Below, one piece after another: positions 1-31,084 of a stretch of DNA of 31,084 nt. Source of the DNA: a virus; the IMG/VR virus record IMGVR_UViG_3300006793_003010, positions 1-31,084 of that record; one strand, given 5' to 3'. Positions within the stretch are counted from its first letter, which is position 1; the number at the start of each line of letters is the position of its first letter. Made by a program: the position numbers and the translations under genes. The notes beneath the pieces were generated by a model that did no database searches, had not been told where the DNA came from, and saw only the letters and a list, made by a program, of their open reading frames with translations.

Positions 1-98
1 ACTGCACCGACTGCATCTTCAACAATATCAACGGCACCGCCAACAACTTCCCCGACAAGATCGACTGCACCTTCAACGATATTAGCAACAAACGACAT
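1..98 (-). CDS. N-terminal fragment of an unknown phage protein (runs off the left edge)
   Basis: Only the first 32 codons are inside the window; the ATG is at 98-96. The visible peptide alternates Val/Ala/Gly with acidic residues (it begins MSFVANIVEGAVDLVGEVV) and looks like an amphipathic helix with a repeating VxGAVD pattern. It starts one base after the stop of the upstream 155-aa gene, so it belongs to the same operon. In related phages, N-termini of this kind often begin long virion or ejection proteins; that is inference from style and position only. Function unknown. Confidence 0.6.
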   Translation of the reverse strand, partial: MSFVANIVEGAVDLVGEVVGGAVDIVEDAVGA

Positions 99-99
99 A

Positions 100-567
100 T
101 TAAGTTGTCCTATTCAACGGTAGTTTGCCCAAGGTTACGTACGCTCTTGACCCTCCGGTAGCTTTACGCCCCACGGCAATTTTAGTGTCAAGTTTGTCTG
201 CGTAGCGTTTCCACGCCTTAAACGCGCTATCGTATATAGCCCCATCGTAGTCAGATACGTAGCGTTTGACGCCTATTTTCTGCATGTGCGTAAAATACTT
301 TAACCCGTTAGCTACAAAATTCTGAGCTGTGTCTATGTTGAGCGCACGGCCCCACATCAAATCTTTGTTCTCACCTTTGCCCCGATGCCCAATAAATACG
401 GTATTGCCTATCTGCACCATATCAGTATCTTTCATAGTCATCTCTTTGGCTATGCCAGCCATAGCTGCTGCAGGGGTTATGTTTCCGAGATCAAGCTCTC
501 CGAGCGCAGTAGTTATGACCGTAGGGGCTGGTAGAGGTCTTTCTTTACTGTCCACAACAGTTTGCAT
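100..567 (-). CDS. Conserved-looking 155-aa phage protein, possible acetyltransferase-fold (weak)
   Basis: I do not recognise this protein with certainty. The start is well supported: GGAGG lies about 8 nt before the ATG, inside the last codons of the ketoacyl synthase gene, which ends two bases upstream, so translation is probably coupled. Residues 50-115 read as strand, helix and strand (NTVFIGHRGKG, then a helix around FVANGLKYFTHM, then GVKRYVSDY). This loosely resembles the GNAT-like layout of T7 internal virion protein gp13, which has similar length. The C-terminus is basic. Its place directly after the ACP-KAS pair raises the untested idea that it uses an acyl donor. An ordinary internal virion protein is at least as likely. 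Confidence 0.75.
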   Translation of the reverse strand: MQTVVDSKERPLPAPTVITTALGELDLGNITPAAAMAGIAKEMTMKDTDMVQIGNTVFIGHRGKGENKDLMWGRALNIDTAQNFVANGLKYFTHMQKIGVKRYVSDYDGAIYDSAFKAWKRYADKLDTKIAVGRKATGGSRAYVTLGKLPLNRTT

Positions 568-568
568 C

Positions 569-1681
569 CTACACCTCCGCAGAAAATATTGCCGCAGAGT
601 ATATATTACCCATGCCAGCGGCTAGACTAAGGAACGGCCCTCTTGGGGCTGGCGCATCGTAGGACAGGAACACGTCATCGTCTTCAGTCCTATTGAGGAT
701 TTGTGGTACAATACCGCGTTTCATGTCATTTAGCAACAGCCCTGTCTCTAATAACCCACTAGCGCCCATCGTATGCCCTACTCGTTGTTTGTATGAGGTA
801 GCGACAAACTCTTTAAGACTACGCTCTAGCGCCGCTTTCTCTGCCGTATTGTTGACTGCAGTGCCTGTGCCGTGAGTCTTTACTACTGTTATATCTTCCT
901 TACGTACCCCCGCTACATGTAAGGAACCTTCAATTGCTTTAGAGTACCCCTCGCCATCGGGGCGTTGCCCAAGTGGGTTTGTGTTGTCTTCGGCAGACGT
1001 ATACGCTCCAAGAAACCTAGCTTCGGGGTTATTCAGCCCCACGTGGTCTTTTTCAAATATACATAGTGTAGCGCCTTGCCCCAAGAAGAACCCTTGGTTG
1101 GTGCTGTCAAAGGCAGAAGGCCGTATTTGATCTTCATCCTTGTACTGCAGGCTGGCTCCAGCTTCCCCGAAAAACTCTAGTGTAAGGTTGTTAACCGCAT
1201 CTTCTCCACTGAGCACGATAACACGGTCAAACCCAAAGTTGTTCATCAAGTTTTGAACATCCATCATAACTTTTAGGCTCGAAGCACAGGCGCTAGCGTC
1301 CGTAGATACATGGTCGTGCACGTGAAACATGCTTGCGATACGCCCCGCGTATATGTTTGTCAGCACAATAAACGGAACTTTGACCTTGTAGTGCAGCTCG
1401 GCGTCGGGGTTTTTGTCGTACCTGTTACTATTGCTCATCCAACCTTGGTTACCCGCAGCAAATATAAATCCTGTTTTACCCTTTACAGGGTTATCTTTAA
1501 CGTAATTCAACGCTTCAGGGGTAACTACAGTTTCTAGTAACGTGTGAGGAGGATACTTTAACCCAGACTTAGCACGTCTAAACGTAGACGGTATAATATG
1601 CGCGTGCTGCGGAAAGGCTATGTCAGGCACAAGAGTTGTGTCGGTGGTCGAAGTGCTGAAGAATTTAGATAAATATATCAT
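569..1681 (-). CDS. Beta-ketoacyl-ACP synthase (KAS I/II-type condensing enzyme), phage-encoded
   Basis: A thiolase-fold condensing enzyme that should catalyse decarboxylative Claisen condensation of an acyl-Cys intermediate with malonyl-ACP. All expected catalytic residues are visible: nucleophile Cys132 in TDASACASS, His270 in THGTGT, Lys298 in YKQRVGH, and His303 in GHTMGASG. Their spacing matches E. coli FabF (Cys163, His303, Lys335, His340, from memory). The C-terminal GFGGTN-type loop is changed to GMGNIY, putting Met where FabF has its gatekeeping Phe. At 370 aa it is about 40 residues shorter than FabF, mostly at the N-terminus. Its ATG overlaps the ACP stop (ATGA), so the two are translationally coupled. 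Family assignment is firm; whether it extends fatty acids, makes a special acyl chain or is repurposed is unknown. Confidence 0.93.
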   Translation of the reverse strand: MIYLSKFFSTSTTDTTLVPDIAFPQHAHIIPSTFRRAKSGLKYPPHTLLETVVTPEALNYVKDNPVKGKTGFIFAAGNQGWMSNSNRYDKNPDAELHYKVKVPFIVLTNIYAGRIASMFHVHDHVSTDASACASSLKVMMDVQNLMNNFGFDRVIVLSGEDAVNNLTLEFFGEAGASLQYKDEDQIRPSAFDSTNQGFFLGQGATLCIFEKDHVGLNNPEARFLGAYTSAEDNTNPLGQRPDGEGYSKAIEGSLHVAGVRKEDITVVKTHGTGTAVNNTAEKAALERSLKEFVATSYKQRVGHTMGASGLLETGLLLNDMKRGIVPQILNRTEDDDVFLSYDAPAPRGPFLSLAAGMGNIYSAAIFSAEV

Positions 1682-1965
1682 GCGACAGACTCCATAGCAG
1701 CTTCTACAGAATCAAAGTCTTTCTGTTTATTTTCCAGCATATAGTCTCGTACTTCTTGCAGGGAGCCTACAGGAATGTTGAAGTCTTCCGTTTCAGGTAC
1801 GCCGTATATGTCAGATATGAGCACCAGAGTGAGAGTTACATCTAGGCTATCCAGCCCAATGTCTTCTTCTTTAAGGGAAATATCTAGCGTTGTGGGTTTT
1901 GTGTAGTCGTCTAAGTGAAGTTTAGTTTCGCGGACGCAAGCGTCGAATAGTTCTAAAAAGTCCAT
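1678..1965 (-). CDS. Acyl carrier protein
   Basis: A 95-aa ACP. The phosphopantetheine site is Ser40 in LDSLD, preceded by an acidic, Gly-containing stretch (KEEDIG) and followed by the hydrophobic helix VTLTLVLISDIYGV, as in helix II of ACPs. It should carry acyl groups on a 4'-phosphopantetheine arm added by a host holo-ACP synthase; none is seen in this window. AGGTG sits about 7 nt before the ATG. It overlaps the downstream KAS by 4 nt, giving a two-gene ACP-KAS unit. The acidic C-terminal tail (residues 80-95) is a little longer than in housekeeping ACPs. A peptidyl carrier protein role is possible but less likely next to a KAS. Confidence 0.92.
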   Translation of the reverse strand: MDFLELFDACVRETKLHLDDYTKPTTLDISLKEEDIGLDSLDVTLTLVLISDIYGVPETEDFNIPVGSLQEVRDYMLENKQKDFDSVEAAMESVA

Positions 1966-1994
1966 TTTGCACCTATTTGTTAAGGGTGCCTACA

Positions 1995-2615
1995 TCATAC
2001 ATTACTTACAAAGGTCATTGCAACAGAAGCTGATGCCACCGCGGGCCTTGGAGATGCCGCTGCGTGTGCATGTAGCTCTACGTTAGTGTTGTCTGTAGAC
2101 CAGAACACTTCAACATAATCGCCAGCGACGAGATCAATAGACCCGTTCCAGTTAGCTATATCTTTCTTACCGTTACCACTTATAGTGTACTCGTGGTCGC
2201 TATAAGCTACATTCGTACCGTTCTTTTTTAACCATACAGAAACTGCTTTGGTTGAACTGTTTGTAGATTCTAGCTGCAAGGTGGTTTTTAAGTGATACAC
2301 TCCCGGGTTTGCGACTGTAAGCCTAGAGTTACTTACTACACTTACCGCGTTGTTGGCTCGTGTAGTATTAAATGTAATGGCATAACCTGTGTCAACAGCC
2401 GAAGCTGTTTGGTCTACAGTGCTATAGAACACTCCGTACGGCATATATAGAACTTTACCACCTACATCGGTGCTAAGTACCGTGTTTACTGAGCCAACAA
2501 ACCTATTGAAGAACAGGCGCAGCACGTTGCTATTCTGGTCCATAAAGGGCCGATCATAGGTTTCTGGCGCTAGGGGAAGCGCAGGAGGCGCTACCTTGTC
2601 AATCTCGTTAGGCAT
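1995..2615 (-). CDS. C1q/TNF-like jelly-roll fibre or appendage protein
   Basis: A 206-aa protein. Residues 1-55 look like a virion-anchoring segment and about 60-206 like a C1q-type beta jelly roll: a GYAITFNTT-type strand, PGVYHLKTTLQLES, VSVWLKKNGTNVAYSDH, and a C-terminal DYVEVFWSTDNTNVEL strand with an Ala-rich end. C1q-like heads are commonly trimeric and are frequent on marine phage fibres, so host-surface or glycan recognition is the likely role. Its ATG overlaps the stop of the gp10-like hub gene by one base (TAATG), which fits an appendage attached to that tail complex. Exact position on the virion is inference. Confidence 0.8.
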   Translation of the reverse strand: MPNEIDKVAPPALPLAPETYDRPFMDQNSNVLRLFFNRFVGSVNTVLSTDVGGKVLYMPYGVFYSTVDQTASAVDTGYAITFNTTRANNAVSVVSNSRLTVANPGVYHLKTTLQLESTNSSTKAVSVWLKKNGTNVAYSDHEYTISGNGKKDIANWNGSIDLVAGDYVEVFWSTDNTNVELHAHAAASPRPAVASASVAMTFVSNV

Positions 2616-4462
2616 TATCGCCTCCCGTCAGGGCGCATATCAATCCGAGGCGCTCCTAGCTGCCATGTAACACCTGCTTCTGTGGACTCTACTTTCATCG
2701 CAAGTTGTCTACCACGCACGCGCGTGTATATCTGCCCCGTATACTCTTCTACAGGTAGTACAGCCGTACGTGTTATAGCGCGAGTGTTACTGCCTCCTTC
2801 AGACGTAGGGTTGTTATACCCTGCACCAGAGTTAGCCAACGGTAACAACGTCATTGTTGCACTAGGTGAACCTGCAGTAGAACCATCAAACCTGATGTCT
2901 GGCAAAATACGCCATATAAATGCGAATTGATGGCCGTCTTCCAGATCAAACTCCGCGGAAGATACGAACGCGTGGATAGGTAGAGTTTCCTCCCCAGCGT
3001 TGTCATCTACACCCTGCTCATGGTTTACAAGGTTACTATCGTATGTAGCCGCAAGAGGGCTATCGCGTAGGCCAGAATCCAACCAAGCTGTACGAGACAT
3101 CGTCCCGTAGTACCAAACATCTTCTAAGTAGTTGTACACCACGTAACGATCCGACACTGTTTTACCCGTCGAGCAGTAGAACCACCATATTTCGTGATAG
3201 GATTCGTTGGTGCCAGAGACAATCTGGTCGTACTGTTGTGTGTTAAAGTCGTCAAAGATGAACTTACGTAAATCGCAGCGTAGAGGTTGCGTCCGCCCAT
3301 CATATTTGTAGAACTTATCTTTGCCCATCCAGTAAGCTACGCCGTTTGCGTAGGCTACAGCGTTCTGTCCAGCAATAGAGATGTTTTCTCCAACAAGCTG
3401 TGCGGACCAAACAACAGGCGCACCAACGTATTGCATGGCGTACAAAGCGGAATCGGTCCAGACCAGAACCTCCTGCCGCGCTTGTTTAGATGTAACGATC
3501 TCACTACCACGGGATAACGTGAGAAACCCAGCCTGTGACGTTGCAGACGGTGTCCAGTTTACCGCGCTGCCTTGGTCAGACCACCGCACCAGCATAGGGT
3601 TTACTATAGACGTGCCAAACTCGTTTGCGCCGAAGGCAAACACAAAACGATTTATGTCTGATATTTCTAGGCAATTCTGCGTTGTTGGTACGCCCGACGC
3701 GCCTGATAGCGTGCTTAGTTCTACCCCCCGGCTACTTATTCCTGAACTAGCTTCCCAATAATATATAGCCCCACCACGAGGACCGAAGATTAAATCTTCC
3801 CCAAAGTTGGATTGAGTCCAGAGTCGAATAGACTCCACAGAAGTTTCACCTACACCCCACGTACCGAACCCCCACGCGGATGCTCCCCAACCAGTAATAG
3901 GGATGGCAAACCCCGTACCGACATTGATCTGGTACGCTGCGGTGACTGTGCCGCCACCTGTTGCGCTAGAGCTTGCATTTGCTCCAGCGTCTATCGCATA
4001 CTCATTCACCGCTTCAGTAAAAGTTATTTCGTATTCACCATTTAGAGTAAGGCCGCCTACGGCGGTAGCGCCGCTGAAAGTAACAAAATCCCCGTCTTTA
4101 TACCCCCCAGCAGCGTCTGTAACCGTAACAATAGGCGAACCCGATACAGTCTCAAACGGATTTGTAAGCGTTTCTGTAGCGCGTAAGGGAGTTATATCGT
4201 TATACTCTCCACCGTTTTCTAGGTAAAACTTTAGGTTTGTTCCAACCCCAATCAGGTTTTGACTACCCAAGGTTACCCAGTTCCATAATGACCTACAAAT
4301 ACCTTGGAAAGTAGATGCAGATATACGTTGCCACCCGCCTATCTTTTCGGGCGTACCTTGCCTAAAACGAATTTTATCGCACTCGTACCAGCCACCTTCG
4401 CTCGTATAACGTGTGTTTTCGCGGTTCACACCAGCTTTTAAAAGTAGCTTCTTTAAAGGCAT
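2615..4462 (-). CDS. Tail hub / packaged-DNA stabilisation protein, P22 gp10-like
   Basis: A 615-aa beta-rich protein starting MPLKKLLLKAGVNRENTRY and ending in a conserved-looking GAPRIDMRPDGRR tail. Recurring blade-like units (LIGVGTNLKFYLENGG, NRFVFAFGANEFG, ALYAMQYVGAP, VAYWMGKDKFYKYDGRTQ) suggest a beta-propeller, as in the gp10 hub of P22-like short tails. An inserted Ig/bacterial-repeat-like segment lies around residues 100-175. In P22 this protein closes the portal channel and holds the fibres; the same role is inferred. GGAG lies about 9 nt before the ATG. It sits after the lysis genes rather than with the other neck genes, which is a somewhat unusual order. Confidence 0.75.
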   Translation of the reverse strand: MPLKKLLLKAGVNRENTRYTSEGGWYECDKIRFRQGTPEKIGGWQRISASTFQGICRSLWNWVTLGSQNLIGVGTNLKFYLENGGEYNDITPLRATETLTNPFETVSGSPIVTVTDAAGGYKDGDFVTFSGATAVGGLTLNGEYEITFTEAVNEYAIDAGANASSSATGGGTVTAAYQINVGTGFAIPITGWGASAWGFGTWGVGETSVESIRLWTQSNFGEDLIFGPRGGAIYYWEASSGISSRGVELSTLSGASGVPTTQNCLEISDINRFVFAFGANEFGTSIVNPMLVRWSDQGSAVNWTPSATSQAGFLTLSRGSEIVTSKQARQEVLVWTDSALYAMQYVGAPVVWSAQLVGENISIAGQNAVAYANGVAYWMGKDKFYKYDGRTQPLRCDLRKFIFDDFNTQQYDQIVSGTNESYHEIWWFYCSTGKTVSDRYVVYNYLEDVWYYGTMSRTAWLDSGLRDSPLAATYDSNLVNHEQGVDDNAGEETLPIHAFVSSAEFDLEDGHQFAFIWRILPDIRFDGSTAGSPSATMTLLPLANSGAGYNNPTSEGGSNTRAITRTAVLPVEEYTGQIYTRVRGRQLAMKVESTEAGVTWQLGAPRIDMRPDGRR

Positions 4463-4504
4463 CGTAAGTCTCCATTTACTAAGGTACTACACCATACTCA
4501 TAGT

Positions 4505-4960
4505 TTAGTCCATCAGTTCAAAGTGTGGTCCGTCGATGAATGGGCGTTTTCCTTGACTGCGGCGCAAGTCAACATAGGCGTTCATGGCTTCTTCCATTGT
4601 GCCATCCCAATCGCGGATGTCATCAATATGCCAAGCGGCACCCCACCGTACAGCAACCCCTACATCAATAGCTCCCTGCTTCACAGCATCCGCAAGGTCA
4701 TCGTACAAATTCAGTTCCCACGATCCACGCGAACCCACATAAGCCATGAGGTCTAAAGCGCGACCTTCGATGTGTTTGGACTTCATCGTTTTCGATGCGC
4801 CCTTATCTACGAGTTCACGCTGTTCTTCTATGGTTCTCAGCCCACATATTACACCAAAGTCGGTTTTTGTGTGGCCTATAGCTGATTTTGCGACGGCGAC
4901 TAGACGCTCGTCTACGCCTTCCATACGGTCAAGGCTGCGCTGTGATAATTTAAAAGTCAT
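4505..4960 (-). CDS. Endolysin: L-alanyl-D-glutamate-type M15 peptidase
   Basis: A 151-aa zinc peptidase of the M15/VanY-like endolysin family, expected to cut the peptide stem of peptidoglycan at lysis. The family signature is clear: SKHIEGRALDL supplies zinc ligands His63 and Asp70, and the C-terminal DGPHFEL supplies the third ligand, His146. Length is typical of single-domain phage endolysins, and there is no separate cell-wall-binding domain. No signal peptide is visible, so release should depend on a holin. It overlaps the spanin-like gene by 4 nt and closes a row of membrane-protein genes. Confidence 0.93.
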   Translation of the reverse strand: MTFKLSQRSLDRMEGVDERLVAVAKSAIGHTKTDFGVICGLRTIEEQRELVDKGASKTMKSKHIEGRALDLMAYVGSRGSWELNLYDDLADAVKQGAIDVGVAVRWGAAWHIDDIRDWDGTMEEAMNAYVDLRRSQGKRPFIDGPHFELMD

Positions 4961-5322
4961 TTCATTTCACCCTTCATGTTCATAAGGCCGTCGTGATCTC
5001 GGCCAATATACTTCAAATCGTTCTCAATCAAAGCAACTCTTTGCTGCAACGCCGTAACCTGCCCAATGGAGTTAGCTAAGTTAGCTAGTTCATCCCAGAC
5101 CTCATCAGATTCATCCCAAAGATAGTCTATCTCCATAGCGTTATCTTGAACATCACGCCTGAGATTCACGTTGTCTTCGATAGCCATCTTAGAGCCAAGT
5201 TGACTAACGGTTTCTTCAAGGCTTGTTATTGTTGCAGCCTGCTGTGATACCCACCACACACCAGCCGCGAGTTGTACAGCCATAGCTGCCACAAGGGCTA
5301 CAGGTAACTTTAAGTTTTCCAT
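4957..5322 (-). CDS. Inner-membrane spanin-like protein (TM helix plus coiled coil)
   Basis: A 121-aa protein with one N-terminal hydrophobic segment (residues 5-24, LKLPVALVAAMAVQLAAGVWW) and a long, mostly charged periplasmic-type helix with coiled-coil character (about 28-112). This is the architecture of an i-spanin or Rz-like protein, which acts in disrupting the outer membrane. No separate o-spanin lipoprotein was found. I chose the ATG at 5322, which overlaps the upstream stop (TGATG) with GAGG 5 nt ahead; a GTG one codon earlier is an alternative. Other single-TM coiled-coil lysis accessory proteins remain possible. Confidence 0.7.
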   Translation of the reverse strand: MENLKLPVALVAAMAVQLAAGVWWVSQQAATITSLEETVSQLGSKMAIEDNVNLRRDVQDNAMEIDYLWDESDEVWDELANLANSIGQVTALQQRVALIENDLKYIGRDHDGLMNMKGEMK

Positions 5323-5705
5323 CACTTCCTCTTAAACAAAGCCTGTGCACCGCGAACACCGAAGCTGGCGCTTATCGCGATACCTAAACTATAAAAATAC
5401 CAATCTGGCGCTTTGGAAAGCTGCTCAAACCCACGATCTACCCACCCCTCTGCACCGGGTATGAAGGCCAGAATAAGCGGGATTGACAGAACAATTACGA
5501 ACCACTCGTCTTTCCAGCTTGATTTAGCACCCTCTGCCATAATGCGCTCCCAGTCGGCAACGCTTGTATGTTCAGATAACATGATCTTGGCCTTGGCTTC
5601 CGCCTCGGTCAGCTTGAGCTTGGCCTCTGCGGCCTGCTTAGTAGTCTTTGCGTCCAACCATCCGCCAGCAAGGCTAGCTATTGGACCTATCAGAGCTTGA
5701 AGCAT
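5322..5705 (-). CDS. Holin-like membrane protein (possible three-TM type)
   Basis: A 127-aa protein from the ATG at 5705, chosen because GGAG lies 8 nt before it; an in-frame start further upstream has no such site. The N-terminus (LQALIGPIASLAGGWLDA) is amphipathic or weakly membrane-seeking. A charged Ala/Lys/Glu helix follows, then two clear hydrophobic segments (about 70-87, WFVIVLSIPLILAFIPG, and about 103-120, YFYSLGIAISASFGV), and a basic tail. This resembles the 3-TM holins found in gene-transfer agents and marine phages; the family name is from memory. It overlaps its upstream neighbour by 32 nt and precedes the spanin and endolysin, which supports a role in membrane permeabilisation. 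Confidence 0.75.
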   Translation of the reverse strand: MLQALIGPIASLAGGWLDAKTTKQAAEAKLKLTEAEAKAKIMLSEHTSVADWERIMAEGAKSSWKDEWFVIVLSIPLILAFIPGAEGWVDRGFEQLSKAPDWYFYSLGIAISASFGVRGAQALFKRK

Positions 5706-6003
5706 TCTTACTCTCCATTGCATTAAAACCAAAATATGCAGCGGCTATGCCGGATGCACCAATCACATACACAGCAGCAATCTCCGCCATCAACTTCGCT
5801 GCCGTCTCTAGGCCCGTCATAGAAGCCACTAGGATAACCAAAGGGTATAAGATCATACCAGATAGCGCAAACCAAGTCATGCGCCTCTGCGCGTCTCTCT
5901 TGGCGTCTGCGTCTTCCATGCGACGGCGACGATCTTCCAACATAATCTCATGCTCAACCGGATCAATCTTTCCGTTTCCGTTCAAGTCGTACTCGTTTGG
6001 CAT
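5674..6003 (-). CDS. Two-TM membrane protein with an N-terminal EF-hand loop, lysis cassette
   Basis: A 109-aa protein. Residues 6-17 (DLNGNGKIDPVE) are a textbook 12-residue EF-hand calcium loop: Asp1, Asn3, Asn5, Ile8, Asp9, Glu12. A charged Arg/Asp/Glu-rich helix follows (18-42), then two transmembrane helices (about 44-61 and 72-93) and a short polar tail. It lies between small lysis-region genes and the holin-like gene. Two-TM hairpins fit class II holins or antiholins, so a calcium-sensitive holin or antiholin is a reasonable inference. Whether the loop binds calcium is untested; single unpaired EF-hand loops can be structural only. Confidence 0.85.
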   Translation of the reverse strand: MPNEYDLNGNGKIDPVEHEIMLEDRRRRMEDADAKRDAQRRMTWFALSGMILYPLVILVASMTGLETAAKLMAEIAAVYVIGASGIAAAYFGFNAMESKNASSSDRSNS

Positions 6004-6118
6004 CTTCTATCCTCTTGGCGTAAGCAATTGCGTGGTGCTTGTGATGGGTTATTATAACAACTTTTCCACATTTGTCATATACAACGTAATCTCCTCGTTT
6101 ATTTTGGAATAACCTCAA
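5963..6118 (-). CDS. Doubtful small overlapping ORF (51 codons, TTG start)
   Basis: The 95-nt gap between the 54-aa gene and the EF-hand gene is open in a frame without ATG. From a TTG at 6118 it would encode 51 residues, including a protein-like stretch (GDYVVYDKCGKVVIITHHK) and a basic end that overlaps the start of the EF-hand gene. There is no convincing ribosome binding site before the TTG. The composition looks coding rather than random, so I record it, but it may be chance or a remnant of a longer gene. Confidence 0.2.
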   Translation of the reverse strand: MRLFQNKRGDYVVYDKCGKVVIITHHKHHAIAYAKRIEDAKRVRLERKRKD

Positions 6119-6263
6119 AGCAGTACACCGTGGTTTGACTTGTCGTTATCAAGACTTTTGCATCCTCAAGTGCTTCTTCGCACTCGTTTTGAGTAGGAAA
6201 CTGATTGAGTTGATAGTGTTCGATATTGTTATTTATAACTTGAAACCAGACTAAGAACCACAT
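6099..6263 (-). CDS. Small unknown protein (54 aa), lysis region
   Basis: Encodes 54 residues starting MWFLVWFQVI, with an aromatic/hydrophobic N-terminus, a Gln/Asn/Glu-rich middle and two cysteines (positions 28 and 48). A strong GGGGG-type ribosome site lies about 9 nt before the ATG, overlapping the end of the previous gene, whose stop is 3 nt upstream. I do not recognise it. Small proteins of this N-terminal pattern are frequent in marine phages; the compact layout with its neighbours supports it being a real gene. Confidence 0.7.
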   Translation of the reverse strand: MWFLVWFQVINNNIEHYQLNQFPTQNECEEALEDAKVLITTSQTTVYCFEVIPK

Positions 6264-6265
6264 TT

Positions 6266-6400
6266 TTAATCCCCCTTGACCCTTGTACGTTGCAAAAGCT
6301 CTAAGACCTCTTTAAACTTTCGACCTGATTTCGAGGCTAAACCCTCAATGATTATTTCAATACTCTGATCGAACTGGCGAATGATTTGTTTGTCAGTCAT
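6266..6400 (-). CDS. Small unknown helical protein (44 aa), lysis region
   Basis: Encodes 44 residues (MTDKQIIRQFDQSIEIIIEG at the N-terminus), predicted largely helical with a basic C-terminal half. Its ATG overlaps the stop of the upstream 157-aa membrane protein by one base (TGATG), and its own stop lies 3 nt before the next ATG. Tight coupling on both sides is the main support. No family recognised. Confidence 0.65.
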   Translation of the reverse strand: MTDKQIIRQFDQSIEIIIEGLASKSGRKFKEVLELLQRTRVKGD

Positions 6401-6873
6401 CACCAACGCCCCTGATAACGGCCCCAGTAGTAGAAGCCTGTGACAATCCCTAAAGCCGCAATGATAAATACAACTGAGCCAAGAACAAAGTTAATGACGT
6501 TGTCTATCATCTCCTGCTTCTTATAAGCCTCTTCTCGACGTATCCTACGCATCTCGCCCTCTATCTGGAGTACCTCCTCCCAAGCAGAAGGACCGTAAGT
6601 CCATGATATATGGTCTTTTATTTCCTTTCTCATGGCCTCCATCTTCTTTTTCTGAGCAAAGATTTCAATGGCGCTGGCGCTGTTATCCGCCATCATCTTA
6701 TAAAATGGAGGGTTCTTTGTTTTGTCTTCAGCATACTGAAAGTCAGAAAAAGCGGCTCCCCACTTTGCGAGAGTGCCGCTCATTTCTTGAATATCCTTGC
6801 CCGCACTAATACCCTGCTTCAGAATATTAAACGCGCTAGTGGCTAGACCGACCGCTGTAATAGGGTCAATCAT
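6400..6873 (-). CDS. Membrane-anchored helical protein, lysis region
   Basis: A 157-aa protein with a Gly/Ala-rich N-terminal segment, a charged helical middle (about 70-122, rich in Lys, Glu and Arg), and one strong transmembrane helix near the C-terminus (about 127-149, NFVLGSVVFIIAALGIVTG), then an aromatic/basic tail. It sits 4 nt after the XhlA-like gene. Function unknown. Position and a single C-terminal membrane anchor suggest a lysis accessory protein, but a virion membrane-interacting protein is also possible. Confidence 0.8.
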   Translation of the reverse strand: MIDPITAVGLATSAFNILKQGISAGKDIQEMSGTLAKWGAAFSDFQYAEDKTKNPPFYKMMADNSASAIEIFAQKKKMEAMRKEIKDHISWTYGPSAWEEVLQIEGEMRRIRREEAYKKQEMIDNVINFVLGSVVFIIAALGIVTGFYYWGRYQGRW

Positions 6874-6877
6874 TTTG

Positions 6878-7072
6878 TCAGCCCATCTTAGTCAGCACTG
6901 CTACTAAGAGTGCAATGATAAAGCCTGTCGTGCCGATCATAATGGCCTCCATGCGCTTGACACGTCCAAACAGGTCTTTGAATTGGATTCGCATTTCTGT
7001 TTGCATGGCGATTACCTCTTTCTCAAGACCATCAATCCGCTCGTGCGCGGAAGCTACTGTACGTTTGTCCAT
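6878..7072 (-). CDS. XhlA-like protein (coiled coil plus C-terminal TM helix)
   Basis: A 64-aa protein. Residues 8-42 form a heptad-patterned helix (HERIDGLEKEV, MRIQFKDLFGRVKRMEA) and 44-62 a transmembrane helix (IMIGTTGFIIALLVAVL). Size and layout match the XhlA family of phage lysis accessory proteins, which work with holins and endolysins; that assignment is by architecture. It is the first gene of the lysis cassette, downstream of the fibre genes, and precedes the 157-aa membrane protein by 4 nt. Confidence 0.8.
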   Translation of the reverse strand: MDKRTVASAHERIDGLEKEVIAMQTEMRIQFKDLFGRVKRMEAIMIGTTGFIIALLVAVLTKMG

Positions 7073-7083
7073 GTCTTATTACC

Positions 7084-9111
7084 TTATGAGATAGCGTAGA
7101 AGATATAGTTGCCGCCAGATGCGTTAAAGTCACTATTTGTAGTGTCTACTTTAAACCCAGTTGATTCTGAATCAATAACATCAGCGTACGATGTCCCGGT
7201 GGCGTCGTTCAAGGTTATAAGACTATCGTTACCCGACGCAATTCCTCTTACAGTGTCTAGCACCCACCAGTCGCCCGAAGCGTCTGTTCTTTTTATAAGA
7301 ATAAACCTAGCGCCACTCGTAAAGCCACAGTCGATAGTCTGACTTCCGCCGTTGCCCGTGTAGGAACCAATTTTACTTATTCCAGCTAAACTGCCAAAAA
7401 GATAGGCTACAAAAGTCCCTCCGTTCTGGTTTGTTTGACCACTTGTGCCAAGCGAGAACGTAGTAGCTGTTGCGTCTGTGTTATTCCAAGCGGTAGAAGT
7501 AGTTTCTATAGCATTCGCCACATCTAGGTAGATACGGTGAGTGCCGCCAAAACTGTTTAAGTATACTTCCCAGTTACTGTTTTGGCTTCTTTTCTTCACC
7601 CAGATCATTTCAGGTACAGCACCCAGATTATGGCTTACAGTGCGTCCTGCTGTTCCGTTGCCCATGTACGGCACTACGGTAAAGAAGGATTTAGCAGACT
7701 TCCACATCCAAGAGAAAAAGGTAGCATTATTAACCGCGTCTGCATAACCATCCATCCAATCCCACTGAGCATTTCCGCTTGTCGTCACTGCTGCAGCACT
7801 ATCAGTTCGCAACATTTTGTTGCCAAGAATCCTAGTCAAGGCATTTTTTTCGTCTGCGGTGTTGGGTCTAGCCCGAAGTGCAAAATCTGCTGGAAACGTA
7901 GTTGATGATCCTGTATTAGTGCGGAACCAAGAACCTGAAGTTCTGCCAGTAAGCCCGTCCATATTAAACACCTCAGTCCCAACCGCGGGAGCTATCATCA
8001 TAGGCGCACGGACAGCCATGTAGATGTAAGTTCCACCGCTAGAGCCACCGCCACCGCCTTCGCCATACGTTTTAAAACCTGTAGATGTTATAGAGGGGTC
8101 CATCTCTGCATTTTCTGAATTATCTACATTTGCGCGTAGTTGTTGAAAATTATCTCCTACTGCGCCTGTATCCTCCCAACCACGCATCTTATCAGCAATA
8201 GCCCAGTTACCTGTAGATACGCTTTTAGTTAATAACCACTGAGGCTCGAACCCCAAGTTAACTTCAACACCATTGCTAGAGTTAGTATAACTCCCACACT
8301 GGATCATAGAGTCAGCCGCTGTGCTGTGTGCGAAGAGGTAGACAATATAATCTTGTCCAGAATAGTTTGAACCAGAGCCTACTGAGAATTGTGTGCTAGT
8401 AGGCTTAGTAGCACCAAAGACATTTCCTGCGTTATTTGCCGCATAATTTTCACTAAGCCGCATTTGTTTTGTTTCTGGACTGGCATTCATGCTTCTATGA
8501 TAAACCCACCACTCACCTTGTGCTGAACTGCTGCGAGACTTGATAATCATCATACCAACTTCTGCGCCTAAATCATGCGAAAGTGTTCTTGTAGTAGCTC
8601 CATTCCCAGAGAATGTTTGTATATCAAAAAATTTAGCCTGCTTTTTAAAACTCCAAGAGGCGTAGTTATATTGACTATTATTCCATTTAAAATCTGCGGC
8701 AGTAGAGCTAAATCCTGTTGACGAAAAACTAAATTGTTCTCCAGAAGAAAAAGTTTGCTCTTGCGTATCTGCGTTACAGTTTAAATATTTAGTCCCACCG
8801 CGAACAGTATCCATCAGCATGTGATTTTGATTTGCATCTCTGCATTTTATCCACACAAGACCGCCATCACCAGCAAAATCAATGCCGTTATTTACGGACA
8901 GTGTGCCACTGTTGCCCTCGTACAAATACGTTGAAAAGTTAGAAGCTACGTCAGGTTCCACGTTTCCCGCTGTAGGCCAGATACCTTGTTTGGTATAACT
9001 AGCGGCCTGATCCATAGTCCACATGCCTGAAGCAGTGCTATTTAAGTAAGGTCCACTTGGAACTACTTGTTCTTTGGATACTATGCCGCCCGGCCAATCT
9101 TTAATAGACAT
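7084..9111 (-). CDS. Large repeat-containing tail fibre / host-recognition protein
   Basis: A 675-aa protein built from repeated beta-units of about 90-110 residues. The repeat signatures are VWIK/MIIKSR/LLTKS/MIWVKKR/ILIKRT followed by W and VxDxxRG, a later STGF, and a closing YIVYLFA/YIYMAVR/FVAYLFG/YIFYAIS. I count five units, the first partial. A Gly-rich hinge occurs near residue 350. The N-terminus (MSIKDWPGGIVSKEQVV) looks like a virion-attachment segment. I associate this repeat type with marine phage fibres (DUF7483-like, from memory). Its ATG overlaps the stop of the 145-aa gene. Role: probably host surface binding. Confidence 0.75.
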   Translation of the reverse strand: MSIKDWPGGIVSKEQVVPSGPYLNSTASGMWTMDQAASYTKQGIWPTAGNVEPDVASNFSTYLYEGNSGTLSVNNGIDFAGDGGLVWIKCRDANQNHMLMDTVRGGTKYLNCNADTQEQTFSSGEQFSFSSTGFSSTAADFKWNNSQYNYASWSFKKQAKFFDIQTFSGNGATTRTLSHDLGAEVGMMIIKSRSSSAQGEWWVYHRSMNASPETKQMRLSENYAANNAGNVFGATKPTSTQFSVGSGSNYSGQDYIVYLFAHSTAADSMIQCGSYTNSSNGVEVNLGFEPQWLLTKSVSTGNWAIADKMRGWEDTGAVGDNFQQLRANVDNSENAEMDPSITSTGFKTYGEGGGGGSSGGTYIYMAVRAPMMIAPAVGTEVFNMDGLTGRTSGSWFRTNTGSSTTFPADFALRARPNTADEKNALTRILGNKMLRTDSAAAVTTSGNAQWDWMDGYADAVNNATFFSWMWKSAKSFFTVVPYMGNGTAGRTVSHNLGAVPEMIWVKKRSQNSNWEVYLNSFGGTHRIYLDVANAIETTSTAWNNTDATATTFSLGTSGQTNQNGGTFVAYLFGSLAGISKIGSYTGNGGSQTIDCGFTSGARFILIKRTDASGDWWVLDTVRGIASGNDSLITLNDATGTSYADVIDSESTGFKVDTTNSDFNASGGNYIFYAIS

Positions 9112-9548
9112 TATTCATCCTCTACCGTATTGTCAGCGTCCCAAGTCTTAGTATCTTCATTCCATTGATACATCCCAGACGTATCTGGGGGAGAAACAGG
9201 AGGAACCATAGCGCAGGTACCTTCATCAAAAGTCCACGATTTCCAAGTAGGGTTATTTTCAGCAAACACCGCTTTTACCGCGTTCTGTTTCGCTAGAATT
9301 TCTTCTGCGGTCATGTCTTCGCAAGCCCAGATGTCGGTGTATGTCCCCGCCATACCTTCAACCAACCCGTAAGAAACTGTCTGGTTTTTCTCGTATGGGC
9401 CTAAAATAGGAGCTTCTACTCGCACGAAAGGGCAATATTCAGGGGGAAGATTATTAACGTCAATATCAGGGAACGCTTGTATAAAGTTCCACTCAATAAT
9501 TGGATGCTCATAAGGCTGTCCGTCACGAATTTGTATATAGAGCTTCAT
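9111..9548 (-). CDS. Fibre-associated 145-aa protein, possible tail-fibre assembly chaperone
   Basis: Starts MKLYIQIRDGQPYEHPI and ends with an acidic segment containing MYQWNEDTKTWD. In the middle is a helix with TAEEILAKQNAVKAVF. Small proteins of this form typically sit beside tail-fibre genes in marine myo- and podoviruses and resemble fibre assembly chaperones in size and in their C-terminal 'WNxxTxxW' pattern. Here it is between a Gly-rich adhesin and the large repeat fibre, which fits. It is preceded directly by the adhesin stop and overlaps the next ATG. A minor structural role cannot be excluded. Confidence 0.7.
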   Translation of the reverse strand: MKLYIQIRDGQPYEHPIIEWNFIQAFPDIDVNNLPPEYCPFVRVEAPILGPYEKNQTVSYGLVEGMAGTYTDIWACEDMTAEEILAKQNAVKAVFAENNPTWKSWTFDEGTCAMVPPVSPPDTSGMYQWNEDTKTWDADNTVEDE

Positions 9549-11015
9549 CTATAAATCTCCTGTATTTGTACTTGGGAACGTTCGATTCGTTCCGTCAAAA
9601 GAGTAAATGATTCTAACACCGCCAGATGACCAACTGCCAGCACTGTTACTGCCCCGACCGCCACCAACTTTACCCAGATTATTATAAACACCGTCATTAT
9701 TATTGTCACCGCCAGAGCCGCCCGTCTGATTGTCGGCAGAAACACCGCTTGTTCCTTCACCTAACAAACCAACTCCTCCACCAGCACTGCCGTTACCGGA
9801 TTCACCCGCGCCCGCTCCGCCAGAACCATTGGTCCCAACAACTGCAACATAACTTCCTGAAGCATTGGTTAAGTAGCCCCCAGTACCGCCGTTACCTGAA
9901 TAACCTCCAGCACCGCCACCTCCACCGTAGGCGCGTGGACCCAAGCTACCACCTGAAGAACCGGGACCGCCAGCCCCGCCGTTACCACCACCATCACCAT
10001 TGTAAGCACCGCCAGAACCGCCTGTGCCGTTTGCGCCGTTCATACTACCAGAATACCCTCCGCCGCCGTAGGCAGTGGCAGTGTTTATGACATAGCTGTT
10101 GCCACCTTGGCCGGGTTCCGTAGTGGCCCTAGCGCCAACTTCTACTTGTAAGCTCTGTCCTGCGGAAACACCATAATTATTCTTGTAGCCAAGGCCACCA
10201 CCGCCGCCGCCACAGCCTCCGTTTTGGTAAGAGCCGAAACTACCACCGCCGCCAACACAAACCCACGAAAGGGTTGAAGGGTTTAACCCCGCAGGCACTA
10301 CAAAAGTGTACGACCCCGAAGTTGTGTACTCTACTTGTTGAGGGGCGGATGGTGTTGCGGTCGTTGTTCCTGCATCGCTGTAGCCCCCTAAGTTCTGAGC
10401 TTGAACTGCTATATTGTAAGTTGTACCGTTAGTAAGCCCTGTAATTGTCAAGGGAGAGGCGCTACCTGTTACTTCCACATTAAACGTAGAAGTGTTAGCT
10501 GTTCCACCCATTCCACTGTGAACTGTACAGTAATAATACAGAGTAGGGGCATCTGCAGCTACTACTATTCGAGTATACGCACCCGCATTACCCGGTGTTC
10601 CCGAAGTAGTCACACCTGTGGTATATTCCGATCCACTTCCATGTGTTCCATCTGAAGTAGTAGAGAACCTAAATGGGTGACCGCTGTTGCTGGCGTCTGC
10701 TTGGTCAAATGTATATGTATAACCTCTAATCAGCGTCAGCGCAGGCTGCGCGGAACCATCCATGTTATACTTGTTACCAGAACCTGCGTTAGCCACTGTA
10801 ACTGCGATGGTTCTACCCGCCTGTACTGTAGCTCTAGCTCTGTACCCTGTAATTGTTGCGGGAAGCCCCGCATACGTTGGAGCGGTAAAAGACACTACGG
10901 ACTGCGTATTACCGTTAGTAGCCGAAACAGATGTCGGTGCACCGGGAACTTTGTAAAATCCCAAGTCGTTGTATAGAATTTGGTTTTGTGACCATTTACC
11001 TGAAAAATTAGGCAT
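9549..11015 (-). CDS. Tail adhesin: FN3 domain with inserted cupredoxin-like domain, then glycine-rich domain
   Basis: A 488-aa protein in three parts. Residues about 22-65 and 175-222 form the two halves of a fibronectin type III domain (ending LTITGLTNGTTYNIAVQAQN). Between them, about 70-180, is an insert resembling a cupredoxin: a GYTYTFDQ strand, SGHPFRFST with His113, and a C-terminal YYYCTVHSGMGG with Cys163, His166 and Met169, the arrangement of a type 1 copper site. Residues about 254-470 are glycine-rich, like polyglycine sandwich adhesins at phage fibre tips. The protein ends RTFPSTNTGDL, matching its upstream paralogue. Receptor binding is the likely role; metal binding is inference. 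Confidence 0.8.
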   Translation of the reverse strand: MPNFSGKWSQNQILYNDLGFYKVPGAPTSVSATNGNTQSVVSFTAPTYAGLPATITGYRARATVQAGRTIAVTVANAGSGNKYNMDGSAQPALTLIRGYTYTFDQADASNSGHPFRFSTTSDGTHGSGSEYTTGVTTSGTPGNAGAYTRIVVAADAPTLYYYCTVHSGMGGTANTSTFNVEVTGSASPLTITGLTNGTTYNIAVQAQNLGGYSDAGTTTATPSAPQQVEYTTSGSYTFVVPAGLNPSTLSWVCVGGGGSFGSYQNGGCGGGGGGLGYKNNYGVSAGQSLQVEVGARATTEPGQGGNSYVINTATAYGGGGYSGSMNGANGTGGSGGAYNGDGGGNGGAGGPGSSGGSLGPRAYGGGGGAGGYSGNGGTGGYLTNASGSYVAVVGTNGSGGAGAGESGNGSAGGGVGLLGEGTSGVSADNQTGGSGGDNNNDGVYNNLGKVGGGRGSNSAGSWSSGGVRIIYSFDGTNRTFPSTNTGDL

Positions 11016-12142
11016 TAGACATCCCCTGTATTAGTTGAAGGAAACGACCTAGTAGCACCGGGCCAAATGATGCGAACACCGCCCGGTGCGCCTTTCATGG
11101 CGGCGGCAACGGAAGTGCCGGGTGTGGATGCACCGCCGCCTGCGTAACCGACATTGCCTTGAGTGCCGCCAGAACCTGCTTGGTTTATTCCTCCAGATGT
11201 ACCTTCACCTAAAAGGCCAACACCGCACTGCGCAGACCAATCTGCTGCCCCGCCAGCGCCACCACCGGAGCCTCCAGATGCGCCAATATTGTAAGAACCT
11301 CCTGCGTGCCAAGTGCCGCCCGTTCCGCCGTTACCAGAATACCCCGCAGCGCCACCGCCAAAGGCCCACCAAGACTGATTGTTCTCGTTAGAACCGCCTA
11401 AGCCACCTGTTCCACCACCGTCTGCGTTTGATTTAGTGCCTCCGGGTCCACCGTAGTATATGCCGCTGGGACCGTTACCGCCTCCAGTACCACCAGTGGC
11501 GTATACTACGGCATTAAAACTACTACTCCCCCCATTTTCCGCTTCGTTTACGTTTCCTATAACTTCAGGGATACTTGAACTGCTGTGATAACCCCCTCTA
11601 CCACCGTCACCGACGACGACCTGATAGTTATTTCCAGCAGTTACGCTAAGATTATTTTTGTAGCCAAGACCACCGCCGCCACCGCCGTTACCACCTGTGC
11701 GGCTTGCTGGGTAAGTATTAGACCCGCCGCCGCCACCAACTGCGACAAGGGAAACAGAAGTTACCCCGGCTGGAGCGACCCAAGTGTATGTCCCTGCAGT
11801 AGTGTACGCTGTTTGACCTTGTGCAATTCTAGTTGCGTTAATAGAATTACTGACTGCGCTGGGGCCAAAAGCGTTGTTGGCGACAACCGTAAACGCATAC
11901 GTTGCGTTTATGGTTAACCCTGTTACTGTAATTGGGGAAGCTGTGCCCGTTGCTGTAGATACAGCGCCCGAAGAAATGTTTTCTGCAAAAACAGTGTATT
12001 CTGTAATACTTCCGCCGCCTGTATCAGAAGGAGCTGTGAAAGTAACTACGCCGCCTGCATCTGCAGAATCTAACGTGGGAGCATTAGGTACTTGGATCGG
12101 GTCATAGCCCGGGCGAATATAGCCACCAATTCTGTCACTCAT
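11015..12142 (-). CDS. Tail adhesin: FN3 domain plus glycine-rich domain
   Basis: A 375-aa paralogue of the next gene. Residues about 18-105 form one fibronectin type III domain (PNAPTLDSADAGGVVTF; ITVTGLTINATYAFTVVANN). Residues 112-130 form an AYTTAGTYTWVAPAGV linker and 134-355 a glycine-rich region (runs such as VAVGGGG, GYSGNGGTGG). The end is GVRIIW followed by RSFPSTNTGDV. Glycine-rich stacks of this type form polyglycine II sandwiches in phage adhesins such as S16 gp38, with variable loops deciding host range. It lacks the cupredoxin-like insert of its neighbour, and overlaps it by one base (TAATG). Tandem paralogues could support recombination and host-range change. Confidence 0.8.
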   Translation of the reverse strand: MSDRIGGYIRPGYDPIQVPNAPTLDSADAGGVVTFTAPSDTGGGSITEYTVFAENISSGAVSTATGTASPITVTGLTINATYAFTVVANNAFGPSAVSNSINATRIAQGQTAYTTAGTYTWVAPAGVTSVSLVAVGGGGGSNTYPASRTGGNGGGGGGLGYKNNLSVTAGNNYQVVVGDGGRGGYHSSSSIPEVIGNVNEAENGGSSSFNAVVYATGGTGGGNGPSGIYYGGPGGTKSNADGGGTGGLGGSNENNQSWWAFGGGAAGYSGNGGTGGTWHAGGSYNIGASGGSGGGAGGAADWSAQCGVGLLGEGTSGGINQAGSGGTQGNVGYAGGGASTPGTSVAAAMKGAPGGVRIIWPGATRSFPSTNTGDV

Positions 12143-12154
12143 GTTATTAACCCT

Positions 12155-12550
12155 TTAAGAGATTAACTCATAGCTCACACTAAAAGTCAGTCCATTTGCC
12201 GTGCCACACGTTACCGCGATAGAATTGCCTTCTTCTAGGTATATTGCTGTAGATTTATCAACAACAACCAAACTTGCGTCTGCCGGAACAGAAATAGTGG
12301 AAGCTATTGGGTACGCCGTCCCTCCAGAAGGTGCGGAACCTTGAGCTACTGCGCCGTTTGTGTAAACGTCAACACTGCAATTAACTGCTGCACTGCCGTT
12401 CTTGTTTGCGGCGACAATTTGATTGATTTTCATCACTGTGCCACTGTTTGCCGCATTCGGCAAGAGGACAACGGAACTTGTTCCCGTAGGACTTAGATAT
12501 GTAGTTTTGCCGTAAATAGTCGATACAGCTACGATATTAGGATTGGCCAT
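12155..12550 (-). CDS. Small beta-rich structural protein (131 aa)
   Basis: Starts MANPNIVAVSTIYGKTTYL and is composed of short strands: SSVVLLPNAA, VMKINQIVAANKNG, VNCSVDVYTNG, ASLVVVDKSTAIYLEEG, SIAVTCGT, LTFSVSYELIS. This is a beta-sandwich pattern typical of fibre-base or decoration proteins in marine phages. It lies between a long tail fibre and the adhesins, so a connector in the fibre assembly is plausible. No enzyme motif. Function beyond 'virion protein' is not supported. Confidence 0.75.
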   Translation of the reverse strand: MANPNIVAVSTIYGKTTYLSPTGTSSVVLLPNAANSGTVMKINQIVAANKNGSAAVNCSVDVYTNGAVAQGSAPSGGTAYPIASTISVPADASLVVVDKSTAIYLEEGNSIAVTCGTANGLTFSVSYELIS

Positions 12551-12576
12551 GTTTTTTCTCCTTTAGAATCGACGGT

Positions 12577-13866
12577 TTAACCGAAGACCATTGCCATTGC
12601 GATTGCTTTACCCGTCGAAATCCCAGCGGACCCAAACGAAATGGTTCCACTGCCGTTAGTAACCAAGGCTTGGCCGTTTGAACCATCCGATGTCGGTAGT
12701 GTAAGCGCGGTTACAAAAGCCTGCAAGTTAGCGTCATACGCCAAGACATCTGATCCAACTGCTACGCCTAAGTTTGTGCGGGAAGTGCCCGCGTTTGCGA
12801 CATCTGATAAGTTGTTAGCAGCAGCTAACGAACCGCCAACTTGTCCATCTACGTATGCTTTGATGGATTGTTGTGTAGCTAGAGATGTAGCGCTGTTAGA
12901 CCCCATATTGTCTTCGTCAAGAATACTAGCAATAGTAACCGTACCCGCAACAGTAAGACTTGTGCTCGCCGCAAGAACAGTAGCTGTCGCCGCCGCGGGA
13001 GTTGTAGCACCGATAACCACACCATCTGCGGTACCGCCGTTTATATCAGCCGTTGTAAGGACCGCTGAAGGAACCGTTATGACCCCTGTGCTGTTTGCAA
13101 TCGTAGCCGCCGCAGTGCCGTCGTTAGCTGATATGGACCCGGTTTCGATGTCCGTAGCGTTGACTGTGTCGTCTTTGAGTAACACGCTATCAATCGTAAC
13201 ACCGGAACCTGCGGTAGTCTCATCAATGGTATTTGTAGTAATCTTCTGCCCGTTAGCAACGACAATGTTATTACTGCCAGATGTGTTACCGTTAGCTAGA
13301 ATCTCGGCAAGTGTGTCAGCTCCACCAACTTGCGAAGCCACATAAGCCTTAATAGATTGTTGTGTGGCTAAGGAAGTAGGGCTGTTAGAAGCCATATTGT
13401 CTTCATCAAGGACCGCGGTAACCGTCGTGCTAGTACCCAACTGCAAAGAAGTCGTATGCGTTAGAGCTTCTACGACGTTTGTACCATCACAAAACAAGAA
13501 CGTGGTACGCCCATTAGGAATAAGAACACCAGACCCCGCAGCGGTCTTTACTGTAATGCTTTGCCCAGTCGCGTTCTTCGCAATGTAAATCTTAGAGGCC
13601 GTAGGACAAATAACCGTACCTGCGCCAGACAGCGATGTACCTGTATCCGTCAACTCAAGCATGGCGCAACGGGATTCAGAAGATGTGCCGTTCGCTGTAG
13701 TCAGCGTATGCGAGTTTGCGGACCATGTATTGATAACCGCGCGACCAGCAACGGCCTGCTCGACCATTGAAGTAATGTTGTCGTTTACGACATCACCCCA
13801 TGTGCCGCTGAGTTCGCCCTGAACTGGCAAAGCGAGTTTAAGTATCGGTGAATATTGTGTTGTCAT
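12577..13866 (-). CDS. Tail fibre protein with internal duplication
   Basis: A 429-aa Thr/Ser/Ala-rich fibre. The N-terminus (MTTQYSPILKLALPVQGELS) resembles the virion-anchoring ends of marine phage fibres, followed by a beta domain to about 150. A duplicated block occurs at about 152-182 and 314-344: each copy has LDEDNM, SNS, TSLATQQSIKAYV and QVGG. Such helices often serve trimerisation. The C-terminus (LTNGSGTISFGSAG then AIAMAMVFG) is a short hydrophobic cap. It is the first of the long fibre genes and 11 nt after the Trp-rich repeat gene. Receptor recognition or fibre shaft is the likely role. Confidence 0.8.
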   Translation of the reverse strand: MTTQYSPILKLALPVQGELSGTWGDVVNDNITSMVEQAVAGRAVINTWSANSHTLTTANGTSSESRCAMLELTDTGTSLSGAGTVICPTASKIYIAKNATGQSITVKTAAGSGVLIPNGRTTFLFCDGTNVVEALTHTTSLQLGTSTTVTAVLDEDNMASNSPTSLATQQSIKAYVASQVGGADTLAEILANGNTSGSNNIVVANGQKITTNTIDETTAGSGVTIDSVLLKDDTVNATDIETGSISANDGTAAATIANSTGVITVPSAVLTTADINGGTADGVVIGATTPAAATATVLAASTSLTVAGTVTIASILDEDNMGSNSATSLATQQSIKAYVDGQVGGSLAAANNLSDVANAGTSRTNLGVAVGSDVLAYDANLQAFVTALTLPTSDGSNGQALVTNGSGTISFGSAGISTGKAIAMAMVFG

Positions 13867-13876
13867 ATTTCAGTCC

Positions 13877-14827
13877 TCATGCGGCTATGTCTTGCCAGTT
13901 TGGATTTTGCGTTTCAGATACACCAACCCACGAGGGGGATTGTGCACTGGCGATAGATGTCCAATTCGGGTTCTGAGTATCATCAACCTCACTCCATACG
14001 TTGGTGAAACCAATAACCCCAGTAGCTGCAAGCCCTATAACAGGTATACCTGTGTTAGCCGATGCGACTACGTTACCAAGTTTTGCGTTCCCTTGCAATC
14101 CCGTAACTGATACAACAATTCCGAGAGCTATAAACGTGTCTCCCACGTCACCCTCGGCTTCCACACCTGTCGGAGATACTGTTACACCCAGCGCCAGAGA
14201 TACATCGCCTATAACGCCGTCAGCTTCTACGCCTGTGGCCGCAACATTGGCTTCGGCGTCTACTGTAAGGTTACCTACAGCGCCCCCAGCTTCTACTCCC
14301 GCGGGTAGGCCCGTAGCGGACGCGCGTACATCTATCCGTAACGGCGCGCCCCAAGAGTCCTGTCCCCAAGAACCAGCGCCCCAAGGCTGAGATTCACCCA
14401 AAGCAGCTACGGCTTCGACACCTGTAGCCACTATATTTGATACTGCGGCTACGACAACATTGCCAACCGCTCCCGCTCCAGCCACGCTAGTAACTGGATG
14501 ATTAGCTTCACCGTCTACAATAGCTGTGCCAATACCTCCGGCACATTCGACTCCTTGCGGCAAGCAAAACGCTGCGGCGTTCACGCTTACTCTTAGAGGA
14601 GTTCCCCAAGAACCTTGCCCCCAGTAACCGTCACTCCAAGGTTGATCTTTACCAATAGCGCCTTCAGCTTCGACACCTGTGACGAGAACAACAAACTGGT
14701 CCTCTCCCCAAGCAGTCTGACCCCAGCTACCTTCACTCCAACCGGAATACAACGTAGCAGTAGGGTTCCCCGCCCAAGAGTTCTGACTCCAAGCGTCCGC
14801 GCCCCAAGGTTTATCGGTATTAGACAT
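13877..14827 (-). CDS. Trp/Gly repeat protein with about nine 22-residue TGVEA-type repeats
   Basis: A 316-aa protein made of short repeats: consensus xxTGVEAxGxIGxVxV, about 22 residues each, nine recognisable copies from residue 48 to 285. Two copies carry a longer Trp-rich insert (DQPWSDGYWGQGSWG and SQPWGAGSWGQDSWG), echoed at the N-terminus (KPWGADAWSQNSW). The C-terminus has three copies of a TQNPNW-type motif. Regular short beta repeats suggest an elongated beta-solenoid or fibre. It lies among neck and fibre genes. I do not recognise a named family; a structural virion protein is likely. Confidence 0.8.
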   Translation of the reverse strand: MSNTDKPWGADAWSQNSWAGNPTATLYSGWSEGSWGQTAWGEDQFVVLVTGVEAEGAIGKDQPWSDGYWGQGSWGTPLRVSVNAAAFCLPQGVECAGGIGTAIVDGEANHPVTSVAGAGAVGNVVVAAVSNIVATGVEAVAALGESQPWGAGSWGQDSWGAPLRIDVRASATGLPAGVEAGGAVGNLTVDAEANVAATGVEADGVIGDVSLALGVTVSPTGVEAEGDVGDTFIALGIVVSVTGLQGNAKLGNVVASANTGIPVIGLAATGVIGFTNVWSEVDDTQNPNWTSIASAQSPSWVGVSETQNPNWQDIAA

Positions 14828-14835
14828 ATACTACC

Positions 14836-15273
14836 TTATGGAGTAGCGATGCGTACGATAGCGTTAGTAGCATCGGATGCTGGGAATTGAACAGTAAAGT
14901 CGCCTGTAGTAGAAGTTTTATCTCCTCCAAAATCCAACACTGCGACCGCCGGGTTGCTTCCGCCAACCTTATAAATCAATGCGCCCCGCGCTGTAATCGT
15001 AGCATCAGACCATGTGGTATCTGCAAAATCCAGAAACGCTGTTGTGCCTGAAGAAGTTGGGGCCGCAGCGATCACAAGGGTATTGCCCCCTGCAGTGTAT
15101 CCTGTACCAGACACTTCGTTTGTCGTCGTGTACGCTGTTGTAGCTGCGCTTAACGTAGCGGAACTGGTAAACAGTGCGATCTTAAAGGTTTGTGATGTGT
15201 CACTGCTAAAATCCATCTCGCCGCTCAAAAGCGCGACTTTGAAGGATGTACACATTGCTTGAGTAATTGCCAT
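14836..15273 (-). CDS. Virion protein candidate (145 aa, beta-rich)
   Basis: Starts MAITQAMCTSFKVALLSGEM and continues with an alternating strand pattern: SQTFKIALFTSSATL, TGYTAGGNTLVIAA, ALIYKVGG, VAVLDFGGDKTS, FTVQFPASDATNAIVRI. This type of small protein is common between neck and fibre genes of marine phages and usually annotated as structural. No catalytic motif. The position after the adaptor gene suggests a tail or fibre-base component; that is inference. Confidence 0.8.
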   Translation of the reverse strand: MAITQAMCTSFKVALLSGEMDFSSDTSQTFKIALFTSSATLSAATTAYTTTNEVSGTGYTAGGNTLVIAAAPTSSGTTAFLDFADTTWSDATITARGALIYKVGGSNPAVAVLDFGGDKTSTTGDFTVQFPASDATNAIVRIATP

Positions 15274-15283
15274 TTTGGCCTCC

Positions 15284-15913
15284 TTAACTTACTGGGATTC
15301 GGAACTGGCCCGAACGATATGCGTCTTCACGTAATTTGCCGTCTCCGAGACTCTTTAACAGCGTTATTGATTGCAGGTACATTTTCTCATACATTGCAAC
15401 AATATCCGGCTCACCCTTCATAAATCGTATCGCTTCGATAAGCGCACCGTTAAGTAGAGCAGAATCAAACTCGTCCCCAAGCCATGTATTGTTAGCCACA
15501 ACGATGGATTGAGGATAGTATCCATAATGTAACTCCATTGAGTAGGAGCTGTCTGGGGTAGGTCCGAGGATAATTGTGTCGTCGTCAAAGTAAGCATAAT
15601 GTTTTGGTAACCCCGCTGATGTTGGATTAGGGTACGCTTCTCGCATGAAGTTGACATCTTTGTTAAGGAGGTAGTGATACACACCACTACCGTCGATCAC
15701 AGCAAGGCTGTAGCTATACAAAAAATCTGCGGGCGAAGACAAATACTTGTTGCTAGCCGTTAACGTACCCGTCACGTTTCTACGCAGCGCAGGTATTTGC
15801 ACTGTGTTGTAAATCTTTTGTTCAGCCTGCTGTGTGAACATAGCGAGCTGGTCATCTGTGAAAGAGTTCTCACAGATGTCTTCGATGTTAGTTTTCAGCT
15901 CGGTATAGTTCAT
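15284..15913 (-). CDS. Head-to-tail adaptor-like protein
   Basis: A 209-aa protein starting MNYTELKTNIEDICENSF, with a helical N-terminus (DDQLAMFTQQAEQKIYN), a beta middle (GVYHYLLNKDVNFMREAYP, DDTIILGPTPDSSYSMELHYGYY) and a helical C-terminus (ALIEAIRFMKGEPD, YLQSITLLKSLGDGKLR). This layout and length match the adaptor proteins that sit beneath the portal in podoviruses such as SU10 (family from memory). It is encoded in the neck region, 4 nt after a small basic gene. Assembly role: joining portal to tail. Confidence 0.75.
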   Translation of the reverse strand: MNYTELKTNIEDICENSFTDDQLAMFTQQAEQKIYNTVQIPALRRNVTGTLTASNKYLSSPADFLYSYSLAVIDGSGVYHYLLNKDVNFMREAYPNPTSAGLPKHYAYFDDDTIILGPTPDSSYSMELHYGYYPQSIVVANNTWLGDEFDSALLNGALIEAIRFMKGEPDIVAMYEKMYLQSITLLKSLGDGKLREDAYRSGQFRIPVS

Positions 15914-15916
15914 AGC

Positions 15917-16084
15917 TTACCCCATTGGCCCGCGAGCCATAAGACCCTTTGTAGCTGCACCCGTCCCACGGACTTTAATGCCTGTAGTCTTCACACCCTT
16001 CATGTCAGCTTTCGGCGCGCCCTTAACAGGTTGAACACCTTTAGCCTTGATGACCTTGGGTTCTTTCATATCGAATACTTTCAT
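15917..16084 (-). CDS. Small basic Lys/Gly-rich protein (55 aa)
   Basis: Encodes 55 residues with a good ribosome site (AGGAG, 7 nt before the ATG). The N-terminus is MKVFDMKEPKVIKAKGV and the C-terminus GIKVRGTGAATKGLMARGPM. The RGTGAATKG end is a motif I associate with small marine-phage proteins beside neck genes. It is strongly basic with no hydrophobic segment; a virion-associated nucleic-acid-binding role is plausible but unproven. It lies between the zinc-ribbon protein and the adaptor. Confidence 0.75.
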   Translation of the reverse strand: MKVFDMKEPKVIKAKGVQPVKGAPKADMKGVKTTGIKVRGTGAATKGLMARGPMG

Positions 16085-16094
16085 CTCATCACTC

Positions 16095-16460
16095 CTATGT
16101 TATACTTACGGTAACTTGGCCGATCTGGCCAGTTCCTACTAATGTGTTAGGCGCAAGCCCAAAAGGGTCTCTGCCGCCACCTACGGGATTCCAACCCCAT
16201 TGAATGCCCCGAGAACTGGTATCCCCCGAAGGACCAAGGCTTTGATCCACGCGTGGAGAACGAACAGCCTGCGGGTCATTGACAGGAAACTCTCCCAAAC
16301 GCAGTTGTGGTTGATCGGGATTCCAACATTCGGGGCAAGCCTTTACATTTGTATCTCTACCCTTAACAAAAAGGTTGCGTAGTTCCCGTAACTTATACTG
16401 AAACCCACACACATCGCAGAGCGCAATGACTTTTTGAGAAGATGCGTACTTGTTGCTCAT
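16095..16460 (-). CDS. Zinc-ribbon protein in the neck region
   Basis: A 121-aa protein with two CxxC knuckles: Cys15/Cys18 (LCDVCGF) and Cys42/Cys45 (ACPECW), giving a four-cysteine zinc ribbon in the first 50 residues. The rest is Pro/Gly-rich and probably extended. Its ATG overlaps the stop of the upstream 229-aa neck protein by one base. Zinc-ribbon neck proteins are common in marine phages next to adaptor genes; they may be structural rather than DNA-binding. Zinc binding is inferred from the cysteine pattern. Confidence 0.8.
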   Translation of the reverse strand: MSNKYASSQKVIALCDVCGFQYKLRELRNLFVKGRDTNVKACPECWNPDQPQLRLGEFPVNDPQAVRSPRVDQSLGPSGDTSSRGIQWGWNPVGGGRDPFGLAPNTLVGTGQIGQVTVSIT

Positions 16461-17149
16461 CAGCGAATCCTAGCTATTCTAGGAATAAGTTCGTACGAAG
16501 TTTTTTCTCTGTCTTCACCTGCGGCCAGTTCATACTGCTCATCGTATACTGCTTTTAGCATAGGAACACGATCAACCAACTCAGGCACCTTCATAGCAAT
16601 GTAATACGCCAGTCCAGCTACAAGGCAGGGGAAGAACCGGAAATTCATATCGGCGGTCTGTACACCAGACCCAGCATCCTCCACACGGCGCATACGCCAA
16701 TAATACAGTACGTAGTCGTCGTTGTTCGGTACAGGCCACACGTTTGCATGCGGTGCATCTCTCAACCGTTCTACATATAACTGAATTGGACGCCCTTGTG
16801 TTAATTTGTTAGGTATAGCCGCGTACGTACTTACGCTGATTCGATTTATAGTAAGATCAGATTGTGTGCTCGCGTTACCACTATTGGTACGTATTTGGTG
16901 TTCCAACACATCAATGGTATCGGCTGGTAGAGCGTACCTAGAAGTACCTTTTGTTAAGGTGATGGTGCCAGAATCAATAGTCCACATGTTGATGCCGCGG
17001 TTCTGCCACTCGATTGTCATCAAATTCATGGACCGTCTAGCTGTACGCAAGTCATAACCAGACCGCATCTCACGGCCCGCGCGTTCCCATGCTTCTTCCG
17101 CAATCTCGGTGAAGTCCATGTTAAACGCTGTAGTGCCTGATGTGGCCAT
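16460..17149 (-). CDS. Neck / tail accessory protein (gp4- or tail-tube-A-like)
   Basis: A 229-aa protein. The N-terminal half has a helix pair typical of neck proteins (MDFTEIAEEAWERAGREM, then SMNLMTIEWQNRGINMWTID); a beta segment follows (GTITLTKGTSRYALP, containing the ALPAD turn), and the C-terminus is helical (PCLVAGLAYYIAMK, PMLKAVYDEQYELA). The SMN-LM-EW-N-RGINMW pattern is shared with P22 gp4-type and T7 gp11-type proteins that connect portal and tail. It lies in the neck gene group. Which of the two families it belongs to needs structure-based comparison. Confidence 0.75.
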   Translation of the reverse strand: MATSGTTAFNMDFTEIAEEAWERAGREMRSGYDLRTARRSMNLMTIEWQNRGINMWTIDSGTITLTKGTSRYALPADTIDVLEHQIRTNSGNASTQSDLTINRISVSTYAAIPNKLTQGRPIQLYVERLRDAPHANVWPVPNNDDYVLYYWRMRRVEDAGSGVQTADMNFRFFPCLVAGLAYYIAMKVPELVDRVPMLKAVYDEQYELAAGEDREKTSYELIPRIARIR

Positions 17150-17158
17150 AACAATCTC

Positions 17159-17488
17159 CTAAGTGTACAACGTAGCTTTGCGTCTAGCTTCCATGACAGC
17201 CCCACACCCACGAGCAATATCACGTTTGCGGCGAGCTAATCCGCCACCTGCCAGCTTGACTGTAGCAGCTTTCGTGTTTTTCACTACAGTCTTACCTTTA
17301 GCACCTTCGCGCTTCTTTTTCTTCGCCGTAGTAGCACGTTCGCCCTTGCTCAGACTACTCGCTTTGCTTCGAGGCAAACACCGATCTGGATTTTTCTTGT
17401 CTTTAGAAGTGCCGCACTCGCCTTTGATTTTCCCATCGGTACCGATGCGAACCCACTTTTGATCTCGCCACTTCTTCAGCTCACCCAT
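17159..17488 (-). CDS. Basic Lys-rich small protein (109 aa), virion-associated candidate
   Basis: Starts MGELKKWRDQKWVRIGTDG, with two cysteines around an ECGTSKDKKNPDRCLP segment, then a very basic Lys/Arg-rich middle (TTAKKKKREGAKGKT) and a C-terminal GGLARRKRDIARG. Proteins with a 'KKW...KWV.IG...CG.SK...CLPxSKAxxLSKxER' layout recur in marine cyanophages and relatives (from memory). Its ATG overlaps the stop of the 55-aa gene (TAATG). The charge suggests binding to packaged DNA or RNA; the paired Cys may bind metal. Function unknown. Confidence 0.75.
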   Translation of the reverse strand: MGELKKWRDQKWVRIGTDGKIKGECGTSKDKKNPDRCLPRSKASSLSKGERATTAKKKKREGAKGKTVVKNTKAATVKLAGGGLARRKRDIARGCGAVMEARRKATLYT

Positions 17489-17655
17489 TACGATTTCGCC
17501 TTCTTGCCTTTGCTACCCTTAGCATAGTTCGGGTCTTTGCAATATTTAGACGCCGCCATATTTGCATACGCGGAAGGATATGTATCAAAAGTACGTTTAG
17601 CCCACGACTTACCTTTTGCGCATATCTTTCCGCCTGATTTGTAATACCTACGCAT
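17488..17655 (-). CDS. Small basic protein with YKSGG start (55 aa)
   Basis: Encodes 55 residues: MRRYYKSGGKICAKGKSW at the N-terminus, a helical TYPSAYANMAASKYCKD middle with a second cysteine, and a Lys-rich end (KGSKGKKAKS). It overlaps its neighbours on both sides by one base (TGATG upstream, TAATG downstream), which is strong evidence that it is translated. Its first nine residues nearly match those of the 103-aa protein at 18866-19177. I remember very similar peptides in marine phages but no function. Confidence 0.8.
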   Translation of the reverse strand: MRRYYKSGGKICAKGKSWAKRTFDTYPSAYANMAASKYCKDPNYAKGSKGKKAKS

Positions 17656-18083
17656 CAGCGCATCTTACAAACTTTGCCGCCACGAGCCATGCCGTAACCG
17701 CGAATCTTGCCGCCTTTTTTGTAGCCTTTCTTCATCATGCCGCCAGCTTTTTTCTTAATCACGCCGCGACCCATTAGAACGTCCTTCTGCGTGACTTTGC
17801 CATCGCCACTAAGATCAGGCATTTTACCGCCAGCTTTGTAGCCTTTCTTAGTCATGCCGCCAGCTTTGTAGCCTTTCTTAGTCATGCCGCCAGCCTTCAT
17901 CATAGGCATTGCTTCGTCTGCACGACGTTTTGCAGCGCGGTTGCCGCGTTCAATCGCTCCCGCTTCTTCAGGAGTAACTATAGTGTTGGGGCGTGCTTTA
18001 GGTCGTATAGACGACATAGGGGCGTTACTAGCCGCTTTCTTTTTCTTCATCATGCCCTTGGGGCGTGCTTTAGGTCTCATCAT
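17655..18083 (-). CDS. Basic repeat protein with KAGGMTKKGY repeats and an EF-hand-like loop
   Basis: About 142 aa from the ATG at 18083, chosen because AAGG lies 9 nt before it; an ATG three codons earlier has a poorly spaced site. The N-terminus is rich in Met, Lys, Arg and Pro. A ten-residue repeat (MTKKGYKAGG) occurs twice perfectly and degenerately later (MMKKGYKKGG). Between these is DLSGDGKVTQKD, an EF-hand-like 12-residue calcium loop with Asp in the last position. The end is GYGMARGGKVCKMR. It probably binds nucleic acid or other virion parts through its charge; calcium binding is a guess from the motif. Confidence 0.8.
   Translation of the reverse strand: MMRPKARPKGMMKKKKAASNAPMSSIRPKARPNTIVTPEEAGAIERGNRAAKRRADEAMPMMKAGGMTKKGYKAGGMTKKGYKAGGKMPDLSGDGKVTQKDVLMGRGVIKKKAGGMMKKGYKKGGKIRGYGMARGGKVCKMR
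17827..17886. repeat. Two perfect 30-bp tandem repeats inside the basic repeat protein gene
   Basis: Two identical 30-bp units lie side by side, and a third copy starts but diverges after about 8 bp. They encode the ten-residue MTKKGYKAGG repeat. Identity at every base, including silent positions, points to recent duplication or slippage and so to possible copy-number variation between strains. Confidence 0.9.
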
Positions 18084-18759
18084 TGTCGGCATCCTTATAT
18101 AGGTTGTTAAACACGCGGTCTGTATCCCAGACGTAATCTACGTCTTCTTTAGAACCGTACGAATGTTGATTTGGCTTGAAGTCTGGGGCACCTTGGCCTG
18201 TTTCAAACCACGCAGGGTGCGTAACGCGGACCCGGTTATTTGGTAGTGCTACTATGTTACCTGTATACTCTCCAGCATCTAGCAATTCAAGCACGTGGCT
18301 TTGCTTATGCTGCGCTGGGTCATCAGCCACTTCATTATCAGTGTAATCTACGGTAAAATAATACTTGGCGGGGTAAAACTCGCCATCTACTTTGGCTATC
18401 CACGGCGCAGGAGACGCGCGTTCTATCTTATATACACTGTGCGTATGAGACATGCAGTCCCAAGGCTGCGCTAGATAAGCAGGAAGCTCCGTGGGCCATT
18501 CTTCAAACGGAGTATCGGCAACAAGCGCCGTAAGTGGTAGACGTGCCCACATAGCCCCACCATGAACATTAGGTTCATCGGTATCATCAGACTCACATCC
18601 AGTGAATATCACTTGGAAGCTCAATGTCCGGTTAGGCATCGTGGTTACAGCTACAACCATGGCGTGTAAAAATTCTCCGTGGTAACCTTCTAAATTTTTC
18701 GTATACTCCCTCCGCACCCATGCTTTGAAATACGGAATACTACTTGTTAGGTAAGGCAT
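18070..18759 (-). CDS. Unknown conserved-type phage protein (229 aa)
   Basis: Starts MPYLTSSIPYFKAWVRREY. A beta-rich first half (FLHAMVVAVTTMPNRTLSFQ, VHGGAMWARLPLTALV) is followed by SHTHSVYKIERASPAPW and FYPAKYYFTVDYTDNE, then RVRVTHPAWFETG and an acidic C-terminus ending in DNDET. I do not recognise a family. No membrane segment, signal or enzyme motif stands out; one pattern with His and Asp around the middle (SHTHS) could bind metal but is not diagnostic. It sits among small basic virion-type genes, overlapping both neighbours, so a minor structural or assembly role is likely. Confidence 0.75.
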   Translation of the reverse strand: MPYLTSSIPYFKAWVRREYTKNLEGYHGEFLHAMVVAVTTMPNRTLSFQVIFTGCESDDTDEPNVHGGAMWARLPLTALVADTPFEEWPTELPAYLAQPWDCMSHTHSVYKIERASPAPWIAKVDGEFYPAKYYFTVDYTDNEVADDPAQHKQSHVLELLDAGEYTGNIVALPNNRVRVTHPAWFETGQGAPDFKPNQHSYGSKEDVDYVWDTDRVFNNLYKDADNDET

Positions 18760-18865
18760 TAAGTTCCTTTTTTCGTTTTTTCGCTGCCGCCTTCTTACGC
18801 TCTTGCGATAGTTTAGAAGGAGACGATTGAGTTTGTTTCTGCATCTGCGTACGACTAATAGCCAT
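18740..18865 (-). CDS. Tiny basic Lys-rich protein (41 aa)
   Basis: Encodes 41 residues starting MAISRTQMQKQTQSSPSKL, then a Lys/Ala/Arg-rich helix (ERKKAAAKKRKKEL) and LPNK. Its ATG follows immediately after the upstream TAG, and its end overlaps the next gene's start by 20 nt. Translation by reinitiation is likely. The composition matches the other basic proteins of this cluster. It could help condense DNA; no family is known to me. Confidence 0.65.
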   Translation of the reverse strand: MAISRTQMQKQTQSSPSKLSQERKKAAAKKRKKELNALPNK

Positions 18866-19177
18866 CTAACAATTCCACTTCCGTAAGCTCTTGTTGATAC
18901 GACTATCAGGATCGTTCGCGGTCTTTGCGCTTGTATTGCGCTTCTTCATACCCTTCATACGGGCGCAAAAAGACTTCCGACGGTTAGCCGCCTTGGAGCC
19001 TTTTTTAAGTTTACTGGGTTTAGTAGTCACCGCAGTCTTGAGCTTACTGCCGGGATTAGCTTTCCGATAGCTTGCAACGCCTTTAGCATTGAGGCCACCG
19101 GACTCGCTTTTACCCTCTTTGCGGGTCCACGCAGGAGACTTCTTAACGGAGCCGCCTGATTTGTAATAACTCCGCAT
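18866..19177 (-). CDS. Very basic protein with YKSGG start (103 aa, DUF6321-like)
   Basis: Starts MRSYYKSGGSVKKSPAWTRK and contains GKSESGGLNAKGVASYRKAN, then RRKSFCARMKGMKKR and a C-terminal INKSLRKWNC. The PAWTRKEGKS..GGLNAKG pattern matches, from memory, the DUF6321 family of marine phages. Charge is very positive and hydrophobic content low. Placed in a row of basic proteins just after the capsid gene, it is probably a virion-internal or DNA-associated protein. Its N-terminal nine residues are shared with the 55-aa protein at 17488-17655. Confidence 0.8.
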   Translation of the reverse strand: MRSYYKSGGSVKKSPAWTRKEGKSESGGLNAKGVASYRKANPGSKLKTAVTTKPSKLKKGSKAANRRKSFCARMKGMKKRNTSAKTANDPDSRINKSLRKWNC

Positions 19178-19186
19178 ACCGCACCT

Positions 19187-19465
19187 CTAGCTATAGAACA
19201 CTGTCATAGCGCTGATGTTAGTCATCGCTGTGATAAGCACGTCATCTTGGCACCGTATACCATAATCTGGGATGTTAACGGAGTGAGAATCAGAAGCTAG
19301 AAAGTCAAGATCAAGAACAGTACGACCACTAGAGCCATCTTTGATGGTAAGTCGAGCGGCCCCACCTGAAGTGGTAAGTACCTGAACCTGTCGAATACGA
19401 GCTGGACCTACACCCAACGACGCTGCCGCAGTAACTCGTTTCGACTGCACGTCTGAATTAGCCAT
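19187..19465 (-). CDS. Small beta-rich protein (92 aa), head/neck candidate
   Basis: Starts MANSDVQSKRVTAAASLGVG and then forms strands: ARIRQVQVLTTSGG, AARLTIKDGSSGRTVLDLDF, HSVNIPDYGIRCQDD, VLITAMTNISAMTVFYS. This is a compact beta-sandwich type often seen in small head-fibre or decoration proteins of marine phages. It lies three nt after the AT-hook-like gene in the block following the capsid gene. No enzymatic motif. Confidence 0.75.
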   Translation of the reverse strand: MANSDVQSKRVTAAASLGVGPARIRQVQVLTTSGGAARLTIKDGSSGRTVLDLDFLASDSHSVNIPDYGIRCQDDVLITAMTNISAMTVFYS

Positions 19466-19468
19466 GCG

Positions 19469-19654
19469 TTATCCCTTCTTTTTTGAAGGACGGCCACGCT
19501 TTTTAACGGATTTATCTTCCCACGCCTCGTTTACATCAGGTGTAGAAGGATCATCCGCCTTTAGCGTCCCGTTCTCATTGCGGGCACGAACTTTCTCGAC
19601 GCCGATGCCCCGAGCTGCAAGTTCTTCCTTAGAAGCTGGTTTGAATCTACTCAT
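19469..19654 (-). CDS. Small protein with AT-hook-like C-terminus (61 aa)
   Basis: Starts MSRFKPASKEELAARGIGVE, has an acidic middle (DDPSTPDVNEAWED) and ends VKKRGRPSKKKG. The core RGRP flanked by lysines is the classical AT-hook, which binds the minor groove of AT-rich DNA. In a 61-aa protein encoded among virion genes this could tether the protein to packaged DNA or serve regulation. DNA binding is inferred from the motif only. There are 11 nt between the upstream gene and this start. Confidence 0.75.
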   Translation of the reverse strand: MSRFKPASKEELAARGIGVEKVRARNENGTLKADDPSTPDVNEAWEDKSVKKRGRPSKKKG

Positions 19655-19665
19655 AACCTAGCTCC

Positions 19666-19890
19666 TTATGATGCTGCGATTGTGGCACCTGTGTCAGAAC
19701 GCTTCCAGTTTGTTCCGTCAGAGAAAGCCAAAATTGCGGAACCTGCGGCACCGTTTGAAACGTACACGATAGTACCTGCTCCAGCATCGGAGGCTGAAGG
19801 TGCGTTTGCTACTGTGTAAGTTGGAACAACAATATCACCAATAAAGCCGTTGGTGGAGGTCACTGGACCTGAAAATGTAGTATTCGCCAT
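19666..19890 (-). CDS. Small head-fibre/collar-like protein (74 aa), first gene after the internal promoter
   Basis: Starts MANTTFSGPVTSTNGFIGDI and ends with GTIVYVSNGAAGSAILAFSDGTNWKR split over two strands, a pattern common in fibre-type and head-fibre proteins of marine phages. GAGG lies 8 nt before the ATG. It is the first gene of the transcript starting at the promoter at 19980-20009, so it and the following neck genes can be made at a different level from the capsid genes. Exact place in the virion is unknown. Confidence 0.75.
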   Translation of the reverse strand: MANTTFSGPVTSTNGFIGDIVVPTYTVANAPSASDAGAGTIVYVSNGAAGSAILAFSDGTNWKRSDTGATIAAS

Positions 19891-19915
19891 GAATATGTCC
19901 TCACATGCGAGTTAA

Positions 19916-19958
19916 GTGAATCTGTCTGCATGTCGTCAGTCGGGCCTGTCAGATTCAC
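19916..19958 (-). promoter_or_regulatory. Inverted repeat in the leader of the second late transcript
   Basis: Perfect 9-bp arms GTGAATCTG (19916-19924) and CAGATTCAC (19950-19958) with a 25-nt loop. They lie downstream of the promoter -10 and upstream of the ribosome site of the 74-aa gene. In RNA they form a stem that may protect the 5' end or affect translation; a protein-binding site is the alternative. Confidence 0.6.
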
Positions 19959-19979
19959 GGGGTGTTCCCGATTGCTAAC

Positions 19980-20009
19980 AATATACCACTGCGTAACGTA
20001 ATATGTCAA
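19980..20009 (-). promoter_or_regulatory. Strong sigma70-type promoter for the neck/fibre/lysis block
   Basis: On the minus strand: -35 TTGACA (20009-20004), an 18-nt spacer and -10 TATATT (19985-19980). The -35 is a perfect match and the -10 has five of six. It follows directly after the capsid terminator, so transcription is stopped and restarted here. It fits recognition by host RNA polymerase. Confidence 0.8.
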
Positions 20010-20010
20010 C

Positions 20011-20040
20011 AAAAAGAAAGGGGCCACCGAAGCAGCCCCT
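20011..20040 (-). terminator. Rho-independent terminator after the major capsid gene
   Basis: Minus-strand RNA: AGGGGC, two G-U pairs, then a C(UUCG)G tetraloop closes a stem of about nine pairs ending GCCCCU, followed by UUUCUUUUU. It lies 22 nt after the capsid stop codon. The UUCG loop and U tract make this a strong intrinsic terminator. Confidence 0.9.
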
Positions 20041-20062
20041 CTTTATTACGATGCCGTCCAGC

Positions 20063-20971
20063 TTATGCGCCGGGGGAACCGAAGATACCCAGTGGGTCAG
20101 ATACACCGAAGCTGTAACGCTCACGATCTTTGTAGCGGCTGTTGCCAGTATCAAAGTCAGCGTCCATCGAAGTAGCCATTGGGCTACGTGTGAAGTGCTT
20201 CAAGCCGTTTGGAACGTCAGTCATCAAGAACCATGCGTTGTTGTCTGTCAGGTAGTGGTTGACAGTGTAACCTTCAGGGATTGACCCGTTGTTACGCAGT
20301 GCGTTGATGTCGTTGTCTGCTGTGCCTACACGACCCTCGGTATCCAACAAGCGTGTTGCAACGAATTGCAGTGCTGGTGGGATAACCAATTTGCGTGGTT
20401 TAGCGGCGATCAACAAGCTACGCTCGTCAGTCCAACCTGCAATCTGAATAACAGCCGCTTCCAAGGAAGTTTCGTTAAGGTCAGCCGCAACTGTTGGACG
20501 GTTCGAGTTTGATCCACCAGAAACAAGTGGGTGCGCTGTTGAACACAACGGAACACCGTCACCGTATGTGGTGCCTGCAGCAAACGCATTGTTCAAGATA
20601 GACGCAGCCTTAACTTGCTTGGTGTACGCCATCGCACGAGCAAGTGCTTTAGTATAACGAGACGACAAGGAGTCATACAAGTTATCCTCAATAGCTTCCT
20701 CAGTGATTGAGAAACCCATTGCCACTGTTTCGTGTGTATAGCGAGCGGACCATGCTTCTTGCGCATTGTCGTACTCGATTGCAGAGCCTTCGTCTTTGAC
20801 TGGGGCTGCTGAGAAACCGGATAATTTGGTTTCTTCCTCAAACGAACGATCTGAGGACTCTGTTTCAAAAATTTCGGCGTGTTCTTCACCGTATTTTGCG
20901 TATTCCATTCCGAACAATGCGTTCAGGCCGGGGAGCAGCTCTTTAAGTAGCTGGGCGCGTGAAATAGCCAT
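20063..20971 (-). CDS. Major capsid protein (HK97 fold, Mu gpT-like)
   Basis: A 302-aa protein starting MAISRAQLLKELLPGLNALF. Features typical of the gpT-like branch of HK97-fold capsids: an N-terminal helix with FGMEYAKY, an E-loop-like region rich in Glu/Asp (SSDRSFEEETKLSGF), the ETVAMGFSITEEAIED helix, a long spine-type helix (TKALARAMAYTKQVKAA), STAHPLVSGG, and a C-terminal RYKDRERYSFGVSDPLGIFG. GGAG lies before the ATG. It follows scaffold and decoration genes and is followed by a strong terminator, consistent with high expression. No head protease gene was seen between portal and capsid, so maturation may be protease-free. Confidence 0.92.
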   Translation of the reverse strand: MAISRAQLLKELLPGLNALFGMEYAKYGEEHAEIFETESSDRSFEEETKLSGFSAAPVKDEGSAIEYDNAQEAWSARYTHETVAMGFSITEEAIEDNLYDSLSSRYTKALARAMAYTKQVKAASILNNAFAAGTTYGDGVPLCSTAHPLVSGGSNSNRPTVAADLNETSLEAAVIQIAGWTDERSLLIAAKPRKLVIPPALQFVATRLLDTEGRVGTADNDINALRNNGSIPEGYTVNHYLTDNNAWFLMTDVPNGLKHFTRSPMATSMDADFDTGNSRYKDRERYSFGVSDPLGIFGSPGA

Positions 20972-20983
20972 GTTTTATTCTCC

Positions 20984-21583
20984 TTATACGCCAGTTGCGT
21001 TCTGATACTGGTGCATTCCCCAGTTGAACTTAACAACCAGCTCGACGTACGTGTCTGCAGCGGTTGCTGTCTCGGCCACTACGTCGATGACGCGGATTGG
21101 CAGAGTGTTCGTGGTGGCTGCTGAAGTCGAAAGTACAGCGACCTTCGAGTTCCCAGTTGCGGTGGAACCTGCATTTTGAACAAGTGCTACGTTGTTACCT
21201 ACAACAGTACGACCTACGCCAGCGATTACGGTTGTGCCAGACACAACAGCAACTTTATAAAGCTGGTCAGGATCATCTGCTACGTAAGCGACAATATCAC
21301 TAGCTACGGTGTTTGCAGGAAATTGTTGGCTATACAATTCATAACCCAAGTTAGGGTCAGTATAGCGACAACCGAGGAATACACCTACGGGAGTTGCAGT
21401 TGTAGTGCCTTCGTCTTTTTCAAGCGTGCCATCGGCAACTAACTTCACAAGGTCTCCGTTAAGAAGGTTTGTGTCGTAGCCTGAAGCGACAGGGATTTGA
21501 CGAGTTGCCCCGGCAAAGACCTGTCCACCGACCAAGTTGATCGGTTTCAGCCCATAGGGGGCGTCAACAGTAGGATAAGCCAT
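20984..21583 (-). CDS. Capsid decoration / head protein candidate
   Basis: A 199-aa protein starting MAYPTVDAPYGLKPINLVGG. It is strand-rich (VASGYDTNLLNGDLVKLVAD, TPVGVFLGCRYTDP, SDIVAYVADDPDQLYKVAVV, VAVLSTSAATTNTLPIRVID) and ends VELVVKFNWGMHQYQ. Proteins starting this way and lying directly upstream of a capsid gene are common in marine phages and are usually capsid decoration or cement proteins. The ribosome site (AGGAG) is strong, as expected for an abundant structural protein. Function is inferred from position and composition. Confidence 0.75.
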   Translation of the reverse strand: MAYPTVDAPYGLKPINLVGGQVFAGATRQIPVASGYDTNLLNGDLVKLVADGTLEKDEGTTTATPVGVFLGCRYTDPNLGYELYSQQFPANTVASDIVAYVADDPDQLYKVAVVSGTTVIAGVGRTVVGNNVALVQNAGSTATGNSKVAVLSTSAATTNTLPIRVIDVVAETATAADTYVELVVKFNWGMHQYQNATGV

Positions 21584-21598
21584 TTTAAGCTCCTAAGA

Positions 21599-22048
21599 TT
21601 AAGTTCCTTTACCGAAAGTAACCTTCGTTTTCCGTTCATTGAACAGGGGCATACGAGGATCATTTTCTCTCATAAGGTTGTTATCTACGGAGTGCATCTG
21701 AGACTTTGCTTGGGACGAATAATATTCGTTCCGCTCTTCAACTAACTCCTTTGGAGCCTTACAGAGCATCAAACCACCAATAACTACGTTGTCCTTAAAG
21801 CGTTCTTGCTCAATGGCAACCATTGTAATTTCTGGATGATCTGTTGCCTTTACAGGCTCCCAACCTTCTCTAAGTTTTGAAGAAACATTGGTGGCGTCTA
21901 CTTGACCCTGCGTGCTGACGCGGACCCAGTGATAGTCGTACCCAGCCTCGGGCGTCGGAGATGGAAGCACCTCTGGACGAGTCCAAGACTTTTTGCGAAC
22001 TGTACGTTCACGAGTTTCGAGTTCACGATTAATGCGATTCTCAGCCAT
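21599..22048 (-). CDS. Unknown protein of the head module (149 aa)
   Basis: Starts MAENRINRELETRERTVRKK, a charged N-terminal helix. A mixed region follows (DYHWVRVSTQGQVDATNVSS, GWEPVKATDHPE, DNVVIGGLMLCKAPKELVEE) and a C-terminus ending in RKTKVTFGKGT. It overlaps the scaffold gene by 8 nt. Proteins of this type are found beside scaffold genes in marine phages (from memory) but I know no function. A head-assembly role is the natural guess. Confidence 0.75.
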   Translation of the reverse strand: MAENRINRELETRERTVRKKSWTRPEVLPSPTPEAGYDYHWVRVSTQGQVDATNVSSKLREGWEPVKATDHPEITMVAIEQERFKDNVVIGGLMLCKAPKELVEERNEYYSSQAKSQMHSVDNNLMRENDPRMPLFNERKTKVTFGKGT

Positions 22049-23066
22049 TTTGTTTCCTCATATCTATTGCAACCTGTTTGGCGTATTGTTCGGGTGTCAA
22101 CCCTAACCGTTTGGCAATCTGGACCTGTGTACGTGTCAACGTCACTTTCTTGGGTGCTGTGCTCCGCGTTGCGGGGGCGACCACTTGGGCCTTTTTACGC
22201 TTCGGTTCGGCATCCTCGAAGTTATCGGGGAAGACCTGACGCATACGAGAATCAATCGTCTCGTAGTATTCATCACTCTGTGGGCTTACGCCCTGTTTGA
22301 CAAGTTTGTTGTGCAACCCCAGCGCCAAACTTGTCATTTCATCGTCGCTGCCAAACCATGAATTAGTCTGTTGCCAATTCGCGGCCCGTTCATCGACTTG
22401 TACTGCCGGGGCGGTCTGTTCTACCTGCGTTTGTACAGGGGTTTCTGTCTCCTGTAAAGCGGGTAATTTGAAGTTTGCTAACCTATCGGACTTAATCTTA
22501 GCATTGGTTAGCTTTTCTTGTGCTTCGAGAACAGCGTCAGAATCACCAGATTCGTACGCATCTTTATACGCACGTTTGGCTCCCTCAGTCTCAATCGCGG
22601 CATTTTTCTTTGCCTGCTCAAGTAACGCTGTCTGATTCTTATTAACATTACCCTTTAGCTTTTTATTTTCTTCCATAAGCGTTTGGGTAACGCGCTCAAG
22701 CTCCTGACTTTGACGGACAGCCTCTTCTTTAGCTCTACGCTCATCATGGTAGCCCTTGCTGAAATGCTGTATACGCTTCCGAACCTTGTCTGAATAGTCT
22801 TCCAACTCTTCGTCAGTGACATCAGTCGGCGGCTCTGACGCTTTACGACCACGATCAGCCTTCGGCGTATCGTCAACAACTTCAACTTCAAAGTCGTCAT
22901 CGTCAGTATCCACTTCACCTTCAGGTTCAGGAGTGTCATCTGCTCGAAAATCATCCGCGGTCTTTTTGCCAGAGATGTCGATCTCCACCGCGCTAGACTC
23001 TTCGATAGCCATTTTGTTGTCATCTTCACCATCGGGAAACTCAAACTCTACTTTTTGAAATGCCAT
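22041..23066 (-). CDS. Scaffolding protein
   Basis: A 341-aa hydrophilic protein. Residues 1-85 are very acidic and low-complexity (Asp/Glu runs), 85-180 form a long coiled coil (RKRIQHFSKGYHDERRAKEE, QELERVTQTLMEENKKLKG), and a Gln/Thr/Pro-rich linker leads to a C-terminal helical segment (LTRTQVQIAKRLGLTPEQY) that likely docks to the coat. This is the usual composition of phage scaffolding proteins, which shape the procapsid and then leave. It is placed between portal and capsid. No protease motif is visible, so it is probably not a protease-scaffold fusion. Confidence 0.85.
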   Translation of the reverse strand: MAFQKVEFEFPDGEDDNKMAIEESSAVEIDISGKKTADDFRADDTPEPEGEVDTDDDDFEVEVVDDTPKADRGRKASEPPTDVTDEELEDYSDKVRKRIQHFSKGYHDERRAKEEAVRQSQELERVTQTLMEENKKLKGNVNKNQTALLEQAKKNAAIETEGAKRAYKDAYESGDSDAVLEAQEKLTNAKIKSDRLANFKLPALQETETPVQTQVEQTAPAVQVDERAANWQQTNSWFGSDDEMTSLALGLHNKLVKQGVSPQSDEYYETIDSRMRQVFPDNFEDAEPKRKKAQVVAPATRSTAPKKVTLTRTQVQIAKRLGLTPEQYAKQVAIDMRKQNG

Positions 23067-23068
23067 AT

Positions 23069-23446
23069 CTATGCCCTCTGAATGCCGCTAGGATCGGTTA
23101 CAACGGCTTCTACTGAGTCATCGTTCATCAAACGATACTCTACACCGCCAATGGTAAAGCGTGTTCCTGAGTTCATACGAAACATCACGAAGTCACCCTC
23201 TTTACACCAAGCTCCATCGGGAAAGCGGTCTTTGTCCGCATACGCCCCGTCGCCCATATCAACCACCAAGCCAATAATAGACATAATGTGGTCTTGAGTT
23301 TTGGCTGTTTCAGTTTTTAGAATAGACGTTCCTGCTACGGTCTCTTCCGGTTGTGGTAACGCAACAAGAAGACGGTAGCCAACGGGTTTTGGTAATTGTA
23401 GTTCTAGTTCAGCATCGCTGATTTTAACTGTTTCTTCAGTCATCAT
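23069..23446 (-). CDS. GroES/Cpn10-like co-chaperonin
   Basis: About 124-125 aa from the ATG pair at 23446/23443, preferred over an upstream in-frame start because GGAAA lies just before it; it overlaps the preceding gene by 8-11 nt. The Cpn10 layout is visible: PVGYRLLVALPQPEETVAG near the start, a mobile-loop equivalent (TSILKTETAKTQDHIMS), VVDMGDGAYADK, then EGDFVMFRMNSGTRFTIGG and a C-terminal VEYRLMNDDSVEAVV, which matches the GroES 'GDxVLFxxYxGxxxxxxGxEYLxxxxxDILAxV' end. Phage GroES analogues (such as T4 gp31) adjust host GroEL to fold large capsid proteins; its place in the head module supports this. It is somewhat longer than bacterial GroES. No GroEL is in the window. Confidence 0.88.
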   Translation of the reverse strand: MMTEETVKISDAELELQLPKPVGYRLLVALPQPEETVAGTSILKTETAKTQDHIMSIIGLVVDMGDGAYADKDRFPDGAWCKEGDFVMFRMNSGTRFTIGGVEYRLMNDDSVEAVVTDPSGIQRA

Positions 23447-23633
23447 CGTTTTCCATATAGTTTCGCGCAAGGTCTTCAACATACGATTTGCTGGCTTCGA
23501 GACCCCGAATTAAGCCAACAACTTCCCTATAACTCGCGTAATCTTTAGGCGACCCCGCGGTTAGGAAACTCTGTGCAGACGAGATGTCCCCGTCGATTTT
23601 ATCTTTCAGCACGTCAAAGACGGTTTTAGCCAT
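23436..23633 (-). CDS. Small helical head-module protein (65 aa)
   Basis: Starts MAKTVFDVLKDKIDGDISSA. The sequence predicts two helices around a DYASYREVVGLIRGLEASKS core and ends in acidic NDDD. It lies 6 nt after the portal gene and overlaps the GroES-like gene. Small helical proteins in this place are common in marine podoviruses and T4-like phages; function is unknown to me, but head assembly is likely. Confidence 0.8.
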   Translation of the reverse strand: MAKTVFDVLKDKIDGDISSAQSFLTAGSPKDYASYREVVGLIRGLEASKSYVEDLARNYMENDDD

Positions 23634-23639
23634 GGTGTG

Positions 23640-26129
23640 TTATGACTCCTTCTTAGGTGTTTGCTTCTGTGCGTTCTGCATCATGCGAGCCAGCTCAAGG
23701 TCAACCTTGTTCTCCTCCACACGTTTAGCGGTCATGTCCCGCACACCTTGACGCTTGGCGTCAATCGCTAACTCAGCCTTGTCCACGTTGATCTGTTCTG
23801 ACGCAATCTTAGCGTCGATCATCATCTTCTGAGCTTTGAGCTGTACTTCTGCTTGCTTGATCTGCGCGTCAGCCTGATCGTTTGCGGCTTTACGCTGCTG
23901 TTCTGCTTGTTTGATCTGCAGCTCGGCCTGTTTCATCTGGATGATCGGGTCTTGCTGCTGCTGTTGAGCCTTCTGCTGCGCTGCCTGCTGCTGGTTTGCC
24001 TGCGTAAGTTGCTTGCCTGCGTCTGCGACCAGACGTGACAGTTGTACTTCCATATCCTCGTCCATCTCCTCGTTCGGAGCGGGTAGTGGTACACCCAACT
24101 TCTCTTCGATTTTCGTGCGATACGCAAACCCAAGGTGTTCGGCAATATGCGCCTGTAGTGAGGCCATGATCTGTTTTGCCTGTGGGTTCTGCCCGATCAT
24201 CTGCATCATCATCGGGTCTTGCATGAACGATGTATGTGTGGCGATATGCGCTTCGTGATCTTGATAGATAAACGCTTTCATCGGCTTGCCGACCAGCGCG
24301 TCCATGTTCTCGCTGATTGGGTCCGTAGGCTTCGCATCGTCCTTCGTAGGCACGAGCTTGTCTGCGTTCTTCACGCCTAGCACTTCTATCATCTGACGAT
24401 GTAACTGTGGTAGGTCATAAATCTGTGGAGCCTGCGCTGACATCTGAAGAACAGTTTGGTACTGAACTACCCGTTGTGCCATCGTAGAGTTGTTAGGGTC
24501 GCTCACAGGGATCACATCGACCATCATGTAGTCAGCACGCTTGGCACTCACTTCGCCTCTGTGTGGGACGTACGCGTACTCTGCGGGGGCATACTCCGCC
24601 ATGATAGCCTTGAGGAGCTTGAACTCCTGCTTCATAGCGTAGTGCACACGTGCTTGCACCGCGGCCATAGGTTTGAGTGTGCGTTCCAGCAGTGCCAGTG
24701 TTGTGCCCACAGGAGCGTTAGCGGACATGTCGGAGATGTCCATATCGCTGATAGCGCCCAACCGACGACCTTCGGTAGTAATCTGGTTCAATAGGGCTAG
24801 GAGCGTCTGTGAAGGCTCCTTATAGGGTAAAGGCATAATGTTGTCACGGATAGACCCTGACGGTACATCTACGTCCTTAAACTCGCCCGGGTTGATCGGC
24901 TCGTCGTCCCCCTTGATACGTAGTCCACGGGACTTTAGCCCTCCCGGGAGGTTGGAGAGCGTACCAGCATCAACGAGCTGACGTATCAAGGAAGTTCCGG
25001 CACGGGCATATCCACCAATAATATGGATCAATCCGAGGCCATAGAACCCGAATCCCGGCACGTATACATAGTGGACGAAGTGCTGGCGCTTGAGAGTAAG
25101 AGGGTCACTCTCCTCGTAGTTTCTACGGATAGCCAGCACTTCGCCACTTCCACGCTCAATAGTGACAACATATGGGCGAGCAATCCCAGCGTCGTCATCA
25201 ACACCATCAATTAAGAGGTCAGCGTGTATCTCGTAAATAGCATAACGATCATCATTTGTAAGAGAATATCCACCATCTTCAGCTTTTTTCTCTTCAATAT
25301 CAGTGTGGTAAGGTTCTGGCTCCCCAAGGTCTACATCTCTATAGAACCCTGCGGCTTGTAACTTCTTTAATTCGTTCTTTGTCTTACGCATTACGTGCGT
25401 TACACGCTCTGCGGACTCGATATTTGACGCACCATAGGGCACAATCACGTCTTCTGCAGAGATATAAATAGCCGTTTGACGACCTAAATTAGGGTCAAAA
25501 TACACCTTTTTGAAGGCCGACCCGGCCAAACCAAGGCTGTATAACATTCTTTCGTGCTCTGGACGATACTCAATCATATTCTCAGTGAGTTCGTAGTTCA
25601 TATCAGCCTTGACACGGCCTGCTGCTTCTTCCTTTTCCTTGGTTTCTTCACCAAGAATCTTTGTTTTTACTGGACCTGCGGCGGGAAACGTCTCCGTCAT
25701 AGCCTCTGCTTGGAACCGAATGGCTGCTTCCGCTAAAACTGTGGAGTTAACCCCACATGCGCCTTCCCATGGGTCCATACGTTCTTCGTATTTGAAGCCC
25801 AACACGTCCAGACCTTTAACAAATGTGTCCGCCCAGTCTTTACGACCGTCAATATCTGTCTCGACTTGGCCTACAAGCTCGCCAGATAACTCATTTAAAT
25901 GTGACTCATCAAGGGCTTCGGCTAGGTTCATACCAAACTCGGTAAAATCCATCTCGTCACCGGGGATAATGGTGATCTCCATGCTACCGTCATCTAGTGT
26001 GACCGACTCTGGGTCAACGATCTCAATCTCTAAGTCGGAGACATCCATCTCTTCTACGCCGTCCAGCCCGCCTTCGAGGTCATCCTCAAAGCCTTTTGGT
26101 GCTGCGTATAATCCTTTTTCAATAGCCAT
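23640..26129 (-). CDS. Portal protein (large, P22-type)
   Basis: An 829-aa portal. Residues 1-60 are acidic; the wing/stem core lies at about 90-600 (DPWEGACGVNSTVLAEAAIR, GLAGSAFKKVYFDPNLGR, PYGASNIESAERVTHVMRKT, YVYVPGFGFYGLGLIHIIGG, NAPVGTTLALLERTLKPM). Residues about 695-820 are a long coiled coil starting with a Gln-rich run (708-740), corresponding to the helical barrel seen in P22-type portals. At the large end of the family, this is in keeping with podovirus portals. The dodecameric ring would form the DNA channel. GGGG lies before the ATG, 11 nt after the terminase stop. Confidence 0.92.
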   Translation of the reverse strand: MAIEKGLYAAPKGFEDDLEGGLDGVEEMDVSDLEIEIVDPESVTLDDGSMEITIIPGDEMDFTEFGMNLAEALDESHLNELSGELVGQVETDIDGRKDWADTFVKGLDVLGFKYEERMDPWEGACGVNSTVLAEAAIRFQAEAMTETFPAAGPVKTKILGEETKEKEEAAGRVKADMNYELTENMIEYRPEHERMLYSLGLAGSAFKKVYFDPNLGRQTAIYISAEDVIVPYGASNIESAERVTHVMRKTKNELKKLQAAGFYRDVDLGEPEPYHTDIEEKKAEDGGYSLTNDDRYAIYEIHADLLIDGVDDDAGIARPYVVTIERGSGEVLAIRRNYEESDPLTLKRQHFVHYVYVPGFGFYGLGLIHIIGGYARAGTSLIRQLVDAGTLSNLPGGLKSRGLRIKGDDEPINPGEFKDVDVPSGSIRDNIMPLPYKEPSQTLLALLNQITTEGRRLGAISDMDISDMSANAPVGTTLALLERTLKPMAAVQARVHYAMKQEFKLLKAIMAEYAPAEYAYVPHRGEVSAKRADYMMVDVIPVSDPNNSTMAQRVVQYQTVLQMSAQAPQIYDLPQLHRQMIEVLGVKNADKLVPTKDDAKPTDPISENMDALVGKPMKAFIYQDHEAHIATHTSFMQDPMMMQMIGQNPQAKQIMASLQAHIAEHLGFAYRTKIEEKLGVPLPAPNEEMDEDMEVQLSRLVADAGKQLTQANQQQAAQQKAQQQQQDPIIQMKQAELQIKQAEQQRKAANDQADAQIKQAEVQLKAQKMMIDAKIASEQINVDKAELAIDAKRQGVRDMTAKRVEENKVDLELARMMQNAQKQTPKKES

Positions 26130-26140
26130 AGCTAAATCCC

Positions 26141-27694
26141 CTAATAATACCCGCCTCGACGCTGTTTAAAGAACCGCTGTTCTTCAGGCTCATCGGAAGG
26201 CAACCGAATAAACCCTCCCTGCCGAAAGCGCATAAGGGCCATCACCGTGGAGTCTACAAGGTCATCATTACTCATAAATGGAAATCCTGCAATCTCTTCG
26301 ACAACTTCTTCAGCCCACCGTGTCTGCGGCACCCACACAAGTTCGGACGCAATTATGTCCGCTACAGAGTTGAGACGTGCCGTTTTGTCTCCCGACCCCC
26401 TGTGAGGGGTATACTCTGATACTGGCAAGCCCATACGCCGCATCTCTTGATACAAGGCTACACCAGAGCTTTTCTTCTCCACAATGAACGAATCTGGTTC
26501 CCAGTCTTGGTACTCTTCCATTGCAAGTTGTTTAAGCTCTGGGAACTCCATACGCTGTTTGATACTATTTAACAATATAATATTGTACGCGTTGGTCTCT
26601 TCGTTCAAGAATACACCCCATGTGGTAAGGGCTGTATAGTCTGCACGGTTATGTCTCTCGGCTGCGGCGTCAAGCGACATGATAATATACTCACAGGACG
26701 GAGGTTGCTCATGCGTCCACTCCTGCCACCACTCTCGTTTGACGATAGCGGCTTCTTCTGCGGTAGGTTTTTGCTGATACTGCGCATTCCACTGGAACGT
26801 AGGCATCGACGCCTTGGTACGTAGAAGAGCTTCCAAATCGAAGAACTCAGGCCACAGAGGCTTCTGTACTTCTTTCTTCGTCTTCTTGTTACGCACTTCT
26901 AGTATAGCTGGGAACTCAACCACCTCATACTGATCGGAGCGTTCGTTCTGTGTCATGTCACGTACAACACGACCAGTCAGGTCATCCATATGCCAACGTG
27001 TCTGTATGATAGCCACACGGCCCCCGGGCATCAGACGGGTACGAGCACCGAAGGTGAACCACTCATATGCCTTCTCAAAGACCTCAAAGTTGCCGTTGAT
27101 AACATCTTGTTCTGAGTGTGGATCATCCACAAGTAACAAGTCAGCACCACGGCCTGCGAGTGCAGAGCCAATACCGCACGCATAGTATTCTCCTCCCACA
27201 TTGGTGTTCCACCGTCCCGCTGACTTACTATCAGACGCAAGCTGCACGGTGGGAAATATCGACCTATACTCGTCAGTAGCAATCAGGTTACGGACCTTAC
27301 GCCCAAAATCTACAGCGAGATCAGTAGTATGCGAGACCATCATAACTTTTTTGTCTGGGTTTCGCCCTAAAAACCACGCCGGGTAGAAGATAGAAACAAG
27401 CTGTGACTTGCCATGACGTGGTGGGATATTCACGCAAACGCGGTCTTTATCGCCCTTTTCAATGCCCATAAGCATGTTTGCCAGTATGCGGTGGTGTTTA
27501 CCTACAATAAAGTCTGGCATCATCAGCTTGCAGAACTCGATTAGGTCGTCATACGCGCGTTTGTTGGTGCTTCTTGTGTGTAACTCGTCAACCATACGGT
27601 CAATTTCAGCTACTTCCTCAGTGCTGAACGCATCTAGGTTCGCCAACATGACCTCAATATCGGCCTCGTTGAAATCTAACCCTTCAGTCATCAT
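26141..27694 (-). CDS. terL: Terminase large subunit
   Basis: About 517 aa from the ATG at 27694 (27691 is an equally possible ATG; the in-frame codon further upstream is TTG). ATPase motifs: Walker A IPPRHGKSQ near residue 94-100, Walker B LLLVDD followed by PHS near 189-194, and a coupling motif IQTRWH near 234-238 (numbered from the longer frame, three residues more). Nuclease motifs: SLDAAA (Asp345), IVEKKSSG (Glu409) and SNDDLVDS (Asp480-484). It cuts concatemers and drives DNA into the procapsid through the portal. It overlaps the TerS candidate by about 10 nt. Gene order and motifs make the call secure. Confidence 0.96.
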   Translation of the reverse strand: MMTEGLDFNEADIEVMLANLDAFSTEEVAEIDRMVDELHTRSTNKRAYDDLIEFCKLMMPDFIVGKHHRILANMLMGIEKGDKDRVCVNIPPRHGKSQLVSIFYPAWFLGRNPDKKVMMVSHTTDLAVDFGRKVRNLIATDEYRSIFPTVQLASDSKSAGRWNTNVGGEYYACGIGSALAGRGADLLLVDDPHSEQDVINGNFEVFEKAYEWFTFGARTRLMPGGRVAIIQTRWHMDDLTGRVVRDMTQNERSDQYEVVEFPAILEVRNKKTKKEVQKPLWPEFFDLEALLRTKASMPTFQWNAQYQQKPTAEEAAIVKREWWQEWTHEQPPSCEYIIMSLDAAAERHNRADYTALTTWGVFLNEETNAYNIILLNSIKQRMEFPELKQLAMEEYQDWEPDSFIVEKKSSGVALYQEMRRMGLPVSEYTPHRGSGDKTARLNSVADIIASELVWVPQTRWAEEVVEEIAGFPFMSNDDLVDSTVMALMRFRQGGFIRLPSDEPEEQRFFKQRRGGYY

Positions 27695-28277
27695 CAAACC
27701 CAAATTCTTCGTCGGTATCTATCGCGGTAGCCTCTATAACCGTGGCGTCTTCTACCTCTGGGGGTGGGTTTACCAGCTTTGTGAGCTTACTACGCAGCTT
27801 TTCTTTGATGTCGTCGGTGGTTTGGTGCGTAATCGTCACCTCAGACTTCTCTGTAAACAAGCCTACGTCTGAAATCTTACCCAAAAGCTCAAGTGCACGC
27901 ATCCGCACGCGAGGATCAGGGTTTTCGGACTCAATTATGAGCTTATTGGTCACTAGATTGCGCAGTTGTTTAGAAGATTCGACCACGGAATGGTTAAATT
28001 CGTCTATGATGTTGCTTGTTAGTCGGACAGACGCAGGTGTTAACATGGCTGCACGCTTGTTGGTAACTTTTTGGGACGTTTTATCTGGTGCGCTGGCATA
28101 TGCAGTGGCTAAAGTAGCAGCAGCTTCCTTGTCGGCCTCATCTGGCTCAAGGTTTACGCCATGTTCTTCTAATTTATCCACGGTTTTACCCAACGCAGCC
28201 GTGCGTTCCGGTAGAGGTATGCTCTTAACCTCGTCTTCTAGGGGCACCCCTAGCTCGGGAATGGCATTCATTGTCAT
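27684..28277 (-). CDS. Terminase small subunit candidate
   Basis: About 197 aa from the ATG at 28277 (28271 is an alternative). A longer frame from a TTG at 28337 is rejected because that codon is the promoter -35. The protein is helical and charged: PLEDEVKSIPLPERTAALGK, a central SVRLTSNIIDEFNHSVVESS helix, ADPRVRMRALELLGKISD-like repeats and an acidic C-terminus (DTDEEFGFDDD). Position directly upstream of and overlapping terL is the main argument for TerS; a helix-turn-helix is not obvious. There is no good ribosome site. It is the first gene of the late operon. Confidence 0.7.
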   Translation of the reverse strand: MTMNAIPELGVPLEDEVKSIPLPERTAALGKTVDKLEEHGVNLEPDEADKEAAATLATAYASAPDKTSQKVTNKRAAMLTPASVRLTSNIIDEFNHSVVESSKQLRNLVTNKLIIESENPDPRVRMRALELLGKISDVGLFTEKSEVTITHQTTDDIKEKLRSKLTKLVNPPPEVEDATVIEATAIDTDEEFGFDDD

Positions 28278-28308
28278 AGTACATCGCAGGTTGGTAACCG
28301 ATAACGGA

Positions 28309-28337
28309 ATAATAGGGTACAAAAAATTTTTTGACAA
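28309..28337 (-). promoter_or_regulatory. Sigma70-type promoter of the packaging/head operon
   Basis: On the minus strand: -35 TTGTCA (28337-28332), a 17-nt spacer and -10 TATTAT (28314-28309), each one base from consensus. The start of transcription would be near 28302, about 25 nt before the TerS ATG. It is the only good promoter seen ahead of the packaging genes. Confidence 0.75.
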
Positions 28338-28340
28338 GGG

Positions 28341-28370
28341 TTTTGAAAAAGGGGTGGGGGGTTTTCAAAA
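28341..28370. repeat. Inverted repeat with G-run loop just upstream of the late promoter
   Basis: Perfect 9-bp arms TTTTGAAAA (28341-28349) and TTTTCAAAA (28362-28370) flank a 12-base loop AGGGGTGGGGGG. It begins 4 bases upstream of the late promoter -35. AT-rich arms around a G-run suggest a protein-binding or structural element acting on that promoter. Confidence 0.65.
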
Positions 28371-28434
28371 AATAGCGATTTATTCGTGTGTATTAGTATT
28401 ACTACACGTAACGCGGAGTCCCACATGACAGCGC

Positions 28435-28454
28435 GGGGGGTGGGGGTAGGGTGG
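28435..28454 (+). repeat. G-rich tract (possible G-quadruplex)
   Basis: Runs of six, five, three and two G separated by one or two bases. With the G-run at 28351-28361 it makes this intergenic region strikingly G-rich on the plus strand. A four-tier quadruplex would need slippage in the longest run, so this is only suggestive. Confidence 0.4.
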
Positions 28455-28470
28455 TGTCGCGCCATGCTCG

Positions 28471-28490
28471 ATTTAGGGAGTTCCCTAAAT
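28471..28490. repeat. Recurring palindrome, copy 1
   Basis: Arms ATTTAGGGA and TCCCTAAAT with a GT centre. Nearly identical palindromes occur at 29341, 29442, 29905 and 30401. Here it lies next to the iteron array, about 140 bases before the 180-aa gene. Operator for a dimeric regulator or an RNA hairpin. Confidence 0.85.
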
Positions 28491-28493
28491 GGT

Positions 28494-28533
28494 ATCCAAT
28501 GCCATCCAATGCCATACGATGCCAAGCGATGCG
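28494..28533. repeat. Four tandem 10-bp iterons
   Basis: Four contiguous 10-bp units: ATCCAATGCC twice exactly, then ATACGATGCC and AAGCGATGCG. The 10-bp period puts each copy on the same DNA face. Two inverted GGCAT half-sites follow at 28560-28569. This is typical of initiator or regulator binding arrays. Confidence 0.75.
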
Positions 28534-28543
28534 GTTCTATCTA

Positions 28544-28572
28544 TTGTCTAACATGTTATGGCATGGCATAAA
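28544..28572 (+). promoter_or_regulatory. Probable rightward promoter for the 180-aa gene
   Basis: TTGTCT (28544-28549), 17-nt spacer, CATAAA (28567-28572). Four to five matches per hexamer, so moderate. It lies between the iterons and the inverted repeat at 28575-28616, with its start point inside the first arm, which would suit repression. Confidence 0.45.
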
Positions 28573-28574
28573 GT

Positions 28575-28616
28575 AATTGTCAGCACGGCCATGAGGCGAA
28601 AATAAGTCTGACAATT
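28575..28616 (+). promoter_or_regulatory. Inverted repeat in front of the 180-aa gene
   Basis: Perfect 9-bp arms AATTGTCAG (28575-28583) and CTGACAATT (28608-28616) with a 24-nt loop, ending 2 nt before the GGAG ribosome site of the 180-aa gene. It could be an autoregulatory operator or a leader hairpin controlling translation. Confidence 0.6.
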
Positions 28617-28628
28617 TGGAGTAATACA

Positions 28629-29171
28629 ATGTCTAATCTTACAATCAACGAGATCGCAATCAACGCAATCAAAAAAGCCTATACTGGCCGCTTTGGCGCA
28701 GAGGATAAGTTTGCAGAGCACATGGATGTAGCAAAGCAGCACATGCGCTGGACGGATGCGGTTGCGCCCACCAAGAACAACCTTGCCTCTGGCAAGTCAA
28801 CGGCCACCAAGGAAAGCCGTGAGCAATTGGTGCAGCTCTTTACTGGCGTGCTGAAAAGCAAGAAGCGCGCCCATGACAGCGCAGCGGTTGGCGCAGAGAT
28901 AAAGGATCTCAAGAACCAGCTCATGCTACGCCAAGAGCCTGCACTATACGCAGAGACTGGCGGCAACCTTGGCAAGATCGAAGCCGTAGAGGGTGGCAAT
29001 GCGCAGGTCAAACCAAAGCCTGCCGACAAGACAGCCATTGAGATGCGCGATCAACTCATCACCAACGTCAAGAATTGGGTTGAGAAAAACAGCGTCGAGC
29101 TTGGCCAAGATTATACGCCAACACGCAAGGCGATACTCGCGGCAATGGAAACACTGTCAATCAAACGCTAA
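28629..29171 (+). CDS. Unknown protein of the rightward (early-side) operon (180 aa)
   Basis: Starts MSNLTINEIAINAIKKAYTG; GGAG lies 8 nt before the ATG. The N-terminal third (FGAEDKFAEHMDVAKQHMR) is helical and could hold a DNA-binding helix-turn-helix-like region. Then comes NNLASGKSTATKESREQLVQ, a basic KSKKRAHDS segment, a coiled stretch (EIKDLKNQLMLRQE) and a C-terminal helical domain (DQLITNVKNWVEKNS). It has its own terminator 9 nt after the stop and a palindrome, iterons and an inverted repeat upstream, so it is a separately controlled gene. A regulator or replication protein is a fair guess; no family recognised. Confidence 0.8.
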   Translation: MSNLTINEIAINAIKKAYTGRFGAEDKFAEHMDVAKQHMRWTDAVAPTKNNLASGKSTATKESREQLVQLFTGVLKSKKRAHDSAAVGAEIKDLKNQLMLRQEPALYAETGGNLGKIEAVEGGNAQVKPKPADKTAIEMRDQLITNVKNWVEKNSVELGQDYTPTRKAILAAMETLSIKR

Positions 29172-29179
29172 CATCTTAC

Positions 29180-29211
29180 GGGGTAGGGCTTCGGCTCTAC
29201 CCCATTTTTTT
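29180..29211 (+). terminator. Rho-independent terminator after the 180-aa gene
   Basis: Stem GGGGTAGGGC with UUCG loop and GCTCTACCCC (29180-29203), one G-U pair, followed by A and seven T. Lies 9 nt after the stop codon. Strong intrinsic terminator with a C(UUCG)G loop like the capsid terminator. Confidence 0.93.
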
Positions 29212-29217
29212 ATGTCC

Positions 29218-29248
29218 TATGATACCAGTATCCCGGTAGCGTTGCGCC
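29218..29248. repeat. 31-bp direct repeat, copy A
   Basis: First of three copies of a 31-bp repeat (others at 29362-29392 and 29463-29493). The core contains GATACCAGTATC, itself a palindrome with arms GATAC/GTATC. Further conserved: GTAGCG and a CGCC end. Unlike B and C this copy is not preceded by the ATTTAGGGA palindrome but by terminator 1. Confidence 0.8.
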
Positions 29249-29316
29249 TTACCTGTTGCGCATTGGCACGTTACGTGCTACCTATACACAGGCTCATACC
29301 ATAACGCCCCCCTCGG

Positions 29317-29339
29317 CCCGCTTCGGCGGGTCTTTTTTT
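29317..29339 (+). terminator. Second Rho-independent terminator
   Basis: Stem CCCGC-TTCG-GCGGG (29317-29330) followed by TCTTTTTTT. It is about 105 nt after terminator 1 with no gene between, so it either backs up the first or ends a separate short transcript. Confidence 0.88.
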
Positions 29340-29340
29340 G

Positions 29341-29358
29341 TTTAGGGATTTCCCCATA
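29341..29358. repeat. Recurring palindrome, copy 2 (degenerate)
   Basis: TTTAGGGA, TT, then TCCCCATA: the left arm is intact and the right arm has two changes. It begins directly after terminator 2's T tract and sits 3 bases before repeat B, the same spacing as copy 3 and repeat C. Confidence 0.7.
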
Positions 29359-29361
29359 TAA

Positions 29362-29392
29362 TATGATACCAGTAGCTGAGTAGCGCCACGCC
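29362..29392. repeat. 31-bp direct repeat, copy B
   Basis: Aligned without gaps to copies A and C; the palindromic core is GATACCAGTAGC, with one arm changed. Preceded by the degenerate palindrome copy 2. Confidence 0.8.
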
Positions 29393-29441
29393 ACACCATG
29401 AGATGTCATGTACCAGTGGGGTTAACACACTACCCACTACG

Positions 29442-29459
29442 TTTAGGGATTTCCCTAAA
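29442..29459. repeat. Recurring palindrome, copy 3
   Basis: Perfect arms TTTAGGGA and TCCCTAAA with a TT centre, 3 bases before repeat C, so palindrome and 31-bp repeat form a composite unit. Confidence 0.85.
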
Positions 29460-29462
29460 TGA

Positions 29463-29493
29463 TCTGATACCAGTATCTGAGTAGCGGTGCGCC
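29463..29493. repeat. 31-bp direct repeat, copy C
   Basis: Third copy, with GATACCAGTATC core and CTGAGTAGCG as in copy B. Spacing between A, B and C starts is 144 and 101 bases. Confidence 0.8.
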
Positions 29494-29504
29494 TCGCGCA
29501 AAGG

Positions 29505-29542
29505 CTAAGTGTCTGAAAACAAAGCAATGTATCATTTGTACC
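29505..29542. repeat. 38-bp direct repeat, copy 1
   Basis: Begins CTAAGTGTCTGA and ends TTTGTACC. Aligned to 29568-29605 without gaps, 32 of 38 bases are identical. Additional TGTACC or GGTACA words lie around it (about 29550, 29700, 29760-29775). Confidence 0.85.
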
Positions 29543-29567
29543 GTCCGTGTACCGTTGCAAATGGGGT

Positions 29568-29605
29568 CTAAGTGTCTGATATTAAAACAATGTAGCGTTT
29601 GTACC
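29568..29605. repeat. 38-bp direct repeat, copy 2
   Basis: Second copy, 63 bases after the start of the first. It abuts an AT-rich stretch (29607-29640), an arrangement seen in many replication origins. Confidence 0.85.
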
Positions 29606-29606
29606 A

Positions 29607-29640
29607 CTTTTATAAGTATATATATCTAACTTTTATTGAA
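29607..29640. other. AT-rich stretch next to the 38-bp repeats
   Basis: About 34 bases almost without G or C (ACTTTTATAAGTATATATAT then more), directly after the second 38-bp repeat. It could act as a DNA-unwinding element if this is an origin, or simply supply a promoter -10. Confidence 0.45.
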
Positions 29641-29813
29641 GGGTAAAAGAGAGGGTCTTTCGCCTAAAAACCCTTTCAAGAATCTTGACATATCACTATG
29701 GTACAAGCGTGACTTTGCTACATCCCTTTAATATCAGTAGCTTACAGACACCCGTGGTGGTACATGATGGTACATACAACGTATACCCACCACACGATAG
29801 TTCTAAACACCCA

Positions 29814-29842
29814 TTGACATTTCCCGATACTTGTGTTATGTT
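29814..29842 (+). promoter_or_regulatory. Sigma70-type promoter for the zinc-protein operon
   Basis: Perfect TTGACA (29814-29819), 17-nt spacer, TATGTT (29837-29842). The transcript would start near 29849 and carry a leader of about 90 nt containing palindrome copy 4 just before the ribosome site of the next gene. Confidence 0.75.
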
Positions 29843-29904
29843 ATATGTATGGTCGGACTTCTTCCCACCTGTTGGGGCTGTTCGCCCTACCCATTCAACC
29901 AACC

Positions 29905-29924
29905 ATTTAGGGATTTCCCTAAAT
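29905..29924 (+). promoter_or_regulatory. Recurring palindrome, copy 4, ahead of the zinc-protein gene
   Basis: Perfect arms ATTTAGGGA and TCCCTAAAT with TT centre, 16 bases before the ATG and 5 before the GGAG ribosome site. In RNA it folds into an 8-bp hairpin with a four-base loop, so it may act on transcription or translation. Confidence 0.85.
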
Positions 29925-29940
29925 CAACCGGAGTAAGACA

Positions 29941-30144
29941 ATGAACGACAACGAGTGCAACACCTGCGGTGAGATGTTTCCCATCAGCCGCGCCCGACTT
30001 GGTTACAACGTATGCCTAGTATGTGGCGACCTTGTAGCTGCAAGCCAACGTGCAAGCTGGTGCGTAGTGCCGCTTCCCAAACAAGGCTACACCCGCGTAA
30101 CCAACAAGACTGACTTGTTACATCTAAACCAGAAGGGGCGGTGA
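29941..30144 (+). CDS. Small C4 zinc protein, DksA/TraR-type finger (67 aa)
   Basis: Cys6 and Cys9 (CNTCGEMFP) with Cys25 and Cys28 (VCLVCGD) form a four-cysteine finger of C-x2-C-x15-C-x2-C. The first knuckle followed by G-x-x-F-P-x-x-R and the second by a Gly resembles the zinc finger of DksA/TraR proteins, some of which phages use to modulate host RNA polymerase. The long coiled-coil of full DksA is absent, so this is a finger-only relative or an unrelated ribbon. GGAG lies before the ATG and a palindrome just upstream. Transcription control is a plausible role but unproven. Confidence 0.8.
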   Translation: MNDNECNTCGEMFPISRARLGYNVCLVCGDLVAASQRASWCVVPLPKQGYTRVTNKTDLLHLNQKGR

Positions 30145-30145
30145 T

Positions 30146-30397
30146 ATGGCTAAACGGTTTTTACTGTTCACATCGGCAACATACTACCCGTATGGCGGAA
30201 TGGATGATTGCAAGGGTGTGTTCGCCTCGCTCAACGATGCTGTTGACCACGCGACTAGCTCTAATGGCTACAGCGCAACGGAAAATATGCACATTCTCGA
30301 AATAGGTGACGAGCTAACTGTTTGGGAATGTGACCGCACAGGTCAAGTGCTCGACGCCATATCCTTGGCTGACCATATCAAAACAAACGAAACTTAA
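30146..30397 (+). CDS. Small unknown protein (83 aa)
   Basis: Starts MAKRFLLFTSATYYPYGGMD, with a short DDCKGVFASLNDAVDHATS helix, then MHILEIGDELTVWECDRTG. The alpha/beta pattern suggests a compact fold like that of small phage proteins found in early operons. GGGGCGG lies before the ATG, one base after the stop of the zinc-protein gene, so the two are co-transcribed. I do not know its function. Confidence 0.8.
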   Translation: MAKRFLLFTSATYYPYGGMDDCKGVFASLNDAVDHATSSNGYSATENMHILEIGDELTVWECDRTGQVLDAISLADHIKTNET

Positions 30398-30400
30398 ACC

Positions 30401-30420
30401 ATTTAGGGAAATCCCTAAAC
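30401..30420 (+). promoter_or_regulatory. Recurring palindrome, copy 5, ahead of the last gene
   Basis: Arms ATTTAGGGA and TCCCTAAAC with AA centre; one base differs from perfect. It lies 17 bases before the ATG at 30438 and 5 before the AGGAG site, the same placement as copy 4. There is no T tract, so it is not a terminator. Confidence 0.85.
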
Positions 30421-30437
30421 CAAACAGGAGAAAGACA

Positions 30438-31084
30438 ATGACTGATACATACACAAACCCATTCGCCGCGCCAAGCGTAGCACCTGCACCATCAATCAGT
30501 TCCGCGGCAATGATCGTGGACTTCAACGCGTCCGTCTGGACTGCACGTAAGAAAGACAACAAGGCATCGGATGATGTCACTAGCATGAACGCGGCAGACA
30601 AGGGCGTGGCCAATGTCACTAAGAACTTACTAGGTGACTGTGACGAGCTGCGGGCCGTCCAGAAGTTCGCGGCTAACGTGCGCAATATACACTACAGCAT
30701 GACAATGCCGTGGTCTGACAATGGCTCCCGACTGCTCACCACCATGCAATATTTCAAGTACAACGAGGTGATGACCGACCTACAGCAAGAGTTCTACAGG
30801 TTGGTCAACGAGTTCTTGAATGTGTACGACTGGAAGATCATGCAGTCTCAAGCCAAGCTGGGCGCGATGTTCAACCGCGACGAGTACCCAACGCGTGACA
30901 GTCTGCATGACAAGTTCGGGTTCCGTATGTCCTATGTACCACTGCCAGACAGCGGTGACTTCCGTATCGACATCGGCAACGAGGCCATGACGCAGATCAA
31001 ATCGCAGTACGAAAGCCACTACACACAGGCAATTCAGACAGCCATGAACGACATATGGCACAAGCTGCACGATAACCTGACCAC
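30438..31084 (+). CDS. Unknown protein, 5' part only (runs off the right edge)
   Basis: Open from the ATG at 30438 to the window end: 215 codons, no stop. AGGAG lies 8 nt before the ATG, with palindrome copy 5 just upstream. After a Pro/Ala-rich start (MTDTYTNPFAAPSVAPAPS) come helical stretches: MIVDFNASVWTARKKDNKAS, KGVANVTKNLLGDCDELRAV, SRLLTTMQYFKYNEVMTDLQ. Further on is a SYVPLPDSGDFRIDIGNEAM segment. The pattern recalls proteins of the DUF3150 type often encoded next to AAA+ ATPases in phages, from memory and weak. A nucleic-acid or replication-linked role fits its side of the genome, but nothing proves it. Confidence 0.8.
   Translation, partial: MTDTYTNPFAAPSVAPAPSISSAAMIVDFNASVWTARKKDNKASDDVTSMNAADKGVANVTKNLLGDCDELRAVQKFAANVRNIHYSMTMPWSDNGSRLLTTMQYFKYNEVMTDLQQEFYRLVNEFLNVYDWKIMQSQAKLGAMFNRDEYPTRDSLHDKFGFRMSYVPLPDSGDFRIDIGNEAMTQIKSQYESHYTQAIQTAMNDIWHKLHDNLT

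Follow-up and report, generated by a model that had tools for sequence, protein, structure and literature searches.

Acyl carrier protein and ketosynthase genes of many aquatic bacterial viruses lie beside genes for a transferase-shaped protein and a giant, probably injected protein, suggesting a custom fatty chain on one of the viral proteins

When phages carry genes for fatty acid synthesis, these are usually classed as auxiliary metabolic genes with which host lipids are adjusted. Acyl carrier proteins (ACPs) and fabF of phages have been reported as such (PMC8224337, PMC11705849, PMC5463345, PMC10152775, PMC7029224, and PMC10653327), and the available portions of these reports describe a phage-encoded ACP, sometimes together with fabF, in Rhodobacteraceae prophages, Alteromonas phage R22Y, and Erythrobacter phage R6L. 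In the same portions, the prophage genes stand either as fabG-acpP-fabF, which is the bacterial order (PMC8224337), or as an ACP without a ketosynthase (KS), and no tie to a GNAT-like gene or to a virion protein is described. The open-licence full-text literature likewise yielded reports of phage ACP and fabF, but neither an ACP-KS-GNAT block nor a tie to a virion protein.

In the rhizobial NodF-NodE-NodA system, an adjoining ACP-KS pair is combined with an acyltransferase that uses acyl-ACP, and the remaining fatty acid enzymes come from the cell; deletion of nodE abolishes polyunsaturated chains and chains longer than C18 (PMC5080398). Besides, ApxIC, an ACP-dependent toxin-activating acyltransferase (RtxC), is GNAT-like without the CoA elements (PMC8339906). 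The viral locus described here resembles the former in its adjoining ACP-KS pair and candidate acyltransferase, and the HlyC/RtxC type in a predicted GNAT fold without the CoA elements and in a transferase gene directly upstream of a gene for a large, probably membrane-active protein. NodA, however, acylates a chitooligosaccharide, and the phage candidate transferase is not known to be its homologue; RtxC uses the host ACP, whereas the phage block has its own, and the likeness to RtxC is one of predicted fold and gene order.

We analyzed the whole of the linear IMG/VR virus record IMGVR_UViG_3300006793_003010 (31,084 bp; hereafter, the window), whose minus strand carries a late block with genes for the terminase large subunit, portal, major head protein, fiber proteins, and endolysin. 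The ACP-KS pair belongs to this structural block, where it is nested with a transferase-fold protein and associated with a single domain of a large virion-type protein (Table 1). Both ORFs, on the minus strand and overlapping by ATGA (TCAT on the plus strand), are exactly where the original prediction had put them, and its numbering of the active-site residues and its reading of GMGN in place of GFGG were right. It had placed the pair between a C1q-like fiber and further virion-type genes; the next gene, however, encodes the GNAT-fold member of the block, which had been missed. Only some relatives carry a small fiber or C1q-like gene, and no homologue of its product was found in loci L013, L014, and L033 to L036.

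Table 1. Genes at and around the ACP-KS pair in the window
Feature	Position	Strand	Remarks
Giant amphipathic protein (start only), probably ejection (internal virion) protein	1..98	-	Gene cut by contig end
GNAT-fold protein (155 aa), candidate acyltransferase without canonical CoA P-loop	100..567	-	AF2 and Foldseek
Beta-ketoacyl-ACP synthase, KS (370 aa)	569..1681	-	Cys132, His270, Lys298, His303; gatekeeper loop AAGMGNIY
Acyl carrier protein (95 aa)	1678..1965	-	Phosphopantetheine site Ser40 in GLDSLD
Small fiber or C1q/BclA-like protein, precedes block	1995..2615	-	Pfam BclA_C, E 0.003, below cut-off
Virion structural protein, nozzle or "phage stabilization" position, upstream block border	2615..4462	-	phrog_3287, 7e-66

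The KS is a condensing enzyme of the beta-ketoacyl synthase superfamily, since it passed the curated Pfam cut-off of 20.8 bits for both ketoacyl-synt (PF00109; 2.5e-10, 40.8 bits) and Ketoacyl-synt_C (PF02801; 2.6e-18, 66.6 bits) and has the active-site set and the thiolase fold. Its catalytic residues, among which the first histidine sits in HGTGT, correspond to C163, H303, K335, and H340 of Escherichia coli FabF (mature numbering), and the gatekeeper aligns with F400. A structural comparison with FabF, proposed in the original prediction, gave a full-length match of the AF2 model (pLDDT 89.5) to FabF-type enzymes with a TM of about 0.8. Thus, the phage enzyme shares the thiolase fold, the Cys-His-His-Lys set, and the Pfam N and C domains with the KAS I/II enzymes FabB and FabF, but it is shorter, carries GMGNIY in place of GFGGTN, and lies far below the FabF equivalog cut-off. 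Assignment as a FabF (KAS II) equivalog was rejected on this score (TIGR03150, 107.7 bits versus a curated 493.75) and on the absence of GFGGTN and the Phe gatekeeper. The four catalytic residues and the GMGN loop were invariant among 20 diverse viral KSs, and it is very likely that the KS is active as an enzyme.

The viral KS was only 18 to 22% identical to E. coli FabF and FabB, NodE, Streptomyces KS-alpha, and other cellular KSs. The phylogeny that had been suggested as a check placed the viral KSs in a single clade with full support, which a long branch divides from the cellular KSs sampled, NodE being among the latter; with a small cellular sample and long branches, this tree shows separateness, not origin. 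Together, the TIGR03150 score and the tree rule out a FabF-like host copy. The gatekeeper corresponding to FabF Phe400 was Met in all viral KSs, and GGTN was replaced by GNIY, GNTY, or GNVY. The changed loop, which the original prediction had read as a sign of altered substrate length or control, a putative effect, is no peculiarity of this phage: GMGN does not vary anywhere in the viral clade, and Met also occupies the FabF Phe400 position in two rhizobial KSs (NodE), whose genes each adjoin an ACP gene and have a NodA-family gene nearby. The Met gatekeeper is a common feature of NodE and the viral KS and a precedent, but it is not evidence of common descent, and the two enzymes differ in being about 20% identical, in their separate clades, and in the change from GGTN to GNIY in the phage.

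The ACP gave no match as a single sequence against Pfam. A profile from 32 ACP relatives matched solved ACPs in the PDB at 9e-6, and DSLD, including the phosphopantetheine serine, was invariant in these relatives, just 7 of which matched Pfam PP-binding (best, 8e-4). We assign the product as an ACP because of the DSLD motif and the match of the relatives' profile to solved ACPs. The dN/dS values of the ACP (0.056 to 0.118) and the KS (0.035 to 0.07) were close to those of the nozzle gene (0.033 to 0.06), which points to purifying selection on the viral KS.

An initial scan gave 37 viral KS relatives with identities as low as 51%, and searching for conserved motifs raised the number of IMG/VR stretches encoding KS relatives to at least 562. 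In each of the 231 KS loci that extended far enough upstream, the ACP gene adjoined the KS gene, and the GNAT-like 155-aa gene did so in 207 of the 208 with room downstream, both being counts of loci, not of independent viruses, since many are overlapping fetches of the same contigs. The KS is patchy among phages with the nozzle gene (15/58) and internally deleted in one contig (L171), as might be expected if host genes without a role had been captured at random; the number of relatives, the fixed neighbors, and the low dN/dS contradict such transient cargo, the chance of which we regard as next to negligible. Degraded copies alone or a recent random capture had been named as outcomes that would speak against the original prediction, and neither was found (dN/dS, about 0.05); its central claim of an intact ACP-KS pair in a late-gene block is borne out by the conservation of the pair and the invariance of its active-site residues. 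The ACP-KS-GNAT block is real, widespread, and conserved, and it is more specific than was first thought.

Among annotated phage records (INPHARED), only MW202545, an uncultured genome and the nearest annotated record, carries the whole block; its KS is named 3-oxoacyl-ACP synthase, its ACP and third gene are hypothetical, and its homologue of the nozzle gene is annotated as a phage stabilization protein. Other INPHARED matches to the KS were weak, covering the query only in part and with no more than 30% identity; they look like bacterial FabF and were set aside. The KS motif scan over 84,980 prokaryote genomes gave one match, on a contig of a Balneolaceae metagenome-assembled genome (L111), which holds the ACP, the KS, and the 155-aa gene in unchanged order and may be a binned virus or a prophage.

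The third gene of the block had no Pfam match (E 0.1) and no PHROG match. An AF2 model from an alignment of 31 relatives (pLDDT 92.3, pTM 0.86) showed the GNAT order of elements, and the best 50 PDB matches in Foldseek were nearly all GNATs, with probabilities up to 1.00 but an E value of only about 1e-3 and a TM of about 0.5. On the predicted model, the product has a GNAT fold. Of the 31 members, a single one has the CoA-binding loop motif [QR]xxGx[GA], and there the motif forms part of strand beta4 instead of the loop that follows the strand. The slot between the nozzle gene and the genes for internal or ejection-type proteins is occupied by gene 13 in T7 and by a Pfam-recognized GNAT gene (gp35) in the isolated roseophage CRP-902, but neither product has detectable sequence similarity to the GNAT-fold protein of the window, and no ACP or KS of the phage family was detected in those phages. 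Membership in the T7 gp13 family (PF11090) was rejected, as there was no Pfam match and the hhalign probability was 0.2%.

The shared slot nevertheless raises the reading that the GNAT-fold protein lacks catalytic activity and serves the giant protein as an assembly chaperone, similar to T7 gp13, which Pfam names a probable scaffold protein, and that the ACP or the ACP-KS pair is a structural cofactor or unrelated. The lost CoA loop and the existence of phages with the GNAT-like gene alone fit this reading; the invariant catalytic residues of the KS, the purifying selection, the invariant phosphopantetheine serine, and the lack of sequence similarity to gp13 argue against it, and we consider it improbable.

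The association of the three genes was also evident in a sample anchored on the nozzle gene, which avoids selecting for the module. Among 58 contigs that continued for 3.5 kb or more downstream of this gene, 27 had none of the three genes, 11 had the GNAT-like gene only, 5 had ACP and GNAT, and 15 had ACP, KS, and GNAT; no other combination occurred. If the genes were independent, the chance that every one of the 20 ACP loci also belongs to the 31 GNAT-like loci would be 5e-8; relatedness raises this figure, and co-inheritance of neighboring genes inflates the co-occurrence of ACP, KS, and the GNAT-like gene. The phages with only the GNAT-like gene imply that its product is of use even where the phage encodes no ACP, and host acyl-ACP may then be its partner. 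Only a remnant of the KS is left in L171 (L171:2150-2300), with the ACP and the GNAT-like gene intact, which reads as a loss of the KS alone, albeit in one contig where an assembly error is possible. It is likely that the ACP-KS pair shares a function with the GNAT-like protein.

In two related contigs (L032/L258 and L259), whose KSs are 88% alike, the GNAT-like gene is missing and ACP-KS lies in a replication-type region beside helicase-like and nuclease-like genes. The pair therefore has at least one other context, which speaks against a role specific to virions. Expression only late in infection, proposed in the original prediction, is weakened by these two contigs. They belong to another phage group (L032:3267-4680 and L259:5715-7128), and in both a small sigma-factor-like gene follows ACP-KS with an ATGA overlap.

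This second context speaks for an auxiliary metabolic role, in which ACP-KS raises or redirects host fatty acid elongation, with effects on membrane composition or lysis, and the GNAT-like gene is a mere fixed neighbor. Earlier readings of phage ACP and fabF in that sense (PMC8224337, PMC11705849, and PMC10653327) also favor it. The best-sampled form of ACP-KS, however, lies inside the structural block; the ACP occurs without the KS, yet the GNAT-like gene is always there (20/20 ACP loci in the nozzle-anchored sample); and the KS clade stands well apart from the FabF and FabB sampled (about 20% identity), unlike a copied host enzyme. We thus judge a purely metabolic role rather unlikely.

Where the GNAT-like gene is present, it is followed by the gene for a giant protein whose N-terminal domain is amphipathic and rich in Ala, Val, and Gly. 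The window holds only the first 98 bp of this gene, whose translation, MSFVANIVEGAVDLVGEVV..., is the start of a 1,842-aa product in L041. With a profile trained on KS loci only and tested on the nozzle-anchored loci, the giant protein began with this domain in each of the 16 loci that have the GNAT-like gene and no KS (E 1e-16 or better); counting the KS loci as well, the domain accompanied the GNAT-like gene in 31 of 31 cases. Where that gene was missing (27 loci), the domain was absent (23), matched weakly in the interior (3), or was present in full (1; L397). Since the domain and the GNAT-like gene go together, this domain is the best candidate acceptor or partner. From its position and composition, the giant protein probably has an ejection role.

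No invariant or conserved acceptor lysine was seen in the N-terminal domain. Residue 2 of the giant protein was Ser, Gly, Ala, Pro, or Thr in 168/168 sequences, a weak hint of N-terminal acylation, as the background was already high (22/27 in loci without the GNAT-like gene). Some loci without the GNAT-like gene, including L303, L324, L353, and L381, have a giant protein after the fiber with a wholly different N-terminus, which suggests that the ejection-type protein has exchangeable N-terminal domains. L397, which has no ACP, KS, or GNAT-like gene, has a gene of PF10118 ("predicted metal-dependent hydrolase"; L397:2279-2971; 5e-34) in the slot that precedes the giant protein; the 167-aa gene that comes next in the slot may correspond to the GNAT-like gene in a divergent form.

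An ACP and a GNAT protein make up the minimal set for LuxI-type or N-acyl amino acid products. The GNAT-fold protein might accordingly use acyl-ACP during infection to produce a signal or an inhibitor in the form of a diffusible acyl compound, like LuxI-type or N-acyl amino acid synthases, and the GNAT-related acyl-homoserine lactone synthase BjaI (5w8c) did appear in the Foldseek list, at rank 50. The place among structural genes and the strict tie to one structural-protein domain point instead to a protein partner, and neither an exporter nor extra enzymes were seen in the block, which makes a small-molecule route highly improbable.

Our preferred reading, which we hold tentatively and at not quite an even chance, is that the ACP and the KS, together with the 155-aa protein of GNAT fold, make up a single module dedicated to acyl supply and transfer in a group of aquatic podovirus-like phages, with the N-terminal domain of the giant protein as the likeliest acceptor. 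The phage ACP would be converted to holo-ACP by a host phosphopantetheinyl transferase, host FabD, reductases, and dehydratase would serve the elongation cycle, and the phage KS would pick the chain built on the phage ACP, as NodE does. The GNAT-fold protein would then pass the chain from the ACP to its acceptor, most likely the amphipathic domain of the giant putative DNA-ejection protein encoded next, and the acylated protein might enter the host membrane more readily. We infer the catalytic activity, acyl-ACP as the donor, the acceptor, and the ejection role. No phosphopantetheinyl transferase, FabG-type, or FabD-type gene was found in 21 phage records including the window, several of which are fragments; the host would therefore supply holo-ACP formation, malonyl-ACP, and the reductive steps, and a complete phage-encoded pathway was rejected on the same grounds.

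If one outcome has to be named, acylation of the ejection-type protein is the most probable, with a chance somewhat below one half. It is possible, but doubtful, that the phage kit lipidates its own ejection protein so that a chosen acyl chain on the N-terminal domain serves as a fatty anchor into the host membrane. The evidence favors the direction of the earlier suggestion that a special acyl chain is prepared for a virion product, of which the transfer and the substrate are putative. If this is true, phage-encoded enzymes carry out lipid modification on a probable virion protein, PHROG families 35856 and 14581, now marked unknown, gain a concrete function, and fabF counts in marine viromes would have to be interpreted differently. 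It would also offer a direct test of how the ejection proteins of tailed phages enter membranes.

Elsewhere in the window, small Lys/Gly-rich basic proteins, one of them with KAGGMTKKGY repeats, are clustered between the head-side and fiber-side genes (15917-19177). The head-gene region includes a GroES-like co-chaperonin gene (23069-23482; phrog_3188, 1e-11), and such a co-chaperonin is also annotated in HTVC027P, CRP-902, and MW202545.

Follow-up and report, generated by a model that had tools for sequence, protein, structure and literature searches.

What are the palindromes that recur through the early region of this phage genome, and which factor reads them? The window, that is, the whole stretch of 31,084 nucleotides analysed here, is the entire IMG/VR record and looks like a fragment. 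The original prediction had described five copies with conserved arms and a variable 2-base centre, and had proposed a dimeric-protein operator or, as a second option, an RNA hairpin that controls translation. We scanned both strands of all 31,084 bases for ATTTAGGGANNTCCCTAAAT, allowing up to three mismatches, and obtained exactly these five matches (four copies with near-intact arms and a degenerate one, 20 letters each), when 100 dinucleotide-preserving shuffles gave a mean of 0.03, a maximum of 1 and never five. The predicted coordinates proved correct apart from a shift of one base in copies 2 and 3; the distances of 16 and 17 bases that separate the last two copies from their start codons could be read directly from the sequence, and the leftward late operon held no copy in the same scan, in line with the original prediction. 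Since the right end of the window cuts a DUF3150-like gene, further copies are expected past it; at up to two mismatches, 11 copies were counted in G001 and 9 in G002, both of them longer relatives. The analyses presented here indicate that the palindromes are probably landing sites of a previously undescribed phage protein that controls early genes.

Table 1. Palindrome copies (P1 to P5) and neighbouring features of the early region, in window coordinates.
Feature	Position	Strand	Remarks
P1, ATTTAGGGA-GT-TCCCTAAAT	28471..28490	.	0 mismatches; late operon/R divergent region, 53 nt 5' of the R promoter read by eye
Likely R promoter, TTGTCT-17-CATAAA	28544..28572	+	Read by eye; not reported by the consensus promoter scan
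Gene R, 180 aa, candidate cognate DNA-binding regulator	28629..29171	+	First rightward early gene
Intrinsic terminator after R	29180..29210	+	10-pair stem, then T run; terminator scan
Second intrinsic terminator, CCCGCTTCGGCGGG + T run	29315..29339	+	Directly before P2
P2, degenerate copy, centre TT	29340..29359	.	3 mismatches; immediately 3' of terminator
P3, centre TT	29441..29460	.	1 mismatch; 101 nt past P2
Likely main early promoter, TTGACA-17-TATGTT	29814..29842	+	10/12 consensus match; such matches no commoner than in shuffles
P4, centre TT	29905..29924	.	0 mismatches; ends 16 nt before ATG 29941 (67-aa gene)
67-aa early protein	29941..30144	+	Weak DksA/TraR zinc finger likeness (E 0.00071, below Pfam cut-off)
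83-aa early protein	30146..30397	+	PHROG 1411-like (PHROG match), function unknown
P5, centre AA	30401..30420	.	1 mismatch; ends 17 nt before ATG 30438, between two same-direction genes
DUF3150-like early gene	30438..31084	+	Cut by contig end; E 0.0001, below cut-off

The original prediction had given no candidate protein; R was named by the follow-up. Inside its likely promoter lies an inverted repeat, TAACATGTTA (28549-28558), which is independent of the palindrome type. Before R, the loose pattern TTGNNN-16..18-YATWA was found in 23 and TAACRYGTYA in 26 of 35 loci, and a TTGACA element was located within 190 nt upstream of the early gene in 29 of 30 loci. P2 and P3 each precede TGATACCAGTA...GTAGCG, forming a repeat module with a unit of about 100-144 nt. 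The counterpart of P2 is intact in relatives such as L116 and L126, and several relatives also present the terminator-then-palindrome arrangement. All seven loci compared for this module, of three palindrome types, conserve it; the palindrome is swapped between types and most of the GATACC element is retained. No Rfam family was found in the window and PADLOC gave no match.

The palindrome of the window recurred in other viral contigs, with at least three copies in 20 of the 95 fetched stretches. Related phages kept the layout and used other palindromes (TTCGGGCA-NN-TGCCCGAA, GTTAGGGA, GTACGTCA, TGTTAGTG and more), some types having 1- or 3-base centres, and a family with at least three copies was present in 68 of 77 loci. 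Types were labelled from the commonest palindrome of each locus in 73 of the 77 loci plus the window (L165, L169, L171 and L176 stayed unlabelled); the labels of L154, L155, L159, L163 and L164 come from two or three copies, several labels are close variants and the TCGGGCA label lumps sub-variants. One type per genome was normal, a count partly built into the labels, and mixed types occurred in three contigs (L028/L117, L043 and L087). Within a type, the arms were invariant and the centre variable. Counting duplicate copies, the spacing was identical in all 110 exact-arm copies of the TTTAGGGA type and all 184 of the TCGGGCA type, and differed in 1 of 116 and 2 of 207, respectively, when one mismatch was allowed. 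Among the 57 broken pairs of 248 distinct copies (at most two mismatches per copy), two were G-U. Full compensatory change was seen between types, which a DNA palindrome shows too. The original prediction had tied its validity to arms conserved in related phages; they were conserved within a type, but between types they were replaced as a set, which had not been foreseen.

The position of the sites was also kept. Upstream of R, a marked palindrome was present in 33 of 35 loci, the window included, and in 31 of them at 102-161 nt; in L123 and L134 the upstream palindrome lies beside R's own ribosome site, and L114 and L140 hold an unmarked, degenerate copy that is readable by eye. An ATG with a ribosome site was found within 60 nt of 115 out of 243 distinct copies, 89 of them at 16-21 nt. 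For the site before the 67-aa gene (29 loci), the distance to the ATG, taken from the 16-base core, was 15-22 nt and that to the promoter 44-114 nt; constancy of the former rather than the latter is not required by a DNA roadblock. Gene-proximal centres of the TTTAGGGA type, counted on distinct copies, were oriented (AA, AC or AG in 39 of 48 vs TT in 3), an orientation that a symmetric operator does not need, and those of the TCGGGCA type showed no strand preference. In the close relatives L154 and L157, a site and its reverse complement occupy the same place. Copies within coding frames were found in L046 and its like L050, and in L196 inside R. The pattern was also seen in the cultured Planktothrix phage Pag-Yong1, which carries 18 copies of GGTTCAG-N-CTGAACC, 9 of them at 17-27 nt before an annotated start. 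Among 106 stretches of bacterial species genomes with the exact palindrome, there was no sign of a dispersed set in a prophage: 105 were single-copy and L213 had three copies within 123 nt. The terminase relatives HTVC027P and HTVC023P (Pelagibacter phages), 023Pt_psg01 and DSL-LC04 showed no palindrome family of at least three copies in the parts fetched, so the system can be absent even from close relatives by terminase. The region had no blastn match in named phages.

Judged by protein identity, R is the gene that best tracks the palindrome type. In pairs drawn from the 49 loci holding both R and the ATPase, which are not independent, those with ATPases more than 90% identical and matching palindromes had R identities of 0.348-1.0 (median 0.78, 58 pairs), compared to a maximum of 0.256 (median 0.207, 30 pairs) when the palindromes differed. 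With an ATPase threshold of 85% (67 same-type and 51 different-type pairs), the median identity of R fell from 0.73 in same-type to 0.12 in different-type pairs, and the other genes fell less: TerL from 0.96 to 0.90, TerS from 0.97 to 0.82, VWA from 0.91 to 0.86, DUF3150 from 0.86 to 0.74 and the 67-aa protein from 0.89 to 0.66, the TerL, TerS and VWA medians coming from fewer pairs and identity being taken over the shorter protein for R and over aligned columns for the others. The two most extreme pairs, L149/L153 and L105/L110, have ATPases that are 99% identical and R proteins that are 14% and 16% identical, respectively. All 18 R proteins of TTTAGGGA-type loci fell in one cluster and all 27 of TCGGGCA-type loci in another. 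The best ATPase tree (47 rows) requires at least 14 changes of palindrome type; the minimum drops to 6 for TCGGGCA and 5 for TTTAGGGA when only supported branches are counted. Across 5 independent supported pairs, the R cluster followed the type in 4.8 on average and never ran counter to it, a number of pairs with which a sign test cannot reach 0.05. These R proteins were picked by a simple ORF rule; L132, L141 and L165 were left out, and L146 failed the position rule although a matching ORF exists. An R HMM matched 34 stretches, 31 of the TTTAGGGA cluster and three (L019, L028 and L056) of the other; 18 of the 20 stretches with at least three copies carried a TTTAGGGA-cluster R and two had no R match, a check in which some of the contigs had also served to build the model.

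R and palindrome type do not correspond strictly. The TCGGGCA palindrome accompanies several R subfamilies that differ greatly (22-36% identical to L136), one of them without an otherwise conserved ST motif; L110 and L111 share site type and backbone with an R identity of only 0.35, and the R of L103 (TTTAGGG-N-AT-N type) falls in the other cluster. Some of the co-variation could stem from the linkage of P1-P3 to R, although distant sites follow the type too. In the clearest pair, L149/L153, two sites were exchanged in place, with 150-nt flanks 87-96% identical on both sides, and in the other pairs compared most sites have a well-aligned flank on one side at most. Between G002 and G021, R had no blastp match and the compared replication, ATPase, VWA, terminase and portal genes were 76-95% identical; several short ORFs and tail-region genes were also without a match.

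The AlphaFold2 model of R (pLDDT 90.6) is helical except for one strand pair, and the short helices 41-44 and 49-53, placed between longer ones, resemble an HTH by eye only. The window R matched no Pfam (HTH included) or PHROG family at E 0.001, ten other R-position proteins gave matches at chance level only, and a profile search of PDB sequences returned designed repeat proteins and chance-level rows. Fold searches with Foldseek and VIA-align gave no trustworthy match (VIA-align Z was 6.0 at most, mainly covering the C-terminal helices), and we claim no new fold. Two R proteins had no tblastn match in named phages, and no description of the palindromes or R was found among the papers listed in literature searches. 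Another candidate regulator, a 258-aa HTH protein of G002 (PHROG 323, D5-like), was rejected: it had matches in only 6 of 24 records, counting its own, and its identity is not tied to palindrome type.

We consider it reasonably likely that the palindromes are DNA operators for R, presumably bound by a dimer, that repress early genes. A DNA operator for R fits best, given invariant arms with rigid spacing, a variable centre, very few G-U pairs and the position of P1 upstream of the likely R promoter. Together with the co-variation of type and R, these sequence features make the dimeric-protein operator of the original prediction the reading that appears best supported. R would be made early, from the gene between P1 and P2/P3, and would bind as a dimer with each arm as one half-site, occupying about ten sites in an early region of roughly 13 kb. 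Such sites lie in the divergent promoter region, in the repeat module that follows R and shortly ahead of many early start codons. Bound R would most likely block transcription, either initiation or read-through at P1-P3, and at gene-proximal sites it may block elongation in a stoperator-like manner. R would in this way switch early genes off and limit its own synthesis. The R of a resident or earlier-arriving phage may likewise regulate a related phage whose sites match; a joint change of R and sites would then free the phage, which would explain the many types.

The main alternative is RNA control, in which R or a different phage protein would bind the transcribed hairpin before the ribosome site and so prevent translation, or the hairpin would act as an mRNA processing or stability signal. 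The 89 copies at 16-21 nt from an ATG, the ATG distance kept while the promoter distance varies and the strand-biased TTTAGGGA-type centres speak for it, as does a predicted fold with a 7-8 pair stem and a 4-base loop (-8.0 kcal/mol for copy 5 and -9.5 for copy 4, each with short flanks). However, RNA hairpin recognition usually shows the reverse of invariant arms and a variable loop, and what an RNA hairpin would lead one to expect was not seen: G-U pairs numbered two in 248 copies, the loop varied and the spacing was rigid in the main types. A stem kept for pairing only would drift copy by copy, whereas the copies change as a set. Moreover, P1 lies between divergent promoters and upstream of that of R, P2/P3 come after terminators, L154 and L157 carry the site in both orientations, folding z-scores were modest (-1.2 to -2.4) and no Rfam family applied. 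DNA is also favoured over RNA because TCGGGCA-type gene-proximal centres lack a strand preference. We regard the RNA hairpin of the original prediction as unlikely; its fixed distance to the start codon stood, and the operator was better supported.

It is quite unlikely that R is instead an activator, antiterminator or replication regulator, with the P2/P3 module as an origin or promoter cluster at which R licenses replication or early transcription. The conservation of the module across types and the sites immediately 3' of terminators would suit this role, but gene-proximal sites 44-114 nt downstream of a conserved TTGACA promoter would be unusual for an activator. Centromere-like sites (parS/ParB, KorB) that organise or partition phage DNA are very improbable: multicopy dispersed palindromes are typical of ParB-family sites and TTTAG...CTAAA resembles the KorB operator, yet the palindromes occur in the early region and in many cases close to gene starts, and neither ParB_N (PF02195) nor an AAA_31 ParA-type protein (PF13614) was found in 17 records, mostly fragments, which included the window and, for ParB_N, the longer records G001, G002, G021, G022, G026 and G028 (controls positive in 10/14 and 14/14, respectively). 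Crossover sites of a site-specific recombinase are scarcely credible, since inverted repeats around a variable 2-base centre and in-place site inversions between relatives are set against conserved gene order between sites, the existence of 1- and 3-base-centre types and the lack of tyrosine (PF00589) or serine (PF00239) recombinases in the 17 records, mostly fragments (controls positive in 14/14 and 10/14).

If the palindromes are operators for R, a repeat that had no explanation becomes part of a regulator-and-site pair open to testing, in phages that are for the most part uncultured, and R becomes a candidate DNA-binding family that the profile libraries and fold searches applied here fail to recognise. 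Natural experiments are offered by L149/L153 and L105/L110, in which R and sites were exchanged next to ATPases that are 99% identical. More tentatively, the R family and its dispersed palindromes could constitute an interchangeable specificity code in apparently lytic phages, whose type would change through replacement of R and in-place re-lettering of the sites, with neighbours nearly unchanged, and whose driver would be exclusion between co-infecting lytic relatives, an immunity without lysogeny. About a dozen site types would make up this code. Set-wise switching of dispersed operators, of which this phage group offers many instances, bears on how immunity types arise; should the system operate without lysogeny, lytic phages would possess an immunity of their own against relatives.

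Several known systems share part of this organisation. The repressor of Streptomyces phage phiC31 has conserved inverted-repeat operators dispersed over the early region, as here, with apparently different protein families. KorB of plasmid RK2, a ParB-family protein, has dispersed palindromic operators with outer TTTAG/CTAAA; unlike KorB, no ParB_N match accompanies the sites in the 17 records, mostly fragments. Lambda-type immunity (cI, cro) combines dimer-type palindromic operators, type-specific repressors and swapped immunity types, and its operators cluster at two promoters adjoining the repressor gene, whereas the sites here are spread before many genes and exchanged in place. Cluster A mycobacteriophages (L5, Bxb1 and TipsytheTRex) are described as having a repressor (183 residues in L5), asymmetric 13-mer stoperators that are monomer-bound and oriented with transcription, an integrase or parABS and, in the L5 clade, a repressor distance that correlates with gene-content distance (PMC6550527, PMC9283540). 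Both systems have one repressor-sized gene at a syntenic place (180 aa in R vs 183 in L5), a single short site repeated many times in each genome, within promoter regions and small gaps between genes, and a site motif and repressor that diverge together, with highly divergent types in one gene order. In contrast, R looks unrelated, matching no known repressor in the sequence and fold searches used, integrase and parABS were not found (PF00589, PF00239, PF02195 and PF13614 in 0 of 17 records, mostly fragments), the sites here are perfect or near-perfect inverted repeats, of which only the TTTAGGGA-type gene-proximal centre is oriented, and the types change between phages whose ATPases are more than 90% identical.

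The window of 31,084 bases contains five copies of the palindrome ATTTAGGGA-NN-TCCCTAAAT and no others, even with up to three mismatches allowed. Shuffled windows contained 0.03 matches on average, which bears out the original prediction of a repeated palindrome. The window, a complete IMG/VR record, is apparently a phage genome fragment, and three more structural or tail genes were found among the leftward late genes scanned, besides those in the table.

Palindrome copies, genes and neighbouring repeats in the window
Feature	Position	Direction	Remarks
Portal	23640-26129	leftward	late gene
Terminase	26141-27703	leftward	late gene
Palindrome P1	28471 (start)		
Inverted repeat TAACATGTTA	28549-28558		inside likely R promoter
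R	28629-29171	rightward	early; 180 aa, no known family
Repeat module	29221-29490		GATACCAGTA spaced by about 100-144 nt
GATACCAGTA, first copy	29221		
Palindrome P2	29340 (start)		3 mismatches
GATACCAGTA, second copy	29365		shortly after P2
Palindrome P3	29441 (start)		
GATACCAGTA, third copy	29466		shortly after P3
Two direct repeats	29505-29605		38 nt, 84% alike; start CTAAGTGTCTGA, end TTTGTACC
Palindrome P4	29905 (start)		
Palindrome P5	30401 (start)		
67-aa protein		rightward	early; weakly like DksA/TraR zinc finger
83-aa protein		rightward	early; phage family of unknown function
DUF3150-like gene		rightward	early; cut by contig end

Three other repeats accompany these features. The inverted repeat in the likely R promoter (TGTAACACGTTACA in locus L105) is kept across palindrome types, 26 of 35 loci having it in a loose form, and may bind a further regulator that is independent of type. 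The GATACCAGTA element is also largely kept between types while the palindrome beside it is exchanged, and its module is possibly an origin of replication or a promoter cluster. The direct repeats sit in a long untranslated stretch upstream of the likely main early promoter.

An exact search with the 16 arm bases of the window palindrome retrieved 95 stretches from IMG/VR, 20 of which held at least three copies. Many of these 20 shared a layout with copies ahead of early genes and one in the divergent region, and in the same stretches one copy stood right behind an intrinsic terminator and another about 100 nt further. All nine copies of G002, a related viral record of 65.1 kb, lay in the early region, with none in 45 kb of late genes. 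Searched with the exact arms in the same way, bacterial species genomes yielded 106 stretches, 105 with a single copy and one with three copies close together; Prochlorococcus single-cell genomes repeatedly yielded single exact copies (L210, L215, L221 and others). The 2-base centre tended to be common to the copies of one genome, as if homogenised (mostly AC/GT in L046, L050 and L099, AA/TT in L059 and L067).

We then gathered 77 loci with the 67-aa protein as the starting point. Many of them carried a palindrome ahead of the start codon of this gene at a similar distance, often a different palindrome, and in 68 of the 77 an unsupervised scan recovered a family of repeated palindromes. The families with an NN centre were TTTAGGGA-NN-TCCCTAAA, TTCGGGCA-NN-TGCCCGAA, TTAGGGCA-NN and GTTAGGGA-NN, and those with other centres were TTAGGGAA-N, TTTAGGG-N-AT-N, GTACGTCA-N, TGTTAGTG-N3, TTAGTG-N3, GTTATTA-N4, GTTATACG-N3 and, more weakly, TTAGTA-N4; several were close variants of one another. 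Loci of the TTTAGGGA type held 107 sites of their own and no TTCGGGCA site, and those of the TCGGGCA type 173 of their own and one TTTAGGGA site, an exclusivity that is partly built in because types were assigned by majority. Three contigs (L028, which is also the contig of L117, L043 and L087) had TTTAGGGA sites at some genes and TCGGGCA sites at others, as natural recombinants would. In another group of loci (L154, L156, L158 and L159 against L157), TCGGGTAGCTGCCCGA or its exact reverse complement occupied the same place before the 67-aa gene; the carriers of the two forms are close relatives, as though only the palindrome had been flipped.

Most loci had an R-like gene at the position of R. 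It was very divergent, yet of 67 R-position proteins blastp placed 53 in one linked group that spanned types. Locus pairs were then compared by the identity of the ATPase encoded downstream. When the ATPases were more than 90% identical, the 58 pairs of the same type had R identities of 0.348-1.0 (median 0.78), and in the 30 pairs of differing type the value never exceeded 0.256 (median 0.207). With ATPases at least 85% identical, median R identity was 0.73 within and 0.12 between types, and the drop was much smaller in the other genes (TerL, 0.96 and 0.90; TerS, 0.97 and 0.82; VWA, 0.91 and 0.86; DUF3150, 0.86 and 0.74; 67-aa protein, 0.89 and 0.66). One sequence cluster held all 18 TTTAGGGA-type R proteins and another all 27 of the TCGGGCA type. 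The best ATPase tree (47 rows) required at least 14 changes of palindrome type, and the R cluster changed with the type in an average of 4.8 of five independent supported pairs, with none in the opposite direction, a number of pairs that cannot reach p 0.05. Between G002 and a second long record, G021, R had no match, nor had several short ORFs and tail genes, and identity was 76-95% in those replication, ATPase, VWA, terminase and portal genes that were compared. Distant relatives of the early AAA ATPase (L057:8597-11127 and relatives) also occur in 329 named phage records. Many of the listed ones, Nepra and Axy11 among them, measure about 71-77 kb; these are N4-like phages.

The least expected result was that sites had been exchanged in place. 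Loci L149 and L153 are almost identical in the ATPase (99%), the 67-aa protein (100%) and DUF3150 (98%), and their R proteins are 14% identical. At two orthologous sites, the 150-nt flanks were 87-96% identical on both sides and the palindrome itself was replaced; therefore, at least in this pair, sites were exchanged singly or in small tracts rather than solely as one linked block. Most sites of the three further pairs examined had a good alignment on just one side or on neither side. We think that this exchange is the strongest reason to propose a trans-acting factor that reads the sites, and R is likely to be that protein.

The palindromes could act as RNA rather than DNA, as the original prediction had offered as its second option. 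A start codon with a ribosome site followed within 60 nt in 115 of 243 distinct copies, at 16-21 nt in 89 of them, and, across 29 loci, the site before the 67-aa gene lay 15-22 nt from the ATG (counted from the 16-base core) but anywhere between 44 and 114 nt from the promoter. Start-codon-linked sites of the TTTAGGGA type also had an oriented centre (AA, AC or AG in 39 of 48, TT in 3), but those of the TCGGGCA type did not (GA and TC in 11 of 42 each). Against RNA, arm spacing was fixed in all exact-arm copies of the two main types (110 of 110 and 184 of 184) and deviated in 1 of 116 and 2 of 207 copies when one mismatch was allowed; three minor labels were mixed (TGTTAGTG, 16 and 6; GTTATTA, 25 and 1; TTAGGGCA, 3 and 1). 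Among 248 distinct copies with up to two mismatches each, 51 of the 57 broken pairs were at the outermost position and only two were G-U, and the centre was free to vary. In addition, P2 and P3 follow terminators, and P1 lies upstream of a putative R promoter, which was read by eye and recurs in a loose form in 23 of 35 loci. L5 stoperators occupy short intergenic spaces (PMC9283540), and a DNA roadblock can therefore be so placed. Altogether, DNA seems considerably more probable than RNA, and the operator initially proposed is the reading that best fits these sequence patterns.

AlphaFold2 produced confident models of the window-type and TTCGGGCA-type R proteins (pLDDT 90.6 and 89.8), both mostly helical, with short helices between longer ones in the N-terminal half and long helices at the C-terminus through which two copies could pair. 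Fold searches returned no trustworthy PDB match for either model, and a search of viral models with the window-type one gave no match. The pair Ser57-Thr58 was invariant in 28 R sequences, a selection without the subfamily lacking it, and the stretch preceding it differed by palindrome type. All 18 TTTAGGGA phages have PTK(N/A)N there, and one TCGGGCA subfamily has HKNRE or AKN(K)(E/D). The TGTTAGTG-like ones have SPKSK, and the TTAGGGCA phage, with a site one base per arm away from TTCGGGCA, has TPKSKG. This stretch could contribute to the recognition surface, but it is only a lead because TCGGGCA also accompanies R subfamilies with other motifs or without Ser-Thr.

A cultured example, Planktothrix phage Pag-Yong1 (OL906435), was found via its terminase. 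It carries 18 copies of GGTTCAG-N-CTGAACC, 17 of them exact and nine located 17-27 nt ahead of annotated starts; unlike G002, it also has five copies on the late-gene side. A 187-aa gene stands in the place of R beside the divergent region, and its protein had no blastp match to the other R proteins. Searches of 17 records gave no match to tyrosine or serine recombinases, ParB or ParA-type proteins. G002 and G021 look near-complete because genes found at the ends of one lie close together in the other, and lysogeny by usual means is therefore unlikely there. R is a candidate DNA-binding regulator that may repress or otherwise affect transcription. The system would work like the mycobacteriophage stoperators, but it differs from them in site symmetry, apparently also in protein family and probably in lifestyle, and in that its types are often exchanged between otherwise similar phages.
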